Origin: Modestobacter sp. L9-4 | GTDB taxonomy: Bacteria > Actinomycetota > Actinomycetes > Mycobacteriales > Geodermatophilaceae | Assembly (NCBI RefSeq): GCF_019112525.1 | Contig: NZ_CP077800.1 | Span: 3,286,001 to 3,350,000 of the forward strand | Direction: 5' to 3' | Length of the DNA stretch: 64,000 bases | In this document: positions 1-64,000 of the stretch, piece after piece | Position numbering within the stretch: the stretch's first letter is position 1 | Layout: every line of letters starts with the position of its first letter | Program-made: the position numbers and the translations under genes | Notes under the pieces: generated by a model | The model's database searches: none | Told to the model about the DNA's origin: nothing | Seen by the model: only the letters and a program-made list of their open reading frames with translations

Positions 1-1164
1 GGCACCAGCCTCGCCAACGACGAGGAGGTGCTCAAGCCGCAGCTCGACGCCTTCACCGCCCAGACCGGGATCAAGGTCGACGTCGAGGTCGTGCCGTGGT
101 CGGACCTGCTCAACCGGATCCTGGCCGCCACCGCCTCCGGCGAGGGCCCCGACGTGCTCAACATCGGCAACACCTGGTCGGCCTCCCTGCAGGCCACCGG
201 CGCGCTCACCCCCTTCGACGACGCGACGATGGCCCAGATCGGCGGCGCCGACCGGTTCCTCGCCGGCAGCCTCGCCGCCACCGGTGCCGAGGGCCAGCCG
301 CCCACCGCCGTCCCGCTGTACTCGCTGGCCTACGGGCTCTACTACAACAAGAAGATGTTCGCCGAGGCCGGCATCACCGAGCCCCCCTCCAGCTGGGAGG
401 AGCTCGTCGAGGACGGCAAGAAGCTGACCACCCCGGACCACTGGGGCATGTCGATCGAGGGCGGCAGCGTGTCGGAGAACATCCACAACGTCTTCGTCTT
501 CTCCGAGCAGCAGGGCGGCTCGTTCTTCGACGACGGTGGCAAGCCGACCTTCGACACCCCGGAGAACGTCGCCGGGATCAAGCAGTACCTGGACCTGGTC
601 CAGGAGGACAAGATCACCAACCCCAGCAACGCCGAGTACGCCAACGGCACCGAGGCGCTGGCCGACTTCGCCTCCGGCAAGAGCGCCATGGTGATGTGGC
701 AGGCCGCGGCCGGGTCGCTGGACCAGCTGGGCATGGACGCCGCCGACATCGGGGTGGCGCCGATCCCGGCCCCCACCGGCGCCGAGGACGTCGCCAGCAT
801 CGTCGCCGGCATCAACCTCGCGGTGTTCGACAGCACCGACCACAAGCAGCAGGCCCTGGACTTCGTGAAGTTCATGACCAGCACGCCGACGCAGATCTCG
901 CTGAACAAGACCTACGGCTCGCTGCCGGCCGTGCAGGAGGCCTACACCGACCCGGCCTTCCAGACCGAGGCGGTCGAGACCTTCAAGGGCATCCTCGACG
1001 ACAAGGCCGTGCCGATGCCCGCGGTGGCCGAGGAGAGCCAGTTCGAGACCCTCGTCGGCACCGCGGTGAAGAACATGCTGGCCCAGGCGGCCAGCGGCAC
1101 CGTCGTCACCGAGCAGGCGATCAGCGAGCAGCTGGACGCCGCGCAGCAGCAGCTCGGCGGGTGA
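1..1164 (+). CDS. Sugar ABC transporter substrate-binding protein (5' partial)
   Basis: Extracellular solute-binding protein (SBP family 1) of a carbohydrate ABC importer; it would capture an oligosaccharide outside the membrane and hand it to the two permeases encoded next. The reading frame is already open at base 1, so the signal peptide and lipobox lie off the window. The visible 387 codons cover most of a normal 400-430 residue protein, with typical sugar-SBP segments (VLNIGNTW, PLYSLAYGLYYNKKMF, SAMVMWQAA). It ends in TGA overlapping the GTG of the next gene, which suggests translational coupling. Order and content match cebE-cebF-cebG-bglC of Streptomyces, so cellobiose or another beta-glucoside is a reasonable substrate guess, but this is inferred from context only. 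Confidence 0.9.
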   Translation, partial: GTSLANDEEVLKPQLDAFTAQTGIKVDVEVVPWSDLLNRILAATASGEGPDVLNIGNTWSASLQATGALTPFDDATMAQIGGADRFLAGSLAATGAEGQPPTAVPLYSLAYGLYYNKKMFAEAGITEPPSSWEELVEDGKKLTTPDHWGMSIEGGSVSENIHNVFVFSEQQGGSFFDDGGKPTFDTPENVAGIKQYLDLVQEDKITNPSNAEYANGTEALADFASGKSAMVMWQAAAGSLDQLGMDAADIGVAPIPAPTGAEDVASIVAGINLAVFDSTDHKQQALDFVKFMTSTPTQISLNKTYGSLPAVQEAYTDPAFQTEAVETFKGILDDKAVPMPAVAEESQFETLVGTAVKNMLAQAASGTVVTEQAISEQLDAAQQQLGG

Positions 1165-2141
1165 TCACGGCCAACCCGGCGCCTGAGGCCGGGACGGAGG
1201 CCCGCACCGGCAGCACGCCGGTGCGGGCCCCCCGCCGCCGCAAGAAGCGGCAGCTGCTGCCCTACCTGCTGCTGCTGCCCGTCGTCGTCGCCGAGCTGCT
1301 GATCCACATCGTCCCGATGTTCATCGGGGTCGGGATGAGCTTCCTGGGCCTCACCCAGTTCTTCATCCGGAACTGGACGAAGGCCCCCGGGGCGGGGCTG
1401 GACAACTACCGGTTCGTCCTGCAGTTCGACGAGGCGTCGGGCAAGGCCCTGCTGCACTCGTTCTGGACGACGATCCAGTTCACCGTGATCGTGCTGGCGC
1501 TGTCCTGGGCGCTGGCGATGGCCGCGGCGGTGTGGACCCAGCACGCCTTCCGCGGCCGCGGCCTGGTGCGCACGATCTTCCTCATCCCGTACGCGCTGCC
1601 GGTGTTCGCCTCGGTGATCACCTGGTCGTTCATGCTCCAGCGCGACAACGGGATGGTGAACCACGTCCTGGTCGACCAGCTGCACCTCACCGACGAGCGG
1701 CCGTTCTGGCTGATCGGCGACCACAGCTTCTGGGCGCTGATCGTGGTCGAGGTCTGGCGGCTGTGGCCCTTCGCCTTCCTCGCCCTGACCGCCGGCATGT
1801 CCTCCATCCCGGCCGAGCAGTACGAGGCGGCGGCCATCGACGGCGCCGGGGTGCTGCGCTCGGTGCGCTTCGTGACGCTGCCGAACCTGCGCAGCGTCAA
1901 CCAGGTGCTGCTGCTGGTGCTGTTCCTGTGGACCTTCAACGAGTTCACGGTGCCGTACACGTTCTTCGGGAAGTCGGCGCCGGAGCAGGCGGACCTGATC
2001 TCGATGCACATCTACCAGAACTCGTTCGTGACCTGGAACTTCGGCACCGGGTCGGCGATGAGCGTGCTGCTCCTGCTCTTCCTGCTCGCCGTCACCGCGG
2101 TGTACCTGCTGCTGACGCGGAAGAAGGACGTCGATGCGTGA
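1161..2141 (+). CDS. Carbohydrate ABC transporter permease (MalF-type)
   Basis: Inner-membrane permease of the sugar importer, 326 residues. The GTG start overlaps the preceding TGA by 4 bp (GTGA). A basic cytoplasmic N-terminus (RRRKKR, near residue 27) is followed by about six hydrophobic segments. The EAA loop that docks the ATPase is clear in the last third (EAAAIDGAG followed by RFVTLPNL). It pairs with the following permease as a heterodimer. No ATPase is encoded nearby; in actinobacteria such importers usually share a single MsiK-type ATPase encoded elsewhere, which is family knowledge rather than something seen here. Confidence 0.93.
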   Translation: MITANPAPEAGTEARTGSTPVRAPRRRKKRQLLPYLLLLPVVVAELLIHIVPMFIGVGMSFLGLTQFFIRNWTKAPGAGLDNYRFVLQFDEASGKALLHSFWTTIQFTVIVLALSWALAMAAAVWTQHAFRGRGLVRTIFLIPYALPVFASVITWSFMLQRDNGMVNHVLVDQLHLTDERPFWLIGDHSFWALIVVEVWRLWPFAFLALTAGMSSIPAEQYEAAAIDGAGVLRSVRFVTLPNLRSVNQVLLLVLFLWTFNEFTVPYTFFGKSAPEQADLISMHIYQNSFVTWNFGTGSAMSVLLLLFLLAVTAVYLLLTRKKDVDA

Positions 2142-2973
2142 GCCGCGGTGGTTCGTGTGGTCGCGGCGGATCGGGCTCTCGTTGCTGAGCCTGTTCGCGC
2201 TGCTGCCGGTGTGGGTAATGGTCACCACGTCGCTCAAGCCGCTGGGCGACGTCCAGGGGGAGTTCCGCTGGTTCCCCTCCACGGTCACCCTCGACGCCTT
2301 CGTCGAGATGTGGCGCACCATCCCGCTGGGCCGCTACTTCCTCAACAGCCTGGTCGTGTCGCTGACCGCCTCGGTGGCCTCGGTCGCCCTGGCGCTGCTG
2401 GCCGCCTACGCGGTGAGCAGGTACCGGTTCCGCGGCCGCCAGCTGTTCTCGGTGACGGTGCTGTCGACCCAGATGTTCCCCGGGATCCTGTTCCTGCTGC
2501 CGCTGTTCGTGATCTTCGTGAACCTCGGCCAGCAGCTGGGCATCGACCTCTACGGCAGCCGGCCGGGGCTGATCATCACCTACCTGACCTTCACGCTGCC
2601 GTTCTCCGTCTGGATGCTCGTGGGCTACCTGGACTCGGTGCCCCGCGAGCTGGACGAGGCGGCCGCCGTCGACGGCAACGGCCCGATGGGCGCGTTCTTC
2701 CGGGTGGTCATCCCGGCCGCGGTGCCCGGCATCGTCGCCGTCCTGATCTACGCGTTCATGACCGCCTGGGGCGAGGTGCTGTTCGCCTCGGTGCTGACCG
2801 ACGAGTCGACCCGCACCCTCGCCGTGGGCCTGCAGGGCTACGCGACCCAGAACAACGTCTACTGGAACCAGATCATGGCCGCCTCGCTCACCGTGAGCGC
2901 ACCGGTCGTCGTCGGGTTCCTCCTGCTGCAGCGCTACCTCGTCGCCGGTCTCACGGCCGGCTCGGTGAAGTGA
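2134..2973 (+). CDS. Carbohydrate ABC transporter permease (MalG-type)
   Basis: Second permease subunit of the sugar importer, 279 residues, about six membrane spans. The ATG start lies inside the end of the upstream permease gene (8-bp overlap), so the two are very likely translationally coupled. The EAA loop is present ([12 protein letters not shown], then RVVIP), as expected for binding the ATPase. N-terminal residues up to SLKP and the C-terminal [16 protein letters not shown] tail are typical of the MalG/CebG side of the family. It forms the translocation pore with the MalF-type partner. Confidence 0.94.
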
Positions 2974-2981
2974 GGAACCCC

Positions 2982-4322
<1,341 letters not shown>

Positions 4323-4386
4323 CCTCCTCCCGCCCTCGTGCGTCCCCGCCCGTCGTCGTCCCCCCGGACGGCGGCGGGCGGTGGCG

Positions 4387-4617
4387 TCACTGGACGGTGT
4401 CGCGGTTCTGCACGTGCTCGCTCAGCTGGGGTGCCGCACCGGCCGGGCAGGGCCCGGCAGCCGCGGTGCTGGTGCGCGCCCAGCACAGCCGGCAGAGGTG
4501 GACGGGGTCGGGCGGGAGCAGCGGGTGCCCGCCCAGCGGTCGCACCTCGACCCACCCCACGGCGGCCGCGGCGTCGGTCACCTCCGCGCACTGGTCGCAG
4601 CGGAACTGCACGCTCAT
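4387..4617 (-). CDS. Small zinc-ribbon-like hypothetical protein
   Basis: A 76-residue protein with two CxxC knuckles: Cys-Asp-Gln-Cys near the start (residues 7-10) and Cys-Arg-Leu-Cys in the second half, separated by about 33 residues. That is the spacing of a single zinc ribbon. A GGGAGGG ribosome-binding sequence lies 8 bases upstream of the ATG, which supports real translation. It faces away from the beta-glucosidase. No enzymatic motif is visible. Function unknown; a metal-binding or protein-protein adaptor role is only a guess. Confidence 0.55.
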   Translation of the reverse strand: MSVQFRCDQCAEVTDAAAAVGWVEVRPLGGHPLLPPDPVHLCRLCWARTSTAAAGPCPAGAAPQLSEHVQNRDTVQ

Positions 4618-4692
4618 CGGTACGGCCCTCCCACGAGGGACGTCGTCGGCCCTCGGGCTCCAGGGTGCCCCGCTGAGGGCGGTGACGCAGCC

Positions 4693-4806
4693 TCAGGCCA
4701 GCGGCAGCAGCTCGGCCAGCTCGGCCTCGAACCACCCGGCGCCCAGGTCGTCGACCTCGTGGATCTCCAGCTCGGCCAGCAGGGCGTGCGCGGTGTCGAT
4801 GTCCAT
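4693..4806 (-). CDS. Hypothetical acidic micropeptide (37 aa)
   Basis: Possible 37-residue acidic peptide (begins MDIDTAHALLAELEIHEVDD, ends LLPLA), amphipathic and rich in Leu and Glu. The frame can be extended upstream, but the extra residues are Arg/Pro-rich and look like non-coding translation, so the ATG at 4806 is the sensible start. The ribosome-binding site is weak (AGGG about 10 bases upstream). It lies 75 bp upstream of, and on the same strand as, the zinc-ribbon gene, so the two could be co-transcribed. No family recognised. Confidence 0.35.
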   Translation of the reverse strand: MDIDTAHALLAELEIHEVDDLGAGWFEAELAELLPLA

Positions 4807-4880
4807 GTCCCGACCCTGCGGGCCGGACCTGCAGCCCAGCGCCAGCCGACCGCAAGACCTCCGCAAGACCGGTTGCCGGT

Positions 4881-4905
4881 GTGAGGGCGCCGGGCGGCGC
4901 CTCAC
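4881..4905. repeat. Inverted repeat in the divergent gap before the GGDEF-EAL gene
   Basis: GTGAGGGCGCCG and CGGCGCCTCAC form a hairpin or operator-like palindrome with one unpaired G. It lies between the leftward micropeptide gene and the rightward PAS-GGDEF-EAL gene, about 110 bp before the latter. Because the flanking genes diverge, an operator is more likely than a terminator. Confidence 0.35.
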
Positions 4906-5018
4906 CCTTTACGGTTCCCCCCAGGGGACGGCGGTGCAGCACTCGCCGCCGTTGCCGATGACTCCTGGACACGGGACGCGCCAGCCGGCCGCCCGGACAT
5001 CCAGCACAGGGGGTGCAC

Positions 5019-6791
5019 GTGGCGCGAGGAACGGTCCGGCCGCAGCTGCCCCGCGACGTCGCGACCGGCGAGGTCGCCGAGCGGGCGCACGCGGACCTGG
5101 TGGCCGGCGTCCTGGACGCCCTGCCCTCACCCACCGTGCTCATCGACGCCGACGGCACGATGCTGCTGGTCAACTCCGCCTGGCGGGCCTCCGGCGACCT
5201 GCTGGCCGACGACCGGCTGCGGGTCGGCGTCGGCGACAACTACTTCGACGTCATGCTCAGCCTGGCCGACGACGACGCCAACCGCAGCCGTGTCTCCGAG
5301 CTGCGCGCACTGGCCGCCGGCGAGCGCTCCCTGGTCGCCGTCGACTACAGCCTGCGCACCGTCGCGGGACTGCGCTGGTTCCACCTGCAGGCCTCCCGCG
5401 CCGACGAGTCCGGCCGGGTGGTGGTGACCCACACCGACGTCACCTCCCGGGTCGCGGCCGAGCAGGCCTCGGACCGGCGCGCCCGGCACGACCACCTCAC
5501 CGACCTGCCCAACCGCGCCCACCTGCACGAGCTCATCGACGCCGAGCTGCACCGGCCCGGCCGCGGCCCGGTGAGCGTGCTGTTCCTCGACGCCGACGGC
5601 TTCAAGGACGTCAACGACACCCTCGGCCACGAGGTCGGCGACCAGTTGCTGCGCGAGCTCGCCGCCCGGCTCAGCGGCAGCACCCGCACCCTGGACACCG
5701 TCGGGCGCCTCGGCGGCGACGAGTTCGTCGTGCTGTGCCGCGACTGCGACGTCGAGGGCGCGGTCGCCCTGGCCGAGCGGTTCCAGCGCACCTTCGACGA
5801 GCCCTTCGACCTCGGGGAGCGCTCCACCCGGCTCACCGTGAGCATCGGCGTGGCCGGCGCGCCCGCCGTCGCCGAGGGGCTGCGCTCCACCGACCTGGTC
5901 CGCGACGCCGACCTGGCGATGTACGCGGCGAAGGCGGCCGGCCGCAACCGGGTCCGGGTGTTCAGCCCCGACCTGCGCTCGGCGGTCGAGCAGCGCGTGC
6001 TGGTGGCTGCCGAGCTCCGCGAGGCCATCGAGTCCGACCAGCTGGTGCTGCACTACCAGCCGGTGCTCCACCTGCCCACCGGCGAGGTGACCGGCGTCGA
6101 GGCGCTCGTGCGCTGGCAGCACCCCACCCGCGGGCTGCTCGCGCCGTGCGACTTCATCCCGCTGGCCGAGCAGTACGGCATCGTCGTCCCGTTGACCCGG
6201 TGGGTGCTGGCCGACGCCGCCCGGCAGAACGTCGAGTGGGAGCGGGCCGGGATGCCGCTGATCACCGGCGTCAACATCAGCGCCGCCCACTTCGCCACCG
6301 GCACCCTGGTCGCCGACGTCCTCGACGCCCTCACCGAGGCCGGCCTGGCGCCGGAGCGGCTGCTGCTCGAGCTGACCGAGACCAGCGTCGCGGAGGACCC
6401 GCTGCGGGCCGCCGCCCAGTTCGCCCAGCTGCGCATCGCCGGCGTCGAGGTGTCGATCGACGACTTCGGCAGCGGCTTCTCCTCCCTCAGCCAGCTGGTC
6501 TCCATCCCGGCCGGGGTGCTCAAGATGGACCGCAGCCTCATCGCCGCCACCTCCTCCCGGCGCAGCGAGTCCGCCGCGGCCATCGCCGCCGTCGTCGGCC
6601 TGGCCTCGGCCTGCGGCATGCGCAGCCTGGCCGAGGGCGTCGAGACCGCCGACCAGCTCGCCCTGGTCACCGAGCTCGGCTGCGCCTACGCGCAGGGGTA
6701 CTTCATCGCCCGCCCCATGCCGGCCGCCGACGTCCCCGGCTGGCTGGCCGGCCACCGCCCCGACGCCGTCCTGAGCACCCAGCCGGCCTGA
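5019..6791 (+). CDS. PAS-GGDEF-EAL protein (c-di-GMP turnover)
   Basis: Cytoplasmic bifunctional signalling protein of about 590 residues: PAS sensor (about 25-145, ending in a VTHTDVTSR linker), diguanylate cyclase domain with an intact GGDEF at 232-236 preceded by the DHLTDLPNRA motif, then a phosphodiesterase domain with an intact EAL (361-363), the LTETS segment and the DDFGSGFSSL metal/loop motif. Both catalytic signatures look complete, so it may both make and degrade c-di-GMP, or use one domain as a regulator. No membrane segment. Start: GTG at 5019 has AGGGGG five to seven bases upstream; an in-frame GTG at 5013 overlaps that sequence and is less likely. Monocistronic, with a 46-bp gap to the next gene. 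Confidence 0.92.
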   Translation: MARGTVRPQLPRDVATGEVAERAHADLVAGVLDALPSPTVLIDADGTMLLVNSAWRASGDLLADDRLRVGVGDNYFDVMLSLADDDANRSRVSELRALAAGERSLVAVDYSLRTVAGLRWFHLQASRADESGRVVVTHTDVTSRVAAEQASDRRARHDHLTDLPNRAHLHELIDAELHRPGRGPVSVLFLDADGFKDVNDTLGHEVGDQLLRELAARLSGSTRTLDTVGRLGGDEFVVLCRDCDVEGAVALAERFQRTFDEPFDLGERSTRLTVSIGVAGAPAVAEGLRSTDLVRDADLAMYAAKAAGRNRVRVFSPDLRSAVEQRVLVAAELREAIESDQLVLHYQPVLHLPTGEVTGVEALVRWQHPTRGLLAPCDFIPLAEQYGIVVPLTRWVLADAARQNVEWERAGMPLITGVNISAAHFATGTLVADVLDALTEAGLAPERLLLELTETSVAEDPLRAAAQFAQLRIAGVEVSIDDFGSGFSSLSQLVSIPAGVLKMDRSLIAATSSRRSESAAAIAAVVGLASACGMRSLAEGVETADQLALVTELGCAYAQGYFIARPMPAADVPGWLAGHRPDAVLSTQPA

Positions 6792-6837
6792 CCGTCCGGT
6801 TTGCCCTCGGGCGTCGACCGGACGAGGGTCCTCCGTC

Positions 6838-7839
6838 GTGCGCACGAGCCGATCGACCCCGACCCGCGTCGCCGTCCGGCTGGCCGCCGCCGGCAGCTGC
6901 GTCCTGCTGCTGACCGCCGGTTGCGGGGGAGGCGGGGACGACGCCACGCTGGCAGCCGCCCCGGCCCCGACGTCGGCCGCCCCGACGAGCGCCGAGCCGA
7001 CCCCCACGCCGACCCCCACGCCGACGCCGACCCCGACGCCGACCCGGGCCGAGCTGCCCGGGGGAGGCACGCAGGTGTTCCCCGACCACCGGCTGGTCGG
7101 CTTCTCCGGGGCCCCGGGCTCCGCCGCACTGGGGCCGATGACCGGTGACCTGGGCGCGGCCACGGACCGGCTGCGCGAGCAGGCCGAGCCCTACGGCGAC
7201 GGCCGCAGCGTGCTGCCGGTGTTCGAGCTCATCGCCACCACCGCGCACCCCAAGCCCGGGCCCAACGGCACCTATGCCACCGCCGCCGACGACGAGACCG
7301 TCCAGGCCTACCTCGACGCCGCCCGCGCCGCCGGCGGCGTCCTGCTGCTGGGCATCCAGCCCGGCACCGGCGACTTCCTGCCCGCCGTCCAGCACTACGA
7401 GCGGTGGCTGGTCGAGCCCGACGTCGGGGTGGCGCTGGACCCGGAGTGGGCCGTCGACCCCGGGGAGGTGCCGGGCGACGTCTTCGGCGCCACCACCGGT
7501 GCCGAGCTCGACGGGGTCTCGGCCTACCTCGACGGGCTGGTCACCGAGCACCGGCTGCCGCAGAAGGTGATGCTGTATCACCAGCTGCACGCCGACATCG
7601 TCTCCGGCGTCGAGGCCCTGGTCGACCGGCCCGGGGTCGCGGTGGTCAAGAGCGTCGACGGCATCGGCGCCGCCGCGGACAAGGTCGGCACGTACGAGCG
7701 GGTGATGGCCGGGACGCCGTCGTTCGTGCACGCCGGGTTCAAGCTCTTCTACGAGGAGGACACCCGCTCGGGACCGCTGATGACCCCCGAGGAGGTCCTC
7801 GCCCTGGACCCCCAGCCGGAGTACGTGCTGTACGAGTGA
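6838..7839 (+). CDS. PT-repeat lipoprotein of unknown function
   Basis: 333-residue exported lipoprotein: basic N-terminus, hydrophobic core and lipobox LTAGC with lipid-modified Cys29, then a low-complexity Pro-Thr linker (roughly residues 54-70), then a folded domain of about 260 residues. The domain carries conserved-looking segments (VLLLGIQPG, VALDPEWAV, KVMLYHQL, FKLFYEEDT) that suggest a TIM-barrel-like hydrolase fold with several acidic residues at strand ends. I cannot name the family with confidence. The PT linker should hold the domain away from the membrane or across peptidoglycan. GTG start with GAGGG 9 bases upstream. Confidence 0.8.
   Translation: MRTSRSTPTRVAVRLAAAGSCVLLLTAGCGGGGDDATLAAAPAPTSAAPTSAEPTPTPTPTPTPTPTPTRAELPGGGTQVFPDHRLVGFSGAPGSAALGPMTGDLGAATDRLREQAEPYGDGRSVLPVFELIATTAHPKPGPNGTYATAADDETVQAYLDAARAAGGVLLLGIQPGTGDFLPAVQHYERWLVEPDVGVALDPEWAVDPGEVPGDVFGATTGAELDGVSAYLDGLVTEHRLPQKVMLYHQLHADIVSGVEALVDRPGVAVVKSVDGIGAAADKVGTYERVMAGTPSFVHAGFKLFYEEDTRSGPLMTPEEVLALDPQPEYVLYE
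6998..7050 (+). repeat. CCGACSCCSACG minisatellite encoding a Pro-Thr linker
   Basis: About eight tandem 6-bp Pro-Thr codon pairs (CCSACS) inside the lipoprotein gene. Such tracts change length by replication slippage, which would alter the reach of the exported domain without a frameshift because the unit is a multiple of three. Confidence 0.8.
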
Positions 7840-7840
7840 G

Positions 7841-8155
7841 TCAGCCGGGCTCGCCGCGCAGCTTGCGGCGGGCCACGACGACCAGGTCCACCAGCGCGAC
7901 CGCCGCCAGCACGAACAGCACCACCGCGTAGGCCGGCGAGACGTCGGAGGCCAGCGCCAGCACGCCCAGCACCGTGCACAGCACCAGGCCGAACGCGGCC
8001 AGCACCAGCCGCAGGGTCAGTGCGCTGCGGGCCGAGGCGGCGCCGCCCTCGGGCAGGGTGCGGGCCGAGTCGGGGATGCCGCGCGGGAAGTCCTCGCGCT
8101 CGTACTCGGTGAGGTCGTCGGGCGTCGAGCGGTCGTCCGGGGGTGGCGTGCTCAT
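7841..8155 (-). CDS. Small two-span membrane protein, hypothetical
   Basis: 104 residues: a hydrophilic, acidic N-terminal half (STPPPDDRSTPDDLTEYERED) followed by two transmembrane helices (LTLRLVLAAFGLVLCTVLGV and AYAVVLFVLAAVALVDLVVV) and a short basic tail. The architecture resembles small actinobacterial membrane proteins of the DUF2530/DUF3099 type, but I cannot assign it. It converges on the lipoprotein gene (1 bp between stop codons) and diverges from prfB. The ATG at 8155 is chosen because upstream residues in this frame are antisense to prfB. Confidence 0.72.
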   Translation of the reverse strand: MSTPPPDDRSTPDDLTEYEREDFPRGIPDSARTLPEGGAASARSALTLRLVLAAFGLVLCTVLGVLALASDVSPAYAVVLFVLAAVALVDLVVVARRKLRGEPG

Positions 8156-8201
8156 GTCGCGACGTCGTACCCGCTGGCGGGGCGCACTACCCTGAGCTGC
8201 T

Positions 8202-9317
8202 GTGGCTGCTGACTTCTCCGTCGTCCTGGACGCACTCGACACGACCCTGAAGTCGATCGAGGCCGTGATGCGGGTCGACGACCTGCGCCGCGAGGTGCGC
8301 GACCTCGAGGAGAAGTCCGCTGCGCCGGACCTCTGGGACAACGTCGAGGCCGCCCAGGCGCTCACCTCACGGCTGTCCTACCTGCAGGGCGACCTGCGCC
8401 GGGTCGAGGAGCTGCGCAGCCGCATCGACGACGTCGGGCTGATGCACGAGATGGCCGCCGACGAGGGCGACGAGGCCACCCTCGCCGAGACCGAGCGCGA
8501 GCTGACCAGCATCCGCACCGTGCTCGACGAGCTCGAGGTGCGCACGCTGCTGTCGGGGGAGTACGACGCCCGCGAGGCGCTGGTGACCATCCGCTCGGAG
8601 GCCGGGGGCATCGACGCCGCCGACTTCGCCGAGATGCTCATGCGGATGTACCTGCGCTGGGCCGAGCGGCACAAGTACCCGACCGAGGTCTACGACGTGT
8701 CCTACGCCGAGGAGGCCGGGATCAAGTCGGCCACCTTCGCGGTCAAGCAGCCCTACGCCTACGGCACGCTCTCCGTCGAGCAGGGCACCCACCGGCTGGT
8801 GCGCATCTCGCCCTTCGACAACCAGGGACGCCGGCAGACCTCCTTCGCCGGGGTCGAGGTGCTGCCCGTGGTCGAGACCACCGACCACGTGGAGATCCCG
8901 GAGAACGAGATCCGGGTCGACGTCTTCCGCTCCTCGGGCCCCGGTGGGCAGAGCGTGAACACCACCGACTCCGCCGTCCGGATGACCCACATCCCCACCG
9001 GCATCGTCGTGTCCTGCCAGAACGAGAAGTCCCAGATCCAGAACCGCGCCGCCGCGCTGAAGGTGCTGCAGGCGCGCCTGCTCGTCGTCCGGCAGAAGGA
9101 GGAGCGCGCCGAGATGGACGCGCTCAAGGGCGAGGGCAGCAGCTGGGGCAACCAGATGCGCTCCTACGTGCTGCACCCGTACCAGATGGTGAAGGACCTG
9201 CGCACCGAGATGGAGAGCGGCAACCCCGGCGACGTGCTGGACGGCGGCCTGGACTCCTTCATCGAGGCCGGCATCCGCTGGCGGCGTCAGCAGGAGCACG
9301 AGGCCGAGGACAACTGA
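8202..9317 (+). CDS. prfB: Peptide chain release factor 2
   Basis: RF2 terminates translation at UGA and UAA. 371 residues, full length. The SPF anticodon-like tripeptide that reads the stop codon is at 203-205 and the catalytic GGQ of peptidyl-tRNA hydrolysis is at 248-250 within [10 protein letters not shown]. The N-terminal helical domain (about 1-110) precedes the PCRF region. The frame is continuous from the GTG start; there is no in-frame UGA with a CUUU slippery site, so the autoregulatory +1 frameshift of E. coli prfB is absent. It is followed by ftsE-ftsX-smpB, a conserved actinobacterial order, here with a stem-loop element between prfB and ftsE. Confidence 0.97.
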
Positions 9318-9318
9318 T

Positions 9319-9377
9319 GAAGGGCCTCGGTGCCCCCCACGACTCGCGAGCTCGCCGCGGGGCCCTGCACCGAGGCC
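9319..9377 (+). repeat. Stop-codon-phased stem-loop element, copy A (after prfB)
   Basis: Imperfect palindrome starting exactly one base after the prfB TGA with GAAGGGCC. Outer arms GGCCTCGGTGC / GCACCGAGGCC pair perfectly (11 bp); inner C-run/G-run arms enclose the loop CTCGCGAGCTCG. Same layout as copies at 40758, 45999, 46827 and 49822. It may work as a transcription terminator, although no T-tract follows. Four other copies also lie directly behind stop codons. Confidence 0.7.
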
Positions 9378-9449
9378 GTTGAGAACAGATCCAGGGCGCG
9401 CCGGGCGAACCGGTCAGGATGAGGTGCCGGACAGGTACCGTCGTCCCTC

Positions 9450-10139
9450 GTGATCGAATTGCAACACGTCACCAAGATCTACCCGACCAGCCCCCGGCCG
9501 GCCCTGGATGACGTCTCGATGCAGATCGACAAGGGGGAGTTCGTCTTCCTCATCGGCTCCTCGGGCTCGGGCAAGTCGACCTTCCTCCGGATGCTGCTCA
9601 AGGAGGAGAACCCCACCAAGGGCGTCATCAAGGTCAACGACAAGAACCTGAACACGATGAGCAAGTGGCAGGTGCCGAAGCTGCGCCGCACCATGGGCTG
9701 CGTCTTCCAGGACTTCCGCCTGCTGCGCAACAAGACGGTGGCCGAGAACGTCGCGTTCGCCCTCGAGGTGATCAACAAGCCCTCGCGCACGATCAAGCGC
9801 GTCGTCCCCGAGGTGCTGGAGATGGTCGGCCTCGACGGCAAGGAGAGCCGGCTGCCCGGCGAGCTGTCCGGTGGTGAGCAGCAGCGGGTCGCGATCGCCC
9901 GCGCGTTCGTCAACCGCCCGCTCGTGCTGCTGGCCGACGAGCCCACCGGCAACCTCGACCCCGAGACCAGCCAGGACATCATGTTGCTGCTGGAGCGGAT
10001 CAACCGCACCGGCACCACCGTGGTCATGGCCACGCACGACTACCACATCGTCGACTCGATGCGGCGGCGCGTGATCGAGCTCAACGACGGCGTCCTCAGC
10101 CGCGACCAGAGCCGCGGCGTCTACGGGCTCGGTCGCTGA
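9450..10139 (+). CDS. ftsE: Cell division ATP-binding protein FtsE
   Basis: ABC ATPase, 229 residues, that partners FtsX at the septum and transmits ATP hydrolysis to periplasmic peptidoglycan hydrolases. Walker [10 protein letters not shown] at 36-44, Q-loop CVFQDFRLL, signature LSGGEQQR, Walker B LLADEP and the H-loop (MATHDY) are all present. The sequence starts [11 protein letters not shown] with a GTG codon at 9450, the usual FtsE start. FtsX follows 36 bp downstream in the same direction. Confidence 0.97.
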
Positions 10140-10175
10140 GATGTCCCGCCTGCCGAACCACATGACAGGGAACTG

Positions 10176-11060
10176 ATGCGCGTCAACTTCGTCCTCTCCG
10201 AGGTGGCCGCCGGGCTGCGCCGGAACCTGACCATGACCGTGGCGATGATCCTGACCACCGGGATCTCGCTGGGCCTCATGGGCACGGGTCTGCTGATCGC
10301 CAACATGATCGGCGACATGCGGGAGATCTACTACGACAAGATCCAGGTCTCGATCTACCTCGCCGACGGCATCACCGATCCGCAGCGGGACGCGATCGCG
10401 GCCCAGCTGGGCGCCTCGCCGGAGGTCAAGGACTACGTCTACGAGTCCAAGGCCGACGCCTACCAGCGGTTCACCCAGCAGTTCCAGGAGCAGCCGGCGC
10501 TGATCGCCAACACGCCCGAGGACGCGCTGCCGGAGAGCTTCCGGGTGGAGCTGGTCAACCCCGAGCGCTACGAGGTGATCGCCCAGCAGTTCCCGGTCGG
10601 GCAGAACGGCATCGAGGACGTCCGCGACGAGGGCGACTTCCTCGACCGGTTGTTCAGCCTGCTCAACGGAGCCCGCAACGGGACGCTCGCGGTGGCCCTC
10701 GTGCAAGCCCTGGCCGCGTTGCTGCTGATCTCGAACACGATCCAGCTCGCGGCCTTCAACAGACGCAATGAAACGAACATCATGAGACTCGTCGGGGCCT
10801 CGCGCTGGTACACCCAGCTGCCGTTCATCCTCGAGGCCGCGCTCGCCGGGCTCGTGGGTGCGCTGCTGGCCATCGGCGGGCTGGTGCTGACCAAGGTGCT
10901 GTTCGTGGACAAGACCCTGGCCGGGCCGATCAAGGCGGGCATCATCCCGCCGGTCGACTGGTCGGCGATCATCGCGATCTCGCCGGTGATCGCCGCGGCC
11001 GGCGTCGGGTTGGCCGCGGTGGCCGCCTACGTCACGCTGCGGCTCTACGTCCGCCTGTAG
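10176..11060 (+). CDS. ftsX: Cell division protein FtsX
   Basis: Permease-like partner of FtsE, 294 residues. It has the FtsX layout: cytoplasmic N-terminus (MRVNFVLSEVAAGLRRNLTM), TM1 (about 22-45), a large extracellular domain (about 46-170) that in mycobacteria activates the peptidoglycan hydrolase RipC, then three membrane spans with the conserved cytoplasmic loop around FNRRNETNIMRLVGAS. ATG start with AGGGAA upstream. FtsEX does not transport a substrate; it couples division to septal wall hydrolysis. A strong terminator hairpin lies 14 bp after the stop. Confidence 0.96.
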   Translation: MRVNFVLSEVAAGLRRNLTMTVAMILTTGISLGLMGTGLLIANMIGDMREIYYDKIQVSIYLADGITDPQRDAIAAQLGASPEVKDYVYESKADAYQRFTQQFQEQPALIANTPEDALPESFRVELVNPERYEVIAQQFPVGQNGIEDVRDEGDFLDRLFSLLNGARNGTLAVALVQALAALLLISNTIQLAAFNRRNETNIMRLVGASRWYTQLPFILEAALAGLVGALLAIGGLVLTKVLFVDKTLAGPIKAGIIPPVDWSAIIAISPVIAAAGVGLAAVAAYVTLRLYVRL

Positions 11061-11073
11061 TCCTCCCGCCTCC

Positions 11074-11107
11074 GACGGCCCCGCGACCACCCGGTCGCGG
11101 GGCCGTC
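11074..11107 (+). terminator. Rho-independent-type hairpin after ftsX
   Basis: 15-bp perfect stem GACGGCCCCGCGACC / GGTCGCGGGGCCGTC with a 4-base loop, 14 bp behind the ftsX stop. No U-tract follows, as is common in high-GC actinobacteria. It should end the prfB/ftsE/ftsX transcription unit. Confidence 0.75.
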
Positions 11108-11164
11108 GTCGTCCGTGCGGGGCCGCCGCCCCTCGCCGTCGGCGTCCGCACGCCACGGCTCTCG

Positions 11165-11221
11165 CGAGATCTGCGATCTCGTGGTCTCCGGCGCTGTGAC
11201 GCCCCGAGATCGCAGATCTCG
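11165..11221. repeat. 57-bp palindromic element, copy 1
   Basis: Left unit CGAGATCTGCGATCTCG (11165-11181), 23-bp spacer starting TGG and ending CCC, right unit CGAGATCGCAGATCTCG (11205-11221), the exact reverse complement of the left. Each 17-mer is itself an inverted repeat (CGAGATC around TGC or GCA). Start-to-start distance is 40 bp, the same as in the copies at 11330 and 12460. Confidence 0.9.
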
Positions 11222-11329
11222 TCTCGTCCGGGCGGCGTCGGCGCGGCGAGCGCCGCTGCCGCTCGCCGCGCCGCTGCCGCTCGCCGCGCCGCCGTGCTCC
11301 GGGCGGCCTGAACGTCTCCCCGTCGTCCG

Positions 11330-11386
11330 CGAGATCTGCGTACTCGTGGCTCCTGAGCTCGGGACGCCCCGGGATCGCAGATCTCG
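11330..11386. repeat. 57-bp palindromic element, copy 2
   Basis: Same design as copy 1: left unit CGAGATCTGCGTACTCG (two mismatches to the consensus), 23-bp spacer beginning TGG and ending CCC, right unit CGGGATCGCAGATCTCG (one mismatch). The 40-bp offset between units is kept even though the spacer sequence differs. Confidence 0.88.
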
Positions 11387-11473
11387 TTGCGCGAGTGGGA
11401 CGGCGGTGCGCCGGGGGCGTCGTCCGGCTGCGGCCCGCCGCCCTGGGGCCGGCCCGCCGCGAGTCCCCGGACG

Positions 11474-11527
11474 TGAGGTCCGCGTCGTCGGGGCTTCCGG
11501 GCGGGGGCCATGGGACCGCAGATGTCA
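11474..11527. repeat. Possible decayed palindromic element
   Basis: Left half TGAGGTCCGCGTCGTCG matches the consensus 17-mer at 11 of 17 positions and right half TGGGACCGCAGATGTCA at 12 of 17, with a 37-bp offset. It overlaps the last codons of the DUF559 gene. Could be chance resemblance. Confidence 0.3.
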
Positions 11528-12403
11528 GCGCAGCAGGGCGCGGGAGACGGTGGCGACGACGTCCTGCGGGCGGCCGAGGACGTCGGCGCTGGTGAAGCGG
11601 AGGACGGTCCAGCCCTCGAGCACCAGGCGGTTCTGCCGACGCAGGTCGTTGACGAAGACGCCGCGCTCCCGGTGGACCTCGCCGTCGAACTCCACGAGCA
11701 CCCTGCGGTCCGGCCAGGCCAGGTCGCCGAACCCGATGAGCCGCCCGCGGTCGTCGAGCGCGCGGAACTGCAGCGTCGGGCGGGGCAGCCCGGCCTCGTG
11801 CAGCAGCCACCGCAGCACCGACTCCATCGGAGAGTCGACGTTCGGGTCGGCGACCGCGAGCACCCGGCGGGCCCGCGCCGCGCCGCGTCCGGTGGGGCGG
11901 ACGGCCAGGGCGTGTTCCAGCTCCCCAGGCGTGCAGAGCACGTCGAGCAGCTGGTCGGCGACGGCGAGCAGCGCGGGCGGAGTGAGCGCACCGGCCAGGT
12001 CGCGCCACGTCCGGGCAGGGGTGGTCACCGGCATCCGCCAGCGCCGCTCCACGTCCTGAGCTGGCAGCGGTGACCGGTGCAGGCGGCGGTCGGGCCGGTT
12101 GCGGGCTCGCGATCCGGCGGGGACGGTCAGGTCGACGGGTGCGCCGGCCGACACGAGCGGTACCTCGACCCGCCACAGCGCCGCCGCGGTGAGGTGGCTG
12201 ACCACCGCGCCCGGCGGTGCGGTGAGCAGGACGGCGGGCAGCCGCGTGCGCAGATCGGCGGTGTCGGCGGAGGGCAGGTAGGTGTCCCGGGAGAGCCGGA
12301 CGACGTCCGGGTGCCGCAGTCCCCAGTCGCTGACGCCCGCCGCCAGCGCGGCAGCACGCGTGCTCGGGCCGGGCAGCGCAGACGGAGCAGGGCGACGGGG
12401 CAC
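11525..12403 (-). CDS. DUF559 (Vsr-like endonuclease fold) protein
   Basis: 292 residues. The N-terminal part (about 1-110) looks like the AbiEi-antitoxin-type winged-helix region common in actinobacterial DUF559 proteins (GLRHPDVVRLSRDTYLPS, HLTAAALWRVEVP). The C-terminal 100 residues form a PD-(D/E)xK nuclease-like domain: FGDLAWPDRRVLVEFDGEVH supplies the Asp and Glu, followed by NDLRRQNRLVLEGWTVLRFTSADVL. DUF559 is related to Vsr mismatch endonucleases; activity of this group is unproven. GTG start. The gene sits antisense between ftsX and smpB, a pair usually adjacent, and is bracketed by 57-bp palindromes, so it looks like an insertion. High Arg content, otherwise base use like its neighbours. 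Confidence 0.82.
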   Translation of the reverse strand: MPRRPAPSALPGPSTRAAALAAGVSDWGLRHPDVVRLSRDTYLPSADTADLRTRLPAVLLTAPPGAVVSHLTAAALWRVEVPLVSAGAPVDLTVPAGSRARNRPDRRLHRSPLPAQDVERRWRMPVTTPARTWRDLAGALTPPALLAVADQLLDVLCTPGELEHALAVRPTGRGAARARRVLAVADPNVDSPMESVLRWLLHEAGLPRPTLQFRALDDRGRLIGFGDLAWPDRRVLVEFDGEVHRERGVFVNDLRRQNRLVLEGWTVLRFTSADVLGRPQDVVATVSRALLR

Positions 12404-12459
12404 CGGCAGAGAGTGGCCTCCGGGCCGCCGTCCGCGCGGGCGTCGTCCACAGGGACTCG

Positions 12460-12516
12460 CGAGATCTGCGATCTCGTGGTCTCAGCGGTCCGGTGGCCAC
12501 GAGATCGCAGATCTCG
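12460..12516. repeat. 57-bp palindromic element, copy 3
   Basis: Left unit CGAGATCTGCGATCTCG (12460-12476) and right unit CGAGATCGCAGATCTCG (12500-12516), both perfect matches to copy 1. Spacer starts TGG and ends CCA, so the complementarity extends three bases inward. It lies 57 bp outside the start of the DUF559 gene, on the opposite side from copies 1 and 2. A short CGGGACGG direct repeat (about four copies) follows at 12520-12552. Confidence 0.9.
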
Positions 12517-12653
12517 CCGGCGGGACGGCGGGACGGCGGGACGGCGGGACGACCGCGGCGGGGTGGGGTGCGGCTGAGCGGGGGTGCCAGGGCGGACGCG
12601 GGCCACCGCGGAACCCGGTCGGCGGGGTGGCGGTGGCTCCGTAGACTGGGGGG

Positions 12654-13130
12654 ATGCCGCGGGAACAGGGGCGCAAGTTCATCGCCCAGAACAAGAAGGC
12701 GCGGCACGACTACTCGATCCTCGACACCTACGAGGTGGGCCTGGTGCTCACCGGCACCGAGGTCAAGAGCCTCCGGATGGGTCGTGCCTCGCTGGTCGAC
12801 GGGTTCGCCACCGTCGACGACGGTGAGGTCTGGCTTCAGCACGTGCACATCCCGGAGTACACCGAGGGCACGTGGACCAACCACACCCCGCGCCGCAAGC
12901 GCAAGGTGCTCATGCACCGGTACGAGATCGAGAAGCTGATCGGCAAGACCAAGGAGGGCGGGTTCACGCTCGTCCCGCTCGACCTGTACTTCAAGGACGG
13001 CAAGGTCAAGGCCACGCTCGCGCTGGCCAAGGGCAAGAAGAGCTACGACAAGCGCCAGGACCTGGCCGAGCGCGACTCCCGCCGGGAGATGGAACGCGCC
13101 TTCGGTCGCTACGTGAAGGGACGGCGCTGA
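12654..13130 (+). CDS. smpB: SsrA-binding protein SmpB
   Basis: 158 residues, full length. SmpB binds tmRNA and carries it to stalled ribosomes for trans-translation. Family segments are intact: [26 protein letters not shown] at the N-terminal OB-fold, [13 protein letters not shown], and the basic C-terminal tail ([31 protein letters not shown]) that occupies the decoding centre. ATG start. Its RNA partner is in the same window at 19873, about 6.7 kb downstream, not adjacent as in some genomes. Confidence 0.97.
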
Positions 13131-13134
13131 CACC

Positions 13135-14058
13135 GTGCGCGGCATCTCCTACGACCGGTTCGGCGACTCGTCCGTGCTCCGGTACTCCGACGACCTGCCC
13201 GAGCCGCTGGTCGGCCCGGACGTCGTCCTCGTGCGCGTGCACGCCGTGGGCGTCAACCCCGTCGACGTCGGCATCCGCGAGGGCCACCTGACCGGGATGT
13301 TCCCGCACCACTTCCCGATCGTCCCGGGCTGGGACGTCTCCGGTGTCGTCGAGCGCGTCGGCCCCGCGGTGGTCGACTTCGCCCCGGGCGACGAGGTGTA
13401 CGGCTACGTCCGCCGCGACGACGTGCAGGGCGGGACGACGGCCGAGCTCGTGGCCGCCCCGCAGCGCTGCCTGGCCCGCAAGCCCGAGTCGCTGAACTTC
13501 TCCGAGGCCGCGGCGCTCCCGCTGGCCGGGCTCACCGCCTACCAGGCGCTGACCGAGGCGCTCGACGTCGGCGAGGGCGACCGGGTGCTCATCCACCGGG
13601 CCGCCGGCGGTGTCGGGTTCTTCGCGGTGCAGATCGCCGCCGCGCTGGGCGCGCACGTCATCGGCACCGCCAGCCCGCGCAACCACGGCTTCGTCACCAA
13701 CGCCGGCGCCGCCGAGGTGCTCGACTACGACGCGGGCCCGATCTCCGGGCAGCTCACCGAGAAGGTCGACGCGGTGCTCGACCTGGTCGGCGGGCCGGCG
13801 CTGGGCGACGCCCCCGACCAGGTCAACGACCCGACCCGGATCGCCAGCATCGTCGACCCGGTGGTGCGCGACCTCGGCGGGCGCTACGTCTTCGTGCGTC
13901 CCGAGTGGCACGACCTCGAGGAGCTGGGCCGGATGTCCGACGCCGGGCAGCTGCGGGTCGCCATCGCCAAGGCGTTCCCGCTGGAGCAGGCCGCGGCCGC
14001 CCACGACCTCGTCGCCGAGGGTCACGTCCGCGGCAAGGTCGTCATCACGCTGGTGTGA
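13135..14058 (+). CDS. Zinc-free quinone oxidoreductase / MDR-family NADP-dependent reductase
   Basis: 307-residue medium-chain dehydrogenase/reductase of the quinone oxidoreductase group. N-terminal GroES-like domain (MRGISYDRFGDSSVLRYSDDLPEP, VGVNPVDVGIREG, PGWDVSGVVERVG), then a Rossmann domain with the AAGGVG nucleotide motif (near 163) and GAHVIGTASPRNH. Zinc ligands of true alcohol dehydrogenases are missing, as expected for QOR-type enzymes. Substrate unknown. GTG start 4 bp behind smpB, so probably co-transcribed. Its 3' end overlaps the convergent gene by 14 bp. Confidence 0.88.
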   Translation: MRGISYDRFGDSSVLRYSDDLPEPLVGPDVVLVRVHAVGVNPVDVGIREGHLTGMFPHHFPIVPGWDVSGVVERVGPAVVDFAPGDEVYGYVRRDDVQGGTTAELVAAPQRCLARKPESLNFSEAAALPLAGLTAYQALTEALDVGEGDRVLIHRAAGGVGFFAVQIAAALGAHVIGTASPRNHGFVTNAGAAEVLDYDAGPISGQLTEKVDAVLDLVGGPALGDAPDQVNDPTRIASIVDPVVRDLGGRYVFVRPEWHDLEELGRMSDAGQLRVAIAKAFPLEQAAAAHDLVAEGHVRGKVVITLV

Positions 14059-14491
14059 CCCCGGTGGCCCGCCGCCGGCGGGCCACCCGGAGCACCACCC
14101 GGACCACGCGGACGGCGCCGATCACCCGTGCGGCGCCGGAGAACGCCAGCTGCCACAGCGGGTGGCGGGAGCCGACGACGGTCCCGGGCGCGGCGCCGGC
14201 GGCGAGGGGCAGCAGCAGGTGCACGGCCATCAGCGCGACCCGCACGGCGACACCCGGCCGCCCCGGGACGCGCAGCGACCACCGGCCCAGCTGCGGCGTC
14301 ACCAGGGCGAGCCCGACGGTGGCCAGGGTCGGTCCGACCTGGACGCCGCGGTCCCCGCGCGCCCACCGCACCAGGGCGACCGCGTGGTCGGGCAGGCCGC
14401 CGGCCAGCAGCATCAGCTGGGTCGCCAGCGCGTCCACCTCTGCCGGGGTCATCTCGGCGGCCGTGATCCGGGGACGGTCGGGGCTGGTCAC
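14045..14491 (-). CDS. Hypothetical membrane-associated protein
   Basis: 148 residues: hydrophilic N-terminus (TSPDRPRITAAEMTPAEVDALATQL), a mildly hydrophobic middle, one clear membrane-spanning stretch (VAVRVALMAVHLLLPLAAGAAP) and a very basic C-terminus (RVVLRVARRRRATG). No family recognised. It converges with the oxidoreductase gene (14-bp overlap of 3' ends) and diverges from the VOC gene. GTG start chosen because upstream codons in the frame are antisense to the VOC gene. Confidence 0.6.
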   Translation of the reverse strand: MTSPDRPRITAAEMTPAEVDALATQLMLLAGGLPDHAVALVRWARGDRGVQVGPTLATVGLALVTPQLGRWSLRVPGRPGVAVRVALMAVHLLLPLAAGAAPGTVVGSRHPLWQLAFSGAARVIGAVRVVRVVLRVARRRRATGVTPA

Positions 14492-14593
14492 CCGGCGAGC
14501 ATGCCCGGTCCCGAGGACGTCCGGCGCCCGGATCGTCGGCCCCACCTGCCAGGGTGCTGTCCGACAGTGAGACCAGCACCCCTGGAGGTCCCC

Positions 14594-14971
14594 GTGCCCC
14601 GCATCGTCCTCACCGCCGCCGTCCTCGGGACGCCGGACCCGCGCGGGCTGGCCCGGTTCTACCAGCGGCTGCTGGGCTGGCCGCTGCGGGACGACGCACC
14701 GGAGTGGGCCACGCTGCGGCCGGCCGACGGCGGCACGGGGCTGTCGTTCCAGCTCGAGACCGACCACGTGCCGCCGGTCTGGCCGCCGGAGCCGGGCGCC
14801 CAGCAGATGCAGCAGCACCTCGACCTCGAGGTCGACGACCTGGACGCCGCGTGCGCGCTCGCCGAGGAGGCCGGGGCGCGGCCGCTCGGGGGTCACCAGG
14901 AGGGCGGCGAGCGGGTGCGCGTCTTCGCCGACCCGGCCGGCCACCCGTTCTGCCTCTTCACCCGCGGCTGA
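14594..14971 (+). CDS. VOC superfamily (glyoxalase/bleomycin-resistance-like) protein
   Basis: 125 residues, a single vicinal-oxygen-chelate unit of two beta-alpha-beta-beta-beta modules: LGTPDPRGLARFYQRLLGWPL with WATLRPADGGTGLSFQ in the first, and QQHLDLEVDDLDAACALAEEAGAR with RVRVFADPAGHPFCLF in the second. The histidine of HLDLEV and the ADPAGHPFCL ending are typical of this group, which usually dimerises. Substrate cannot be told. GTG start with GGAGGT five bases upstream. Confidence 0.87.
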   Translation: MPRIVLTAAVLGTPDPRGLARFYQRLLGWPLRDDAPEWATLRPADGGTGLSFQLETDHVPPVWPPEPGAQQMQQHLDLEVDDLDAACALAEEAGARPLGGHQEGGERVRVFADPAGHPFCLFTRG

Positions 14972-14990
14972 GCGCCGCTACGGTGCCGGG

Positions 14991-15974
14991 GTGCCCGAAC
15001 CACGGCTGCCCGACGGCCTGACCAGCGCCCCGATCACCGCCGACGACCTGCCCGCGGTCGCCGCCCTGCTCGCGGCTGCTGAGGAGGTCGACCGCACCGG
15101 CGAGCACAGCAGCGCCGACGACCTGGCCGACGAGTGGCTCAACGACCTCGTCGACCTGCACCGGGACAGCCGGCTGGTGCGGGCCGGCGACGACGTCCTC
15201 GGCTGGGCGACCGTGATCGCCCCGCCCACGTTCCGGGACGCCGTGTCGGTCTACCTCGAGGGACGGGTGCACCCGGCGGCGCGGGGGCGCGGCATCGGCC
15301 GGGCGCTGCTGGCCTGGCAGCTCGAGCGGGGCGGGCAGGTGCACGCCGAGCGGCACCCCGAGGCACCGGCCCGGCTCACCGCCTCGGTGCCCACGTCGAT
15401 GCCCGACGCCGAGGCGCTGGTGCGCCGGGCCGGACTGGTGGCCTCCCGCTGGTGGCACACGCTGCACCGGCCGCTGACCGACCTGCCCGGCCGGCGGGAC
15501 GTGCCCGGGGTAGAGCTGGTCGCCTTCGACCCGGCCCGGGACGACGAGGTGCGCCGGGTCCACAACCGGGCGTTCACCGAGCACCACGGCTCCAGCGAAC
15601 GGGACGAGGCGTCCTGGCAGACGATGTTCACCGGTGCGGCGTCCTTCCGCCCGGACCTGTCGGTGCTGGCGCTGGCCGACGGTGCCGTCGTGGCCTACGT
15701 GCTCACCTACGTCTGGGAGTCCGACACCGCGGCGACCGGACGCCGGGAGGCCCACTTCGGCCAGATCGGGGTGGTGCCCGAGCAGCGCGGCCGCGGGCTG
15801 TCGAAGGCGGTGATCGCCGAGGCGCTGCACCGGGCGGCAGAGCGGGACTGCCAGCTGGCCGGTCTCGACGTCGACAGCCAGAACGGCAGCGGCGCGCTCG
15901 GGCTCTACGAGGGGCTCGGCTTCACCACCGTGCACAGCCGGACGTCGTGGGTCCGGGAGCTGCCGGCGTCCTGA
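14991..15974 (+). CDS. Tandem GNAT acetyltransferase (mycothiol-synthase-like)
   Basis: 327 residues with two GNAT domains. In the first, HPAARGRGIGRALL is the acetyl-CoA pyrophosphate loop; in the second, IGVVPEQRGRGLSKAVI and the NGSGALGLYEGLGF end are intact. The two-domain layout is that of MshD (mycothiol synthase), but many actinobacterial paralogs share it and the mycothiol-specific residues cannot be verified by eye, so the substrate is open. GTG start 19 bp behind the VOC gene; likely one transcript ending at the hairpin at 15980. Confidence 0.85.
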   Translation: MPEPRLPDGLTSAPITADDLPAVAALLAAAEEVDRTGEHSSADDLADEWLNDLVDLHRDSRLVRAGDDVLGWATVIAPPTFRDAVSVYLEGRVHPAARGRGIGRALLAWQLERGGQVHAERHPEAPARLTASVPTSMPDAEALVRRAGLVASRWWHTLHRPLTDLPGRRDVPGVELVAFDPARDDEVRRVHNRAFTEHHGSSERDEASWQTMFTGAASFRPDLSVLALADGAVVAYVLTYVWESDTAATGRREAHFGQIGVVPEQRGRGLSKAVIAEALHRAAERDCQLAGLDVDSQNGSGALGLYEGLGFTTVHSRTSWVRELPAS

Positions 15975-15979
15975 ACGCA

Positions 15980-16016
15980 CACCGCCCCGCCGCGACCAGG
16001 TCGCGACGGGGCGGTG
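15980..16016. terminator. Bidirectional terminator hairpin
   Basis: 18-base arms CACCGCCCCGCCGCGACC / GGTCGCGACGGGGCGGTG with one mismatch and a minimal loop, placed between the convergent GNAT (+) and MFS (-) genes. Confidence 0.7.
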
Positions 16017-16034
16017 CGTGCGGAACGGGAGCGG

Positions 16035-17546
16035 TCAGACCGCGAGGGCGCCCTCGGTGGGGAGGTCGTCCTTCTTGGCCGAGATGGCGACCGCGGCGAT
16101 CACCAGGGCGAGGGCCAGGATGACCGAGCCCCAGATGAAGGCCACGTGGTAGCCGTGCACGAAGGCCGCGCCCTGCGAGCTGCCCGGGTTGTCGGCGGCG
16201 TAGCCGGAGATGGCCGAGGCGTAGAACGTGCTGAGCAGGGCCAGGCCGAGCGAGCCGCCGACCTGCTGCGCGGTGTTCAGCACCGCCGAGGCGATGCCGG
16301 CGTCGTGCTCCTCGACGCCGACCAGCGCGGTGCTGGAGGCGGGCACGAAGACCGCCGCCAGACCCAGGCTGATGGCCAGCAGGGAGGGCAGCACCTCGGT
16401 GACGTAGGAGCTCTGCTCACCGATGCCGGTCAGCCACAGCATGCCGGCCACGGCGAGTGCCAGGCCGACGATCATCAGCGGCTTGGGGCCGATGCGGGGG
16501 AGCAGCTGGGAGACCACCCCGGCGCCGACGATGATCCCGCCGCTGAAGGGCAGGAAGGCGAAGCCGGACTTCAGCGGGGAGTACCCGAGGGTCTGCTGGA
16601 AGTAGAAGGTCAGGAACAGGAAGATCGCGAAGATCCCCGCGCCGACCAGCAGGAACACCAGGTACGAGCCACCGCGGTTGCGGTCGAGGACCACGCGCAG
16701 CGGGAGCAGCGGGTGGCTGGCGCGACGCTCGTAGAGCACGAACGACACGAGCAGCACGACGGCGGCGGCGAGCAGGGTGAGGGTGACCGGGTCGGACCAG
16801 CCCACGCCCTCCTCGGCGGCCTTGCTGAAGCCGTAGACCAGGCTGACCAGGCCGAGGGTGGACAGCAGCACGCCGGGGACGTCGTAGCGGCGGTCACCGG
16901 TCGCCCGGCTCTCCTTCACCAGCGGGACGGCGACGATCATCGTGATGATCGCGATCGGCACGTTGACGCCCAGCGTCCAGCGCCAGGAGGCGTACTCGGT
17001 GAGGACGCCACCGAGGATCAGGCCGATGGCAGCGCCACCGCCGGAGATGGCACCGAAGACACCGAAGGCGCGGGCGCGCTCCTTGGGGTCGGTGAACGTG
17101 ACGGCCAGCAGCGACAGGGCCGCGGGGGCGAGCAGCGCGGCGAAGGCACCCTGCAGGGCGCGGGCGCCGAAGAGCAGCTCCTGGTTCGGGGCGATGCCGC
17201 CGAGCGCGGAGGCGAGGGCGAAGCCGGCCAGCCCGATGAGGAAGGCGCGCTTGCGGCCGATGAAGTCCGCGATGCGCCCGCCGAGCAGCAGCAGCCCGCC
17301 GAAGGCCAGCGTGTAGGCGGTGACGACCCACTGGATGTTGGCCGCGGTGATGCCCAGGTCCTTGCCGGCGTCCGGCAGCGCGATGTTCACGATGGAGGCG
17401 TCGAGCACGACCATGAGCTGGGCGATGGCGATGACCGCGAGGGCCAGCCAGCGCTTGGGGTCGGGTCCGGCGTCGGCCGCGTGGCCGGGCGCCGACGCCG
17501 CGGAGACCGGGGTCCCCGACGGCGTGGTGAGACTGTCTGAGGCCAT
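16035..17546 (-). CDS. DHA2-family (14-TMS) MFS drug efflux transporter
   Basis: 503 residues, about 14 membrane spans: EmrB/QacA-type proton-coupled multidrug exporter. Hallmarks are the first helix LMVVLDASIVNIALPDAG, motif A GGRIADFIGRKRAF in loop 2-3, and the motif-C region in helix 5 (GPAIG-like AISGGGAAIGLILGG). ATG at 17546 is chosen because upstream residues are His/Arg-rich and atypical; AGGAAGGA lies somewhat far upstream (about 11 bases). It is downstream of and co-directional with tetR (114-bp gap), so probably one operon repressed by that TetR. Confidence 0.93.
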   Translation of the reverse strand: MASDSLTTPSGTPVSAASAPGHAADAGPDPKRWLALAVIAIAQLMVVLDASIVNIALPDAGKDLGITAANIQWVVTAYTLAFGGLLLLGGRIADFIGRKRAFLIGLAGFALASALGGIAPNQELLFGARALQGAFAALLAPAALSLLAVTFTDPKERARAFGVFGAISGGGAAIGLILGGVLTEYASWRWTLGVNVPIAIITMIVAVPLVKESRATGDRRYDVPGVLLSTLGLVSLVYGFSKAAEEGVGWSDPVTLTLLAAAVVLLVSFVLYERRASHPLLPLRVVLDRNRGGSYLVFLLVGAGIFAIFLFLTFYFQQTLGYSPLKSGFAFLPFSGGIIVGAGVVSQLLPRIGPKPLMIVGLALAVAGMLWLTGIGEQSSYVTEVLPSLLAISLGLAAVFVPASSTALVGVEEHDAGIASAVLNTAQQVGGSLGLALLSTFYASAISGYAADNPGSSQGAAFVHGYHVAFIWGSVILALALVIAAVAISAKKDDLPTEGALAV

Positions 17547-17660
17547 GACGAGGCCGTCCTTCCTGCGCAGCGCGCAGTGGTGGTGGGGGTGGGGCGAGCG
17601 GGGACGCACGACCGGCGGCGTTGCGCGGTCGAGCGGAGGAGAGGGGCCTGACGGGCGCTG

Positions 17661-18308
17661 TCAGGCGGTGGAGCGGGTGCGCTCCGGGGCTGCGAGGCCG
17701 GCGCCGACCCGGTACAGGCAGTCGCGGATGGAGTCGAGGAGGGCGTCGAAGGAGTCGGCGGGGTCCCAGACCTCGAGGGCGGTGATGTAGGCGGCCATGG
17801 CCGTGTTGAGCACCAGGGTCGTCAGCAGCGGGTCGGCGTCGGGGGTGCGCCGGCTGATCCAGCGGTACAGGTCGGGGGAGAAGCTGTCGCAGGTGGCCCG
17901 GGCCGACTGGGTCAGCCCGGGGTGCTGCTGCAGCACCCGCTTCTGCACGGGCAGCCACTCCGCGAGCACGGTGGCCATGTCGACGAAGAGGTCGGTCAGC
18001 GCCGGCCACAGCGGTCGGTCGGCCGGGTCCGCCTCGACCCGGGTCCGCCACTCGGCCAGCATCTGGGGGTCCAGGTCGAAGGCGACGGCTTCCTTGCTGG
18101 GGAAGTAGCTGAAGAACGTCGTCCGGGAGACACCGGCCTCGGCGGCGATGTCCTCCACGCTCACCACGTCGAACCCGCGCTCGCTGATCAGGCGCAGCGC
18201 GGTGGCGCGGATCGTGCGCCAGGCCTCGAGCTTCTTGCGCTCCCGCAGGCCCATGACGGCCGAGATGGAGCAGCGCTGCACACCCGCCGCGTGCCCCTTC
18301 TTGACCAT
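17661..18308 (-). CDS. TetR-family repressor of the adjacent MFS pump
   Basis: About 215 residues. N-terminal helix-turn-helix VSVEDIAAEAGVSRTTFFSYFPSKEAVAF is classical TetR. The C-terminal ligand domain is unassigned. Start: ATG at 18308 fits a leaderless promoter (TTGTAC, 18 bp, TACGGT, transcription start on the ATG); an internal ATG at 18254 (MGLRERKK) is a common TetR start and remains possible. A 24-bp perfect palindrome overlaps the -35, so it very likely represses itself and the MFS gene behind it until a drug binds. Confidence 0.93.
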   Translation of the reverse strand: MVKKGHAAGVQRCSISAVMGLRERKKLEAWRTIRATALRLISERGFDVVSVEDIAAEAGVSRTTFFSYFPSKEAVAFDLDPQMLAEWRTRVEADPADRPLWPALTDLFVDMATVLAEWLPVQKRVLQQHPGLTQSARATCDSFSPDLYRWISRRTPDADPLLTTLVLNTAMAAYITALEVWDPADSFDALLDSIRDCLYRVGAGLAAPERTRSTA

Positions 18309-18314
18309 GGGGAG

Positions 18315-18344
18315 ACCGTAGACCAAAACCTGAACGCAGTACAA
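18315..18344 (-). promoter_or_regulatory. Predicted tetR-MFS promoter (leaderless)
   Basis: On the minus strand: -35 TTGTAC (18339-18344), 18-bp spacer, -10 TACGGT (18315-18320), then six bases to the ATG at 18308. There is no Shine-Dalgarno sequence, consistent with a leaderless message. Confidence 0.55.
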
Positions 18345-18357
18345 CTTCTTACTGCGT
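18334..18357. promoter_or_regulatory. Predicted TetR operator
   Basis: Perfect inverted repeat ACGCAGTA / TACTGCGT with an 8-base spacer, overlapping the -35 of the tetR promoter. Size, symmetry and position are those of a TetR-family operator. Confidence 0.75.
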
Positions 18358-18656
18358 CCGCCTTTCAGAGTTCACCTGTTCGGTGTCCTGGCGGGCCGTC
18401 CACCGCGGGGAACCGGCTGTTCACCCGGCGGGCCTTTGCGACCGCTCCCGGGCGTGTCACGATGGTCGGCGGCCCGCGGACCGCACGCCGGGCCCCGAGG
18501 GACGTCGTGGAGGTGACCGGGCAGATGCGCACCGAGCCCCCCAGTCACAGTCCCGAGGTCCCCGCCAGCTGACGCACCCGGTCGACGCCGACCGGGACGG
18601 CGCGCCGTGGGGACCTGCCCGGCGCCCCCACCCCTCGCGTCCTCCCGGAGTCCGTC
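18358..18656. other. Intergenic region between tetR and corA
   Basis: About 300 bp separating divergent genes. Beyond the tetR operator I see no convincing gene, RNA or repeat; the open frames are short and compositionally poor. It should hold the corA promoter, which I could not place. Confidence 0.5.
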
Positions 18657-19805
18657 GTGACCGAACGCCGTCCTGCGCGCATCGCACCCCGCGCCGCCCT
18701 GTCCACCCTCACCCGCCGGCCCCGTCCGGTCGCGGCCGCCCCGCGCGCGGTCGAGCGCCCGGCCACCGACGTGGCGCCGCCCCAGTCGCGGATGGTCGAC
18801 AACGGCGTCTACGCCGGCGGCCGCCGGATCGCCACGCCGGCCTCGGCGGCGGAGAGCCACGAGTGGCTGACCGACGGGTTCGACGACCGGATGGTCTGGC
18901 TGGGGCTCTACCGTCCCGAGCCGGCCGAGCTGGGCGAGATCGCCGAGCAGTACGGCCTGCCCGACCTGGCCGTCGAGGACGCCATCCAGGCCCACCAGCG
19001 GCCGAAGTTCGAGCGCTACGGGTCGACGCTGTTCGTCGTCCTCAAGGCCGCCCGGTACCTCGACGCGACCGAGGAGGTGGAGTTCGGCGAGCTCCACCTG
19101 TTCCTCGGCAAGGACTTCGCCATCACCGTCCGGCACAGCGAGTCCCCGGACCTGTCCCGGGTGCGCCGCCGGCTGGAGAGCTCGCCGGACCTGCTGGCCC
19201 GCGGGAGCGAGGCGGTGCTCTACGCGATCCTCGACGCCGTCGTCGACGGGTACGTGCCGGTGGTGAACGGGCTGGAGAACGACATCGACGAGATCGAGGT
19301 CCAGGTCTTCCGCGGCGACCCGCACGTCTCCCGGCGCACCTACGAGCTGTCCCAGGAGGTCGTGGACTTCCAGCGCGCGGTCCAGCCGCTGACCGGCATC
19401 CTCGCCGCGATCACCGCCGGCTTCGAGAAGTACGGGGTGGACGAGGAGCTGCGCAGCTACCTGCGCGACGTCGCCGACCACGTCACCGGCATCGCCGAGC
19501 GGGTGGAGGGGTTCCGGTCGCAGCTCCGGGAGATCCTCACCGTCAACGCCACGCTGGTCGCCCAGCGGCAGAACGACGAGATCCGCGAGCTGACGCTCAC
19601 CAGCATCGCGCAGGGCGAGGAGGTCAAGAAGATCTCCGCCTGGGCCGCCATCCTCTTCGCCCCCTCGCTGGTGGGCGGGGTGTACGGGATGAACGTCAAC
19701 TTCCCGGAACGGAACTGGCACTACGGGTACCCGTTCGCGCTGGCGCTGATGGTCCTGGTCAGCGCCACGCTCTACGTCATCTTCAAGCGCCGCGACTGGA
19801 TCTGA
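18657..19805 (+). CDS. corA: CorA-family Mg2+/Co2+ channel
   Basis: 382 residues. N-terminal Arg/Pro-rich extension (about 1-60), cytoplasmic alpha/beta domain, long stalk helix (EVVDFQRAVQPLTGILAAI onward) and two C-terminal membrane helices. The pore signature GMN is at 344-346 (GVYGMNVNFPE), and the protein ends with the basic FKRRDWI typical of CorA. It forms a pentameric channel for magnesium, sometimes cobalt or nickel. GTG start. Transcription alone, before tmRNA. Confidence 0.95.
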   Translation: MTERRPARIAPRAALSTLTRRPRPVAAAPRAVERPATDVAPPQSRMVDNGVYAGGRRIATPASAAESHEWLTDGFDDRMVWLGLYRPEPAELGEIAEQYGLPDLAVEDAIQAHQRPKFERYGSTLFVVLKAARYLDATEEVEFGELHLFLGKDFAITVRHSESPDLSRVRRRLESSPDLLARGSEAVLYAILDAVVDGYVPVVNGLENDIDEIEVQVFRGDPHVSRRTYELSQEVVDFQRAVQPLTGILAAITAGFEKYGVDEELRSYLRDVADHVTGIAERVEGFRSQLREILTVNATLVAQRQNDEIRELTLTSIAQGEEVKKISAWAAILFAPSLVGGVYGMNVNFPERNWHYGYPFALALMVLVSATLYVIFKRRDWI

Positions 19806-19872
19806 GCGGCGCTGCGGGCGCCGGGGAACACCCGGGCGGGTGCTGCCGTTACTCTCACTGCATAACTGCACA

Positions 19873-20247
19873 GGGGGTGATTGGTCTCGACTTCGGTCGT
19901 GAGGCCAGGGGAAGCGAGCCGAGGAAGGCAACGATGAGCTCGTTAACCATGCGTTGCACAACACACAAGCGCCGACTCCAGTCAGCGCGACTTCGCTCTC
20001 GCTGCCTAACAGCAGCTAGGCGAGTCTGTCAGCCCGGACTCTGCCATCGGTCCGGATCCTGGCATCAGCTAGATGGCTTCACCGTGCGGATCGGTCGCGG
20101 ATCCGCACGGGACACCTCACAGCGACTGGGCTCGTCACACCGACTTGTCAGCGGGATCGGTGGAGCCAAGCAGAGACAGAGCTGACTGCGCTCGGAGAAG
20201 CCCTGGCGTTGCGTCGGAGGACGCGGGTTCGATTCCCGCCACCTCCA
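19873..20247 (+). ncRNA. ssrA: Transfer-messenger RNA (tmRNA)
   Basis: About 375 nt. 5' end GGGGGTG pairs with CACCTCC at the 3' end to form the tRNA-like acceptor stem; discriminator A at 20247, CCA not encoded. T-arm GCGGGTTCGATTCCCGC is near the 3' end. The 5' part (GGTCTCGACTTCG) and the stretch through the tag and GCTAG pseudoknot region resemble mycobacterial ssrA. It rescues stalled ribosomes with SmpB. The resume codon is GCC at 19971 and the tag ends with TAA at 20007. A -10-like CATAAC lies at 19861-19866. Long open frames antisense to it are not genes. Confidence 0.97.
19971..20009 (+). other. tmRNA proteolysis-tag reading frame
   Basis: Encodes ADSSQRDFALAA then TAA. Resume codon GCC follows CACAAGC, as in mycobacteria, whose tag is ADSHQRDYALAA. 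The terminal ALAA is the ClpXP/ClpAP-type degron. Confidence 0.95.
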
Positions 20248-20300
20248 CATCGGTGTCCCGCGACAGCGGGGATCCGGCGTGACGGCACCCCGTACCACCA

Positions 20301-20332
20301 CGAAGGGCCCGGTCTGGAGACCGGGCCCTTCG
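20301..20332. terminator. Terminator hairpin after tmRNA
   Basis: 15-bp perfect arms CGAAGGGCCCGGTCT / AGACCGGGCCCTTCG around GG. Between tmRNA (+) and the DUF808 gene (-), so it probably serves both. Confidence 0.75.
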
Positions 20333-20337
20333 TGCGT

Positions 20338-21282
20338 TCAGTGGGCGGTCGTGTGGCCCGTGCGGCGGTGCACGGTCAGCGTCATGACGACGACGACCAG
20401 TGCGCCGACGACCAGGCCGACCAGGGCGCTGGCCAGGGTGTTCACCAGCCAGCCGGCCACACCGCCGACCGCACCGAGGGCGTCGTGCGCGCCCTCCTCG
20501 AGGTGGTGCACCAGCTCGTAGGGGTGGTGCCAGCCCAGCTCGTCGGCGCCGACCAGCAGGATGTGCCCACCGACCCAGAGCATCGCGGCGGTGCCCACCA
20601 CGGTGAGCACGGTGAGCAGCTTGGGCATCGCGGACACCAGCCCCCGGCCGAACCGGGCCACCGCGGCACCCGGCTTCTGGGCCAGGGCCAGGCCGACGTC
20701 GTCCATCTTCACGATGACGCCCACGAAGCCGTAGACGACGAGGGTGATCAGCACCGCGACCACGGCCAGGATGACAGCCCGGGCGACGAACGCCTGGTCG
20801 ATCACCTCGTTGAGCGAGATGACCATGATCTCGGCCGACAGGATGAAGTCGGTGCGCACGGCGCCGGAGACGATGGTGTCCTCGTCCGGCGGCTCCTCGG
20901 ACTCGGCCCCGTGGCCGGCGGAGTGGCCACTGATCCGGCCCCACACCTTCTCCGCGCCCTCGTAGGCCAGATAGCACCCGCCGAGCATCAGGATCGGGGT
21001 GAGCAGGAAGTCGGCGAACTGGCTGAGCAGCAGCACCGCCGGCAGCAGGACCAGCAGCTTGTTGCGCAGCGACCCGATCGCGATGCGCCGGATGATCGGC
21101 AGCTCGCGCTTCGCGGCCAGGCCGCGGACGTACTGCGGTGTGACCGCGGCGTCGTCGACGACGACACCGGCGGCCTTCACGCTCGCCCGGCCGGCGGCGA
21201 CGCCGATGTCGTCGACGGACGCCGCTGCCGCGCGCGCGAGCACGGCCACGTCGTCGAGCAGCGCGACGAGTCCACCAGCCAC
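20338..21282 (-). CDS. DUF808 family (YedI-like) inner-membrane protein
   Basis: 314 residues, several membrane spans. N-terminus MAGGLVALLDDVAVLARAAAASVDDI and the segment VKAAGVVVDDAAVTPQYVRG are diagnostic of DUF808; further hallmarks are RELPII...GSLRNKLL, GGCYLAYEGAEKV and FILSAEIMVISL. E. coli YedI belongs here; function is unknown. GTG start. Monocistronic, sharing the tmRNA terminator. Confidence 0.9.
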   Translation of the reverse strand: MAGGLVALLDDVAVLARAAAASVDDIGVAAGRASVKAAGVVVDDAAVTPQYVRGLAAKRELPIIRRIAIGSLRNKLLVLLPAVLLLSQFADFLLTPILMLGGCYLAYEGAEKVWGRISGHSAGHGAESEEPPDEDTIVSGAVRTDFILSAEIMVISLNEVIDQAFVARAVILAVVAVLITLVVYGFVGVIVKMDDVGLALAQKPGAAVARFGRGLVSAMPKLLTVLTVVGTAAMLWVGGHILLVGADELGWHHPYELVHHLEEGAHDALGAVGGVAGWLVNTLASALVGLVVGALVVVVMTLTVHRRTGHTTAH

Positions 21283-21377
21283 GGGGGCGCCTCCGGTCGG
21301 TCAGGGGTCGGACGGTCCGCCGATCATCCCCGCTCCGGCCCTGGCCTGCTCACAGGTTGGCTGCTGCACCGAGGTGG

Positions 21378-22277
21378 TCAGAGGTGGGGGCCGAACCGGA
21401 CGTGCGCCGGCACCAGCTGGAGGAAGGCGTCGGCGGCCCGGGACGGCGGCCGGCCCGCGGCGGTGACCACCGACAGCGTCCAGCGCAGGGCGGCTCCGGT
21501 CAGCGGCAGGGCACGGACCGGCAGGTCGGCGCCGGCCAGCGCGGTGGGCAGCAGGGCCACCCCCACGCCGTGCGCCACGTACTGGGGGATCGTCGACAGG
21601 TCGGGCACCTCGACGCTGATCCAGCGCTGCAGCTGCTGGTCGGCGAAGGCCGCGTCGACGATCGTGCGCTGGGCGAAGCCGACCGGCATCTCGATGAACG
21701 GCTCGCCGGCTAGGTCGGCCAGCCCCACGGCCTCCCGGTCGGCGAGCGGGTGCCCCTCCGGCACGAAGGCCGCCAGGGTGAACGTGCGCAGGGGCTGGAC
21801 GACGAGGGCCGGGTCCGCGCCCACCTCGGCGACGGCGAACGCCAGGTCCAGCGACCCGGCCTTCACCCGGTCGACGTGCCCGACGCTGCCGCGCGGGGAG
21901 ATGTCGATGCGTGACTGCACCTGCGGGTACCGGCGGCGGAAGTCCCCGGCCAGGGCGGCCACGTCGACGGTCTGCAGGCTGCTGAGGCTGCCCAGCGCGA
22001 GGCTCCCGCGCAGCTCGCTGTCGGGGGGCTCCACGCTGGCCCGCGCCCGGTCGAGCGCCTCCAGCGCCGCCTTCGCCTCGGGCAGGAACGCCCGGCCGGC
22101 GTCGGTGAGCGTGACCGCCCGGGTGGTGCGGGTGAGCAGTGCGGCCCCGAGCTCCTGCTCCAGCGCGCGGACGGTGGCCGACACCGTCGACTGGGTGGCG
22201 TAGAGCCGCTGGGCCGCCCGGGTGAAGTGCAGCTCCTCGGCCACGGTCACGAACGTCTGGAGCTTGCGCTCGTCCAC
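21378..22277 (-). CDS. LysR-family transcriptional regulator
   Basis: 299 residues. Winged helix-turn-helix at 1-60 (LQTFVTVAEELHFTRAAQRLYATQSTVSATVRALEQELG), linker helix, then a periplasmic-binding-protein-like effector domain (about 90-299). Divergent from an MFS gene with a 136-bp gap, the classical arrangement in which the LysR protein controls its divergent neighbour and itself. Effector unknown. GTG start. Confidence 0.93.
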   Translation of the reverse strand: MDERKLQTFVTVAEELHFTRAAQRLYATQSTVSATVRALEQELGAALLTRTTRAVTLTDAGRAFLPEAKAALEALDRARASVEPPDSELRGSLALGSLSSLQTVDVAALAGDFRRRYPQVQSRIDISPRGSVGHVDRVKAGSLDLAFAVAEVGADPALVVQPLRTFTLAAFVPEGHPLADREAVGLADLAGEPFIEMPVGFAQRTIVDAAFADQQLQRWISVEVPDLSTIPQYVAHGVGVALLPTALAGADLPVRALPLTGAALRWTLSVVTAAGRPPSRAADAFLQLVPAHVRFGPHL

Positions 22278-22413
22278 TCATCGCCCCCCTCGATCACATC
22301 AGCAAGATCCTTCGTTGGACATGGTAGGTCGGTCGTCGCACAGTGGACCCGCGACCGGCCCGGTGATGTGCCCGCCGCCCCTGTCCCGCCGTCGAGATCC
22401 GAGGCACCGCACC

Positions 22414-23655
22414 ATGTCCGTCACCACCGAGCTGCCGGTCGCCGCACCCCGCGCCGTCCCGGCCCCGCGCCGCACCCCCACCACCGGGCACCACGCCGGG
22501 TTCTGGCTGATCGCGCTCGCCTTCCTCAGCATGGCGTCCTTCGCGGCGCTGCCGACGCCGCTCTACGTCCTCTTCCAGCGGGAGGACGGCTTCGCGACGC
22601 CGATGATCACGGTGGTCTTCGCCGTCTACGCCCTGGGCGTGGGCGGCAGCCTCTACCTGGTCGGGCACGTCAGCGACTGGGTCGGCCGCCGCCCGATGAC
22701 CCTGCTCGCGACCGCCGTCGAGATCCTCGCCGCCGTGGTCTTCCTGGTCTGGCCGGAGCTGCCGGGGCTGCTGGTGGCCCGGGTGCTCACCGGCATCGGC
22801 ATCGGCATGCTGACGGCCACGGCGACCGCCCACCTCGCGGAGCTGTGGGCGCTCGCCCGGCCCGCCGCGGGCCCGGCCACCGCCGGCACCGTCGCGAGCC
22901 TGGTCAGCCTGGGCGGCTTCGGACTGGGCCCGCTGATCGCCGGGGTGCTCGCGCAGTTCGCCCCGCACCCGCTGGTCGTCCCGTTCGTGGTCTTCCTCGT
23001 CGTGCTCGCCGTCACGGGTCTCGGCTCCGCGGTGGTGCCCGAGACCGTGACCCGCCCGGCGGTGCCCCGCCGCTGGTCGCCGCAGCGGGTCCGGCTGCCC
23101 GAGGGCGCCCGCGCGGCGTTCGTCGTGGCCGCCGTCGGTGCCGCGGTCGCTCTCGCCGTCACCGGCATGTTCATGGCCCTGTCGCCCAGCATCCTGGCCC
23201 AGGTCATGGGGCAGACCTCCCGGCTGGCGGCCGGGCTGGTGCCGTTCGCCGTCTTCGGCTCGGCCGCCGTCGTGCCGGCGCTGCTGGCCCGGTCCAGCCG
23301 GCGGCAGCAGCTGGTCTTCGCGCTGGTCACCTCGGTGGTCGGGGCCGCCGCGCTCGCCGTCGGCGTGCTCACCGCCAGCCTGCCGACGTTCGTGGCCGCC
23401 GGGGTGGTGGCCGGCGCCGGCTCCGGCACGCTCTTCCGCTCCGCGGTGGGCGCGGCCGCCGCGCTGGCCGACCCGGCCGGGCGCGGTGAGGTGCTCGCCG
23501 CGCTCTTCCTCACCGGGTACGCCGGGCTGGCCCTGCCGGTGCTCGCCATCGGCCTGCTGCTGGTCTGGCTGCCGCTGGTGCCGGTGATCGTCGGCTTCGC
23601 CGCGGTCGTGCTGGTGCTCACCGCGGTCTCGACCGGCTCGATGCTCCGCCGCTGA
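22414..23655 (+). CDS. MFS transporter (12 TMS) divergent from LysR
   Basis: 413 residues, about 12 membrane spans. First helix FWLIALAFLSMASFAALPTPLYVLFQ and motif A in loop 2-3 (GHVSDWVGRRPMTLL) are intact. A 30-residue Pro/Ala-rich N-terminus precedes TM1. It resembles small-molecule exporters of the CynX/NepI or DHA1 type; substrate unknown. ATG at 22414 (GAGG upstream) is chosen because the frame before it is antisense to lysR. Probably induced by the divergent LysR regulator. Confidence 0.88.
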   Translation: MSVTTELPVAAPRAVPAPRRTPTTGHHAGFWLIALAFLSMASFAALPTPLYVLFQREDGFATPMITVVFAVYALGVGGSLYLVGHVSDWVGRRPMTLLATAVEILAAVVFLVWPELPGLLVARVLTGIGIGMLTATATAHLAELWALARPAAGPATAGTVASLVSLGGFGLGPLIAGVLAQFAPHPLVVPFVVFLVVLAVTGLGSAVVPETVTRPAVPRRWSPQRVRLPEGARAAFVVAAVGAAVALAVTGMFMALSPSILAQVMGQTSRLAAGLVPFAVFGSAAVVPALLARSSRRQQLVFALVTSVVGAAALAVGVLTASLPTFVAAGVVAGAGSGTLFRSAVGAAAALADPAGRGEVLAALFLTGYAGLALPVLAIGLLLVWLPLVPVIVGFAAVVLVLTAVSTGSMLRR

Positions 23656-23662
23656 CCCCGGG

Positions 23663-23696
23663 CCGCCGGTCCAGCGGGCACCCGCTGGACCGGCGG
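23663..23696. terminator. Bidirectional terminator hairpin
   Basis: 16-bp perfect arms CCGCCGGTCCAGCGGG / CCCGCTGGACCGGCGG around CA, between the convergent MFS (+) and MetE-like (-) genes. Confidence 0.75.
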
Positions 23697-23718
23697 GACG
23701 GTCAGGGCCCGGTGCCGG

Positions 23719-24753
23719 TCAGAGCTCGCCGCGCAGCACCACCGCGGCCTCGGCGAGCGCGCGCATCTTGCCCGCCGCCGACGCCCGGGACAGGTACTTC
23801 AGCCCGCAGTCGCTGGAGAGCACGAGCTGCTCCACGTCGACGTGGTCCAGCGCCCGGCGCACGCGGTCGGCGACGACCTCCGGCGTCTCGACCTCCTCGG
23901 TCGACAGGTCCAGGACGCCGAGCACGATGCCCCGGCCGTGCAGCGGCCGCAGGGTCGCCGGGTCCAGGTGCGACTGCGCGGTCTCGATCGAGAACGCCGC
24001 CGCATCCACCTCGGCCAGCTGCGGCAGCACCGAGTAGCCCTCGGGCCGGTCGGCCACCATCGCCGCGTAGCCGAAGCAGACGTGCACGTGCACCGGACCG
24101 GGGGCGTCGGCCAGCGCCGCGTTGAGCACCTCGACGCCGTACCGCCGGGCCACCTCGGGCCGCGCCTGCAGCCACGGCTCGTCGAGCTGGACGATGTCGG
24201 CGCCCGCGGCGAACAGGTCGGCGATCTCCGCGCGCACGACGTCGGCGTAGGCCAGCGCCAGCGCCCGGTCGTCGCCGTAGTGGTCGTCCTGCGCCTGCTG
24301 GGCCATGGTGAACGGGCCGGGGACGGTCATCTTCACCGCGCGGTCGGTCGCCGCCCGCAGGAACCGCACGTCCGCCACCTGCACCGGCGCCGGACGGCGG
24401 ATCTCCCCGACCACCCGCGGGGCCGGGATGTCGATGCCCGACCGGTTGCGCACGCTGCCCGGGTGGTCGAGGTCCAGCCCCTCCAGCGCGGTCGCGAAGT
24501 GGTTGGAGTAGGACTCCCGCCTGATCTCACCGTCGCCCACGATGTCCAGCCCGGCGGCCTCCTGCGCCCGGACGGTGGCCAGCGTGGCGTCGTCCTGTGC
24601 CTCGGCGAGGAACTCCGGCGGCACCCGCCACAGCTCCCGGGCGCGCACCCGCGGCGGGAACTGGTGGCCGAGCCGGTCGCGGTCGATCAGCCAGTCCGGC
24701 TGCGGCAGGCTGCCGACGACCGTGGTGGGCAGCGGGGGGAGCGGGCGGGACAT
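23719..24753 (-). CDS. MetE C-terminal-like (cobalamin-independent methionine synthase family) protein
   Basis: 344 residues, only the catalytic C-terminal barrel of MetE (full MetE is about 750). Starts PLPTTVVGSLPQPDWL as in this family. The zinc site is present: His and Cys in HVHVCFGYA, Glu in FSIETAQSHLD, and Cys in SSDCGLKYLSR. The GEIRRESYSNHF and IVQLDEPWLQ motifs line the active site. Single-domain homologs act as methyltransferases in methionine or other S/Se-methyl metabolism, but the substrate of this one is not known. GGAGGA precedes the ATG by six bases, fixing the start. Confidence 0.87.
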   Translation of the reverse strand: MSRPLPPLPTTVVGSLPQPDWLIDRDRLGHQFPPRVRARELWRVPPEFLAEAQDDATLATVRAQEAAGLDIVGDGEIRRESYSNHFATALEGLDLDHPGSVRNRSGIDIPAPRVVGEIRRPAPVQVADVRFLRAATDRAVKMTVPGPFTMAQQAQDDHYGDDRALALAYADVVRAEIADLFAAGADIVQLDEPWLQARPEVARRYGVEVLNAALADAPGPVHVHVCFGYAAMVADRPEGYSVLPQLAEVDAAAFSIETAQSHLDPATLRPLHGRGIVLGVLDLSTEEVETPEVVADRVRRALDHVDVEQLVLSSDCGLKYLSRASAAGKMRALAEAAVVLRGEL

Positions 24754-24831
24754 CGGCGTTCCTCCGGGGGTGGGCGGGTCCCGATCCTCCACCCCCGGGA
24801 CGACGGCACGCCTCCGCGGTCCCCGGCCGGG

Positions 24832-24847
24832 GTACAGCAGGCTGTAC
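24832..24847. promoter_or_regulatory. Palindrome in the divergent gap before the two-component genes
   Basis: GTACAGC-AG-GCTGTAC, perfect 7-bp arms, 54 bp upstream of the sensor kinase start. Placement suits an operator for the LuxR-type regulator encoded downstream or for the MetE-like gene. No direct proof. Confidence 0.4.
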
Positions 24848-24900
24848 TCCCGGGCCGTCCGGCTGTCCCCGGGGCCCCGGGACCCCTAGCGTTCGCAGTC

Positions 24901-26148
24901 GTGCGGACGTCGGGTGGGCAGCGGGGCGCCGTGACCCGCACGGCCGGCGCGACGCTGCTCGCGCTGGAGCAGCTGCCCGGCGTCCTCGGCACCGCGCTGA
25001 TGGCGCTCGGCGTCCTGGCCTTCCTGCTGCTGGCCGCGGTCACCAGCGTGGTCGGCGTGGGGCTGCTCGCCGTCCCGGCCGCGCTGCGCGGAGTGCACGC
25101 CGTGGCCGACCGGGAACGTGCCCGGCTGGGCCGCTGGGGGACCGAGCCGCTGAGCCCCGGCCCGCCGCCGGAGCGGCTGCGGGACGCGCTGGCCGCACCG
25201 GCCACCCGGCGCGAGCTGCAGTGGCTGGCCGGCCACGCGACCGGCGTCCTGCTGCTGGCCGCGATCGGGGTGCTGCTGCCGGTCTACGCCGTGCGGGACC
25301 TGAGCTTCCCGGCCTGGTGGTGGCTGCTGCCGAAGGGGGAGCCGACCGACTCGCTGACCTTCTTCACCGTCGCGGACTGGGGCGACCTGTACCCGGTCGT
25401 GCTGCTCGGCATCGGCTGGACCGCCCTGATCGTCGTGGTGGTCCCGCGGACCGCCCGCTTCGTGCAGGCCCGGGGGCAGCGGCTGCTCGACGGCTCGCCC
25501 ACGACCGACCTGCCGCTGCGCATCGCCGAGCTCACCGCCACCCGGGCCGCCGCGCTGGACGCGCACGCTGCCGAGCTGCGCCGGATCGAGCGGGCGCTGC
25601 ACGACGGCACGCAGAACCGGCTCGTCGCGGTCACCGTGCTGCTCGGCGCGGCCCGCCGGGCGGCGACCCGCGACCCGGCGGCGGCCGAGGGGATCCTGGA
25701 GCGCGCCCAGTCCGCGGCCGAGCAGGCGCTCGCCGAGCTGCGCACGGTCGCCCGCGGGATCCTGCCGCCGGTGCTCGCCGACCGTGGGCTGGCCGGCGCG
25801 CTCACCGGGCTGGCCGCGGCTGCCGCGGTCCCGTGCTCGGTCGACGTCGACGTCCCGGTGCGCTGCGCGGCGTCGGTCGAGGCGACCGCGTACTTCCTGG
25901 TCGCCGAGGCGCTGACGAACGCCTCCCGGCACAGCGGCGCCACCCGGGTCGCAGTGGCGGTGCACGCCCGCGACGGGCGGCTGTGCGTCCGGGTCACCGA
26001 CGACGGACGCGGCGGGGCCACCGAGGGCGGCGGCTCCGGGCTGGTCGGGATCCGCCGCCGGGTGGCCGCCCACGACGGCACCATGACCCTGTCCAGCCCA
26101 CCCGGTGGCCCGACCACCCTGACCGCGGAGCTGCCGTGCGGATCGTGA
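24901..26148 (+). CDS. Two-component sensor histidine kinase (HisKA_3, NarL-group)
   Basis: 415 residues. N-terminal half has about four membrane spans with a short extracytoplasmic loop; the kinase core follows. Phospho-acceptor His234 sits in ERALHDGTQNRLVAV (HisKA_3). ATPase motifs: EALTNASRHSGA (N box), DDGRGG and GSGLVGIRRRV (G boxes). A TAGCGT -10-like sequence at 24887-24892 places transcription start close to the GTG at 24901, suggesting a leaderless message; an in-frame GTG at 24931 is the alternative. Overlaps the response-regulator gene by 13 bp. Signal unknown. Confidence 0.92.
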   Translation: MRTSGGQRGAVTRTAGATLLALEQLPGVLGTALMALGVLAFLLLAAVTSVVGVGLLAVPAALRGVHAVADRERARLGRWGTEPLSPGPPPERLRDALAAPATRRELQWLAGHATGVLLLAAIGVLLPVYAVRDLSFPAWWWLLPKGEPTDSLTFFTVADWGDLYPVVLLGIGWTALIVVVVPRTARFVQARGQRLLDGSPTTDLPLRIAELTATRAAALDAHAAELRRIERALHDGTQNRLVAVTVLLGAARRAATRDPAAAEGILERAQSAAEQALAELRTVARGILPPVLADRGLAGALTGLAAAAAVPCSVDVDVPVRCAASVEATAYFLVAEALTNASRHSGATRVAVAVHARDGRLCVRVTDDGRGGATEGGGSGLVGIRRRVAAHDGTMTLSSPPGGPTTLTAELPCGS

Positions 26149-26795
26149 TCGCCGAGGACGACGCCCTGCTGCGCGAGGGCCTGGCGCTGCTGCTGCGCGC
26201 CGAGGGCCTCGACGTCGTGGCCACCGCCGCGACCCCGGCGGAGTTCCTCACCGTGCTGGACGACCACCGCCCCGACGTCGCGATCGTCGACGTCCGCATG
26301 CCGCCCACGCACACCGACGAGGGCATCGTCGCCGCGGTCGAGGCACGCCGCCGCCGGCCCGACCTGGCGGTGCTCGTGCTGTCGGCCTACGTCGAGCAGT
26401 CCTTCGCCACCGAACTGCTGGCCGGGGGAGCGGCCCGGCTGGGCTACCTGCTCAAGGAGCGGGTGGGCCGGGTGGAGGAGTTCCTCGGCGCGCTGAACCG
26501 GGTGGCCGGCGGCGGGACGGCGATCGACCCGGAGGTGGTCGCCCAGCTGTTCGCCCGCACCCGGCACGACGAGCGGCTGGACCGGCTCAGCCCCCGGGAG
26601 CGCGAGGTGCTGGCGCTGATGGCCGAGGGGCTGGGCAACACCGCGATCGGTGAGCGGCTGGTGGTGACCGACGGGGCGGTGCACAAGCACATCCGCAGCA
26701 TCTTCGCCAAGCTCGACCTGCCCCCCGACGACAGCGCCGACCGCCGCGTCACCGCCGTCCTCCGCTACCTCGACGACGTCCGGCTCCGGGCCTAG
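26136..26795 (+). CDS. NarL/LuxR-type response regulator
   Basis: 219 residues. Receiver domain with the acidic pocket (EDD at 7-9) and phosphorylatable Asp52 in IVDVRMPP, then a LuxR helix-turn-helix (LSPREREVLALMAEGLGNTAIGERL...DGAVHKHIRSIFAKL). Partner of the overlapping kinase gene. Its stop codon TAG shares the palindrome CTAG with the stop of the convergent serine hydrolase gene (3' ends overlap by 4 bp). Confidence 0.95.
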   Translation: MRIVIAEDDALLREGLALLLRAEGLDVVATAATPAEFLTVLDDHRPDVAIVDVRMPPTHTDEGIVAAVEARRRRPDLAVLVLSAYVEQSFATELLAGGAARLGYLLKERVGRVEEFLGALNRVAGGGTAIDPEVVAQLFARTRHDERLDRLSPREREVLALMAEGLGNTAIGERLVVTDGAVHKHIRSIFAKLDLPPDDSADRRVTAVLRYLDDVRLRA

Positions 26796-27967
26796 CCGCA
26801 GAGGGCGGCGTCCACGGCGTCCTCGACGTCGGTGACGCCCTGGAGCTCCGTCGGCAGGGCGGTGACGGCGACGAACGCGCCGCGGCCGTCGGTGGTCACC
26901 GCGCTGCGGGTCTCGGCGCCGGGGATGTCACCGCCGTGGGTCCAGGCGGTGCCGCCGCAGCTGAGCGTGAAGGTCTGCAGCCCCAGGCCGTAGGACTCGT
27001 TGCCGCGCGGGGTCGCGGTCGGTGCCGGGACGGTGGTCTCCATCTGCACGAGCAGCTCGGGGCTCAGCAGGTCGCCGTCCACCAGGGCGGTGGAGAAGTC
27101 GAGCATGTCGCGCGGCGTGGACACCAGCTGCCCGGCCGCCCAGCCGAACGAGGGGTCCTGCACGGTCACGTCGGCCCACGGCTCGTCGGGGTGGGTGCGG
27201 TAATAGCCGTGCGGGTGCTCGCCGCGCAGCTCCTGCTCGCCCTCGTGCGGCCAGTAGGTGTCGTCCAGCCCGAGCGGCGTGATGATCCGGGTGGTGATCT
27301 CCTCGCCGATCGGGCGGCCGGTGACTGCCTGCACGAGCAGCCCGGCGACGATGTAGTTGGTGTTGCTGTACTCCCAGCTGGTGCCGGGGGCGAACAGCGC
27401 CGGGCGGGGGAGCGCGATGTCCAGCAGCTGGCGCGGTTCGACGTAGCGGTGCTGGGCGGCGATGTAGTCGGTGATCAGCACGTCGTCGTAGTCGGGCAGG
27501 CCGCTGGTGTGCTGCAGCAGCTGGCGCACGGTGATCTCCCGGCCGTCGCCGCCCGCCCCGCGCACGAGCCCGGGCAGGTACGTCTCGACCGGTGCGTCCA
27601 GGTCCACCCTGCCCTCGCCCACCAGCTGCAGGACGACGGTGGCGGTGAAGGTCTTGGTGTTGCTGGCGATGCGCACCTGGCCGTTCACCGGCACCGGCGC
27701 ACCGGTGGCGAGGTCGCCGACGCCGGCGGTGTAGTCGCGCAGGCCGTGCTCGTCGCGCACCACCGCGAGCACGCCGGGGAAGCCGCTCTCGGTGACCAGG
27801 GCGTCGAGCTCGGTCTGGACGCTGTCGCGCTGGTGTGCCGGGGGCGGCCCGCCGGCCTCGGCCGGGGTGCTCACCGCGCTGGCGCCGATGCCGGTGACGG
27901 CGGCTGTGGTCACCAGGAGGGCGCCCCAGCTGCGGCGGGAACGGGGGGTGCGGGTGGAGGCGGTCAC
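26792..27967 (-). CDS. Exported serine hydrolase (class C beta-lactamase / DD-peptidase family)
   Basis: 391 residues. Signal peptide with an Arg-rich start and hydrophobic core (WGALLVTTAAVTGIGASAV, likely cut after AEA). Catalytic SxxK is Ser102-Asn-Thr-Lys105; YSN (in WEYSNTNY) and HGG (THGGDIPG) complete the penicillin-binding-fold triad. These enzymes act as D-alanyl-D-alanine carboxypeptidases or esterases; beta-lactam hydrolysis is not shown. Start: GTG at 27967 has GAGGAG eight bases upstream, better than the in-frame GTG at 27982. Preceded in the direction of transcription by the fasciclin terminator. Confidence 0.9.
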   Translation of the reverse strand: MTASTRTPRSRRSWGALLVTTAAVTGIGASAVSTPAEAGGPPPAHQRDSVQTELDALVTESGFPGVLAVVRDEHGLRDYTAGVGDLATGAPVPVNGQVRIASNTKTFTATVVLQLVGEGRVDLDAPVETYLPGLVRGAGGDGREITVRQLLQHTSGLPDYDDVLITDYIAAQHRYVEPRQLLDIALPRPALFAPGTSWEYSNTNYIVAGLLVQAVTGRPIGEEITTRIITPLGLDDTYWPHEGEQELRGEHPHGYYRTHPDEPWADVTVQDPSFGWAAGQLVSTPRDMLDFSTALVDGDLLSPELLVQMETTVPAPTATPRGNESYGLGLQTFTLSCGGTAWTHGGDIPGAETRSAVTTDGRGAFVAVTALPTELQGVTDVEDAVDAALCG

Positions 27968-28107
27968 GGGAGTGCTCCTCACGGAGGGGGTGCGGACTCC
28001 TCGAGCCTGGTCGCGCCGGCCGGTCCGATCGATCCCCCAGGCGGGCCGGTCGCGGTGGCCCAGGCGCCACCTCGCCGGTCGGGGGAGCCCGACCGCCCCC
28101 GGACGGC

Positions 28108-28144
28108 CGAGAGCCCGGCAGGTCGGTGACCTGCCGGGCTCTCG
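28108..28144 (-). terminator. Terminator hairpin after the fasciclin gene
   Basis: 17-bp perfect arms CGAGAGCCCGGCAGGTC / GACCTGCCGGGCTCTCG with loop GGT, 12 bp behind the fasciclin stop codon. Confidence 0.8.
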
Positions 28145-28156
28145 TGCACTGCTGGA

Positions 28157-28891
28157 TCAGGCGGCCGGGGCCAGGACCTGGTCGATGATGTAGACGGTGG
28201 CGTTGGCGGTCTGCACGTTGCCGCAGATGACCTTGGCGTCCATGGCCTTGGTGGGGTCGATGCCCTCGAGGACCGTGTCGGCGGCGGCGACGGAGAAGTT
28301 CTCGCCGGAGCCGGTGATGGTGACCTCGTCACCGGCGAGCGTCATGTGCTTGCCGGCCAGCTGCTCCGGGGTCAGGCGACCCGCGATGACGTGGTGGGTG
28401 AGGACCTTGGTCAGCATGGCCTTGTCGGCCAGCAGGCCGTTCAGGGCGTCGCCGGGGACGGCCGCGAACGCCGGGTCGGCCGGGGCCAGCACGGTGATGT
28501 CCTTGGCGCCGTTCAGGGTGTCGCCGAGGCCGGCGGCGGTGACCGCCTTGACCAGGGTGGACAGCACCGGGTTGTTGCTGGCGGCGGTGGCGACCGGGTC
28601 GGCCGTCATGCCGGAGAAGGAGCCGGCACCGGAGGCCGGGACGGCGGAGCAGCCGGCACCGAAGGGCTCGGCGTCAGCGGCGGAGGCGCTGCTGCTGCTC
28701 ATCGGGGCCTTGCTGGCGCTCGTCATGGGGGCGGAGCTGCTGGAGCCGCCCGTCATGCCGGCGGCGGCGCTGTTGGCCGCGGAGGTGGCGCTGGAGGCAG
28801 CGTCGTCCGAGCCGCCACAGGCGCTCATGGACAGGGCCAGGCCGGACACGGCGGTGATCATGACGCCGCGGGTGAGAAGGGTGCTCTTCAC
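28157..28891 (-). CDS. Fasciclin-domain (FAS1) lipoprotein, MPT83-like
   Basis: 244 residues. Signal peptide with lipobox SMSAC, then a Ser/Ala/Met-rich linker (about 25-75) and one FAS1 domain (about 85-244: NPVLSTLVKAVTAAGL, ITVLAPADPAFAAV, LTHHVIAGRL, VYIIDQVL). Matches mycobacterial MPT70/MPT83 in design; these are cell-surface adhesion-type proteins. The GTG start has GAGGAG upstream. It is downstream of the molybdopterin oxidoreductase gene on the same strand (163-bp gap), a pairing seen repeatedly in actinobacteria and often tied to SigK/RskA control; no sigma factor is in this window. Confidence 0.9.
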   Translation of the reverse strand: MKSTLLTRGVMITAVSGLALSMSACGGSDDAASSATSAANSAAAGMTGGSSSSAPMTSASKAPMSSSSASAADAEPFGAGCSAVPASGAGSFSGMTADPVATAASNNPVLSTLVKAVTAAGLGDTLNGAKDITVLAPADPAFAAVPGDALNGLLADKAMLTKVLTHHVIAGRLTPEQLAGKHMTLAGDEVTITGSGENFSVAAADTVLEGIDPTKAMDAKVICGNVQTANATVYIIDQVLAPAA

Positions 28892-29054
28892 GGTGGTGCT
28901 CCTCGTCAGTCGTGCGACGGCGGGGACACGGCCGTCGCGGGGGTGGTGCGACCGGGCGCAGGGAGCGGCCGGTACGTCCCCGGCGGGTGCCGGGGACGAG
29001 GTCTGGGTGGGGGTCGTCAACAGGTGTTCGTTGTGTACGACCGATCCGGATGCG

Positions 29055-30767
29055 TCAGGCGGCGATGACCACGATCTGGTGCCAGCCGCTGGAGCCGTTG
29101 GGGAAGGGGGTGGCGCGGGCGTCGGTCTGCAGCTCGCCGTCCTTGCTGGTGGCGCGGACGGCGATGGTGTGCGAACCGGGGGCGAAGTCGAAGGGCAGCA
29201 CCCACTGGCGCCACAGGTCGGCGTCCAGCTCGGGGGAGAGCTGGGCCGGGGTCCAGGCGCCGCCGTCGACCTGCACCTCGACCAGGGCGATGCCCCGGGT
29301 CTGGGCCCAGGCGACACCGGCGATGGCGCGCTGGCCGGCGGGGAACTGGCGCAGCGGGGCCGGGGTGTCGATCCGGGAGGCGACCTTGATCGGCCCCTGG
29401 GCCGCCCAGTCGCGCTCGGTCCAGTAGGCGTCGAAGGCGCTGTAGGTGCTCGCCTCGATGCTGGTCAGCCACTTGCAGGCCGAGACGTAGCCGTACAGGC
29501 CCGGGATCAGCATGCGCACCGGGAAGCCGTGCTCGACCGGCAGCGGCTCGCCGTTCATGCCGATGGCCAGCATGGCGTCGGGCACGTCGAGGGCCGAGCG
29601 GGTCGGGGCGCCGATGGTCATGCCGTCGACCGAGCGGCAGACCAGCTGGTCGCTGGCGCCCTCGCGGATGCCGTTCTCCCGCAGGAAGGCGCCCAGCGGG
29701 ACGCCCAGCCAGCGGGCGGTGCCGGCGAGCCCGCCGCCGACCTCGTTGGAGACGCAGGTGAGCGTGATGTCCCGCTCGATGAGGTCGCTGCGGCCCAGCA
29801 GGTCGTCGAGGGAGTAGGTGCGCGGGGTGTCGAACATCCCGGTGGTCTCCAGCGCGTACTCCGCGGGGCGGATCTGCGGCACGGTGATCGCGGTGTCCAC
29901 GCGGTAGAAGTCGCTGTTGGCGGTGAACAGCGGGGTCAGCCCCTCGACGCCGCCGGCCAGGTCGGCACCGGCCGGGAGCACCGGGGCCGGCGAGGCCGGG
30001 GTGGGCAGGGCGAGGTCGGCCCGGGCGCCGGCGACGTCGAAGCGGCGCTGCAGCAGCCGGCCACCACCACCGGCGACCGCGGTCACGCCGACGGCCGCGC
30101 CGCTGGCGATGAGGAAGCGGCGGCGGTCGACCGCGGTGCCCTTGCGGTCACCGGAGCCGAGGGTCTCGCGCACCTTGCCCAGCACGCCGCCGTCGGCCGG
30201 GGCGTCACGGTGGGCGCCGTCGTGCGGCAGGCCGTCGTCGTGGCGGGCGTCGATGGAGGCGGTGCGGGCAGTGGGAAGGGTCAGCGGCCGCAGCAGGGCC
30301 AGCAGCGCCACGATGCCGACGACCGCGCCGATCAGCGAGGGCACCGCGTCGAACAGGCCACCGGCGGGGCGGGTGATCGCCGCGACGACGCCGACCACGC
30401 CGAAGAGGGCGATGCCGGCCACGCCGAGGCGTCGGTTGGCCAGCCCGACCAGCCCGATGACGAGGGCGTAGACCGCGATGATGATCAGCGTCCCGACGAC
30501 CAGGGCGATCTTGTCGTTCTGGCCGAAGGTGCGGATCGCGAACTGCTTGACCGACTCGGGGGTGAGCGTGATAGCCGCGTTGCCCACCGCGATGACCGGC
30601 GAGGACGCCGCACCGATGAGGCCGGCGAAGAGCTCGGCGACCCCGAGGGCGACGGCGGCGGCGAGCAGTCCGGCGAGCGCAGCCAGCAGGCGGCGGACGC
30701 CCCGGCCGGCCGTCGGCGCGCTGTGGTGGCCTCCGGTGGGGGCCACGGGCTGCTCGATGGTGGTCAC
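29055..30767 (-). CDS. Membrane-anchored molybdopterin-dependent oxidoreductase (sulfite-oxidase fold)
   Basis: About 570 residues. The N-terminal 150 residues carry roughly four membrane spans. A Tat-like motif then precedes a further hydrophobic segment (DRRRFLIASGAAVGVTAVAG), followed by the sulfite-oxidase-type domain: NSDFYRVDTA, the molybdenum-ligand Cys338 in LTCVSNEVGGG, GFPVRMLIPGLYGYVSACKWL, and a C-terminal Ig-like dimerisation domain. The catalytic part should face outside the membrane. Substrate unknown; methionine-sulfoxide reduction (MsrP-like) or sulfite oxidation are options. GTG at 30767 chosen; an in-frame GTG at 30803 is possible. Confidence 0.9.
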   Translation of the reverse strand: MTTIEQPVAPTGGHHSAPTAGRGVRRLLAALAGLLAAAVALGVAELFAGLIGAASSPVIAVGNAAITLTPESVKQFAIRTFGQNDKIALVVGTLIIIAVYALVIGLVGLANRRLGVAGIALFGVVGVVAAITRPAGGLFDAVPSLIGAVVGIVALLALLRPLTLPTARTASIDARHDDGLPHDGAHRDAPADGGVLGKVRETLGSGDRKGTAVDRRRFLIASGAAVGVTAVAGGGGRLLQRRFDVAGARADLALPTPASPAPVLPAGADLAGGVEGLTPLFTANSDFYRVDTAITVPQIRPAEYALETTGMFDTPRTYSLDDLLGRSDLIERDITLTCVSNEVGGGLAGTARWLGVPLGAFLRENGIREGASDQLVCRSVDGMTIGAPTRSALDVPDAMLAIGMNGEPLPVEHGFPVRMLIPGLYGYVSACKWLTSIEASTYSAFDAYWTERDWAAQGPIKVASRIDTPAPLRQFPAGQRAIAGVAWAQTRGIALVEVQVDGGAWTPAQLSPELDADLWRQWVLPFDFAPGSHTIAVRATSKDGELQTDARATPFPNGSSGWHQIVVIAA

Positions 30768-30889
30768 GAAGAGTCTTCGGAGCGTCACTGCCGAACGGTT
30801 CACCCCGGTTCAGGAAGTCCGGGAGACCCCCGTCACGTCCCTGCCGGCCTCCGTTCGTGGAGTCCGCCGAGCAGCGGTAGACAGGGGAC

Positions 30890-31891
30890 ATGGAGTTCCG
30901 ACACCTGGGCCACAGCGGCCTCAAGATCAGTGAGATCACCTACGGCAACTGGATCACCCACGGCGGTCAGGTCGAGGCCGACGCCGCGATCGCCTGCGTG
31001 CGGGCCGCGCTCGACGCCGGCATCACCACCTTCGACACCGCCGACGTCTACGCCGGGGGCCGCGCCGAGACGGTGCTGGGCCAGGCGCTGGCCGGCGAGC
31101 GCCGCAGCGGCATCGAGATCTTCAGCAAGGTCTACTGGCCGACCGGCCCCGGCGCCAACGACCGCGGCCTGTCCCGCAAGCACGTCCTGGAGTCGATCGA
31201 CGCCTCGCTGACGCGGCTGGGCACCGACTACCTGGACCTCTACCAGGCGCACCGCTACGACTACGAGACGCCGCTGGAGGAGACGATGCTCGCCTTCGCC
31301 GACGTCGTCCGCAGCGGCAAGGCCCTCTACATCGGCGTCTCCGAGTGGCGTGCCGACGAGATCCGCGCCGGCAAGGCGCTGGCCGACGAGCTGAAGATCC
31401 CGCTGGTGTCCAACCAGCCGCAGTACTCCGCGCTGCACCGGGTCATCGAGGCCGAGGTCATCCCGGCCAGCCGCGAGCTCGGCATCAGCCAGATCGTGTT
31501 CTCCCCGATCGCGCAGGGCGTGCTCACCGGCAAGTACCAGCCCGGTGCCGAGCCGCCGGCGGGCTCGCGGGCCACCGACACCAAGGGCGGCGGGGCGAAC
31601 ATGATCGCCCGGCTGATGGACGACGAGGTCCTCACCCGCGTGCAGGAGCTCAAGCCCATCGCCGACGAGCTGGGCATGTCGATGGCCACCCTGGCCGTCG
31701 CGTGGGTCCTGCAGGAGGAGAACGTGGCGGCGGCGATCATCGGCGCCAGTCGGCCCGAGCAGGTCACAGACAACGTCAAGGCCTCCGGTGTGACGCTGGA
31801 CGCCGAGGTCAAGGCCCGCATCGACGAGGTGCTGGCGCCGGTGGCGGTCACCGACCCGGAGCTGACCAAGAGCCCCGACCCGCGTCCCTGA
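30890..31891 (+). CDS. Aldo/keto reductase
   Basis: 333-residue NADPH-dependent oxidoreductase, (beta/alpha)8 barrel. The catalytic tetrad Asp49, Tyr54, Lys80, His121 is complete (FDTADVYAGG, EIFSKV, YQAHRYD). The C-terminal AAIIGASRPEQVTDNVKA is the coenzyme-binding end. It is closest in pattern to the Kv-beta/YghZ branch. Substrate unknown. ATG start. Divergent from the molybdopterin oxidoreductase gene and followed by a strong terminator. Confidence 0.93.
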   Translation: MEFRHLGHSGLKISEITYGNWITHGGQVEADAAIACVRAALDAGITTFDTADVYAGGRAETVLGQALAGERRSGIEIFSKVYWPTGPGANDRGLSRKHVLESIDASLTRLGTDYLDLYQAHRYDYETPLEETMLAFADVVRSGKALYIGVSEWRADEIRAGKALADELKIPLVSNQPQYSALHRVIEAEVIPASRELGISQIVFSPIAQGVLTGKYQPGAEPPAGSRATDTKGGGANMIARLMDDEVLTRVQELKPIADELGMSMATLAVAWVLQEENVAAAIIGASRPEQVTDNVKASGVTLDAEVKARIDEVLAPVAVTDPELTKSPDPRP

Positions 31892-31898
31892 CGCACCC

Positions 31899-31932
31899 GC
31901 GCCGGGGGTCCTCCGTGGAGGGCCCCCGGCGC
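31899..31932. terminator. Bidirectional terminator hairpin
   Basis: GCGCCGGGGG(T)CCTCC / GGAGG(G)CCCCCGGCGC hairpin between the convergent aldo/keto reductase (+) and GH63-like (-) genes. Confidence 0.75.
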
Positions 31933-31939
31933 CGTCGGG

Positions 31940-33439
31940 TCAGGGGGTGCGGGGGATCTCCGGGGTCGTCGCCGGGCCGCGGGTGCGGGTCGGGCGCCGG
32001 CCGGCCAGGTGGTCGGCGCGCTGGGCCGGGGTGATCCGCGGCAGCTCGCTGGTCAGCCAGCGCACCGGACGGCGCTGCGCCGGGCGCCGGGCGGCGAGGA
32101 AGTCGAGCGCGATCGCCGCCGTCCAGGACTGGTCGCGGCTGCCCAGGTTCTCCCCGGTGACCGGGTTGTAGTACTCGGCGAAGTCGCAGTCCACCAGCTG
32201 CGACAGCCCGGCCAGCCGCAGCTGGTTGGCCGCCTCGGGCTCGCCGGAGCGGTTCAGCGCCCAGGCCATCAACCAGTTGAGCACCGGCCACTGCGGCCCC
32301 CGCCAGTACGTCTGCGGGCGGAAGTCCGGCGAGGCCGGGGAGACCGAGGGCACGACCGGCCAGCGCAGCCGGGAGTTGCCGCACCAGCGCGGGCCCAGCA
32401 GCAGGTCGCGCTGCCGGCGGGTGAGCGCCTCGTCGCCACCGCAGATCAGCGGCGCGAACCCGGCGGCGCTCTCGACGTCCAGCCAGGAGCCGGTGCGCAG
32501 GTCCAGGTCGCGCGCCAGCCCGGTCTCGGGGTTGACCGAGCGCAGCACACCGGTGCGGAACCTGCGGGCGATGGCCCGGGACTGCTCCACCCCGCCGGAC
32601 GCCCCGCCGCCGATGCCGAGCTCCTCGCCCATGTCGGCGAGCAGGTCGCTGGCCGCGGCCAGCAGCGCGGAGACCAGCACGTCGCCCATCACGAAGTCAC
32701 CGGTCGCGCGGTAGACCGCGTCGTCGTAGCGGGCGCGCACCTTCTGCTCCAGCAGCCAGAGGTACTTCGCGTACTCGGCGTCGCTGGGCCGCTGGGAGGG
32801 GTCGGCGACGTGGGCCAAGTCCGCGCGCACGAACGGCGGCATGTCCGGCTGGGGGTGCACGGCGGCGTAGGCGGCGTCCCAGCGCGGGGAGTCGTCCATG
32901 CCGGACTCCCAGCCGTGGTGGATCTCCACCAGGCCGTAGGAGTACGGGTCGCGCGCGGTGGCGAGGTAGGAGTGCCAGGCCAGCCAGGAGTCGAAGGTCT
33001 CCCGCACGAACTCCTCGGCCAGCTCCAGGTCCGCCCCGCCCTTGCGCCGGGCGTCGTGCAGGATCCGGGACAGCGCGATCACGTGGATCGGCGGCTGGCA
33101 GATGCCCGAGGTGAGCACCCCGGCCGGGCGGGCCGCGGCCACCTGGGTGCGCCAGCGCTCCGGACCGGGGAAGTAGTCGCTGGGGGAGTGGAACAGGATG
33201 TGCGGGATCATCCCGGTCGCCCACTGCCCCGACAGCAGGCTGCGCAGCTCGCCCAGCGCGCGCGGCACCGAGACCGTGGCGATGCCCAGGGCCACGAACC
33301 CGGCGTCCCAGCTCCACATGTGCGGGTAGAGGGTCGGCGAGGCCACGGTGAACGCCCCGCGGTCGTTGGCCTTGAGCACGTACCCGGCGCGGCCGGACAT
33401 CAGCCCGATCTCGACCGCGCTGGGCTGGGAGACCGTCAT
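31940..33439 (-). CDS. GH63/MGH1-like hydrolase, probable glucosylglycerate hydrolase
   Basis: 499 residues, (alpha/alpha)6-barrel glycosidase. Family motifs: YPHMWSWDAGFVALG near the start, HHGWESGMDDSPRWD in the middle and QTYWRGPQWPVLNWLM late, which carry the acidic catalytic residues. This pattern matches the bacterial GH63 group that includes mannosylglycerate hydrolases and the actinobacterial glucosylglycerate hydrolase, which frees glucose and glycerate from the stored osmolyte. Specificity is inferred. ATG start; ribosome-binding purines are distant. An amino-acid permease follows the same direction upstream. Confidence 0.82.
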   Translation of the reverse strand: MTVSQPSAVEIGLMSGRAGYVLKANDRGAFTVASPTLYPHMWSWDAGFVALGIATVSVPRALGELRSLLSGQWATGMIPHILFHSPSDYFPGPERWRTQVAAARPAGVLTSGICQPPIHVIALSRILHDARRKGGADLELAEEFVRETFDSWLAWHSYLATARDPYSYGLVEIHHGWESGMDDSPRWDAAYAAVHPQPDMPPFVRADLAHVADPSQRPSDAEYAKYLWLLEQKVRARYDDAVYRATGDFVMGDVLVSALLAAASDLLADMGEELGIGGGASGGVEQSRAIARRFRTGVLRSVNPETGLARDLDLRTGSWLDVESAAGFAPLICGGDEALTRRQRDLLLGPRWCGNSRLRWPVVPSVSPASPDFRPQTYWRGPQWPVLNWLMAWALNRSGEPEAANQLRLAGLSQLVDCDFAEYYNPVTGENLGSRDQSWTAAIALDFLAARRPAQRRPVRWLTSELPRITPAQRADHLAGRRPTRTRGPATTPEIPRTP

Positions 33440-33564
33440 CTGCTGGTCCGCTTCCTCTCGCCGGTGGTCAGCATCCTCACCCGGGGCGGGGCGGGGACCG
33501 ACGTGCAGCCCGGTGCTGTTACGAGGTGTTCACGTGGGGGTCGTTGACCTCCACGAGACCAGTC

Positions 33565-34926
33565 TCAGCCCGCGGTGACGTGCTCGCCCGTCCGGGTCCG
33601 GTCGCCGCCCCACCACGGGGCCTGGGCCAGCAGGTAGAGCAGCACGCCGACGGCCAGCAGCACCGCCGACCACAGCCAGGTCGTGGCCTCCTGCTTCCAC
33701 AGCAGCAGCAGGCACGACCCGATCGCCAGCACCGGCACGACCGCCGGGGCGGTGAAGTGGGGGTGCTCCACCCGGTCGCGGCGCAGCACCAGCACGGACA
33801 GGTTGGTGGAGACGAACACCAGCAGGAGCAGCAGGACGACGATGTTGGCCAGCGCCCCGAGGTCGCCGATCAGGGTCAGCGCCATCGCCACGACGGTGGT
33901 CACGACGATGGCCACCCACGGGGTGCGCCGACCGGGCAGCACCGCACCGAGCACCGGGGGCAGCAGCCGCTGCTCGGCCAGCCCGAACACCATCCGGCTG
34001 GCCATGATCATCGTCAGCAGGGCGCCGTTGGCGACGGCGATGAGCGCGATCGCGCTGAACAGCTGGTCCGGGACGCCGAGCCCGGTGGCCCGCACGACCT
34101 CCAGCAGCGGGCCGGTGGAGCCGGCGAGCTCGTCGGTGGGCAGCACGATCGAGGCGACCAGGCCGATGGCCACGTAGACCACGCCGGCGGTGAGCAGCGC
34201 GCCGAACAGCGCCCGCGGGTAGACCCGGCTGACGTCGCGGACCTCCTCGGCGACGTTGGCCGAGGTCTCGAACCCGACGAAGGAGTAGTAGGCCAGGATC
34301 GCCGCGGCCAGCACCGCCGACCCCGCGGAGACGCCCTCGGGGAACTGCACGACCCGGCCGACGTCCCCGTCGCCGCGGCCGAACACGATGGCGCCCAGCA
34401 CGATCACCAGCACCAGCCCGGAGACCTCGATGACGGTCATCACCAGGTTTGCCCGCATCGACTCCTTGATGCCGCGGGCGTTGACCAGCGCGACGACCAG
34501 CAGGAACACGATCGCGGCCGGGACGGCGGGCACGTCGAGGAAGACCGAGAGGTAGTCACCGGCGAAGGCCAGCGCCAGCCCGGCGGCGCTCACGACCCCG
34601 GCGGCGAGCATGCAGTAGCCGACCAGGAAGGAGACCACCGGGCGCTTGAAGGCCCGCTCGGCGAAGACCGCGGAACCACCGGCGCGGGGGTACTTGGTGA
34701 CCAGCTCGGCGTAGCTGGCGGCGGTGAGCAGGGCCAGCAGCAGGGCGACCAGCATCGGCACCCAGATGGCCCCGCCGACCTCACCGGCGATCTCCCCGAC
34801 GAGGGCGTAGATGCCCGCGCCGAGCACGTCCCCGAGGATGAAGACGTACAGCAGCTTGCCGCTGATGGCGCGCTTGAGGGCAGTGCCCTCGGACCGGGCT
34901 GTGGTGTCGCTGTGCTGATCGCTCAC
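33565..34926 (-). CDS. APC-family amino acid permease
   Basis: About 453 residues, 12 membrane spans. N-terminal consensus ISGKLLYVFILGDVLGAGIYALVGE, the PRAGGSAVFAERAF loop (APC motif), and YYSFVGFETSANVAEEVRDVSR in TM6-loop are all typical of the basic/cationic amino acid transporter side. GTG at 34926 preferred over TTG at 34938; neither has a good ribosome-binding site. Possible operon with the GH63 gene downstream (125-bp gap). Substrate not certain. Confidence 0.9.
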   Translation of the reverse strand: MSDQHSDTTARSEGTALKRAISGKLLYVFILGDVLGAGIYALVGEIAGEVGGAIWVPMLVALLLALLTAASYAELVTKYPRAGGSAVFAERAFKRPVVSFLVGYCMLAAGVVSAAGLALAFAGDYLSVFLDVPAVPAAIVFLLVVALVNARGIKESMRANLVMTVIEVSGLVLVIVLGAIVFGRGDGDVGRVVQFPEGVSAGSAVLAAAILAYYSFVGFETSANVAEEVRDVSRVYPRALFGALLTAGVVYVAIGLVASIVLPTDELAGSTGPLLEVVRATGLGVPDQLFSAIALIAVANGALLTMIMASRMVFGLAEQRLLPPVLGAVLPGRRTPWVAIVVTTVVAMALTLIGDLGALANIVVLLLLLVFVSTNLSVLVLRRDRVEHPHFTAPAVVPVLAIGSCLLLLWKQEATTWLWSAVLLAVGVLLYLLAQAPWWGGDRTRTGEHVTAG

Positions 34927-35008
34927 GCGGCGAGTCAACGGCCGTACGGACTCCCCGGCAACTCCAGTGGTGCGCGACCCGGTGGGGCGGGACCGTCCGG
35001 GGAGGGCC

Positions 35009-36025
35009 TCAGGCGCGCCCGTGCGCCTTGACCACGACGAGCACGTCCTCGCTCTGCAGGGTGCCGATCACCGGGTCGTCGAAGCGCAGCGTGCGCCCGC
35101 CCCGGGCCACCGACAGCACGACGTCGCGCAGCTGCCGTGGGCCGAGGCCCACCTCGGAGGAGGTCACCCCGCGCTCCTGCAGGTCCAGGCCGCGGCCGCT
35201 GGTGAGCAGGTCCTCGACCACCGAGACGACGCCGGGGGAGTCGGTCGCCAGGCCCAGCAGCCGGCCCGACGTCGCGGAGGAGGTGATGACCGTGTCGGCG
35301 CCGGACTGCCGCAGCAGGCTGGCGTTCTCCTCCTCGCGCACCGTCGCGGTGATCGGCACGGTGGGGTTGAGCTGGCGCACGGTGAGGGTGATCAGCACCG
35401 AGGCGTCGTCCCGGTCGGCGGCCACGACCACCGCGCGGGCCTTCTCGATCGACGTCCGGCGCAGCACCTCCCGCCGTCCGGCGTCGCCGAGGACGGCGGT
35501 CAGGCCGGCCGCGGTCGCCTCGTCGACGGCCCGCGGGTCGGGGTCGACGACGACGATGTGGTCGGCGTCCGTCCCGGTGCTGAGCAGGGCACGGATGGCG
35601 CTGCGCCCCTTGGTGCCGTAACCGCACACGACGACGTGCTGGCGCACGCGAGACCTCCAGCGTCGGACCCGGAACTCCTCCCGGGAGCGCGCGGTGAGCG
35701 CCTCCAGGGTGGTCCCGATGAGGATGAGCAGGAACAGCACGCGCAGCGGCGTGATCAGCACGATGTTGATCAGCCGGGCGCTGGGCGAGACCGGGACGAT
35801 GTCGCCGTAGCCGGTGGTGGAGAGGCTCACCGTCGCGTAGTAGGTGGCGTCGAGCAGGCTGAGCTCGCCGCCGTTGTTGTCCCGGTAGCCGTCGCGGTCC
35901 AGGTAGACGATGAGGACGGTCGCGATGAGGGTCAGCGAGGCGATGAGGACCCGGCGCCCCACCTGGCGGGCCGGGGACTCCTCGCGGTGCGGCAGGGTGA
36001 CGCCGCTGTGGTCGTCGCTCAGCAC
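35009..36025 (-). CDS. K+ channel with RCK/TrkA-N regulatory domains
   Basis: 338 residues. Two membrane helices (about 24-42 and 85-105) flank a pore loop with the selectivity filter TTGYGD (70-75). Then an NAD/ligand-binding RCK N domain (VVVCGYGTKGRSAIRALL) and an RCK C domain (about 255-338, ending EDVLVVVKAHGRA). A typical two-TM potassium channel of the MthK/Kch type, assembled as tetramers, gated by ligand. Acts in K+ homeostasis, of interest since kdpDE are in the same window. GTG start. Confidence 0.92.
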   Translation of the reverse strand: MLSDDHSGVTLPHREESPARQVGRRVLIASLTLIATVLIVYLDRDGYRDNNGGELSLLDATYYATVSLSTTGYGDIVPVSPSARLINIVLITPLRVLFLLILIGTTLEALTARSREEFRVRRWRSRVRQHVVVCGYGTKGRSAIRALLSTGTDADHIVVVDPDPRAVDEATAAGLTAVLGDAGRREVLRRTSIEKARAVVVAADRDDASVLITLTVRQLNPTVPITATVREEENASLLRQSGADTVITSSATSGRLLGLATDSPGVVSVVEDLLTSGRGLDLQERGVTSSEVGLGPRQLRDVVLSVARGGRTLRFDDPVIGTLQSEDVLVVVKAHGRA

Positions 36026-36083
36026 GGCGGCGGCTCGCAGGTCACCCGGCGCACAGTAGTGACCCGGCGGGTCGGGTGGCCGC

Positions 36084-36587
36084 TCACGCGCCAGGACCGG
36101 GGTCGGCCGCGATGGCGGTGAGCACCCGCTGCAGCAGCCCGTGCAGCGTCCCGGCCTCCTCCGCGGTGAGCCCGAGGGTCTCCGGCCGGCTCAGGTGGGC
36201 CAGTGCCGGCGTCGCCGAGTCCAGGGCCTCCCGGCCGGCCGGGGTGACCCGGACGTCGACCCGCTGACCACGGCGCACCTCCCCGGCGCGCTCCACCCAG
36301 CCGGCCTCGACCAGCCCGTGCAGCAGTGCGCCCATGCTCTGCGGTGTCATCTGCAGGCGGCGGGCGAGCTCCGCGGAGGTCAGCGGCTCGGTGCCGGCGC
36401 GGACCAGGTGCACCAGCACGACGAAGGTGTGCGGCCGCAGCCCCACCGCGCCCAGGTGCCGGGCGAAGAGGTCGTCCACCGCCGTCCCGGCGCGGGCCAG
36501 CACGTAGGCGGGCAGGTGGTCGGGGCCGCGCGGGACCCACTCCGGCGGCTCGGGCGCCGGGTCCGCCTGTGCACCGACCACCGGCAC
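36084..36587 (-). CDS. MarR-family repressor divergent from MMPL pump
   Basis: 167 residues. Winged helix core: LTSAELARRLQMTPQSMGALLHGLVEAGWVERAGEVRRGQRVDVRVTPAGREAL. N-terminal 30 residues are Pro-rich. Divergent from an MMPL transporter with a 59-bp gap that contains a 22-bp palindrome, so it almost surely controls both. GTG start. Confidence 0.93.
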   Translation of the reverse strand: MPVVGAQADPAPEPPEWVPRGPDHLPAYVLARAGTAVDDLFARHLGAVGLRPHTFVVLVHLVRAGTEPLTSAELARRLQMTPQSMGALLHGLVEAGWVERAGEVRRGQRVDVRVTPAGREALDSATPALAHLSRPETLGLTAEEAGTLHGLLQRVLTAIAADPGPGA

Positions 36588-36604
36588 ACCGTAGGTTGCC
36601 AGCA

Positions 36605-36626
36605 GAGCATCAGTCTCCTGATGCTC
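36605..36626. promoter_or_regulatory. Predicted MarR operator
   Basis: Perfect inverted repeat GAGCATCAG-TCTC-CTGATGCTC in the 59-bp gap between the divergent marR and MMPL genes. The MMPL ribosome-binding site GGAGGAG (36634-36640) lies just beyond it, so bound repressor would block both promoters. Confidence 0.75.
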
Positions 36627-36646
36627 CCCTGACGGAGGAGTGGCCC

Positions 36647-38722
36647 GTGGTCCGGCTGACCGACTGGGTGCTGGCGCACCGCCGGCTCGTCGTGGCCGTG
36701 TGGGCGGTGCTGGCCGTGGCCGGTGGCGCGCTGGCCGGCACCACGGTCGGCCGGCTGGGCTTCGACTTCAGCACCCCGGGCCAGCCCGCCTACGAGGCCA
36801 ACGTCGACATCGCGGACCGACTGGGCACCGGCGGTGCCGTCGACCCGCTGCCGGTGACCGTCGCCCTGCCGGAGGGGACGTCGGTCGCCGACGCCGCCGG
36901 CGAGCTCGGTGCCGCCTACGGCCGGCTGGCCCGGCCGGGCTGGCGGGTCGTCACCCCGCTGGACCCCGGCGCCGAGGGCCTGGTCGGTGCCGACGGCCGG
37001 ACGGCGGTCGCCCTGGTCTGGCCGCCGCCGGTGCCCGGGCAGGCGCCCTACGCCGCCGCACTGCCCGAGCTCGAGGGCGCGCTGTCCGGGGTGACCGTCG
37101 CGGGGGTGGCCCCGGTCGTCACCGGGACGCCGCTGCTGGCCGAGGGCGGGGGCGAGGAGCGGCCGATCATCGTCGAGATCGCCCTGGGCGCCGGCGGTGC
37201 GATCGTCGTCCTGGCGCTGGTGTTCGGCTCGTTGCTGGCCCTGCTGCCGCTGCTAATGGCCGCCGTCGCCATCACCACCACGTTCCTGCTGGTGCTCGGG
37301 CTGACCACGGTCACCGACGTCAGCTTCATCGTGCAGTACCTGGTCGGGCTGATCGGGCTGGGCGTGGCCATCGACTACTCCCTGCTGGTGGTCATGCGCT
37401 GGCGCGAGGAACGGGCCGCCGGGGCCGGGGACGAGGACGCCGTGCGCACCGCCATGGCCACCGCCGGCCGGGCGGTGGTGTTCAGCGGGGTCACCGTGGC
37501 CATCTCGCTGCTGTCGCTGGTGGTCCTGCCGCTGCCGTTCCTGCGCACCGTCGGCTTCGGCGGGCTGTTCATCCCGCTGGTCAGCGTGCTGGTCGCGCTG
37601 ACCCTGCTGCCGGTCCTGCTGGTCACCGTCGGCCGCCGGCTGGAGTGGCCGCGGAAGACGGCGCCGGCCGCGGCCAGCCGCACGTGGCGGCGGGTGGGGG
37701 AGGTCGTCGTCCGGCACCGGGTGGTCGCCGCGGTGCTGGCCACCGCCGTGCTCGTGGTGCTGGCCCTGCCCGTGCTGGGCATCCGGCTCGGGTCGCCGGA
37801 GGTCGCGGCGACCGCGACCGGGTCCAGCCCCGCCGCGACGGCGTTCCGCCAGCTCGCCGACGCCGGGGTGTCCCCGGGGGTGGCCCGCCCGGTGGAGGTG
37901 CTCACCGGCGACCGCCCGGCGGTGGTCGAGGCGGTGTCGGGTGTCGACGGGGTGGCGGCGGTGCTGGCGCCGTCGGCGCCCGGCTGGGAGGCCGGGGGCG
38001 CCGGGCTGGTCGACGTCGTCCTGGCCGGTGACCCCTCCACCGACGCCGGCCGGGAGGCCCTGGCCGCGGTGCGCGCCGCGGCCGCCACCGTGCCCGGCAC
38101 CGTCGTCGGCGGCACCGCGGCCGGCGACGTGGACTCCGTCGAGGCGATCTACGGCAACGCCTGGTGGGTGCTGCTGCTCATCGTGGCCGTCACCTTCGTG
38201 CTGCTGGCCCGCGCGCTGCGGTCGGTCTGGCTGCCGGTGAAGGCCCTGGTGCTCAACGTCGTCTCGGTCGCCGCCGCCTATGGGATGACGGTGTGGATCT
38301 GGCAGGACGGCCACCTGGCCGGTGCGCTGTTCGGTGCCACGGCCACCGGCACGCTCACCTTCTGGGTGCCGATCGCGGCCTTCTCGTTCCTGTTCGGCCT
38401 CTCGATGGACTACGAGGTCTTCATCCTGTCCCGCATCCGGGAGGGCCACGAGCAGGGGATGGACACCCCGCGGGCGACGGTGCACGGCATCGCGTACACC
38501 GGCCGGCTGGTCACGTCCGCGGCGCTGATCCTGTTCCTGGCGTTCGTCGCGCTGTCGACCGTGCCGGTGGTCGACGTGAAGATCTTCGCCACGACGCTGG
38601 CGCTGGGCATCCTGCTCGACGCGACCGTGGTGCGCGGTGTGCTCACCCCGGCGCTGGTCGCGCTGCTCGGGCGGGCGAACTGGTGGTGGCCGGCCCGGCT
38701 GTCGCGGGCTCCGCGGGGCTGA
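36647..38722 (+). CDS. MMPL/RND-family transporter
   Basis: 691 residues, 12 membrane spans in two repeats with large extracytoplasmic loops after TM1 and TM7. Conserved MMPL features: GVAIDYSLLVVMRWREER in TM4-5, LPFLRTVGFGGLFIPL, and in the second half GLSMDYEVFILSRIREGHEQG with the paired Asp-Tyr of the proton relay. Substrate may be lipid, drug or peptide. GTG at 36647 is fixed by GGAGGAG six bases upstream. Controlled by the divergent MarR regulator, most likely. Confidence 0.93.
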   Translation: MVRLTDWVLAHRRLVVAVWAVLAVAGGALAGTTVGRLGFDFSTPGQPAYEANVDIADRLGTGGAVDPLPVTVALPEGTSVADAAGELGAAYGRLARPGWRVVTPLDPGAEGLVGADGRTAVALVWPPPVPGQAPYAAALPELEGALSGVTVAGVAPVVTGTPLLAEGGGEERPIIVEIALGAGGAIVVLALVFGSLLALLPLLMAAVAITTTFLLVLGLTTVTDVSFIVQYLVGLIGLGVAIDYSLLVVMRWREERAAGAGDEDAVRTAMATAGRAVVFSGVTVAISLLSLVVLPLPFLRTVGFGGLFIPLVSVLVALTLLPVLLVTVGRRLEWPRKTAPAAASRTWRRVGEVVVRHRVVAAVLATAVLVVLALPVLGIRLGSPEVAATATGSSPAATAFRQLADAGVSPGVARPVEVLTGDRPAVVEAVSGVDGVAAVLAPSAPGWEAGGAGLVDVVLAGDPSTDAGREALAAVRAAAATVPGTVVGGTAAGDVDSVEAIYGNAWWVLLLIVAVTFVLLARALRSVWLPVKALVLNVVSVAAAYGMTVWIWQDGHLAGALFGATATGTLTFWVPIAAFSFLFGLSMDYEVFILSRIREGHEQGMDTPRATVHGIAYTGRLVTSAALILFLAFVALSTVPVVDVKIFATTLALGILLDATVVRGVLTPALVALLGRANWWWPARLSRAPRG

Positions 38723-38747
38723 CCGCGGTGTGGACCAGGATGGGGGC

Positions 38748-39599
38748 ATGACCCCGCAGCGCACGGCCCTGGTCCTCGGCGGCGGCGGCATCACCGGCAT
38801 CGCCTGGGAGATCGGCGTCCTGGCCGGGCTGGCCGAGGCCGGGGTCGACCTGTCCACCGCCGACCTCGTCGTGGGCACCTCGGCCGGGTCGGTCGTGGGT
38901 GCGGGGCTGCGCAGCGGCACGCCGGTCGAGGAGCTGTTCGACACCCAGCTGGCCGAACCCGAGCCCGCGCCGGTCGCCCGCCTCGGCCGCGGCACGCTGG
39001 CCCGCTACGGGCTGGCCATGGTGCTCGCCCGCCGGGACGACGCGGCCTTCCGGCGGCGGATCGGCCGGCTGGCCCGCACCGCGGCCGACAGCGGGCGCAC
39101 CCCGTCGGAGGCGGAGCGCCGGGCGGCGATCTTGGCCGCGCTGCGGTCGCCGGAGTGGCCCGAGCGGCCGCTGGTGATCACCGCCGTCGACGCCGACAGC
39201 GGCGAGTTCACCCCCTTCACCCGCTCCTCCGGCGTCGAGCTGGCCGCGGCCGTCGGCGCCAGCTGCGCCGTTCCCGGCGTCTACCCGCCGGTCACCATCG
39301 ACGGGCGCCGGTACATGGACGGCGGCATGCGCTCGGCGGCCAACGCCGACCTCGCCGCCCGCTGCGACCGGATCGTCGTCATCGCCCCGCTGCCCCGCGG
39401 TGCCGGGCCGATGGCCAGCGTCGACGCGCAGGTGACCGGGCTGGTGAGCCGGGTCGTGGTGGTGTCCCCGGACCGGGCGAGCCTTGCCGCGATCGGGAAG
39501 AACGTGCTCGACCCCGCCGCCCGTGCGCCCGCCGCCCGGGCCGGCCGGGCACAGGGCGCCGCCGAGCTCGAGCGGGTCGCCCGGGTCTGGTCCGACTGA
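38748..39599 (+). CDS. Patatin-like phospholipase (RssA type)
   Basis: 283 residues. Oxyanion glycine loop GGGGITGIAWEIG (11-23), nucleophile Ser45 in GTSAGS, and catalytic Asp in the YMDGGMRSAANADLA segment, so the Ser-Asp dyad is complete. Cytoplasmic, no signal peptide. Acts on lipid acyl esters; physiological substrate unknown. ATG start with AGGATGGGGG just upstream. 25 bp after the MMPL gene and co-directional, so probably co-transcribed; a lipid link between the two is possible. Confidence 0.92.
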   Translation: MTPQRTALVLGGGGITGIAWEIGVLAGLAEAGVDLSTADLVVGTSAGSVVGAGLRSGTPVEELFDTQLAEPEPAPVARLGRGTLARYGLAMVLARRDDAAFRRRIGRLARTAADSGRTPSEAERRAAILAALRSPEWPERPLVITAVDADSGEFTPFTRSSGVELAAAVGASCAVPGVYPPVTIDGRRYMDGGMRSAANADLAARCDRIVVIAPLPRGAGPMASVDAQVTGLVSRVVVVSPDRASLAAIGKNVLDPAARAPAARAGRAQGAAELERVARVWSD

Positions 39600-39611
39600 G
39601 CCGCGGCGCCG

Positions 39612-40109
39612 TCAGCGGGGGTCGAGGTGGCGCAGCAGCGTCTCGCCGATGTCGCGCATGGCGGCGACCTGGGTGGGGGAGAGCTGGTCGAACAGGTGCG
39701 TGCGCACGCTGGCCACGTGCACCGGCGCGGCCTGCTGCAGTGCGCTCATGCCCTCGTCGGTGAGCACGGCGAGCTGGCCGCGGCCGTCCTCGACGCACAC
39801 CTCGCGCGCGACCCAGCCGCGCTCCTCCAGCCGGGACACTGCGTGCGAGAGCCGGCTGCGGGAGGCCAGGCAGCGGTCGGCCAGCTGGCTCATCCGCATC
39901 CGCCGCTCCGGCGCCTCGGACAGCTGCACGAGGATCTCGTAGTAGGCGCTGGAGACGCCGGCGGAGTGGGTGAGGTCCCGTTCCAGCCGGTCCTCCAGCA
40001 GCGTGGTGCTGTACAGCCACGCCCGCCAGGCGCGCTGCTCCTCGGCGTCGAGCCAGCGCGGCTGCGCCGGGACACCGTCGTCCTGGGTGGGCGACACCTG
40101 TGAGGTCAC
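39612..40109 (-). CDS. MarR-family regulator divergent from YceI
   Basis: 165 residues. MarR winged helix: MRMSQLADRCLASRSRLSHAVSRLEERGWVAREVCVEDGRGQLAVLTDEG. The MarR-YceI divergent pair is common in actinobacteria. GTG start. An imperfect palindrome at 40131-40148 lies in the 89-bp gap. Confidence 0.92.
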   Translation of the reverse strand: MTSQVSPTQDDGVPAQPRWLDAEEQRAWRAWLYSTTLLEDRLERDLTHSAGVSSAYYEILVQLSEAPERRMRMSQLADRCLASRSRLSHAVSRLEERGWVAREVCVEDGRGQLAVLTDEGMSALQQAAPVHVASVRTHLFDQLSPTQVAAMRDIGETLLRHLDPR

Positions 40110-40130
40110 CCCCTCAGGGTACTGGCGGAA

Positions 40131-40148
40131 TAGTCAAGGCTTCAACTA
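40131..40148. promoter_or_regulatory. Imperfect palindrome in the marR-yceI gap
   Basis: TAGTCAAGGCTTCAACTA, outer TAGT/ACTA arms perfect, inner CAAG/TTCA imperfect. It is the most operator-like sequence of this divergent gap; the AT-rich arms may overlap a -10 region. Confidence 0.4.
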
Positions 40149-40198
40149 CGCTCCCGGACCAGGCAGCAAGTACAACGCTCAACCACCCGGAGGACACC

Positions 40199-40756
40199 AT
40201 GAGCAGCACCACCCAGATCCCTGGCTACGTCGTCGGCACGTGGGACATCGACGCCACCCACTCCACCGTGGGCTTCTCGGTCCGCCACATGATGGTCAGC
40301 AAGGTCCGCGGCTACTTCCGTGAGTTCTCCGGCGAGATCATCACCGCCGCCGACCCGTCGACCTCGACCGTCCACGCCACCATCGACATGGACTCGATCG
40401 ACACCCGGCAGGAGCAGCGCGACGCGCACATCAAGTCCGCCGACTTCTTCGACACCGGCAACCACACCGTGATGGAGTTCCGCTCCACGGGCATCCGCAA
40501 CAAGGGCGACGAGTGGATCGTCGAGGGCGACCTGACGATCAAGGGCATCACCAAGCCCGTCACCCTGGACCTGGAGCTCAACGGCTTCGGTCCGGACGCC
40601 TACGGCGGCACGCGCGCCGGCTTCTCCGGCAAGACCGAGATCTCCCGCAAGGAGTTCGGCGTGGACATCGACATGCCCATGGACGGCGGCGGCGTCGTCG
40701 TCGGCGACAAGATCACCGTCGAGCTCGAGATCGAGGGCGTCCTCCGGGCTGCCTGA
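40199..40756 (+). CDS. YceI family isoprenoid-binding-type protein
   Basis: 185 residues, the lipocalin-like YceI fold: GTWDIDATHSTVGFSVRHMMVSKVRGYF at the start, DSIDTRQEQRDAHIKSADFFD in the middle and GKTEISRKEFGVDIDMP near the end. Binds polyisoprenoids such as quinone precursors in the family prototype; often induced by stress or alkaline pH. No signal peptide, so cytoplasmic here. ATG at 40199 fixed by GGAGGA. Followed by a stem-loop repeat copy and a second hairpin. Confidence 0.93.
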   Translation: MSSTTQIPGYVVGTWDIDATHSTVGFSVRHMMVSKVRGYFREFSGEIITAADPSTSTVHATIDMDSIDTRQEQRDAHIKSADFFDTGNHTVMEFRSTGIRNKGDEWIVEGDLTIKGITKPVTLDLELNGFGPDAYGGTRAGFSGKTEISRKEFGVDIDMPMDGGGVVVGDKITVELEIEGVLRAA

Positions 40757-40757
40757 C

Positions 40758-40815
40758 GAAGGACCCCCTTGCCCCCGTCACTCGCAGGCTCCTGACGGGA
40801 CCCGGCAAGGGGGCC
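40758..40815 (+). repeat. Stop-codon-phased stem-loop element, copy B (after yceI)
   Basis: Begins GAAGGACC one base behind the TGA. Outer arms GGACCCCCTTGCC / GGCAAGGGGGCC pair with one bulged A; inner arms CCCGTCA / TGACGGG are perfect; loop CTCGCAGGCTCC. A separate terminator hairpin follows at 40821. Confidence 0.75.
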
Positions 40816-40820
40816 GACCA

Positions 40821-40853
40821 GAAGGCCCCGGTGCTCACCGCACCGGGGCCTTC
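40821..40853 (+). terminator. Terminator hairpin in tandem with copy B
   Basis: 14-bp perfect arms GAAGGCCCCGGTGC / GCACCGGGGCCTTC with a 5-base loop, five bases after the repeat element. Confidence 0.75.
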
Positions 40854-40928
40854 GGCGTGTCCGGGGTCCCAGGCAACTCCCAGTCGTCGTCCGGGAACTG
40901 CCTGGGTCGCCGGGGCGACAGTGCAGGC

Positions 40929-41420
40929 ATGAGCACCGTGCGTCCGTGGGCCGCGACCATCGCCCGGCTGCTGCTGGGCGTCGTCCTGGTGGTGGCCGGT
41001 GCGCTCAAGCTGCCCGACCCGGCCGCCGCCGAGCGCGCCGTGCGCGCCTACCGGCTGCTGCCCGAGGGGCTGGTCGGCCCGGTCGCCTTCGGGCTGCCGG
41101 TGCTGGAGATCGCCATCGGGCTGGCCCTGCTGGCCGGCGTCTTCGTGCGCACGGCCGCCCTGGCCGCGGCCGCGCTGATGGTGGTCTTCCTCGTCGGCAT
41201 CGTCTCGGCGTGGGCGCGCGGGCTGCAGATCGACTGCGGCTGCTTCGGCGGTGGTGGCGTCGTCGCCGCGGCCGACACCGCCTACCCGGCGGAGGTCGCC
41301 CGGGACACCGCGCTGTTGCTGGTCGCCCTGGCCCTCGCCCGCTGGCCGGCGTCCCGGTTCGCGCTGGGCTCACCCACCACCCCGACCCCCTCCCGGACGG
41401 AGCCCGCCCGTGTCCACTGA
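40929..41420 (+). CDS. MauE/DoxX-like membrane protein (disulfide pathway)
   Basis: 163 residues, four membrane helices. A Cys-x-Cys pair (Cys103, Cys105 in IDCGCFGG) near the third helix is the redox signature of MauE-type proteins that service thioredoxin-fold partners. It lies directly upstream of a DsbA-like protein with an 11-bp gene overlap, so the two probably act together in disulfide formation or electron supply outside the membrane. ATG start. Confidence 0.88.
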   Translation: MSTVRPWAATIARLLLGVVLVVAGALKLPDPAAAERAVRAYRLLPEGLVGPVAFGLPVLEIAIGLALLAGVFVRTAALAAAALMVVFLVGIVSAWARGLQIDCGCFGGGGVVAAADTAYPAEVARDTALLLVALALARWPASRFALGSPTTPTPSRTEPARVH

Positions 41421-42186
41421 CACCTCCTCCCCGCAGTCGAAGAAGGCTGCCGCCCGGGCGCGGATCGCCGAGCGCCGGGCCGCCGAGGCCGCCGCGCAGG
41501 CAGCTGCCGAGCGCCGCCGCCGCACGGTGGTCGGTGCCGTCGCCGCGGCCGTCGTGCTGGTCGTGGCGCTGGTCGCCGTCGTCCTGGTGCAGACCCACCG
41601 GACGTCGACCCCCGCCGCCGCGGCCAGCCCGCCCGGGACCACCGACGGGTACGCCTTCGCCGTCGGCTCGGCCGACGCCCCGGTGACCGTGGACGTCTAC
41701 GAGGACTTCCAGTGCCCGATCTGCGCCCAGCTGGAGGCGACCAGCGGAGCCACGTTCGCCTCGCTGGTCGACGCCGGCACGGTGCAGCTGCGCTACCACG
41801 GCATGGCCTTCCTCGACCGCGCCTCGACCACCGAGTACTCGACCCGGGCGCTCAACGCCGCCGCGGTGGTGGCCGAGTCGGGCGCCGACGCCTACCGCTC
41901 CTTCCACGACCTGCTGTTCGCGAACCAGCCGGCCGAGGGCAGCGCCGGGCTCACCGACGACCAGCTCGTCGACTACGCCGCCCGGGCGGGGGCCAGCGGT
42001 CCGGACGTCGAGGCCGGCATCCGCGGCCTGCGCTACGGCGACTGGGTGGAGGCGGCCACCGACCAGGCCAGCACCGACGGCGTGAACGGCACCCCGACGG
42101 TCTTCGTCGACGGCACGCAGCTGGACAACAGCAAGCTGACGCCCGAGGGCATCACCGCCGCCGTGCAGGCCGCCGCCGCGAGCTGA
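41410..42186 (+). CDS. DsbA-like thioredoxin-fold membrane-anchored oxidoreductase
   Basis: 258 residues: a charged Ala/Arg/Lys-rich cytoplasmic N-terminus (coiled-coil-like, 1-38), a membrane anchor (about 40-60), then a DsbA/DsbG-type thioredoxin domain with the active site Cys102-Pro-Ile-Cys105 (FQCPICAQL) and the cis-Pro segment GTPTVFVDG. Outside the membrane it would oxidise or isomerise protein cysteines. GTG start inside the MauE gene: coupled. Actinobacteria use DsbA plus VKOR; MauE may substitute as the oxidant partner. Confidence 0.92.
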   Translation: MSTDTSSPQSKKAAARARIAERRAAEAAAQAAAERRRRTVVGAVAAAVVLVVALVAVVLVQTHRTSTPAAAASPPGTTDGYAFAVGSADAPVTVDVYEDFQCPICAQLEATSGATFASLVDAGTVQLRYHGMAFLDRASTTEYSTRALNAAAVVAESGADAYRSFHDLLFANQPAEGSAGLTDDQLVDYAARAGASGPDVEAGIRGLRYGDWVEAATDQASTDGVNGTPTVFVDGTQLDNSKLTPEGITAAVQAAAAS

Positions 42187-42228
42187 CGTCCCCCTGCGGA
42201 GCGCGCCGGTCGGGCAGGCTGCGGGGCC

Positions 42229-43542
42229 GTGACCCAGCAGCTGCGTGTCCTGGGCGCATGGCTCGCCGGTCTCGGGTTCGTCTGGACCGGGGTCGCGGCG
42301 CTGGCGTCAGGGCAGTACGTGCCCAACTGGTTCGACCCGGACGACGGCCCGTGCGCGGTCGACCCCGAGGGCGTCTGCGCCGCGGGACTGCGCCAGCAGT
42401 GGTGGTGGGCCGGCGTGGGCGGTCTGCTCACCCTGGTCGGCGTCGCCCTGGTGGTCTGGTCGCTGGACCGAGCGGCCGCCGACGCCCCGCCCCGGCAGCT
42501 CCCAGGGGTGGCCCACGCCCTCCTGGCGGCGGCGCTCAGCCCGGCGCTGTTCGTGCTGCTGACGGTCCCAGCGCTGTTCCTGCTCCTGGTGACCGGGACG
42601 TCGCACGGTCTGGTGCTCGTCGGGCTCGTGGCCTGGCTGGTCGAGGCGCCCCTCCTCGCGGCACTGGACCAGGCGGTGGGGGAGGGCGGCACGTCGTCCC
42701 GGTCCCGGCACGCGGGCGCACTGGTGGTGAGCGGGGTGGCCGTCGGCGTCACGCTGGCAGAGCAGGTGCGCGACCTGGGACACCTCGACGCGGCGCAGGT
42801 CCTCCGCCACGCGGCGGTCGTCGGGCTGGGTGTCCTGCTCCTCCGGTTCCTCGCGGTGCCGGGCGCGGCGCGCGCCCGTCTCCTGGGGGCCGTCGCCGGC
42901 GCCGCGGCCGTCCTGGCGGTCGGCGCGCTCGTGCTGGTCCCGGTCCTGCACCGGCCGGCCGCGGACAGCGCCGCCCGCCGGGAGGCGGACCCGCTGCCCG
43001 CCCCGCCGTCCGCGGCGGCCCCGACCCCGACGGCGACGCCGGTGCCCGCCCCCGTGCCGGTGCCGGAGCCGACTCCGACCCCGACACCGACGCCCGTCGT
43101 AGCCGACGCCCCCTGTGCGCAGCAGGACCTCACGTTCCGGGTCGAGGGGTTCGACGCGGCGATGGGTGCCCGGGCGGCTGCGCTGGTCGCCACCAACACC
43201 GGGTCGGCACCGTGCTGGCTGGAGGGCGTGCCGGTCGTGGTGCTCATGCAGGGCGGGCGCCCGCTCGCGCTGCAGGTGGGTGAGGGGCAGACGCCCGAGG
43301 GCGGACCTGCGCGGACCGAGCGCGTCGGGGTGGCCCCGGGCGGCACGGCGGTCTCGCTGCTGAGCTGGCGCAGCTACGGCGGCTGGGCGGACCTCGACAC
43401 CCCGCAGTCGGTGACCGTCGCCCTGGACGCCTCGACGACCCTGGTGTCGGCTGCGGTGTCCGGCGGTGGGGGTGCCGCCCCCTTCGACATCGCCGACGGC
43501 GGAGCGTGGGGCATCGCACCGTGGGCGGCACCGGCCGGGTGA
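42229..43542 (+). CDS. Membrane protein with C-terminal DUF4232 domain
   Basis: 437 residues. The N-terminal half has about seven membrane spans (including an extracytoplasmic loop with two Cys: DDGPCAVDPEGVCAAG). A Pro/Thr-rich linker follows (PTPTATPVPAPVP...), then a DUF4232 domain (about 297-437: CAQQDLTFRVEGFDAAMGARAAALVATNTGSAPCWLEGVPVV). DUF4232 is usually on secreted lipoproteins; a multi-span membrane fusion is less usual. Function unknown. GTG start, separate from the Dsb genes by 42 bp. Confidence 0.78.
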   Translation: MTQQLRVLGAWLAGLGFVWTGVAALASGQYVPNWFDPDDGPCAVDPEGVCAAGLRQQWWWAGVGGLLTLVGVALVVWSLDRAAADAPPRQLPGVAHALLAAALSPALFVLLTVPALFLLLVTGTSHGLVLVGLVAWLVEAPLLAALDQAVGEGGTSSRSRHAGALVVSGVAVGVTLAEQVRDLGHLDAAQVLRHAAVVGLGVLLLRFLAVPGAARARLLGAVAGAAAVLAVGALVLVPVLHRPAADSAARREADPLPAPPSAAAPTPTATPVPAPVPVPEPTPTPTPTPVVADAPCAQQDLTFRVEGFDAAMGARAAALVATNTGSAPCWLEGVPVVVLMQGGRPLALQVGEGQTPEGGPARTERVGVAPGGTAVSLLSWRSYGGWADLDTPQSVTVALDASTTLVSAAVSGGGGAAPFDIADGGAWGIAPWAAPAG

Positions 43543-43567
43543 CCGTCCGGCGGGGAGACTGGAGGAC

Positions 43568-43906
43568 ATGACGACCTCCACGCTGACCCGCGTCCGCAAC
43601 CGGCTGCCCTCCGCCGTCCCGGCCGCGATCGGCCTCGCCGTCGGCTTCGGCGTCGCCCAGGCGACCGGTGTCCGGGCGCTCGGCGGGATCGTGCTGGCCG
43701 CCGGCGGGCTCGTCGCCGGCTGGCTCTGGTGGTCCCGCCGCGGTGCGGCCGTGGCGGCCGCGCTGGCGGTCGCCTACCTGGCCGCGTTCGCCCTCGCGCA
43801 CGTGCTCGCCCTGGGCCTGGGGTGGCCGGCCTGGCTGGCCGTCGGCCTGGTCACCGTGGCCGTCGCGGCGCTCTCCTGGGTGGTCGTGGACCAGCCTGCG
43901 TCGTGA
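43568..43906 (+). CDS. Small membrane protein, hypothetical
   Basis: 112 residues, four hydrophobic segments (AIGLAVGFGVAQATG, IVLAAGGLVAGWLWW, AVAAALAVAYLAAFALAHVLAL, WLAVGLVTVAVAALSWVVV), short basic N-terminus. No named family. ATG start with GGAGGA five bases upstream. Same direction as the DUF4232 gene, 25 bp apart. Confidence 0.72.
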   Translation: MTTSTLTRVRNRLPSAVPAAIGLAVGFGVAQATGVRALGGIVLAAGGLVAGWLWWSRRGAAVAAALAVAYLAAFALAHVLALGLGWPAWLAVGLVTVAVAALSWVVVDQPAS

Positions 43907-44056
43907 GGCCCCGGGCCAGGGGCTCGGCCCGAGCTCGCGGGGCACGAGGGGGTCCGAGGTCCTCCAGGAGTGGCAGACCGGTCACAGCCGGTCCGCCGGG
44001 GACCGTCGTCCGTCTACCATGGGAAGGTCTCGGCGCTCCGCGCCGTTGATCCTGTC

Positions 44057-44072
44057 GCGCGCCGTAGCGCGC
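44057..44072 (+). promoter_or_regulatory. Hairpin in the typA 5' leader
   Basis: GCGCGC-CGTA-GCGCGC lies 35 bp before the typA ATG. A -10-like TACCAT at 44015-44020 would place the transcription start near 44027, so the hairpin is in the untranslated leader. A regulatory role (e.g. at low temperature) is a guess. Confidence 0.35.
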
Positions 44073-44107
44073 AGACTCCCACTTGAACTCCTGAGGTGCC
44101 TCTCCGC

Positions 44108-45997
44108 ATGCCCACTCGCAACGACCTGCGAAACGTCGCGATCATCGCGCACGTCGACCACGGCAAGACCACCCTGGTCGACGCCCTGCTCCGCCAGGCC
44201 GGTGCCCTGGGCCGCGCGAAGGGCGAGGGCACCGACAACGACTCGACCCAGGACCGGGTCATGGACTCCGGTGAGCTCGAGCGCGAGCGCGGGATCACCA
44301 TCCTCGCCAAGAACACCGCGATCCACCTGCACGACGAGGACGGCAACCCCGTCATCGTGAACATCGTCGACACCCCCGGTCACGCCGACTTCGGTGGCGA
44401 GGTGGAGCGCGCGCTGTCGATGGTGGACGGCGTCTGCCTGCTCGTCGACGCCTCCGAGGGCCCGCTGCCGCAGACCCGCTTCGTGCTGCGCAAGGCGCTG
44501 GCCAAGGGGATGCCGGTCATCCTCGCGGTCAACAAGACCGACCGCGCCGACGCCCGCATCGAGGAGGTCGTCGACGAGACCTACGAGCTGTTCATGGAGC
44601 TCCTCGAGGACGCCGGCCTGCCGGCCGAGACCCTCGAGTTCCCGATCGTCTACTGCAACGGCCGCACCGGCCAGGCGTCGCTGAACAAGCCGGAGAACGG
44701 CACCGTCCCCGACAGCCCGGACCTCAGCCCGCTGGTGAAGGTGCTGCTGGACACCGTCCCGCCGCCGGTCTACGACGCCGAGGAGCCGCTGCGCGCGCAG
44801 GTCACCAACCTCGACGCCTCGCCGTACCTGGGCCGCCTGGCCCTGCTGCGCATCCACTCCGGTGAGATGAAGAACGGCCAGCAGGTCGCCTGGTGCAAGG
44901 CCGACGGCACCATCGAGCGCGTCAAGCTGACCGAGCTGCTGGTCACCGAGGGCCTCACCCGTACCCCGGCCGCCAGCGCGGGCCCCGGCGACCTCGTCGC
45001 CGTCGCCGGCATCCCGGACATCGGCATCGGTGACACCCTCGCCGACCCGAACGACCCGCGCCCGCTGCCGGCGATCACCGTCGACGAGCCGTCGATCTCG
45101 ATCACCATGGGCATCAACACCAGCCCGCTGTCGGGCAAGTCGGGCAAGAAGGTCACCGCCCGCCTGATCAAGAACCGGCTCGACCAGGAGCTGATCGGCA
45201 ACGTCTCGGTGCGCATGCTGCCCACCGAGCGTCCCGACACCTGGGAGATGCAGGGGCGCGGCGAGCTGGCGCTGGCCATCCTCGTCGAGCAGCTGCGCCG
45301 CGAGGACTTCGAGCTGACCGTCGGCCGCCCGACCGTGGTCACCAAGGAGATCGACGGCAAGCTGCACGAGCCGGTCGAGCGGGTCACCATCGACACCCCC
45401 GGCGAGTACGTCGGCACGCTCACCCAGGCGCTGGCCAGCCGTCGCGGGCGGCTGGAGAACCTGGTGCACCACGACACCGGCTGGGCGCGGATGGAGTACA
45501 TCTGCCCCTCGCGCGGCCTCATCGGGTTCCGCACCGAGTTCCTGACCGAGACCCGCGGCACCGGCGTGCTGAACCACACGCTCGAGGGCTACGAGCCGTG
45601 GCTGGGCGACATGCGCGCCCGCCCGACCGGCTCGCTGGTCGCCGACCGCAGCGGTGTGGCGACGACCTACTCGATGTTCTCCCTGCAGGAGCGCGGCCAG
45701 ATGATGGTCGAGCCCGGCACCGAGGTCTACGAGGGCATGGTCATCGGTGAGAACTCCCGTCCGGACGACATGGACGTGAACATCACCAAGGAGAAGAAGC
45801 TCACCAACATGCGCAAGGCGACCTCGGAGGAGCTGGAGCGGCTCGTGCCGCCGAAGATCCTCAACCTCGAGCAGGCGCTGGAGTTTTGTGCCGAGGACGA
45901 GTGCGTCGAGGTCACCCCGGGCACCGTCCGGATCCGCAAGGTGGAGCTGGACCAGACGGTCCGCGGGCGTACCCGCAACCGCAAGCCGAAGCCGTGA
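44108..45997 (+). CDS. typA: Translational GTPase TypA/BipA
   Basis: 629 residues, ribosome-binding GTPase needed for assembly and stress or low-temperature growth. G1 AHVDHGKTT, switch region [10 protein letters not shown]3 [11 protein letters not shown]4 NKTD are intact. EF-G-like domains II, III and V follow, then the TypA-specific C-terminal domain ([27 protein letters not shown]). ATG at 44108 (MPTRNDLRN) is the usual start; an upstream in-frame GTG at 44096 lacks support. Ends at a stem-loop repeat plus terminator. Confidence 0.97.
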
Positions 45998-45998
45998 G

Positions 45999-46054
45999 GA
46001 AGGACCCCCTTCTCCCCACCCCTCGCAGGCTCGGGGCGGTGCCCTGAAGGGGGC
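45999..46054 (+). repeat. Stop-codon-phased stem-loop element, copy C (after typA)
   Basis: Begins GAAGGACC one base behind the typA TGA. Outer arms GGACCCCCTTC / GAAGGGGGCC, inner C-run/G-run arms, loop CTCGCAGGCTCG (same as copy B). A conventional hairpin follows at 46063. Confidence 0.75.
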
Positions 46055-46062
46055 CTGAGCCG

Positions 46063-46099
46063 CGAACGCCGTCGTCCCTCCTGGGGACGGCGGCGTTCG
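46063..46099 (+). terminator. Terminator hairpin in tandem with copy C
   Basis: 16-base arms CGAACGCCGTCGTCCC / GGGACGGCGGCGTTCG with one wobble pair and a 5-base loop; followed by TCGTTCC. Confidence 0.75.
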
Positions 46100-46336
46100 T
46101 CGTTCCGGCGCGCCGACGAGGTCCGCCGAAGTCGGTGGTGCCCGTGTGGCGAGTGTTGTCAGTCGGACACGTTCGGTGAGGACCGGCCGGTCAGGGGCGG
46201 CGACTCGCCGACGCTTCCTCGTGGCGCCCGGTGGCCGGCGGTGCCCCGACCTACGTTGCGTCGGGAGAGGTGCGTGCGGTGGACGAGCGCCGTGCAGCAC
46301 CTGGGGGATGAGCACGAGAGGGTGGTCGGGGAACCG

Positions 46337-46825
46337 ATGACGATCCAGCGAGCAGCGGGTTTCCGGAACGGCATCGACGTACGGGTGCGCCTCCGGCGGG
46401 CGGGCTCCGGGTCGGACGCGGCCTTCGACGGTGCCTGGTGGCCGCGCAGCCACGACCTGGCCGCCGAGCTGCCGGAGCTGGTCGCGGCGCTGGCCACCCT
46501 CGGCGTCCGCGTCGAGCGGTTCACCTACCCGGAGCAGGCCTGGGCGCCGATCGACCGCAAGGTCGTCGTCTCCGGGCGCACGGTGCGCACCGGCGCCTTC
46601 CGCAGCATGGACCCCGCCCTCGTGTCGCTCACCGTCGACGGTGACCGGCGGCTGGACCTGCTCGTGGTGCCGCCGCAGGCCGACGCGCTGACCGGTGTGC
46701 GCGCCCTGCGCCTGGCCGCGGGTCAGCGCGAGGAGTCCGACAGCCCCGAGCGCGTGCTCGCCACGGCCGGCTCCTGGTCCCGCCCCGAGGTCGTCGTCCC
46801 GATCACCGGCGTCCGCGCCGGCTGA
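46337..46825 (+). CDS. DUF5994 family protein
   Basis: 162 residues. Matches the actinobacterial DUF5994 pattern (FDGAWWPRSHDLAAELPELVAAL, RSMDPALVSLTV, RLDLLVVPPQADALTG). No membrane segment or signal peptide. Function unknown. ATG at 46337 has GGGG six bases upstream; a GTG at 46241 would add a low-complexity head. The 237 bp before this start (46100-46336) shows only a -10-like TACGTT at 46252 and no gene. Confidence 0.75.
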   Translation: MTIQRAAGFRNGIDVRVRLRRAGSGSDAAFDGAWWPRSHDLAAELPELVAALATLGVRVERFTYPEQAWAPIDRKVVVSGRTVRTGAFRSMDPALVSLTVDGDRRLDLLVVPPQADALTGVRALRLAAGQREESDSPERVLATAGSWSRPEVVVPITGVRAG

Positions 46826-46826
46826 C

Positions 46827-46884
46827 GGAGGCCCTCTTGCTCCCCACCCTTCGCACGCTCGGGGCGGGCCCCTGCAGGAGGGCC
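46827..46884 (+). repeat. Stop-codon-phased stem-loop element, copy D (after DUF5994)
   Basis: Begins GGAGGCCC one base behind the TGA. Outer arms GGCCCTCTTGC / GCAGGAGGGCC (one wobble), inner arms C-run/G-run, loop TTCGCACGCTCG. No second hairpin follows. Confidence 0.7.
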
Positions 46885-46958
46885 GTCCCAGCAGGCCACG
46901 GGGTACGCCGGGAGCGAACCGGGTGGACGGCGCGGTGCGGCTGCGCTGAGGTCGGCGC

Positions 46959-47936
46959 ATGCGAATCCTCGTCCTCGGCGGCACGCACTTCCTCGGCCGG
47001 CACGTGGTCACCGCCGGCCTCGAGCGGGGGCACGAGGTCGCCACCTTCACCCGCGGCGTCTCCGGGGCGCCGCCGGACGGCGTCCGCGCCCTGCACGGGG
47101 ACCGGGACGACCCGGCCGCCCTGCCCGCGGCGCTCGGCGGCTGGACGCCCGAGCTCGTCGTCGACACGTCCTGCCAGACCCGCGCCGCCGCCGAGAACGC
47201 CGCCGCCGCGCTGGCCGACGTGGCCGGCTACGCGTTCGTCAGCAGCCTCAACGCCTACCGCACCTGGCCGCCCGGGCCGATCGGCGAGGAACGCGACGAG
47301 CCCACCTGGGACACCCCCGACGACGAGTACGGCCCGAACAAGGCGCACGCCGAGCGGGTGCTGGGCGCGGCGCTGGGCGACCGCTTCCTCACCGCGCGCG
47401 CCGGGCTGATCGTCGGCCCGTTCGACCCGCTGTACCGGCTGGGCTGGTGGCTGGACCGGGTCGCCGCCGGTGGCCGGGTCGTCGTCCCGGCGAGCATCGA
47501 CCAGCCGATCGCGCTGGTCGACGCCCGGGACCTGGCCGGCTGGCTGGTCGAGGCGGCGGAGCGCGGGCTCGCGGGCCCGGTCAACGCCACCGGGCCGGCC
47601 GGGATGACGACGCTCGGCGGGCTGCTGGACACCTGCCGCGAGGTGACCGGCAGCGACGCGGAGTGGGTGCCCGTCCCGGACGCCGACCTGCTGGCCGCCG
47701 GCGTCCAGGAGTGGGTGCACCTGCCGCTGTGGCTGGCGCCGGGGACGGCCCGCACCGCCTGGCAGGTCGACACCACCCGCGCCCGGGAGCTCGGCCTGCC
47801 CTCCCGGCCGGTCCGGGACTCGGTGGCCGACACCTGGGCCTGGATGCAGACCCACGCCCGGCCGGAGCCGCCGGCCGGGCGCGAGCTGCCCGGCCTGCCG
47901 CCGGACCTCGAGGCCCGGCTGCTGGCCGGCCGCTGA
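46959..47936 (+). CDS. NAD-dependent epimerase/dehydratase-like SDR
   Basis: 325 residues, extended short-chain dehydrogenase. Nucleotide motif GGTHFLG at the start, and Tyr-xxx-Lys as YGPNKAHAE. The extended C-terminal part carries VDARDLAGWLVEAAERGLAGPVNATGP. Resembles actinobacterial reductase-like NAD-epimerases; substrate unknown. ATG start. It converges on the methyltransferase gene with zero gap (stops adjoin at 47936/47937). Confidence 0.88.
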   Translation: MRILVLGGTHFLGRHVVTAGLERGHEVATFTRGVSGAPPDGVRALHGDRDDPAALPAALGGWTPELVVDTSCQTRAAAENAAAALADVAGYAFVSSLNAYRTWPPGPIGEERDEPTWDTPDDEYGPNKAHAERVLGAALGDRFLTARAGLIVGPFDPLYRLGWWLDRVAAGGRVVVPASIDQPIALVDARDLAGWLVEAAERGLAGPVNATGPAGMTTLGGLLDTCREVTGSDAEWVPVPDADLLAAGVQEWVHLPLWLAPGTARTAWQVDTTRARELGLPSRPVRDSVADTWAWMQTHARPEPPAGRELPGLPPDLEARLLAGR

Positions 47937-48575
47937 TCAGCCGCGCCGGCGGGCGCGGAGGACCTCGTCGGCGTGGTGGTGGCCGCCTTCCCCGCCGGTC
48001 CGTGGCCGCTGGGCCGCCACCAGCACCTCCCACTCCTCGGCGTCCAGGTCGGCCGCGACCTCGGTGGCGGCCGCGAAGCGGTCACCGCCCCACAGTGCGG
48101 CGCGCTCCTCGTCGAAGGGGTGGCCGACCCACAGCAGCGTGCCGCCGGGGGCCACGGCGTCCGCGAGCCGGGCCAGCAGCTGCCCGCGCTGGTCTGCCGT
48201 CGGGTGCAGGAAGTGCGCGGTCACCAGGTCGAAGCTCGCCTGCGGGGGCTGCCAGGAGTCGACGTCGCCCTGCACCCACTCGACCCGGTCGGTCAGCCCG
48301 GCGGCGGCCGCGTGCTCGGCGGCGCGCTCCAGGGCGACGGCCGACCAGTCCAGTCCGGTCGCGTGCCAGCCGCGGCCGGCCAGCCACAGGACGTCGCCGC
48401 CCTCACCGCAGCCGACGTCCAGTGCCCGCCCCGGGGTCAGGTCGGTGGCCTCCTCGACCAGCGGTGGGTTCACCCGCCCGCTCCACAGGGCCGGGGCCTC
48501 GCGGTAGCGGTCCTCCCACGACGCCTGGTCCAGGCCGGTGCTCGCGGGCTCGTGCTCGTGCTGGTGGTCGGTCAT
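47937..48575 (-). CDS. Class I SAM-dependent methyltransferase (TehB-like)
   Basis: 212 residues. Starts with a His-rich head (MTDHQHEHEP). SAM motif I is ALDVGCGEGGDVLWLA; the WQPPQASFDLVTAHFLH segment is motif IV-like. The WEDRYREAPALWSGRVNPPLVEEA start is typical of thiopurine/tellurite (TehB, TPMT-like) methyltransferases. Just 10 bp downstream of a flavin disulfide reductase gene on the same strand, so one operon; a joint role in detoxification of metalloid or thiol compounds is plausible but unproven. Confidence 0.9.
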   Translation of the reverse strand: MTDHQHEHEPASTGLDQASWEDRYREAPALWSGRVNPPLVEEATDLTPGRALDVGCGEGGDVLWLAGRGWHATGLDWSAVALERAAEHAAAAGLTDRVEWVQGDVDSWQPPQASFDLVTAHFLHPTADQRGQLLARLADAVAPGGTLLWVGHPFDEERAALWGGDRFAAATEVAADLDAEEWEVLVAAQRPRTGGEGGHHHADEVLRARRRG

Positions 48576-48585
48576 GGTCGTCTCC

Positions 48586-49605
48586 TCAGATCCCGTGGCG
48601 CCGGTCGCCCAGCACCTGCTCGCACAGCTCGCGCTCGGACGTGGGGGAGAAGGGGGCCCGTCGCCGCGCGGCGACGGCGTCCCGGGTGTCCTCCGCGATC
48701 AGGTCCGCGTTGATCATCGCGCCGGTGTTCAGGGCCGCGGCGGCGGAGCTGATCACCTGGGCCCGCAGGTCGGTGACGTTGCCGGCGACGTAGACCCCGG
48801 GGACGGCGGTCAGCCCGTTCGGGTCGGCGGCCACCGCGCTGCCGATCACGTGCCCGTTCATCTCCAGGTCGGTGGCGGTCAGCCCGAGGGACCCCAGGAC
48901 GGCGGAACGCGCGGTGAACCGTGGCGCCACCACGACGGCGTCCCGGGCGACGACCTGCCCGCCGGCCAGCCGCACCCCGCCGAGCCGGTCGCCGGTGGCC
49001 TCCAGTGCGGTGACCTGGCCGCTGACCACGCTGATGTCGCGGGCGGCCAGCTGCTCCCACTCCTCGTCGGTGGGCTCGGGCCCGGTGTGCAGGAACAGGG
49101 TCACGTCGGCGCTCCACTGCCGCCACATCAGCGCCTGGTGAACGCCGAACGGGCTGGTCGACAGCACCCCGATGGCCTGGTCGCGCACCTCGTACCCGTG
49201 GCAGTAGGGGCAGTGCAGGACGCCGCTCCCCCACAGCTCGCGCACCCCCGGCACGTCGGGCAGCTCGTCGACCAGCCCGGTGGTCACCAGCAGCCGCCGG
49301 GCGTGCACCGGCCCGCCGTCGGCCAGCCGCAGCCGGAACCCGCCCGGGACGACCTCGGCGGCCAGCACCTCGCCGGTGCGGACCTCGCCCCCGTAGGAGG
49401 CGACCTCGGCCCGCCCGGTGACCAGCAGCTCGCCGGGCGGGGTGCCCTCGCGGCCCAGGTAGTTGTGCACCTGCCCGGCCGGGGCGTTGCGCGGGGCGCC
49501 GCTGTCGACCACCAGCACCGAGCGGCGTGCGCGGCTCAGTGCGAGCGCACCGCTCAGCCCGGCCGGACCGCCGCCGACCACCACCACGTCGTACTGCTCG
49601 TCCAT
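48586..49605 (-). CDS. Thioredoxin-reductase-like FAD-dependent oxidoreductase
   Basis: 339 residues. FAD-binding VVVVGGGPAGLSGALALSRARRSVLVVD at the N-terminus; redox pair Cys132-Pro-Tyr-Cys135 in HCPYCHG. The C-terminal AGNVTDLRAQVISSAAAALNTGAMIN matches the second FAD motif. The YCHG pattern marks the FFRP-like/TrxB-like group distinct from classical CATC reductases; partner unknown. ATG at 49605 fixed by AGAGGAG. Forms an operon with the methyltransferase. Confidence 0.92.
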   Translation of the reverse strand: MDEQYDVVVVGGGPAGLSGALALSRARRSVLVVDSGAPRNAPAGQVHNYLGREGTPPGELLVTGRAEVASYGGEVRTGEVLAAEVVPGGFRLRLADGGPVHARRLLVTTGLVDELPDVPGVRELWGSGVLHCPYCHGYEVRDQAIGVLSTSPFGVHQALMWRQWSADVTLFLHTGPEPTDEEWEQLAARDISVVSGQVTALEATGDRLGGVRLAGGQVVARDAVVVAPRFTARSAVLGSLGLTATDLEMNGHVIGSAVAADPNGLTAVPGVYVAGNVTDLRAQVISSAAAALNTGAMINADLIAEDTRDAVAARRRAPFSPTSERELCEQVLGDRRHGI

Positions 49606-49692
49606 GCTCGCGCTCCTCTGCTCGGCCGGCGACCGACCGTCCGGCCGCCGGTCCCGAGCATGGGGCGACGGGCGCCAGGAGCACAAACAACG

Positions 49693-49707
49693 TTGCTGCT
49701 ACAGCAA
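49693..49707. promoter_or_regulatory. Operator-like palindrome before the flavin reductase gene
   Basis: TTGCTG-CTA-CAGCAA, 6-bp arms, 88 bp upstream of the flavin reductase start, in a locally AT-richer stretch (CAAACAACGTTGCTGC) suited to a promoter. No regulator gene adjoins. Confidence 0.35.
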
Positions 49708-49731
49708 ACTGCGAAAGGGCAGGACGCAGGA

Positions 49732-49763
49732 GGGCCCCGCCCGGCGGTCGCCGGACGGGGCCC
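49732..49763 (-). terminator. Terminator hairpin in tandem with copy E
   Basis: 15-base arms GGGCCCCGCCCGGCG / CGCCGGACGGGGCCC, one mismatch, 2-base loop. Downstream (leftward) of the TauE/SafE gene after repeat copy E. Confidence 0.7.
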
Positions 49764-49764
49764 T

Positions 49765-49822
49765 GGCCCTCCTGCAGGGGCCCGCCGCGAGGAACGAGCG
49801 GTGGGGGGCAGGAGGGTCCTTC
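49765..49822 (-). repeat. Stop-codon-phased stem-loop element, copy E (after TauE/SafE gene)
   Basis: On the minus strand begins GAAGGACC one base behind the TGA. Outer arms GGACCCTCCTGC / GCAGGAGGGCC pair with one bulge, inner arms C-run/G-run, loop CTCGTTCCTCG (diverged from the other copies). Confidence 0.7.
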
Positions 49823-49823
49823 G

Positions 49824-50822
49824 TCAGTTCTGCGGGGCGCTCGGCCGGCCGGCGGGGACGTTGCCCGGCACCTCGGCGACCTCGTTCGGGGCGGCGAGCT
49901 GCTCGGACTCGGCGCGAGCCGCCGCGGCTGCGGTGACGGCGTCGGCCGACTCCTGGGCACGGTCCTTGCAGTACTCGCGGAACGACCAGGCCACGGCGGC
50001 GGCCCACACCAGGTAGACCACCGCGTAGACGGCGTACCGGGTGCCGGTGTCGGCGTCGAACCAGTCGCTCTTGAGCAGGCTGCGGGTGTTGGTCAGGACG
50101 ATGATCCCGCCGACGCTGGCCCCCAGCAGGCGCGGCGGCACGTAGCGCACCAGCCACGCGGCGACGGGGGCGGCGATCAGGCCACCGACGAGCAGGGCCG
50201 CCACCCAGGCGAAGTCGATGCCCTGGCTGCCGAGGGCGAAGAGGAAGCCGAGGCTGGCGGCGAGTGACACCAGGATCTCGGAGGTGTCGACGGAACCGAT
50301 CGTCTTGCGGGGCTCCATCCGGCCGCTGGCCAGGATCGCCGGGGTGCTCACCGGGCCCCAGCCGCCGCCGCCGGTGGCGTCGACGAAGCCGGCGGCCAGG
50401 CCGAGGGGGGCGAGGAAGCGGGTGCGCATCGGCTTGCCGAGGTGCCGGCGGTCGATCCCGCGGAGGGTGAAGCGCACCAGCAGGTAGATGCCCAGCGCCA
50501 GCAGGATCAGCTGCATGACCGGGGCGGCGACCTCGGTGGAGAGGTTGGACAGCACGGTCGCGCCGGCGAAGGCGCCCACCGCACCGGGGACGCCGATCTT
50601 GCCGACGACCTTCCAGTCGACGTTGCCGAAGCGCCAGTGCGAGAGGCCCGAGGCGAGGTTGGTGCCGATCTCGGCGAGGTGCACGGTGGCCGAGGCGGCG
50701 GCGGGGTTGGTGCCCAGGGCGAGCAGCAGCGTCGTGGAGGTGACGCCGTAGCCCATGCCCAGGCTGCCGTCGACGAGCTGGGCGCCGAGGCCGGCGAGGG
50801 CGAGCACGATCAGGGTCTTCAC
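49824..50822 (-). CDS. TauE/SafE (TSUP) family permease
   Basis: 332 residues, about eight membrane spans. Starts with the family sequence VKTLIVLALAGLGAQLVDGSLGMGYG. Conserved GFVDATGGGGWGPVSTP occurs in the second repeat. TSUP proteins carry sulfite, sulfoacetate, thiosulfate or related sulfur anions. A cysteine-rich leader peptide gene lies upstream (50912-50971), supporting a role in sulfur supply. Start GTG 50822 has GGAG nine bases upstream inside the self-complementary CTCCGGAG. Ends with a repeat element and terminator. Confidence 0.9.
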   Translation of the reverse strand: MKTLIVLALAGLGAQLVDGSLGMGYGVTSTTLLLALGTNPAAASATVHLAEIGTNLASGLSHWRFGNVDWKVVGKIGVPGAVGAFAGATVLSNLSTEVAAPVMQLILLALGIYLLVRFTLRGIDRRHLGKPMRTRFLAPLGLAAGFVDATGGGGWGPVSTPAILASGRMEPRKTIGSVDTSEILVSLAASLGFLFALGSQGIDFAWVAALLVGGLIAAPVAAWLVRYVPPRLLGASVGGIIVLTNTRSLLKSDWFDADTGTRYAVYAVVYLVWAAAVAWSFREYCKDRAQESADAVTAAAAARAESEQLAAPNEVAEVPGNVPAGRPSAPQN

Positions 50823-50911
50823 GTGGGGGACTCCGGAGCTGGGGGGCGCGGGCACGCGTCAGTACGCGGGCACCGCAGGGCTGACAGGGGAGGCGCGCAG
50901 GGCGCGGGGGG

Positions 50912-50971
50912 TCAGCAGCCTCGACAGCAGGCGGTGCAGACGCGCAGCAGGTCGACGTGGATGCGGCTCAC
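50912..50971 (-). CDS. Cysteine-rich leader peptide upstream of TauE/SafE
   Basis: 19-residue peptide MSRIHVDLLRVCTACCRGC with GTG start and TGA stop. Four of the last eight residues are Cys. It belongs in pattern to the actinobacterial leaders (R-[R/I]-HVDLxR...C[C]R) that precede sulfur-assimilation and transport genes and act by cysteine-dependent attenuation: slow reading of Cys codons when charged tRNA-Cys is scarce changes the downstream RNA and lets the permease be expressed. Stop-to-start distance to the permease is 89 bp; the permease ribosome-binding GGAG is within CTCCGGAG and can be masked. Confidence 0.78.
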   Translation of the reverse strand: MSRIHVDLLRVCTACCRGC

Positions 50972-51026
50972 CAGGAACTCACCCGGGAGCTGGTGCGGGG
51001 GCACCGCCGACGTCGACACGGCTGCA

Positions 51027-51057
51027 TTCCTACCATCCCGGTGCACATTGTGGGCAA
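51027..51057 (-). promoter_or_regulatory. Candidate promoter for leader-TauE/SafE
   Basis: On the minus strand TTGCCC (51052-51057), 19-bp spacer, TAGGAA (51027-51032), about 55 bp before the leader start. Weak match; included because the transcript must begin upstream of the leader. Confidence 0.3.
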
Positions 51058-51106
51058 CCGACCTGGCCGCACACCGCGTGTCCGCCCCGACGCGCCGGGG
51101 CCCGGC

Positions 51107-52537
51107 TCAGACGCGCAGGGTGTCCCGGCGCACCGTGCGCCAGGCGACCAGCCCGCCGAGCGCCATCACCACGGCGCAGACCACGACCGCCACGTGGAAG
51201 CCGGCGGTCAGCGCGGCCGGGTCGGCGTAGTCGTCACCGCTGAGCCCCACGGCGACCGGCAGCGCCGCCACCGCCAGCAGGTTCGCGGCCCGCGCGACGG
51301 CGTTGTTCACCCCGCTGGCCACCCCGGCGAGGTGGTCGGGGGCCGCGTCGAGCACGGTCGCCGTCAGCGGGGCGACGACCAGCGACATGCCCAGGCCGTT
51401 GAGCAGCGAGCCCGGCAGGACGTCGAGCCACCAGGAGCTGCCCGGCCCGATCCGCACGAACCACAGCACGCCGGCCGCGGCGACCAGTGGCCCGACGGTC
51501 ATCGGCAGCCGCGCGCCGACCCGCGCGGCGAGCGCGCCACCACGAGCCGACAGCAGCGTGATGACCACGATCGCCGGCAGCATCGCCGCCCCGGCCTCGG
51601 TCGCGCTGTAGCCGAGCACGGTCTGCAGCTGCAGCACCAGGAAGAACGAGTAGCCGCCGAGCCCGCCGTAGACCAGCAGCGTGCTCAGGTTCGCGCCGGT
51701 GAACTCGCGGTCGGCGAAGACCCCGGGCGGCAGCATCGGCGTCGCGGCGGCGCGCTCCCGCAGCACGAACGCCGTCCCGGCGGCGACGCCCACGGCCGCG
51801 GAGACCCACACCCGCGGTGAACCGGGGCCGTCGCCGGCGGCGATGAGGGCATAGGTGACCCCGGCCAGCGCCAGCGCCCCGGTGACCGCCCCCAGGACGT
51901 CGAAGCGGCCGCTGCTGCCGGTGTCCCGGCTCTCGGGGACGTGCCGGACGGCGACCAGCACGACCACCACCGCGACCGGGGCGTTGAGCAGGAACACCCA
52001 CCGCCAGCTCACCGCGTCGATGAGCGTGCCGGCCAGGAACGGCCCGATCAGCCCGGAGATGCCGCCGAGGGCCGACCAGGCGCCGATGGCCCGCGGCCGG
52101 TCGGCGTGCGGGAACGCCGACTGGATGATCGCCAGGCTGCCCGGGGTGAGCAGCGCCCCGCCGATGCCCTGCAGCACGCGGGCGCCGACGAGCTGGCCGG
52201 TGGTCTGCGCCAGGCCGCAGCCCAGCGAGGTGACGGCGAACCACACGACCCCGACGAGGAACACCCGGCGGCGTCCGTAGCGGTCACCGAGCGCGCCGCC
52301 GAGCAGGATCAGCGCGGCCAGCGCCAGCGTGTAGCCCGACAGCGTCCACTGCAGCCCGGCCAGCGAGGAGCCCAGGTCCGCGCCGATCGCGGGCAGTGCC
52401 ACGTTCACGGCGGTGGCGTCGAGCATGGCCATGCCGGAGGCCAGCACGGTGGCCAGCAGCACCCAGCGGCCGGCGGGCGTGCCCAGCCGGACGGGATCGG
52501 CGGCGACCGGGCCGGAGGGCTGTCCGGTCGCTGTCAC
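51107..52537 (-). CDS. DHA2-family MFS transporter
   Basis: 476 residues, about 14 membrane spans. Hallmarks: ASGMAMLDATAVNVALPAIG (TM1), motif A GGALGDRYGRRRVFLVG, and in helix 5 the GGISGLIGPFLAGTLID segment. Paralogous in type to the transporter at 16035 but without a neighbouring regulator. Likely drug or metabolite exporter. GTG start, 9 bp after the pit stop and co-directional, so it may be read from the pit transcript. Confidence 0.92.
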   Translation of the reverse strand: MTATGQPSGPVAADPVRLGTPAGRWVLLATVLASGMAMLDATAVNVALPAIGADLGSSLAGLQWTLSGYTLALAALILLGGALGDRYGRRRVFLVGVVWFAVTSLGCGLAQTTGQLVGARVLQGIGGALLTPGSLAIIQSAFPHADRPRAIGAWSALGGISGLIGPFLAGTLIDAVSWRWVFLLNAPVAVVVVLVAVRHVPESRDTGSSGRFDVLGAVTGALALAGVTYALIAAGDGPGSPRVWVSAAVGVAAGTAFVLRERAAATPMLPPGVFADREFTGANLSTLLVYGGLGGYSFFLVLQLQTVLGYSATEAGAAMLPAIVVITLLSARGGALAARVGARLPMTVGPLVAAAGVLWFVRIGPGSSWWLDVLPGSLLNGLGMSLVVAPLTATVLDAAPDHLAGVASGVNNAVARAANLLAVAALPVAVGLSGDDYADPAALTAGFHVAVVVCAVVMALGGLVAWRTVRRDTLRV

Positions 52538-52546
52538 GCCGGGACG

Positions 52547-53548
52547 TTATCCGACGATCGCGTGGGTCAGGACGAAGGCGCCCGCGGCCACCAGCCCGGC
52601 GGCGGGCAGGGTGACCACCCAGGCGATGACGATGTTGCCGGCCACGCCCCAGCGCACCGCCGACAACCGCCTGGTGGCGCCCACGCCCATGATCGACGTC
52701 GTCGTGATGTGGGTCGTCGACACCGGGACGGCGAACACGGTGGCGGTGGCGATCATCACGCCCGAGGCGACGGTCTGGGCGGCGAACCCGCCGGCCGGGG
52801 TGAGCTGGATGATCCGCCGTCCCAGCGTGCGCATGATCCGGAAGCCGCCGGAGTAGGTGCCGGCGCTGATCGCGAGCGCGGACGCCAGCACGACCCACAG
52901 CGGGACGTCGAAGTCGTCGAGGTGGCCGGAGGTGACCAGCGCCAGGGTGATGATGCCCATCGTCTTCTGCGCGTCCTGCATGCCGTGCCCGAGCGCCATC
53001 GCCGCCGAGCTCACGATCTGCGCGTGCCGGAAGCCGCGGTGCGCCTTGTGGGCGTTGGCCTTCCGGAAGGACCACAGGATGGCCAGCATGAACAGGTAGC
53101 CCAGGCCGAAGCCGACCAGCGGCGAGACGACCATCGGGATGACGACCTTGTCCACGATGCCCATCCACTGCACCGAGTGGGCGGCGGCCAGCGCGGCGCC
53201 GACGAGGCCGCCGATGAGGGCGTGCGAGGACGACGAGGGCAGCCCGAAGTACCAGGTGACCAGGTTCCACACGATCGCCCCGATCAGGGCGGCGAAGACC
53301 AGTTGCAGGCCCGCGCTGCCCGAGGGGGTGTCGATGATCCCGGCGCCCACGGTCTTGGCGACCTCGGTGGAGATCAGTGCACCGACCAGGTTGGCCACGG
53401 CCGCCAGCGCCAGCGCGGCCCGGGGCGTGAGCGCCTTGGTGGAGACGGCGACGGCGATGGCGTTGGCGGCGTCGTGGAAGCCGTTGGTGTAGTCGAAGGC
53501 GAGCGCGACCGCGATGATCGCGATCAGCGACAGGGTCATCCCGTCCAC
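52547..53548 (-). CDS. pit: Pit-type low-affinity phosphate permease
   Basis: 333 residues, about ten membrane spans, inorganic phosphate transporter family. Signature FDYTNGFHDAANAIA at the N-terminus with its inverted repeat partner GFRIMRTLGRRI and VPVSTTHITTTSIMGVG at the C-terminus. Carries metal-phosphate by proton symport. GTG at 53548 chosen; ATG at 53539 possible. It starts 7 bp after its DUF47 partner, an operon conserved in many bacteria. Confidence 0.94.
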   Translation of the reverse strand: MDGMTLSLIAIIAVALAFDYTNGFHDAANAIAVAVSTKALTPRAALALAAVANLVGALISTEVAKTVGAGIIDTPSGSAGLQLVFAALIGAIVWNLVTWYFGLPSSSSHALIGGLVGAALAAAHSVQWMGIVDKVVIPMVVSPLVGFGLGYLFMLAILWSFRKANAHKAHRGFRHAQIVSSAAMALGHGMQDAQKTMGIITLALVTSGHLDDFDVPLWVVLASALAISAGTYSGGFRIMRTLGRRIIQLTPAGGFAAQTVASGVMIATATVFAVPVSTTHITTTSIMGVGATRRLSAVRWGVAGNIVIAWVVTLPAAGLVAAGAFVLTHAIVG

Positions 53549-53555
53549 GGGGCGG

Positions 53556-54173
53556 TCAGGACTCCTTGACCGAGATGGTCTCGACGACGTTGGCGACGTG
53601 CTCGAAGGCGTCGGCGGCCTCCTCCAGCTGGTCGGCCACCTCCTTGAGCTTGAGGATCTCCAGCGCCTCGAACTGCCCGGAGTACAGCCGGGAGAGCAGC
53701 CGCCGGTAGAGCTTGTCGGCCTCGTTCTCCAGCCGGTTGACCTCGATCCAGTACTCGTCGAGGCCCTTCATCACCCGCAGCCGGGGCAGCGACTCCGCGG
53801 TCACCGTCGCGCAGCGCTGCAGCAGCGCCACCTGCTGGCCCATCTCGGCCGGCAGCGTGCCCAGGCCGGTGAGCACCACCAGGTCCGCGGCGGCCTCGAT
53901 GCAGTCCATGACGTCGTCGAGGTCGCTGGCGAGGTTGTAGATGTCCTCGCGGTCGAACGGCGTGACGAAGCTGGAGTTCAGCTGCCGGAACACCGCGTGG
54001 GTGAGCTGGTCGCCGGCGTGCTCGAGGTCGCGCAGCTTCGTGGCCAGCTCGTCGCGGCGGGTGTGCTCGTGGACGAACACGCTGAGGACGTCGGTGGCCT
54101 GCACGAGGTTCTCCGCCGAGGCGGTGAACATGTCGTAGAAGCTGGAGTCCCTGGGGGTCAGGCGGAAGGCCAC
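53556..54173 (-). CDS. DUF47 (PhoU-like) Pit accessory protein
   Basis: 205 residues, all-helical PhoU-like. Begins VAFRLTPRDSSFYDMFTASAENL, the usual DUF47 start, then ELATKLRDLEHAGDQLTHAV, TPFDREDIYNLASDLDDVMDCIEAA (metal-binding Asp/Glu cluster) and EADKLYRRLLSRLYSG. Regulates the Pit transporter. GTG at 54173 has GGAG six bases upstream; a longer start at 54242 would place the coding region over the PHO-box-like repeats, so it is less likely. Confidence 0.92.
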   Translation of the reverse strand: MAFRLTPRDSSFYDMFTASAENLVQATDVLSVFVHEHTRRDELATKLRDLEHAGDQLTHAVFRQLNSSFVTPFDREDIYNLASDLDDVMDCIEAAADLVVLTGLGTLPAEMGQQVALLQRCATVTAESLPRLRVMKGLDEYWIEVNRLENEADKLYRRLLSRLYSGQFEALEILKLKEVADQLEEAADAFEHVANVVETISVKES

Positions 54174-54247
54174 GGTGTGCTCCGGGGTGACGACGGGGGT
54201 CGGCGCCCGGGCTGGATCGGCGACCCCGGGGAGCATAGACACCCGCC

Positions 54248-54269
54248 GTTCACCCCGCGTTCACGGTCG
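54248..54269 (-). promoter_or_regulatory. PHO-box-like direct repeats upstream of pit operon
   Basis: Two 11-bp direct repeats in frame, GTTCACCCCGC (54248-54258) and GTTCACGGTCG (54259-54269); a weaker third unit precedes (54237-54247). This is the form of the actinobacterial PhoP box (11-bp GTTCACC-type units). Position 75-100 bp before the DUF47 gene suits phosphate-dependent control. The repeats also lie 103 bp before the copper operon. Confidence 0.6.
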
Positions 54270-54371
54270 GGTCCGACCCGGCGGGAACCAGACGGCCCTC
54301 GTGGACGACTCTCTCTGCGTGCGAGCTGTCCCGTCCCGGTGTTCCCCCGTGTCCTCGGCCCCGGTGACCGC

Positions 54372-56213
54372 GTGAGGCGGTTCGCCGCCGCCGTCCTGCT
54401 GCTGTGCGCGCTGCTGGGTGTCGGCGTGGGCGTCGACGTCGTCACCGCCGCACCGGCCTCGGCGCACGCGGTCCTCACCACCACCACGCCGGCCGACGGC
54501 GCCCGGGTGCCCACCGCCCCGACGGAGGTGAGCCTGGCGTTCAACGAGGCGGTCTCGCTGGGCGCCGGTTACGCCCGGGTGCTCGACGGGGCGGGGGAGC
54601 GGGTCGACACCGGCGCGGCCGAGGTGCGTGACGGCGTCCTCACCGTGCCGCTGCGGCCCGCCCTGCCCGACGCCGGGTACGTGGTCACCTGGCGGGTCGT
54701 CTCCGCCGACTCCCACCCGATCTCGGGTGCCTTCTCCTTCGTCGTCGGCAACGGCGAGCCGGTCTCGGCCAGCTCGGTGGGCAGCGGCGACGCCGCCGAC
54801 CCGCTGGTCGCCGTCGCCCTGCCGCTGACCCGTTCGCTGGGCTACCTCGGCCTCGTGCTCGGGCTCGGCGTCCCGCTGGCGCTGGCCACCGTGTGGCCCG
54901 GCGGCTGGCGGGTGCGGCTCATGCGCCGGCTCACCCTCGGGGGCCTGGCCGGGGTCGCGGTGACCACCGGGCTGCTCGTCCTGCTGCAGGGGCCCTACGC
55001 CTCCGGCAGCGGGCTCGGGTCGCTGTTCGACGGCGCGCTGCTCGACAGCACCCTGGACTCCGACTTCGGCAAGACGCTGCTGCTGCGGGCGGCGCTCGCG
55101 GTCGCCCTCGCGGTGACGCTGTGGCGCACCTGGCGCGACGACCGGGCGCCCGCGTCCTCGCTGCTGGTCGTGCCTGCGGTGGTCGCCGGGCTGCTGGTGG
55201 TCAGCGTCGCCGCGGTCGGCCACGCGGTCGCCGGGTCGCTGCCGCTGCTCGCGGTGGCCGCGACCGCGGTGCACGTGGGCGCGATGAGCGCCTGGCTGGG
55301 CGGGCTGGTGGCGCTGTTCGCCGGCGCGCTGCGCGCCGCGACCCCGGCCGGCGAGCTGGCGGCGGCGCTGCCCCGCTGGTCGCGGCTGGCGGCGGGCTAC
55401 GTCGGCGCGATCGTGCTCACCGGCATCTGGCAGTCGCTGCGCGAGGTCGCCTCCTTCGCCGCCCTCACCTCGACCACCTACGGCTGGGTGCTCGTGGGCA
55501 AGCTGGCCCTGGTGGCGGTCGTGCTCGTCGCCGCACTGGTCAGCCGGGACGTCGTCCAGCAGGGCAGCGGCCTGCGCGGGGGCGGCCGCCGCCGTCCGCA
55601 GCGCCGGGTGGTCGCCCACGCCTTCGCCGCCCCCGGTCCGGGCGCTGACCGGCCCGCCGAGGAGCCCGCCGCCGGGGAGTCCGCCACGGAGGAGCCCGCC
55701 GCCGAGGAGCCCGCCCCGGAGGAGCCCCCCGCGGACGAGCCGCCGATCGCCGTGACGGCCGCGCCGGGCGTGCTGCGCCGGTCGGTGCTGGTCGAGCTGG
55801 TCGGGGCGCTCGTCGTGCTGGCGCTGTCGGCGGTGCTGGTCGGCATGCCGCCGGCCCGGGCCGCGGTCGCCCAGTCCGTCGAGGTCACCGTGCCGCTGCA
55901 GTCGGCCACCGGCACGGCCGGCAACGGCACCGTGCAGATCAGCCTCGACCCGGCCAGCCCCGGCCCCGCCGTGCTGCACGTCTACCTCTTCGACGCCGCC
56001 GGGCAGCTCACCCAGCCCCGGCAGATCACGGTGGGCCTCACCGAGCCCGCCAAGCAGATCGGCCCGCTGGACGTCGACCTGTCCGCCGCCGGCCCCGGCC
56101 ACTACATCGGCGACCCGGTGCTGCCCACCGCCGGCACCTGGACTCTCACCGTCACCGTCCGGCTGGACGAGTTCACGGCCGTCACCGCCAGCACCGTCTT
56201 CCCGGTCCGCTGA
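54372..56213 (+). CDS. CopC-CopD fusion with C-terminal YtkA-like domain (copper handling)
   Basis: 613 residues. Signal peptide (1-31, ASA) leaves His32 at the mature N-terminus (HAVLTTTTPADG), the copper-binding amino-terminal His of CopC; CopC domain about 32-125 (HPISGAFSFVVGNG). Then a CopD membrane region of about eight spans (145-425). A linker with five EEPA-type repeats (encoded at about 55660-55740) leads to one more span and a C-terminal beta-sandwich (about 500-613) like YtkA. GTG at 54372 chosen, as the frame upstream is not coding. First gene of the copper module; gap of 39 bp to ycnI. Confidence 0.93.
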   Translation: MRRFAAAVLLLCALLGVGVGVDVVTAAPASAHAVLTTTTPADGARVPTAPTEVSLAFNEAVSLGAGYARVLDGAGERVDTGAAEVRDGVLTVPLRPALPDAGYVVTWRVVSADSHPISGAFSFVVGNGEPVSASSVGSGDAADPLVAVALPLTRSLGYLGLVLGLGVPLALATVWPGGWRVRLMRRLTLGGLAGVAVTTGLLVLLQGPYASGSGLGSLFDGALLDSTLDSDFGKTLLLRAALAVALAVTLWRTWRDDRAPASSLLVVPAVVAGLLVVSVAAVGHAVAGSLPLLAVAATAVHVGAMSAWLGGLVALFAGALRAATPAGELAAALPRWSRLAAGYVGAIVLTGIWQSLREVASFAALTSTTYGWVLVGKLALVAVVLVAALVSRDVVQQGSGLRGGGRRRPQRRVVAHAFAAPGPGADRPAEEPAAGESATEEPAAEEPAPEEPPADEPPIAVTAAPGVLRRSVLVELVGALVVLALSAVLVGMPPARAAVAQSVEVTVPLQSATGTAGNGTVQISLDPASPGPAVLHVYLFDAAGQLTQPRQITVGLTEPAKQIGPLDVDLSAAGPGHYIGDPVLPTAGTWTLTVTVRLDEFTAVTASTVFPVR

Positions 56214-56252
56214 CCACCCCCGAGCCGACCACCCCCTGAGCGAGGAGCACCG

Positions 56253-56960
56253 TTGTCCCTGTCCCGCCCCGTCCGCCGCCTGGCGCTGCTCACCGTCGCA
56301 ACGGTGACGAGCTCGCTGGCCCTCGGTGCCGGCGTCGCCTCCGCGCACGTGACGGTCGGTTCCGCCGACGCCGCACCCGGCGGCTACGGGAAGATCACCT
56401 TCCGGGTGCCCAACGAGAGCGACGCGGCCAGCACGGTCGCGCTGCGGGTGCAGCTGCCCACCGACACCCCGCTCACCTCGCTGCGGGCGCAGCCGGTGCC
56501 GGGCTGGACGACGACGCTGACCCCGACCACCATCGACCCGCCGGTGGAGGTGCACGGCGAGCGCGTCGACACCGCCGTCTCGGTCGTGGAGTTCCGGGCC
56601 GAGGCCGGCGGCGGGATCGCGCCGGGGGAGTTCCAGGAGTTCGCGCTGTCCGGCGGTCCGTTCCCCGACGCCGACTCCCTGACGTTCAACGCCGTCCAGA
56701 CCTACAGCGACGGCAGCGAGGCGGCCTGGATCGAGCCGACCGTCGCCGGCCAGGCCGAGCCCCAGCACCCCGCACCGGTGCTGTCCCTGACCTCGGAGGC
56801 CGTACCGGTCGGTGATGCCGGCACGCCCGCGGCGAGCGCCGCCGACGACGGCGACGGCACGGCGGTCACCGCCCTCGTGCTCGCCGTCCTCGGGCTGCTG
56901 GCGGGGCTCGGCGGACTCGTCCTCGGGCTGACAGCCCGCCGACGTACCGTGGCTGCGTGA
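56253..56960 (+). CDS. ycnI: YcnI (DUF1775) copper-binding membrane protein
   Basis: 235 residues. Signal peptide ending ASA with mature HVTVGSADA: the N-terminal His is a copper ligand in YcnI. DUF1775 domain about 32-175 (GGYGKITFRVPNESDA, TTLTP...PPVEVHGERV). Ends with one C-terminal membrane anchor (VTALVLAVLGLLAGLGGLVLGL). TTG start fixed by GAGGAG six bases upstream. Co-operonic with CopCD and SCO1. Confidence 0.93.
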   Translation: MSLSRPVRRLALLTVATVTSSLALGAGVASAHVTVGSADAAPGGYGKITFRVPNESDAASTVALRVQLPTDTPLTSLRAQPVPGWTTTLTPTTIDPPVEVHGERVDTAVSVVEFRAEAGGGIAPGEFQEFALSGGPFPDADSLTFNAVQTYSDGSEAAWIEPTVAGQAEPQHPAPVLSLTSEAVPVGDAGTPAASAADDGDGTAVTALVLAVLGLLAGLGGLVLGLTARRRTVAA

Positions 56961-57637
56961 GCTCCGTGACCCGTACCGGGCTGGCCGCCCTCGCCGCCAC
57001 CGCCGCCCTGCTGCTCGCCGGCTGCGGCGGCGCCGCCGACGCCGACACGACGGCCTCGGGCGACCACGGGCACGACATGGGCGCCATGGAGGCGCCGGCC
57101 ACGGTCGAGGACGACGGCGGCGACTCGGCGTACTCGGGGCTGCACCTGCGCGACCCGTACAAGAAGCCCGAGTTCACCCTCACCGACAGCACCGGCGCCC
57201 CCTACGACTTCGCCGCGCGCACCGCGGCCGGCCCCACGCTGCTGTTCTTCGGGTACACCAACTGCCCCGACGTCTGCCCGACCACGATGGCCGACGTGGC
57301 GCTGGCGCTGCGCACGACCGACCCGGCCGTCGTGGCGAGGACGACCGTCGTCTTCGTGACCACCGACCCGGCGCGGGACACCCCCGAGACGCTGGGGGAG
57401 TACCTGGGCCGGTTCGACGCCGACCTGGGCACCGAGTTCGTCGGGCTCACCGGTGACCAGGCGCAGGTCGAGCAGGCCCAGCTGGCTGCCGGCGTGCCGC
57501 TGGCGGAGGACAACGGGCAGAGCCACTCGGCGATGCTGCTGCTCTACGGCACCAACGGGGAGGCCGACGTGGCCTTCAACGGCGGGAACACCGCCACCGA
57601 CATCGCGCACGACCTGGCCGTCGTCGCCGAGGGGTGA
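56957..57637 (+). CDS. SCO1/SenC-family lipoprotein
   Basis: 226 residues. Lipobox LAGC with Cys23. Thioredoxin-fold SCO domain with copper ligands Cys103 and Cys107 (NCPDVCP) and distal His190 (GQSHSAML). A His/Met stretch (DHGHDMGAM, 36-44) follows the lipid anchor and may bind copper. Delivers copper to cytochrome oxidase or other cuproenzymes. GTG overlaps ycnI stop by 4 bp. Confidence 0.94.
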   Translation: MSSVTRTGLAALAATAALLLAGCGGAADADTTASGDHGHDMGAMEAPATVEDDGGDSAYSGLHLRDPYKKPEFTLTDSTGAPYDFAARTAAGPTLLFFGYTNCPDVCPTTMADVALALRTTDPAVVARTTVVFVTTDPARDTPETLGEYLGRFDADLGTEFVGLTGDQAQVEQAQLAAGVPLAEDNGQSHSAMLLLYGTNGEADVAFNGGNTATDIAHDLAVVAEG

Positions 57638-58710
57638 CGCCCCGGGTGCTCGCCGGCCGGGCGGTGGTGGTCCTGCTCGGCGTCCTGGCCGTGCTCGGGC
57701 TGGCCGGCCCGGCCTCGGCCCATGTCGGCGGCGGCGTGGCCGGCAGCGACTTCACCGGGGAGCTGCGGTCGGTCACCCCGGCGCTGCCCGGGGTGACCGT
57801 GCGGGTGCTGCAGTTCGGCGACCAGCTCGAGGTGGTCAACGACACCGGCACCGAGCTGGAGGTCCCGGGCTACTCGGGTGAGCCCTACCTGCGGATCGGC
57901 CCGGACGGCGTCTGGCGCAACGCGCTGAGCCCGGCGACGTGGCTGAACCTCGACCGGGCGGGGCTCACCCGGGTGCCGGAGAGCAGCAGCATCACCGAGC
58001 CGCCGCAGTGGGAGCAGGTGTCGACCCGGCCGCAGTACGCCTGGCACGACCATCGCACGCACTGGATGAGCACCGACCTGTTGCCCCCGGCCGTGGCCGC
58101 GGACCCCGGGCACCCGCACACCGTCGCCGACTGGTCCGTGCCGATGACCTACGGCGGCGCCGACGTCACCGTGGCCGGGCGGCTGGGCTGGGACCCGCCC
58201 CCGCCGCCGTGGCTGGTGTGGCCGGTCTACGCCGTGCTGCTCGCGGCCGCCGTGCTCGCCGGCTGGCGGGCCCGCGGGCCCCGGCCGCTCGCCGCCGTGC
58301 TCGCCCTGGGGGCGGTGGCCTCGCTGTACCACGCCGCCAGCACGCCGGAGCCCGCCGCGAGCGTCTCCTCGCACACCGGGGCGCTGGTCGCCGCACTGCT
58401 GCCGGCGCTGCTCGTGCTGCTGGTCACGGTGCTGGGCGTGCGGGCGGCCCGGCGCGGGCGCGGGGTGCTCACGGGGCTGTTGGCGGTGGTCGCCGGTTGG
58501 CTGCTGCTGGTGCAGGGCCTGCCGGACGTCGACGTGCTGTGGACCGCGCACGCACTGAGTTCCGGCCCGGGGCTGCTGGCGAGGGCCGCCGTCGCGGTGC
58601 TGCTGGCCGGCGGGCTGGGGCTGGTGGCCGGTGGCGCGGGCGCCGCCCGCCGCTTCCGCGACCCGGCGCCGGCTGCGGCGCCCCGGCCACCGGTCCCCGC
58701 CGAGGGCTGA
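57634..58710 (+). CDS. Unassigned His-rich membrane protein of the copper operon
   Basis: 358 residues, start overlapping the SCO1 stop by 4 bp (GTGA), so a coupled member of the copper operon. Signal peptide (ends ASA, mature HVGGGVAGS - again His first). Extracytoplasmic domain about 31-190 includes a WHDHRTHWMS cluster that could bind metal. Then about five membrane helices (190-335) and a Pro/Ala tail. Family not recognised beyond similar unknown genes expected beside ycnI/sco1. Role in copper handling is inferred from operon and His ligands. Confidence 0.78.
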   Translation: MTPRVLAGRAVVVLLGVLAVLGLAGPASAHVGGGVAGSDFTGELRSVTPALPGVTVRVLQFGDQLEVVNDTGTELEVPGYSGEPYLRIGPDGVWRNALSPATWLNLDRAGLTRVPESSSITEPPQWEQVSTRPQYAWHDHRTHWMSTDLLPPAVAADPGHPHTVADWSVPMTYGGADVTVAGRLGWDPPPPPWLVWPVYAVLLAAAVLAGWRARGPRPLAAVLALGAVASLYHAASTPEPAASVSSHTGALVAALLPALLVLLVTVLGVRAARRGRGVLTGLLAVVAGWLLLVQGLPDVDVLWTAHALSSGPGLLARAAVAVLLAGGLGLVAGGAGAARRFRDPAPAAAPRPPVPAEG

Positions 58711-58800
58711 CCCGGGCTGCCGACGTCGGCCGGCATCCGCGCTGGGACGTCGACGAGCCGAGGTGGCCGCGGGCCGCCGGCGGCCGGTCGGTGCCGAGGG

Positions 58801-58826
58801 TGGTCGATCGGTGACCGGATCGACCA
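58801..58826. repeat. Palindrome between the copper operon and the M23 gene
   Basis: Perfect 9-bp arms TGGTCGATC / GATCGACCA around an 8-base spacer, 91 bp after the copper-operon stop and 138 bp before the M23 gene. Could be an operator or a weak terminator stem. Confidence 0.4.
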
Positions 58827-58963
58827 GTCCGTGGCGTGCACTCGGCGTGTCCTGTCGAACACGCCGGGTACCGAATTACAAGTCTGGGATTCGATGTTTC
58901 GATGACTGCCGAACCGGGCCGGGCGACCACCGTGGCCCTCGGACGACATCGAGAGGCAGGCGC

Positions 58964-59755
58964 GTGGGCTCGAGGATCGCCGGCACGACCGTCCGCAGCA
59001 GCGAGGTCGAGCCCCCGACCACCGGCACCACCCCCCGCCCCCGCAGCACGGTGGCCCGCCGCCGTCCGGCCGCCCTGCTCGCCGCGCTCGTCGTCGGTGG
59101 CCTGGCCGCCGCGCTGATCGGCACCCAGCCGGTCTCCAGTGCCGTCGCCGACGAGCCGATCCCGGTCGCCATGCTGCTGGGCTCGGACGCCGAGGGCATG
59201 TTCGACGTCGAGATGAACCCGCAGGAGGCCATCACCGAGGTCGAGGCCCGTGCCCGCCTCGACGAGGTCGCCGCCAACCGGGCCGAGCGCGTCAAGCGGG
59301 CCCAGGAGGAGCAGGCCGCCGCCGACGCGAAGGCCGAGGCCGAGGCGGAGGCAGCCCGCCCCAAGGCCGTCGTGCCCGTGCAGAACGCCCGGATGACCAC
59401 CTGCTTCTGCCAGCGCTGGGGCACCATGCACTGGGGCATCGACCTGGCCGCCCCGATGATGACGCCGGAGTACGCGGCCGAGGACGGCGTCGTGCTGCGC
59501 GCCGGCGCGGCCAGCGGCTACGGCCAGGCCGTCTACATCCTGGGCGTCAGCGGTGACGTGACCATCTACGGCCACATGGAGAAGATCCTGGTCAAGGCCG
59601 GCGACGTCGTCGAGGCCGGGGACAAGATCGCGCTGCTCGGCAGCCGTGGCCAGTCGACCGGTCCGCACCTGCACTTCGAGGTGCACAAGGGCGGCATGGA
59701 CGGCAAGCGCGTCGACCCCGTGAAGTGGCTGGCCGACCGCGGCGTCGAGCTGTAG
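58964..59755 (+). CDS. M23 family peptidoglycan endopeptidase (RpfB/NlpD-like)
   Basis: 263 residues. Basic N-terminus then a membrane/signal segment (AALLAALVVGGLAAALIG), an Ala/Glu coiled coil (about 88-132), and an M23 domain: zinc ligands His156 and Asp160 in HWGIDLAAP and the GPHLHFEVH motif. Likely a LytM-type wall hydrolase or hydrolase regulator. GTG at 58964 has AGGCAGG close by. Upstream gap of 253 bp shows AT-rich patches (58860-58905) suitable for a promoter, but no riboswitch I could identify. Confidence 0.9.
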   Translation: MGSRIAGTTVRSSEVEPPTTGTTPRPRSTVARRRPAALLAALVVGGLAAALIGTQPVSSAVADEPIPVAMLLGSDAEGMFDVEMNPQEAITEVEARARLDEVAANRAERVKRAQEEQAAADAKAEAEAEAARPKAVVPVQNARMTTCFCQRWGTMHWGIDLAAPMMTPEYAAEDGVVLRAGAASGYGQAVYILGVSGDVTIYGHMEKILVKAGDVVEAGDKIALLGSRGQSTGPHLHFEVHKGGMDGKRVDPVKWLADRGVEL

Positions 59756-59812
59756 CCCGCCACGTCCGGGTGGCCCGCCGACCGGAACAGGTTCCTCGGG
59801 CAGGATGCCGGG

Positions 59813-60736
59813 GTGATCGACGCGCCGGCCGGGCTGCTGCGCCGGGCAGCCACCTCCGAGCTCCACCTGCCGGAGGGGGTCGGCGCGCACCTGCCCGGGA
59901 CGCTGCTGGCCGTGCTGGCCGCGGTCCTCTTCGGGGTGGGGTCGGTGCTGCAGCACGAGGGCGTGGTCGCCGCCCGGCGCAGCGGCGGGCTGGGCGTGCG
60001 GTCGCTGGTCCGCCAGCGGGTGTGGGTGGCCGGGCAGTCGACGACGGTGGTCGGCAGCCTGGCGCACGTGGCGGCGCTGTCCCTCGCCCCGGTCGGGATC
60101 GTGCAGCCGGTGCTCGCCGGCGCGCTGGTGGTCGCGCTCCTGGTGCGGACCCTGCGCACCGGGCACCGGCTGGGGCGCGGGGAGCTGGCCGGTGCCTCGC
60201 TCACCGTCGCCGGGCTGGCGGTCTTCCTGGCCGCCGCGCGCCCGGCGCCGGGGGAGTCGTCGCGGCTGCCGGCGTGGCAGGCGGTGGTCGTCGCCGTGCT
60301 GCTGGTGCTGGTGGTGGTCGCGCTGGCCGCCCGGTTCGGCCACGGCAGCACGGGCGCGCTGGGCTGCGGCGTCACCGGCGGGCTGGCTGCGGGGGTGGCG
60401 GCCGTGCTGGTGTCGGCGGCGTTCAAGGTGGTCGACCAGTCCGGTCTCGGCCACGCCCTCACCGGTCCCGAGGTCGCCGGCGCGGTCGTGGCCGCGGTGG
60501 CGGCGCAGGTGGGCGCCCAGCAGGCCTACAGCCGCGGCTCGCTGTCGTGGTCGCTGCCCGCGCTGGTGGTGGTCGACCCGGCGGCCGCACTCCCGGCCGC
60601 CCGGGTGCTGCTCGGTGAGCGGCTCGAGCCCGGGCACGCGCTGGTCTGGGCGCCGGCCGGGCTGGTCGCCGTCCTGGGCATCGTGCTGCTGACCCGCAGC
60701 GAGGAGCACCCGCACCGCGAGGCGCGCGCCGGCTGA
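59813..60736 (+). CDS. DMT-superfamily transporter
   Basis: 307 residues, about nine to ten membrane spans in EamA-like repeats (VLAAVLFGVGSVLQHEGV; HVAALSLAPVGIVQPVLAGALVVALL; PALVVVDPAAALPAARVLLGERL). GVGSVLQ and APVGIVQP match the DMT subgroup seen in actinobacteria. Substrate unknown. GTG start. Confidence 0.87.
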   Translation: MIDAPAGLLRRAATSELHLPEGVGAHLPGTLLAVLAAVLFGVGSVLQHEGVVAARRSGGLGVRSLVRQRVWVAGQSTTVVGSLAHVAALSLAPVGIVQPVLAGALVVALLVRTLRTGHRLGRGELAGASLTVAGLAVFLAAARPAPGESSRLPAWQAVVVAVLLVLVVVALAARFGHGSTGALGCGVTGGLAAGVAAVLVSAAFKVVDQSGLGHALTGPEVAGAVVAAVAAQVGAQQAYSRGSLSWSLPALVVVDPAAALPAARVLLGERLEPGHALVWAPAGLVAVLGIVLLTRSEEHPHREARAG

Positions 60737-60740
60737 CGGC

Positions 60741-61411
<671 letters not shown>

Positions 61412-61415
<4 letters not shown>

Positions 61416-63916
61416 GACGGCACCGCCACCGGCGCCTCGGCCAGGGCGAGGGAGACGACCATGGTGAGCCCGCCGCCGGGGGTGTCCTCAGCGGTCAGCG
61501 TCCCGCCCATGGCCTCGGTGAGCCCGCGCGCCACCGCCAGGCCGAGCCCCACACCCTGACCGGCCGGGGCGTCGCCGAGCCGCTGGAAGGGGGCGAACAC
61601 CCGCTCGCGGTCGGCCGGGCGCACGCCGGGTCCGCGGTCGACGACGCGCACCTCGACCCGGCCGGCGGCCGCGCCCGTGCGCACGTCGACCGGGCCGCGG
61701 GCCGCGTGCCGGGTGGCGTTGTCGGCGAGGTTGGCGACCACCCGCTCGAGCAGGCCGGGGTCGGCCAGCGCGGGCGGGACGTCGTCGGGTGCGGTGACCC
61801 GCACCCGGGCGCGCTGCTCCTCGTCCAGCCAGGACAGTGCGGCGTGCACCACCGAGGTGAGGTCGGCCGGGGCGCTGACCGGGGTGAGGGCGCCGGACTG
61901 CAGCCGGCTCATGTCCAGCAGGTTGTCGACCAGGCCGGTGAGCCGGTCGGCGGACTCGTCGACGGTGGCGATCAGCTCGGTGCGGTCGTCGTCGGTGAGC
62001 GCCAGGTCGGTCGAGCGCAGCGCGGAGGAGGCGGCCTTGATACCGGCCAGCGGGGTGCGGAGGTCGTGGCTGACCGCGGCGAGCAGCGCGGTGCGCATGC
62101 TGTTGCCGGCCGCCAGCCGGTCGACCTCGGCGGCCTGCGCGGCCAGCCGTCCCTGCTGCAGCGCGACGGCGGCCTGCTCGGCGAAGGCCACCAGCACCCG
62201 CCGCTCGCTGGCGGGCAGGGTGCGCCCGCACAGCTGCAGGGTGAGGGCGTCGGTCACCTCGATCTCCTCGGGCTGCTCGCCGTCCGGGGCGCCGCAGGCG
62301 CCCACGGTGCGGTCGCCGTCGGCGGTCTGCTCGACCATGGTCACCGAGCGCAGCCCGAACGCCTCGCGCACCTGCTCCAGCAGCGCGGGCAGCGCCCGGT
62401 CACCGGCGAGCACCGAGCGGGAGAGCGAGGCCAGCAGCGCCGTCTCGGCGGCGGCGCGGGCCGCGGCGGTGGCCCGCCGGGCCGAGCGGTCGACGACGGT
62501 GGCCACCGCGACCGCCACGACCAGGTAGCCGGCCAGCGCCACGATGTCGTCGAGCCGGCCGATGGTGAACCGGTGCGTGGGCTGGGTGAAGAACCAGTTC
62601 TCGGCCAGCCCGCCGACGACCGCGGCCAGCACCGCCGGCAGCAGCCCGCCGACCAGCGCGACGGTGACGACGAGCAGCAGGAAGACCAGCAGCACGCTGG
62701 CCAGTGAGATGGCGGACCCGGCGGCGAGGCAGAGGGCGGTCACCGCCGGGACGCCGGCCAGCGCCAGCACGGCACCGGCCCAGCGGCGGCGGGCGGTGAG
62801 CGCGCCGGTCAGCGGTGGCAGCCGCCAGCCGCGGGAGCCGGCGGCGGAGTGGGTGACGATGTGCACGTCGATCTCACCGGAGGCGGCGATCACCTCACCG
62901 CCGATCCCGCCGCGCAGTGCGCGCGCCCAGCGGGAGCGCCGGCTGGTGCCGACGACGAGCTGGGTGGCGTCGACGCCGCGGGCGAAGTCGAGCAGCGTCG
63001 CCGCCACGTGGTCGCCGACCACCTGGTGGTAGCTGCCGCCGAGGCTCTCGACCAGCGCCCGCTGGGCCTGCAGCGACTCGGGGGAGGCACCGGCAAGGCC
63101 GTCGGAGCTCAGGACGTGGACGGCGAACAGCGCGCCGGTGCCCGAGCGACGGGCGACCCGGGCGGCGCGGCGGATCAGCGTCTCGCCCTCGGGCCCCCCG
63201 GTCAGCGCCACGACGACCCGCTCGCGGGCCTCCCAGACGTGGTCGATGTCGTGCTCGCTGCGGTAGCGCCGCAGCCCCTCGTCGACCCGGTCGGCCAGCC
63301 ACAGCAGCGCCAGCTCCCGCAGCGCGGTGAGGTTGCCGACCCGGAAGTAGTTGCCCATGGCGGCGTCCACCCGCTCGGCCGGGTAGACGTTGCCGTGCGC
63401 CATCCGCCGCCGCAGCGACTCCGGCGACATGTCCACCAGCTCGACCTGGTCGGCCCGGCGCACCACCTCGTCGGGCACGGTCTCCTGCTGGACGACGCCG
63501 GTGATCTGCGCGACGACGTCGGTCAGGCTCTCCAGGTGCTGCACGTTGACGGTGCTCAGCACGCTGATGCCGGCGGCGAGCAGCTCCTCGACGTCCTGCC
63601 AGCGCTTGGCGTTGCGTGAGCCGGGGGCGTTGGTGTGCGCCAGCTCGTCGATGAATACCAGGTCCGGGCGGCGCGCCCGCACGCCGTCGACGTCCAGCTC
63701 GGTCAGGGTGACGCCGCGGTGGGTCACCTCCGCGCGAGGGACGACCTCCAGGCCCTGCACCTGCGCGAGCGTGCGCGGCCGGCCGTGGGTCTCCACCAGC
63801 CCGATGACGACGTCCTCGCCGCGGTCCCGCCGGCGGGCGGCCTCACCGAGGGCGGCGAAGGTCTTCCCGACGCCGGGGGCGGCGCCCAGGTAGATGCGCA
63901 GGGTGCCGCGGGCCAT
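61412..63916 (-). CDS. kdpD: KdpD sensor histidine kinase
   Basis: 834 residues. KdpD N-terminal domain with Walker A GAAPGVGKT (11-19) and VFIDELAHTN; universal-stress-like domain (about 225-345); four membrane spans (about 365-480, DUF4118); GAF-like region; HisKA with His617 in VSHDLRTPL; ATPase N box NLADNATRHA and G box. Senses K+ limitation. ATG start. kdpFABC would be off the right edge, upstream on this strand; the last 84 bp of the window hold no gene. Confidence 0.97.
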
Positions 63917-64000
63917 GCCCCCATGATCGTCGCGTCCGGCGCGGAGGTGGTGGCGCCGGGCGTCAGGAACGCGTCAAGACCACCCGGACGAGCTGGGGTC

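Follow-up and report, generated by a model that had tools for sequence, protein, structure and literature searches.

The window, by which we mean the whole stretch of 64,000 nucleotides from Modestobacter sp. L9-4 that was analysed, contains on the minus strand at 11525-12403 an open reading frame for a 292 aa protein whose C-terminal part matches Pfam DUF559, a family of unknown function. The gene lies between two plus-strand neighbours that we take from their sequences to be ftsX on the left (10176-11060) and smpB on the right (12654-13130). Three copies of a 57-bp palindrome, to which no strand was assigned, were found around the gene, and the positions given for them in the preliminary description (starting at 11165, 11330 and 12460) were confirmed. 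Copy 3 (12460-12516) lies upstream of the DUF559 gene, 56 bp from its start codon, similar to the arrangement at other loci, and forms the upstream end of a unit composed of the gene and its flanking palindromes. A degraded fourth copy (11474-11527, likewise strandless) overlaps the stop codon of the gene and forms the downstream end of this unit; its match to model R1 is weak (25.4 bits, genome-wide E 0.08), and intact units have a full palindrome at about this position. Copy 1 (11165-11221), about 105 bp past ftsX, and copy 2 (11330-11386), in the gap between ftsX and the DUF559 gene, are extra copies. Short GC-rich repeated units were seen beside palindromes at 12519-12551 and 11229-11283. 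Elsewhere in the window, an imperfect palindrome of 60 bp (29-nt arms, 83%) is present at 31886-31945. It is unlike the 57-bp element and may represent a solo copy of a different type.

Matches to the 17-mer from which the element had been described were clearly beyond chance, with 10 matches in the window (at most 3 mismatches, both strands) compared to a mean of 0.36 and a maximum of 4 in 100 dinucleotide shuffles. The 17-mer is exact in both arms of copies 1 and 3, but copy 2 carries 2 mismatches in the left arm and 1 in the right arm, which the preliminary description did not mention. The fixed pitch of 40 bp holds in 21 of the 22 copies in the genome, one copy being 58 bp long. The conserved TGG and CCA or CCC borders attributed to the spacer are present; however, they belong to the arms, as the element in its full 57 bp is a single near-palindrome, in which arms of about 20 bp enclose a centre of 17 bp. 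The inverted repeat within the 17-mer is not well conserved: one inner pair is unpaired in the left arm of 9 and in the right arm of 11 of the 22 copies, so that this inner palindromy is not the defining feature of the element. Internal 17-mer hairpins were for the same reason, their lack of conservation across copies, rejected as a functional fold.

The protein encoded at 11525-12403 was modelled with AlphaFold2 with confidence (pLDDT 92). Its AbiEi profile matches fall within residues 42-175 and a Vsr-like nuclease part extends over about residues 190-292. The N-terminal half matched AbiEi profiles in all of 49 homologues (29 of the subfamily defined below and 20 others), and the sole Foldseek match below E 0.001 was Rv2827c, an AbiEi-type antitoxin (PDB 1zel, E 6e-4, TM-score 0.42). 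For the nuclease half, Foldseek matched 3r3p, the domain of the homing endonuclease I-Bth0305I, with a probability of 0.99-1.00 and a TM-score on the target of 0.67-0.72, yet with a weak E-value of 0.09-0.11, and the Vsr profile TIGR00632 was matched in 7 of the 49 homologues. Residues D227, E238, H244 and D253 are invariant among the 49 homologues and are, judged from this conservation, putative catalytic residues. Ten pairs of DUF559 genes gave dN/dS values of 0.22-0.36. According to the available text of PMC7319586, AbiEi and Rv2827c bind 23-bp inverted repeats and AbiEi proteins autoregulate via such repeats. The length of 23 bp is about that of one arm of the palindrome. The gene of the unit is not a DDE transposase by profile. 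A Y1/HUH transposase was searched for with PF01797, which had no match in the genome and matched in 5 of 14 control genomes in the same search, and a RAYT as partner of the element was rejected because none was found in the genome.

In the genome (4.22 Mb, one contig) we found 22 strong copies of the element, which match the model by construction because it was built from them, and three weak matches. Exactly 57 bp were counted in 21 of the strong copies. By crude gene calls no copy lies inside a gene, although three share two or three bases with the end of a gene, and some copies are merely 94-165 bp apart. Convergent gaps hold 12 of the copies, tandem gaps 8 and divergent gaps 2, compared to 21, 57 and 35, respectively, of the 113 other gaps longer than 60 bp in the same stretches, so that convergent gaps are enriched for copies (12/22 vs 21/113, p 0.0008). 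Long hairpins were predicted in all five copies that were folded. Compensatory changes between the arms of the 22 copies were no more frequent than in shuffles, which leaves a single-stranded DNA hairpin unsupported, and covariation was rejected as proof of a hairpin. In the sequences and flanks inspected, none of the 22 copies had a GTAG-type tag at one of its ends, and no target-site duplication was seen by eye at the copies, the flanks being too diverged at the available distances. Identity with an RNA family was rejected as well, as the search gave just weak matches to microRNA families, far under the gathering scores.

The preference for convergent gaps could indicate that the copies are operators or bidirectional terminators, in which case the protein would be a regulator or a domesticated factor, the copies would be its regulon or its terminators, and they would have spread by other means. 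The autoregulation described for AbiEi proteins and the occurrence of different hairpins in the same gap of different species are in line with this. Such a role fits poorly with only 2 of 22 copies in divergent gaps and with a palindrome directly past the stop codon of the gene as well. A selfish pair also better explains why, as reported below, there are so many palindrome types in parallel and why gene and element were gained or lost jointly more than once. We consider operators or terminators quite unlikely.

To relate the gene to the element, the window protein was searched over 112 genomes of the Geodermatophilaceae, a family of soil bacteria. The matches fell into two separate classes, with 65 matches of at least 210 bits (47-100% identity, 59 genomes), which we refer to as the subfamily, and others of at most 150 bits. 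Any match to the element was found in 58 of the 59 subfamily genomes and in 16 of the 53 others (Fisher 8e-16, uncorrected for kinship), a co-occurrence that is partly built in because the ends of the unit itself are among the elements counted. When the criterion was tightened, 53 of the 59 subfamily genomes exceeded the number of matches that their own unit ends can give, compared to 7 of the 53 genomes without the subfamily gene that had more than 4 strand matches. The search of the source genome and its relatives proposed earlier thus returned 22 strong copies here and the element in most family genomes that carry the subfamily. The proposed tie to DUF559 genes applies to the subfamily of the window gene, but not to the other five DUF559 genes of the genome, which do not lie beside this element. 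None of 24 genomes of the order outside the family had the element. A scan for the exact pattern over 84,980 species genomes, in which records near the genome of the window may be left out, detected 9 stretches, and each of them carries the label Modestobacter, Blastococcus or Geodermatophilus. Plasmids and phages gave weak element matches in 2 records each.

Palindromes at the gene ends were examined in all 65 subfamily loci and in 24 other DUF559 loci; one subfamily locus (L191) ends before the downstream palindrome and was excluded from end comparisons, and one other locus (L062) gave no alignment and was dropped. The two ends were regarded as matching when the similarity of their arms was at least 0.7, and 4498 background windows (for the 95th percentile), 120 background pairs and 13 smpB loci served as controls. 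Matching ends were found in 60 of 64 subfamily loci and in 20 of 24 other DUF559 loci, and in none of the 120 background pairs or the 13 smpB loci. Both flanks were above the 95th percentile of the background in 59/64 subfamily and 13/24 other loci, and matching ends together with both palindromes above this level were found in 57/64 and 11/24, respectively. The subfamily loci without matching ends are the window locus itself (L127), where the downstream end is degraded, and L132, L147 and L182. In most loci the centre of the upstream palindrome falls about 85 bp ahead of the start codon, and that of the downstream palindrome 25-45 bp past the stop codon. Based on shared flanking genes, the 65 subfamily loci represent about ten sites (10 groups, or 15 if both flanks are required). 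Eight of them are located between ftsX and smpB, and 40 at a single orthologous site, beside a gene that we take from its sequence to be purS.

The other DUF559 loci, 25 in number, were initially considered as negative controls, a use that was rejected when they were found to carry palindrome pairs of their own; the background windows, background pairs and smpB loci became the controls for that reason. Among the other five DUF559 genes of the genome, three clearly have their own palindrome pairs, a fourth has matching ends of which the upstream palindrome is weak, and the fifth gave no alignment. A second DUF559 gene of the genome (4060869-4061648) has a palindrome type of its own, about 70 bp long. 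When the genome was searched for its pattern, we detected six arm pairs of this type with the same 54-bp spacing, two of which flank the gene at 4060869-4061648, and a seventh arm pair was also seen; as a reversed control pattern gave 8 single matches (at most 2 mismatches), only pairs were counted. At this locus (L059, G000:C1:4060729-4061824) the arms read CCGAGTGGGCAGTTGC, and dispersed copies include those near 494187-494252 and 4077445-4077514. Outside the family, 30 DUF559 loci were obtained and 20 were compared end to end, which gave one clear matched pair: in L246, from another actinobacterial family, the DUF559 gene lies between two near-identical palindromes. In L252, also from another actinobacterial family, a 31-bp exact inverted repeat was seen to flank the DUF559 open reading frame (up -240, down 176).

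Protein and palindrome diverge together. For this comparison 62 of the 88 units with two readable ends were used, in which both palindromes scored at least 18 (53 subfamily, 9 other). Protein identity was correlated with palindrome similarity over the 62 units (Mantel r 0.69) and also within the 53 subfamily units (Mantel r 0.46), in both cases with 0 of 2000 permutations reaching the observed value. Residues 1-120, in the numbering of a homologue, tracked the palindrome best (r 0.535) and the nuclease part, 186-290, least (r 0.305). Two ends could be scored in 33 of the 40 units at the purS site, and the similarity of ends was 0.88 inside a unit compared to 0.60 across units (0/5000 permutations). 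In 19 of these 33 units the upstream end was matched best by the unit's own downstream end. An end was closer to the other end of its unit than to the corresponding end of the closest protein relative in just 15 units, with 5 being equal.

Within the genus, all six element-bearing genomes have a DUF559 gene with palindromes on both sides between ftsX and smpB. Of the 17 element-free genomes, 13 could be read at this site, one has its contig cut there and three were left out; all 13 readable congeners have ftsX next to smpB and no DUF559 gene between them. The six carriers are not one clade in the ftsX-smpB tree (p-AU 0.00025), in which well-supported branches force at least three changes, indicating that gene and element were gained or lost together more than once. 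Three of the six genus genes are partly deleted or frame-shifted, as the gene lacks about residues 149-254 through an internal deletion in G006, lacks about residues 54-77 in frame in G013 and is frame-shifted in G018. Both palindromes are retained at the deleted G006 gene and at the frame-shifted G018 gene. A unit in G115 (L149) is also placed at ftsX-smpB, in the opposite orientation and with a different palindrome type. Several element-free Modestobacter genomes (L091-L103) have other palindromes in the ftsX-smpB gap, for example with CGATCATGG...CCATGATCG arms, which may be terminators or a further palindrome family.

Solo copies were compared at orthologous sites in relatives. The element was found in none of 30 site comparisons with the element-free relatives G015 and G001, and in 13 of 17 orthologous loci of G010, 12 of 16 of G013 and 3 of 14 of G018, so that the element-present and element-absent alleles that had been suggested as a check both exist. 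The presence of the element in most orthologous loci of G010 and G013 indicates that its activity is low or past. At site 2733854 the element is absent in G001 and G015 and degraded in G013, and in the genome of the window its first three bases are, by our own gene calls, the stop codon of the left-hand gene. At the orthologous gaps neither a transposition product nor a target duplication nor an exact junction was demonstrated, and several of them hold other hairpins instead; exact junctions could not be defined because the intergenic flanks are too diverged. With regard to the copying mechanism that had been put forward, the two kinds of allele exist, but no copying event was seen and the junctions could not be read. 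In the orthologous gaps of 2322538, 2481451 and 3060779 (in G001, G010 and G018), different strong hairpins were observed at the same spot, as if palindromes replace one another at orthologous intergenic spots. We also compared 19 solo loci, picked by best R1 score and thereby favouring the palindrome type of the window, with units. The unit of the same genome ranked first in 2 of 15, four genomes having no scorable unit, and the test gives no support for a strict one-to-one match of solo copies and units; some genomes clearly contain several palindrome types.

These data bear on whether the DUF559 gene and the palindromes are simply old neighbours that were inherited vertically, sharing ancestry without a common function. 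The location of 40 of 65 units at one orthologous site, and of most solo sites in common with the two nearest relatives, would be expected from such a history. It is nevertheless a very improbable explanation, since at one and the same site the ends match far better within a unit than between units, the carriers in the genus do not form one clade, and matched ends were not found in any background pair.

Some of the same observations would be compatible with a homing-type element, whose nuclease would cut alleles without the unit, the unit being copied in by repair, and whose solo palindromes would be scars comparable to solo LTRs, formed by recombination between the two flanking palindromes with loss of the gene. 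The resemblance of the nuclease half to the Vsr-like I-Bth0305I, the retention of both palindromes at the damaged genes of G006 and G018, and the location of many units at orthologous sites can be read in this way. However, homing enzymes are known to recognise the empty site, not the ends of the element, whereas here the palindrome sequence tracks the protein sequence. In addition, 22 solo or extra copies versus one unit, some of them as closely spaced as mentioned above, are unexpected from deletion alone. We regard homing as unlikely.

We propose instead that the DUF559 gene, together with the palindrome on either side of it, constitutes a selfish mobile unit of about 1.05 kb, which would be similar to REP/RAYT systems in its behaviour while being built on a non-HUH nuclease, and that the scattered 57-bp copies are its non-autonomous offspring. 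We consider this reading probable, if far from secure. Counting against it are the elements in 16 of the 53 genomes without the subfamily gene (several in 7 of them), the poor fit of solo copies to the unit of their own genome, the damage to three of the six genus genes and the weak E-value of the match to the homing endonuclease domain. The idea of a palindrome family with a DUF559 protein as its partner, put forward in the preliminary description, was supported by a co-occurrence in excess of the unit's own ends, by matching palindromes at about ten sites and the joint divergence of protein and palindrome, and by gene and solo copies that come and go together in a genus where the carriers are not one clade. 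In the proposed mechanism, the AbiEi-like half would recognise the palindrome arms as two inverted sites, and the Vsr-like nuclease half would then cut or nick at the palindrome. Recognition of double-stranded DNA by the AbiEi-like half seems likelier than hairpin recognition, as changes in the arms are not compensated beyond chance. The cut or nick could mobilise either the entire unit or just one palindrome, which would insert into intergenic DNA, more often than expected between convergent genes, and protein and palindromes would shift their specificity jointly, giving rise to many parallel families. While the architecture, the matched ends, the joint divergence, the co-occurrence, the empty sites and the dispersed copies are observed, binding and cleavage of the palindrome and a causal role of the protein in copying and movement are what we infer.

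More generally, we lean slightly towards the view that AbiEi-DUF559 nucleases are a new class of site-specific mobilising enzymes for type-specific palindromes, with a REP/RAYT-like way of life that arose independently from an unrelated nuclease binding double-stranded DNA, with many co-evolving families in the Geodermatophilaceae and at least one matched pair from a different family of actinobacteria. The type of enzyme at the core of the unit is not known to move DNA, and in the open-licence literature we found no prior account of a DUF559-palindrome system. If the proposal is true, it would represent a second, unrelated solution to the task of REP/RAYT without an HUH enzyme, and a mobile element would have recruited an antitoxin-type DNA-binding domain for recognition. 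As each gene carries a putative binding site at both ends, the protein-palindrome pairs would form a natural data set for a DNA-recognition code.

Several known systems share features with the unit. MITEs are short non-autonomous copies that share their ends with a gene-bearing parent IS, and the short copies described here likewise share the ends of a gene-bearing unit. In contrast to MITEs, the gene of the unit is by profile not of the DDE type, target duplications were not seen at the rather diverged flanks, and the ends are full palindromes instead of simple terminal inverted repeats. The antitoxins of the AbiE type IV toxin-antitoxin systems resemble the N-terminal half in all homologues studied, and Rv2827c is the best fold match; the DUF559 protein differs by an added nuclease domain, and at the window locus, with ftsX and smpB as neighbours, there is no AbiEii (DUF1814) toxin gene. 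With Vsr-like nucleases, including I-Bth0305I, the protein shares the predicted fold of the catalytic half, at a weak E-value, and conserved polar residues, but here the nuclease is joined to a DNA-binding half and associated with a family of palindromes. No intron or intein was noticed at the DUF559 loci. REP/RAYT systems have a Y1/HUH transposase and a GTAG-type tag, whereas the window element has an AbiEi-like and Vsr-like partner, no Y1 match and no tag. The window element is also longer, at 57 bp compared to the 20-40 bp given for REPs in the available text of PMC3733652, and has no sign of selection on hairpin pairing. There are also likenesses to these systems, also called REPtrons: a gene lies between two matching palindromes, as in nearly all subfamily loci, many extragenic copies are dispersed (for RAYTs in the available text of PMC2817692), and protein and palindrome co-diverge (likewise for RAYTs in that of PMC8266576).
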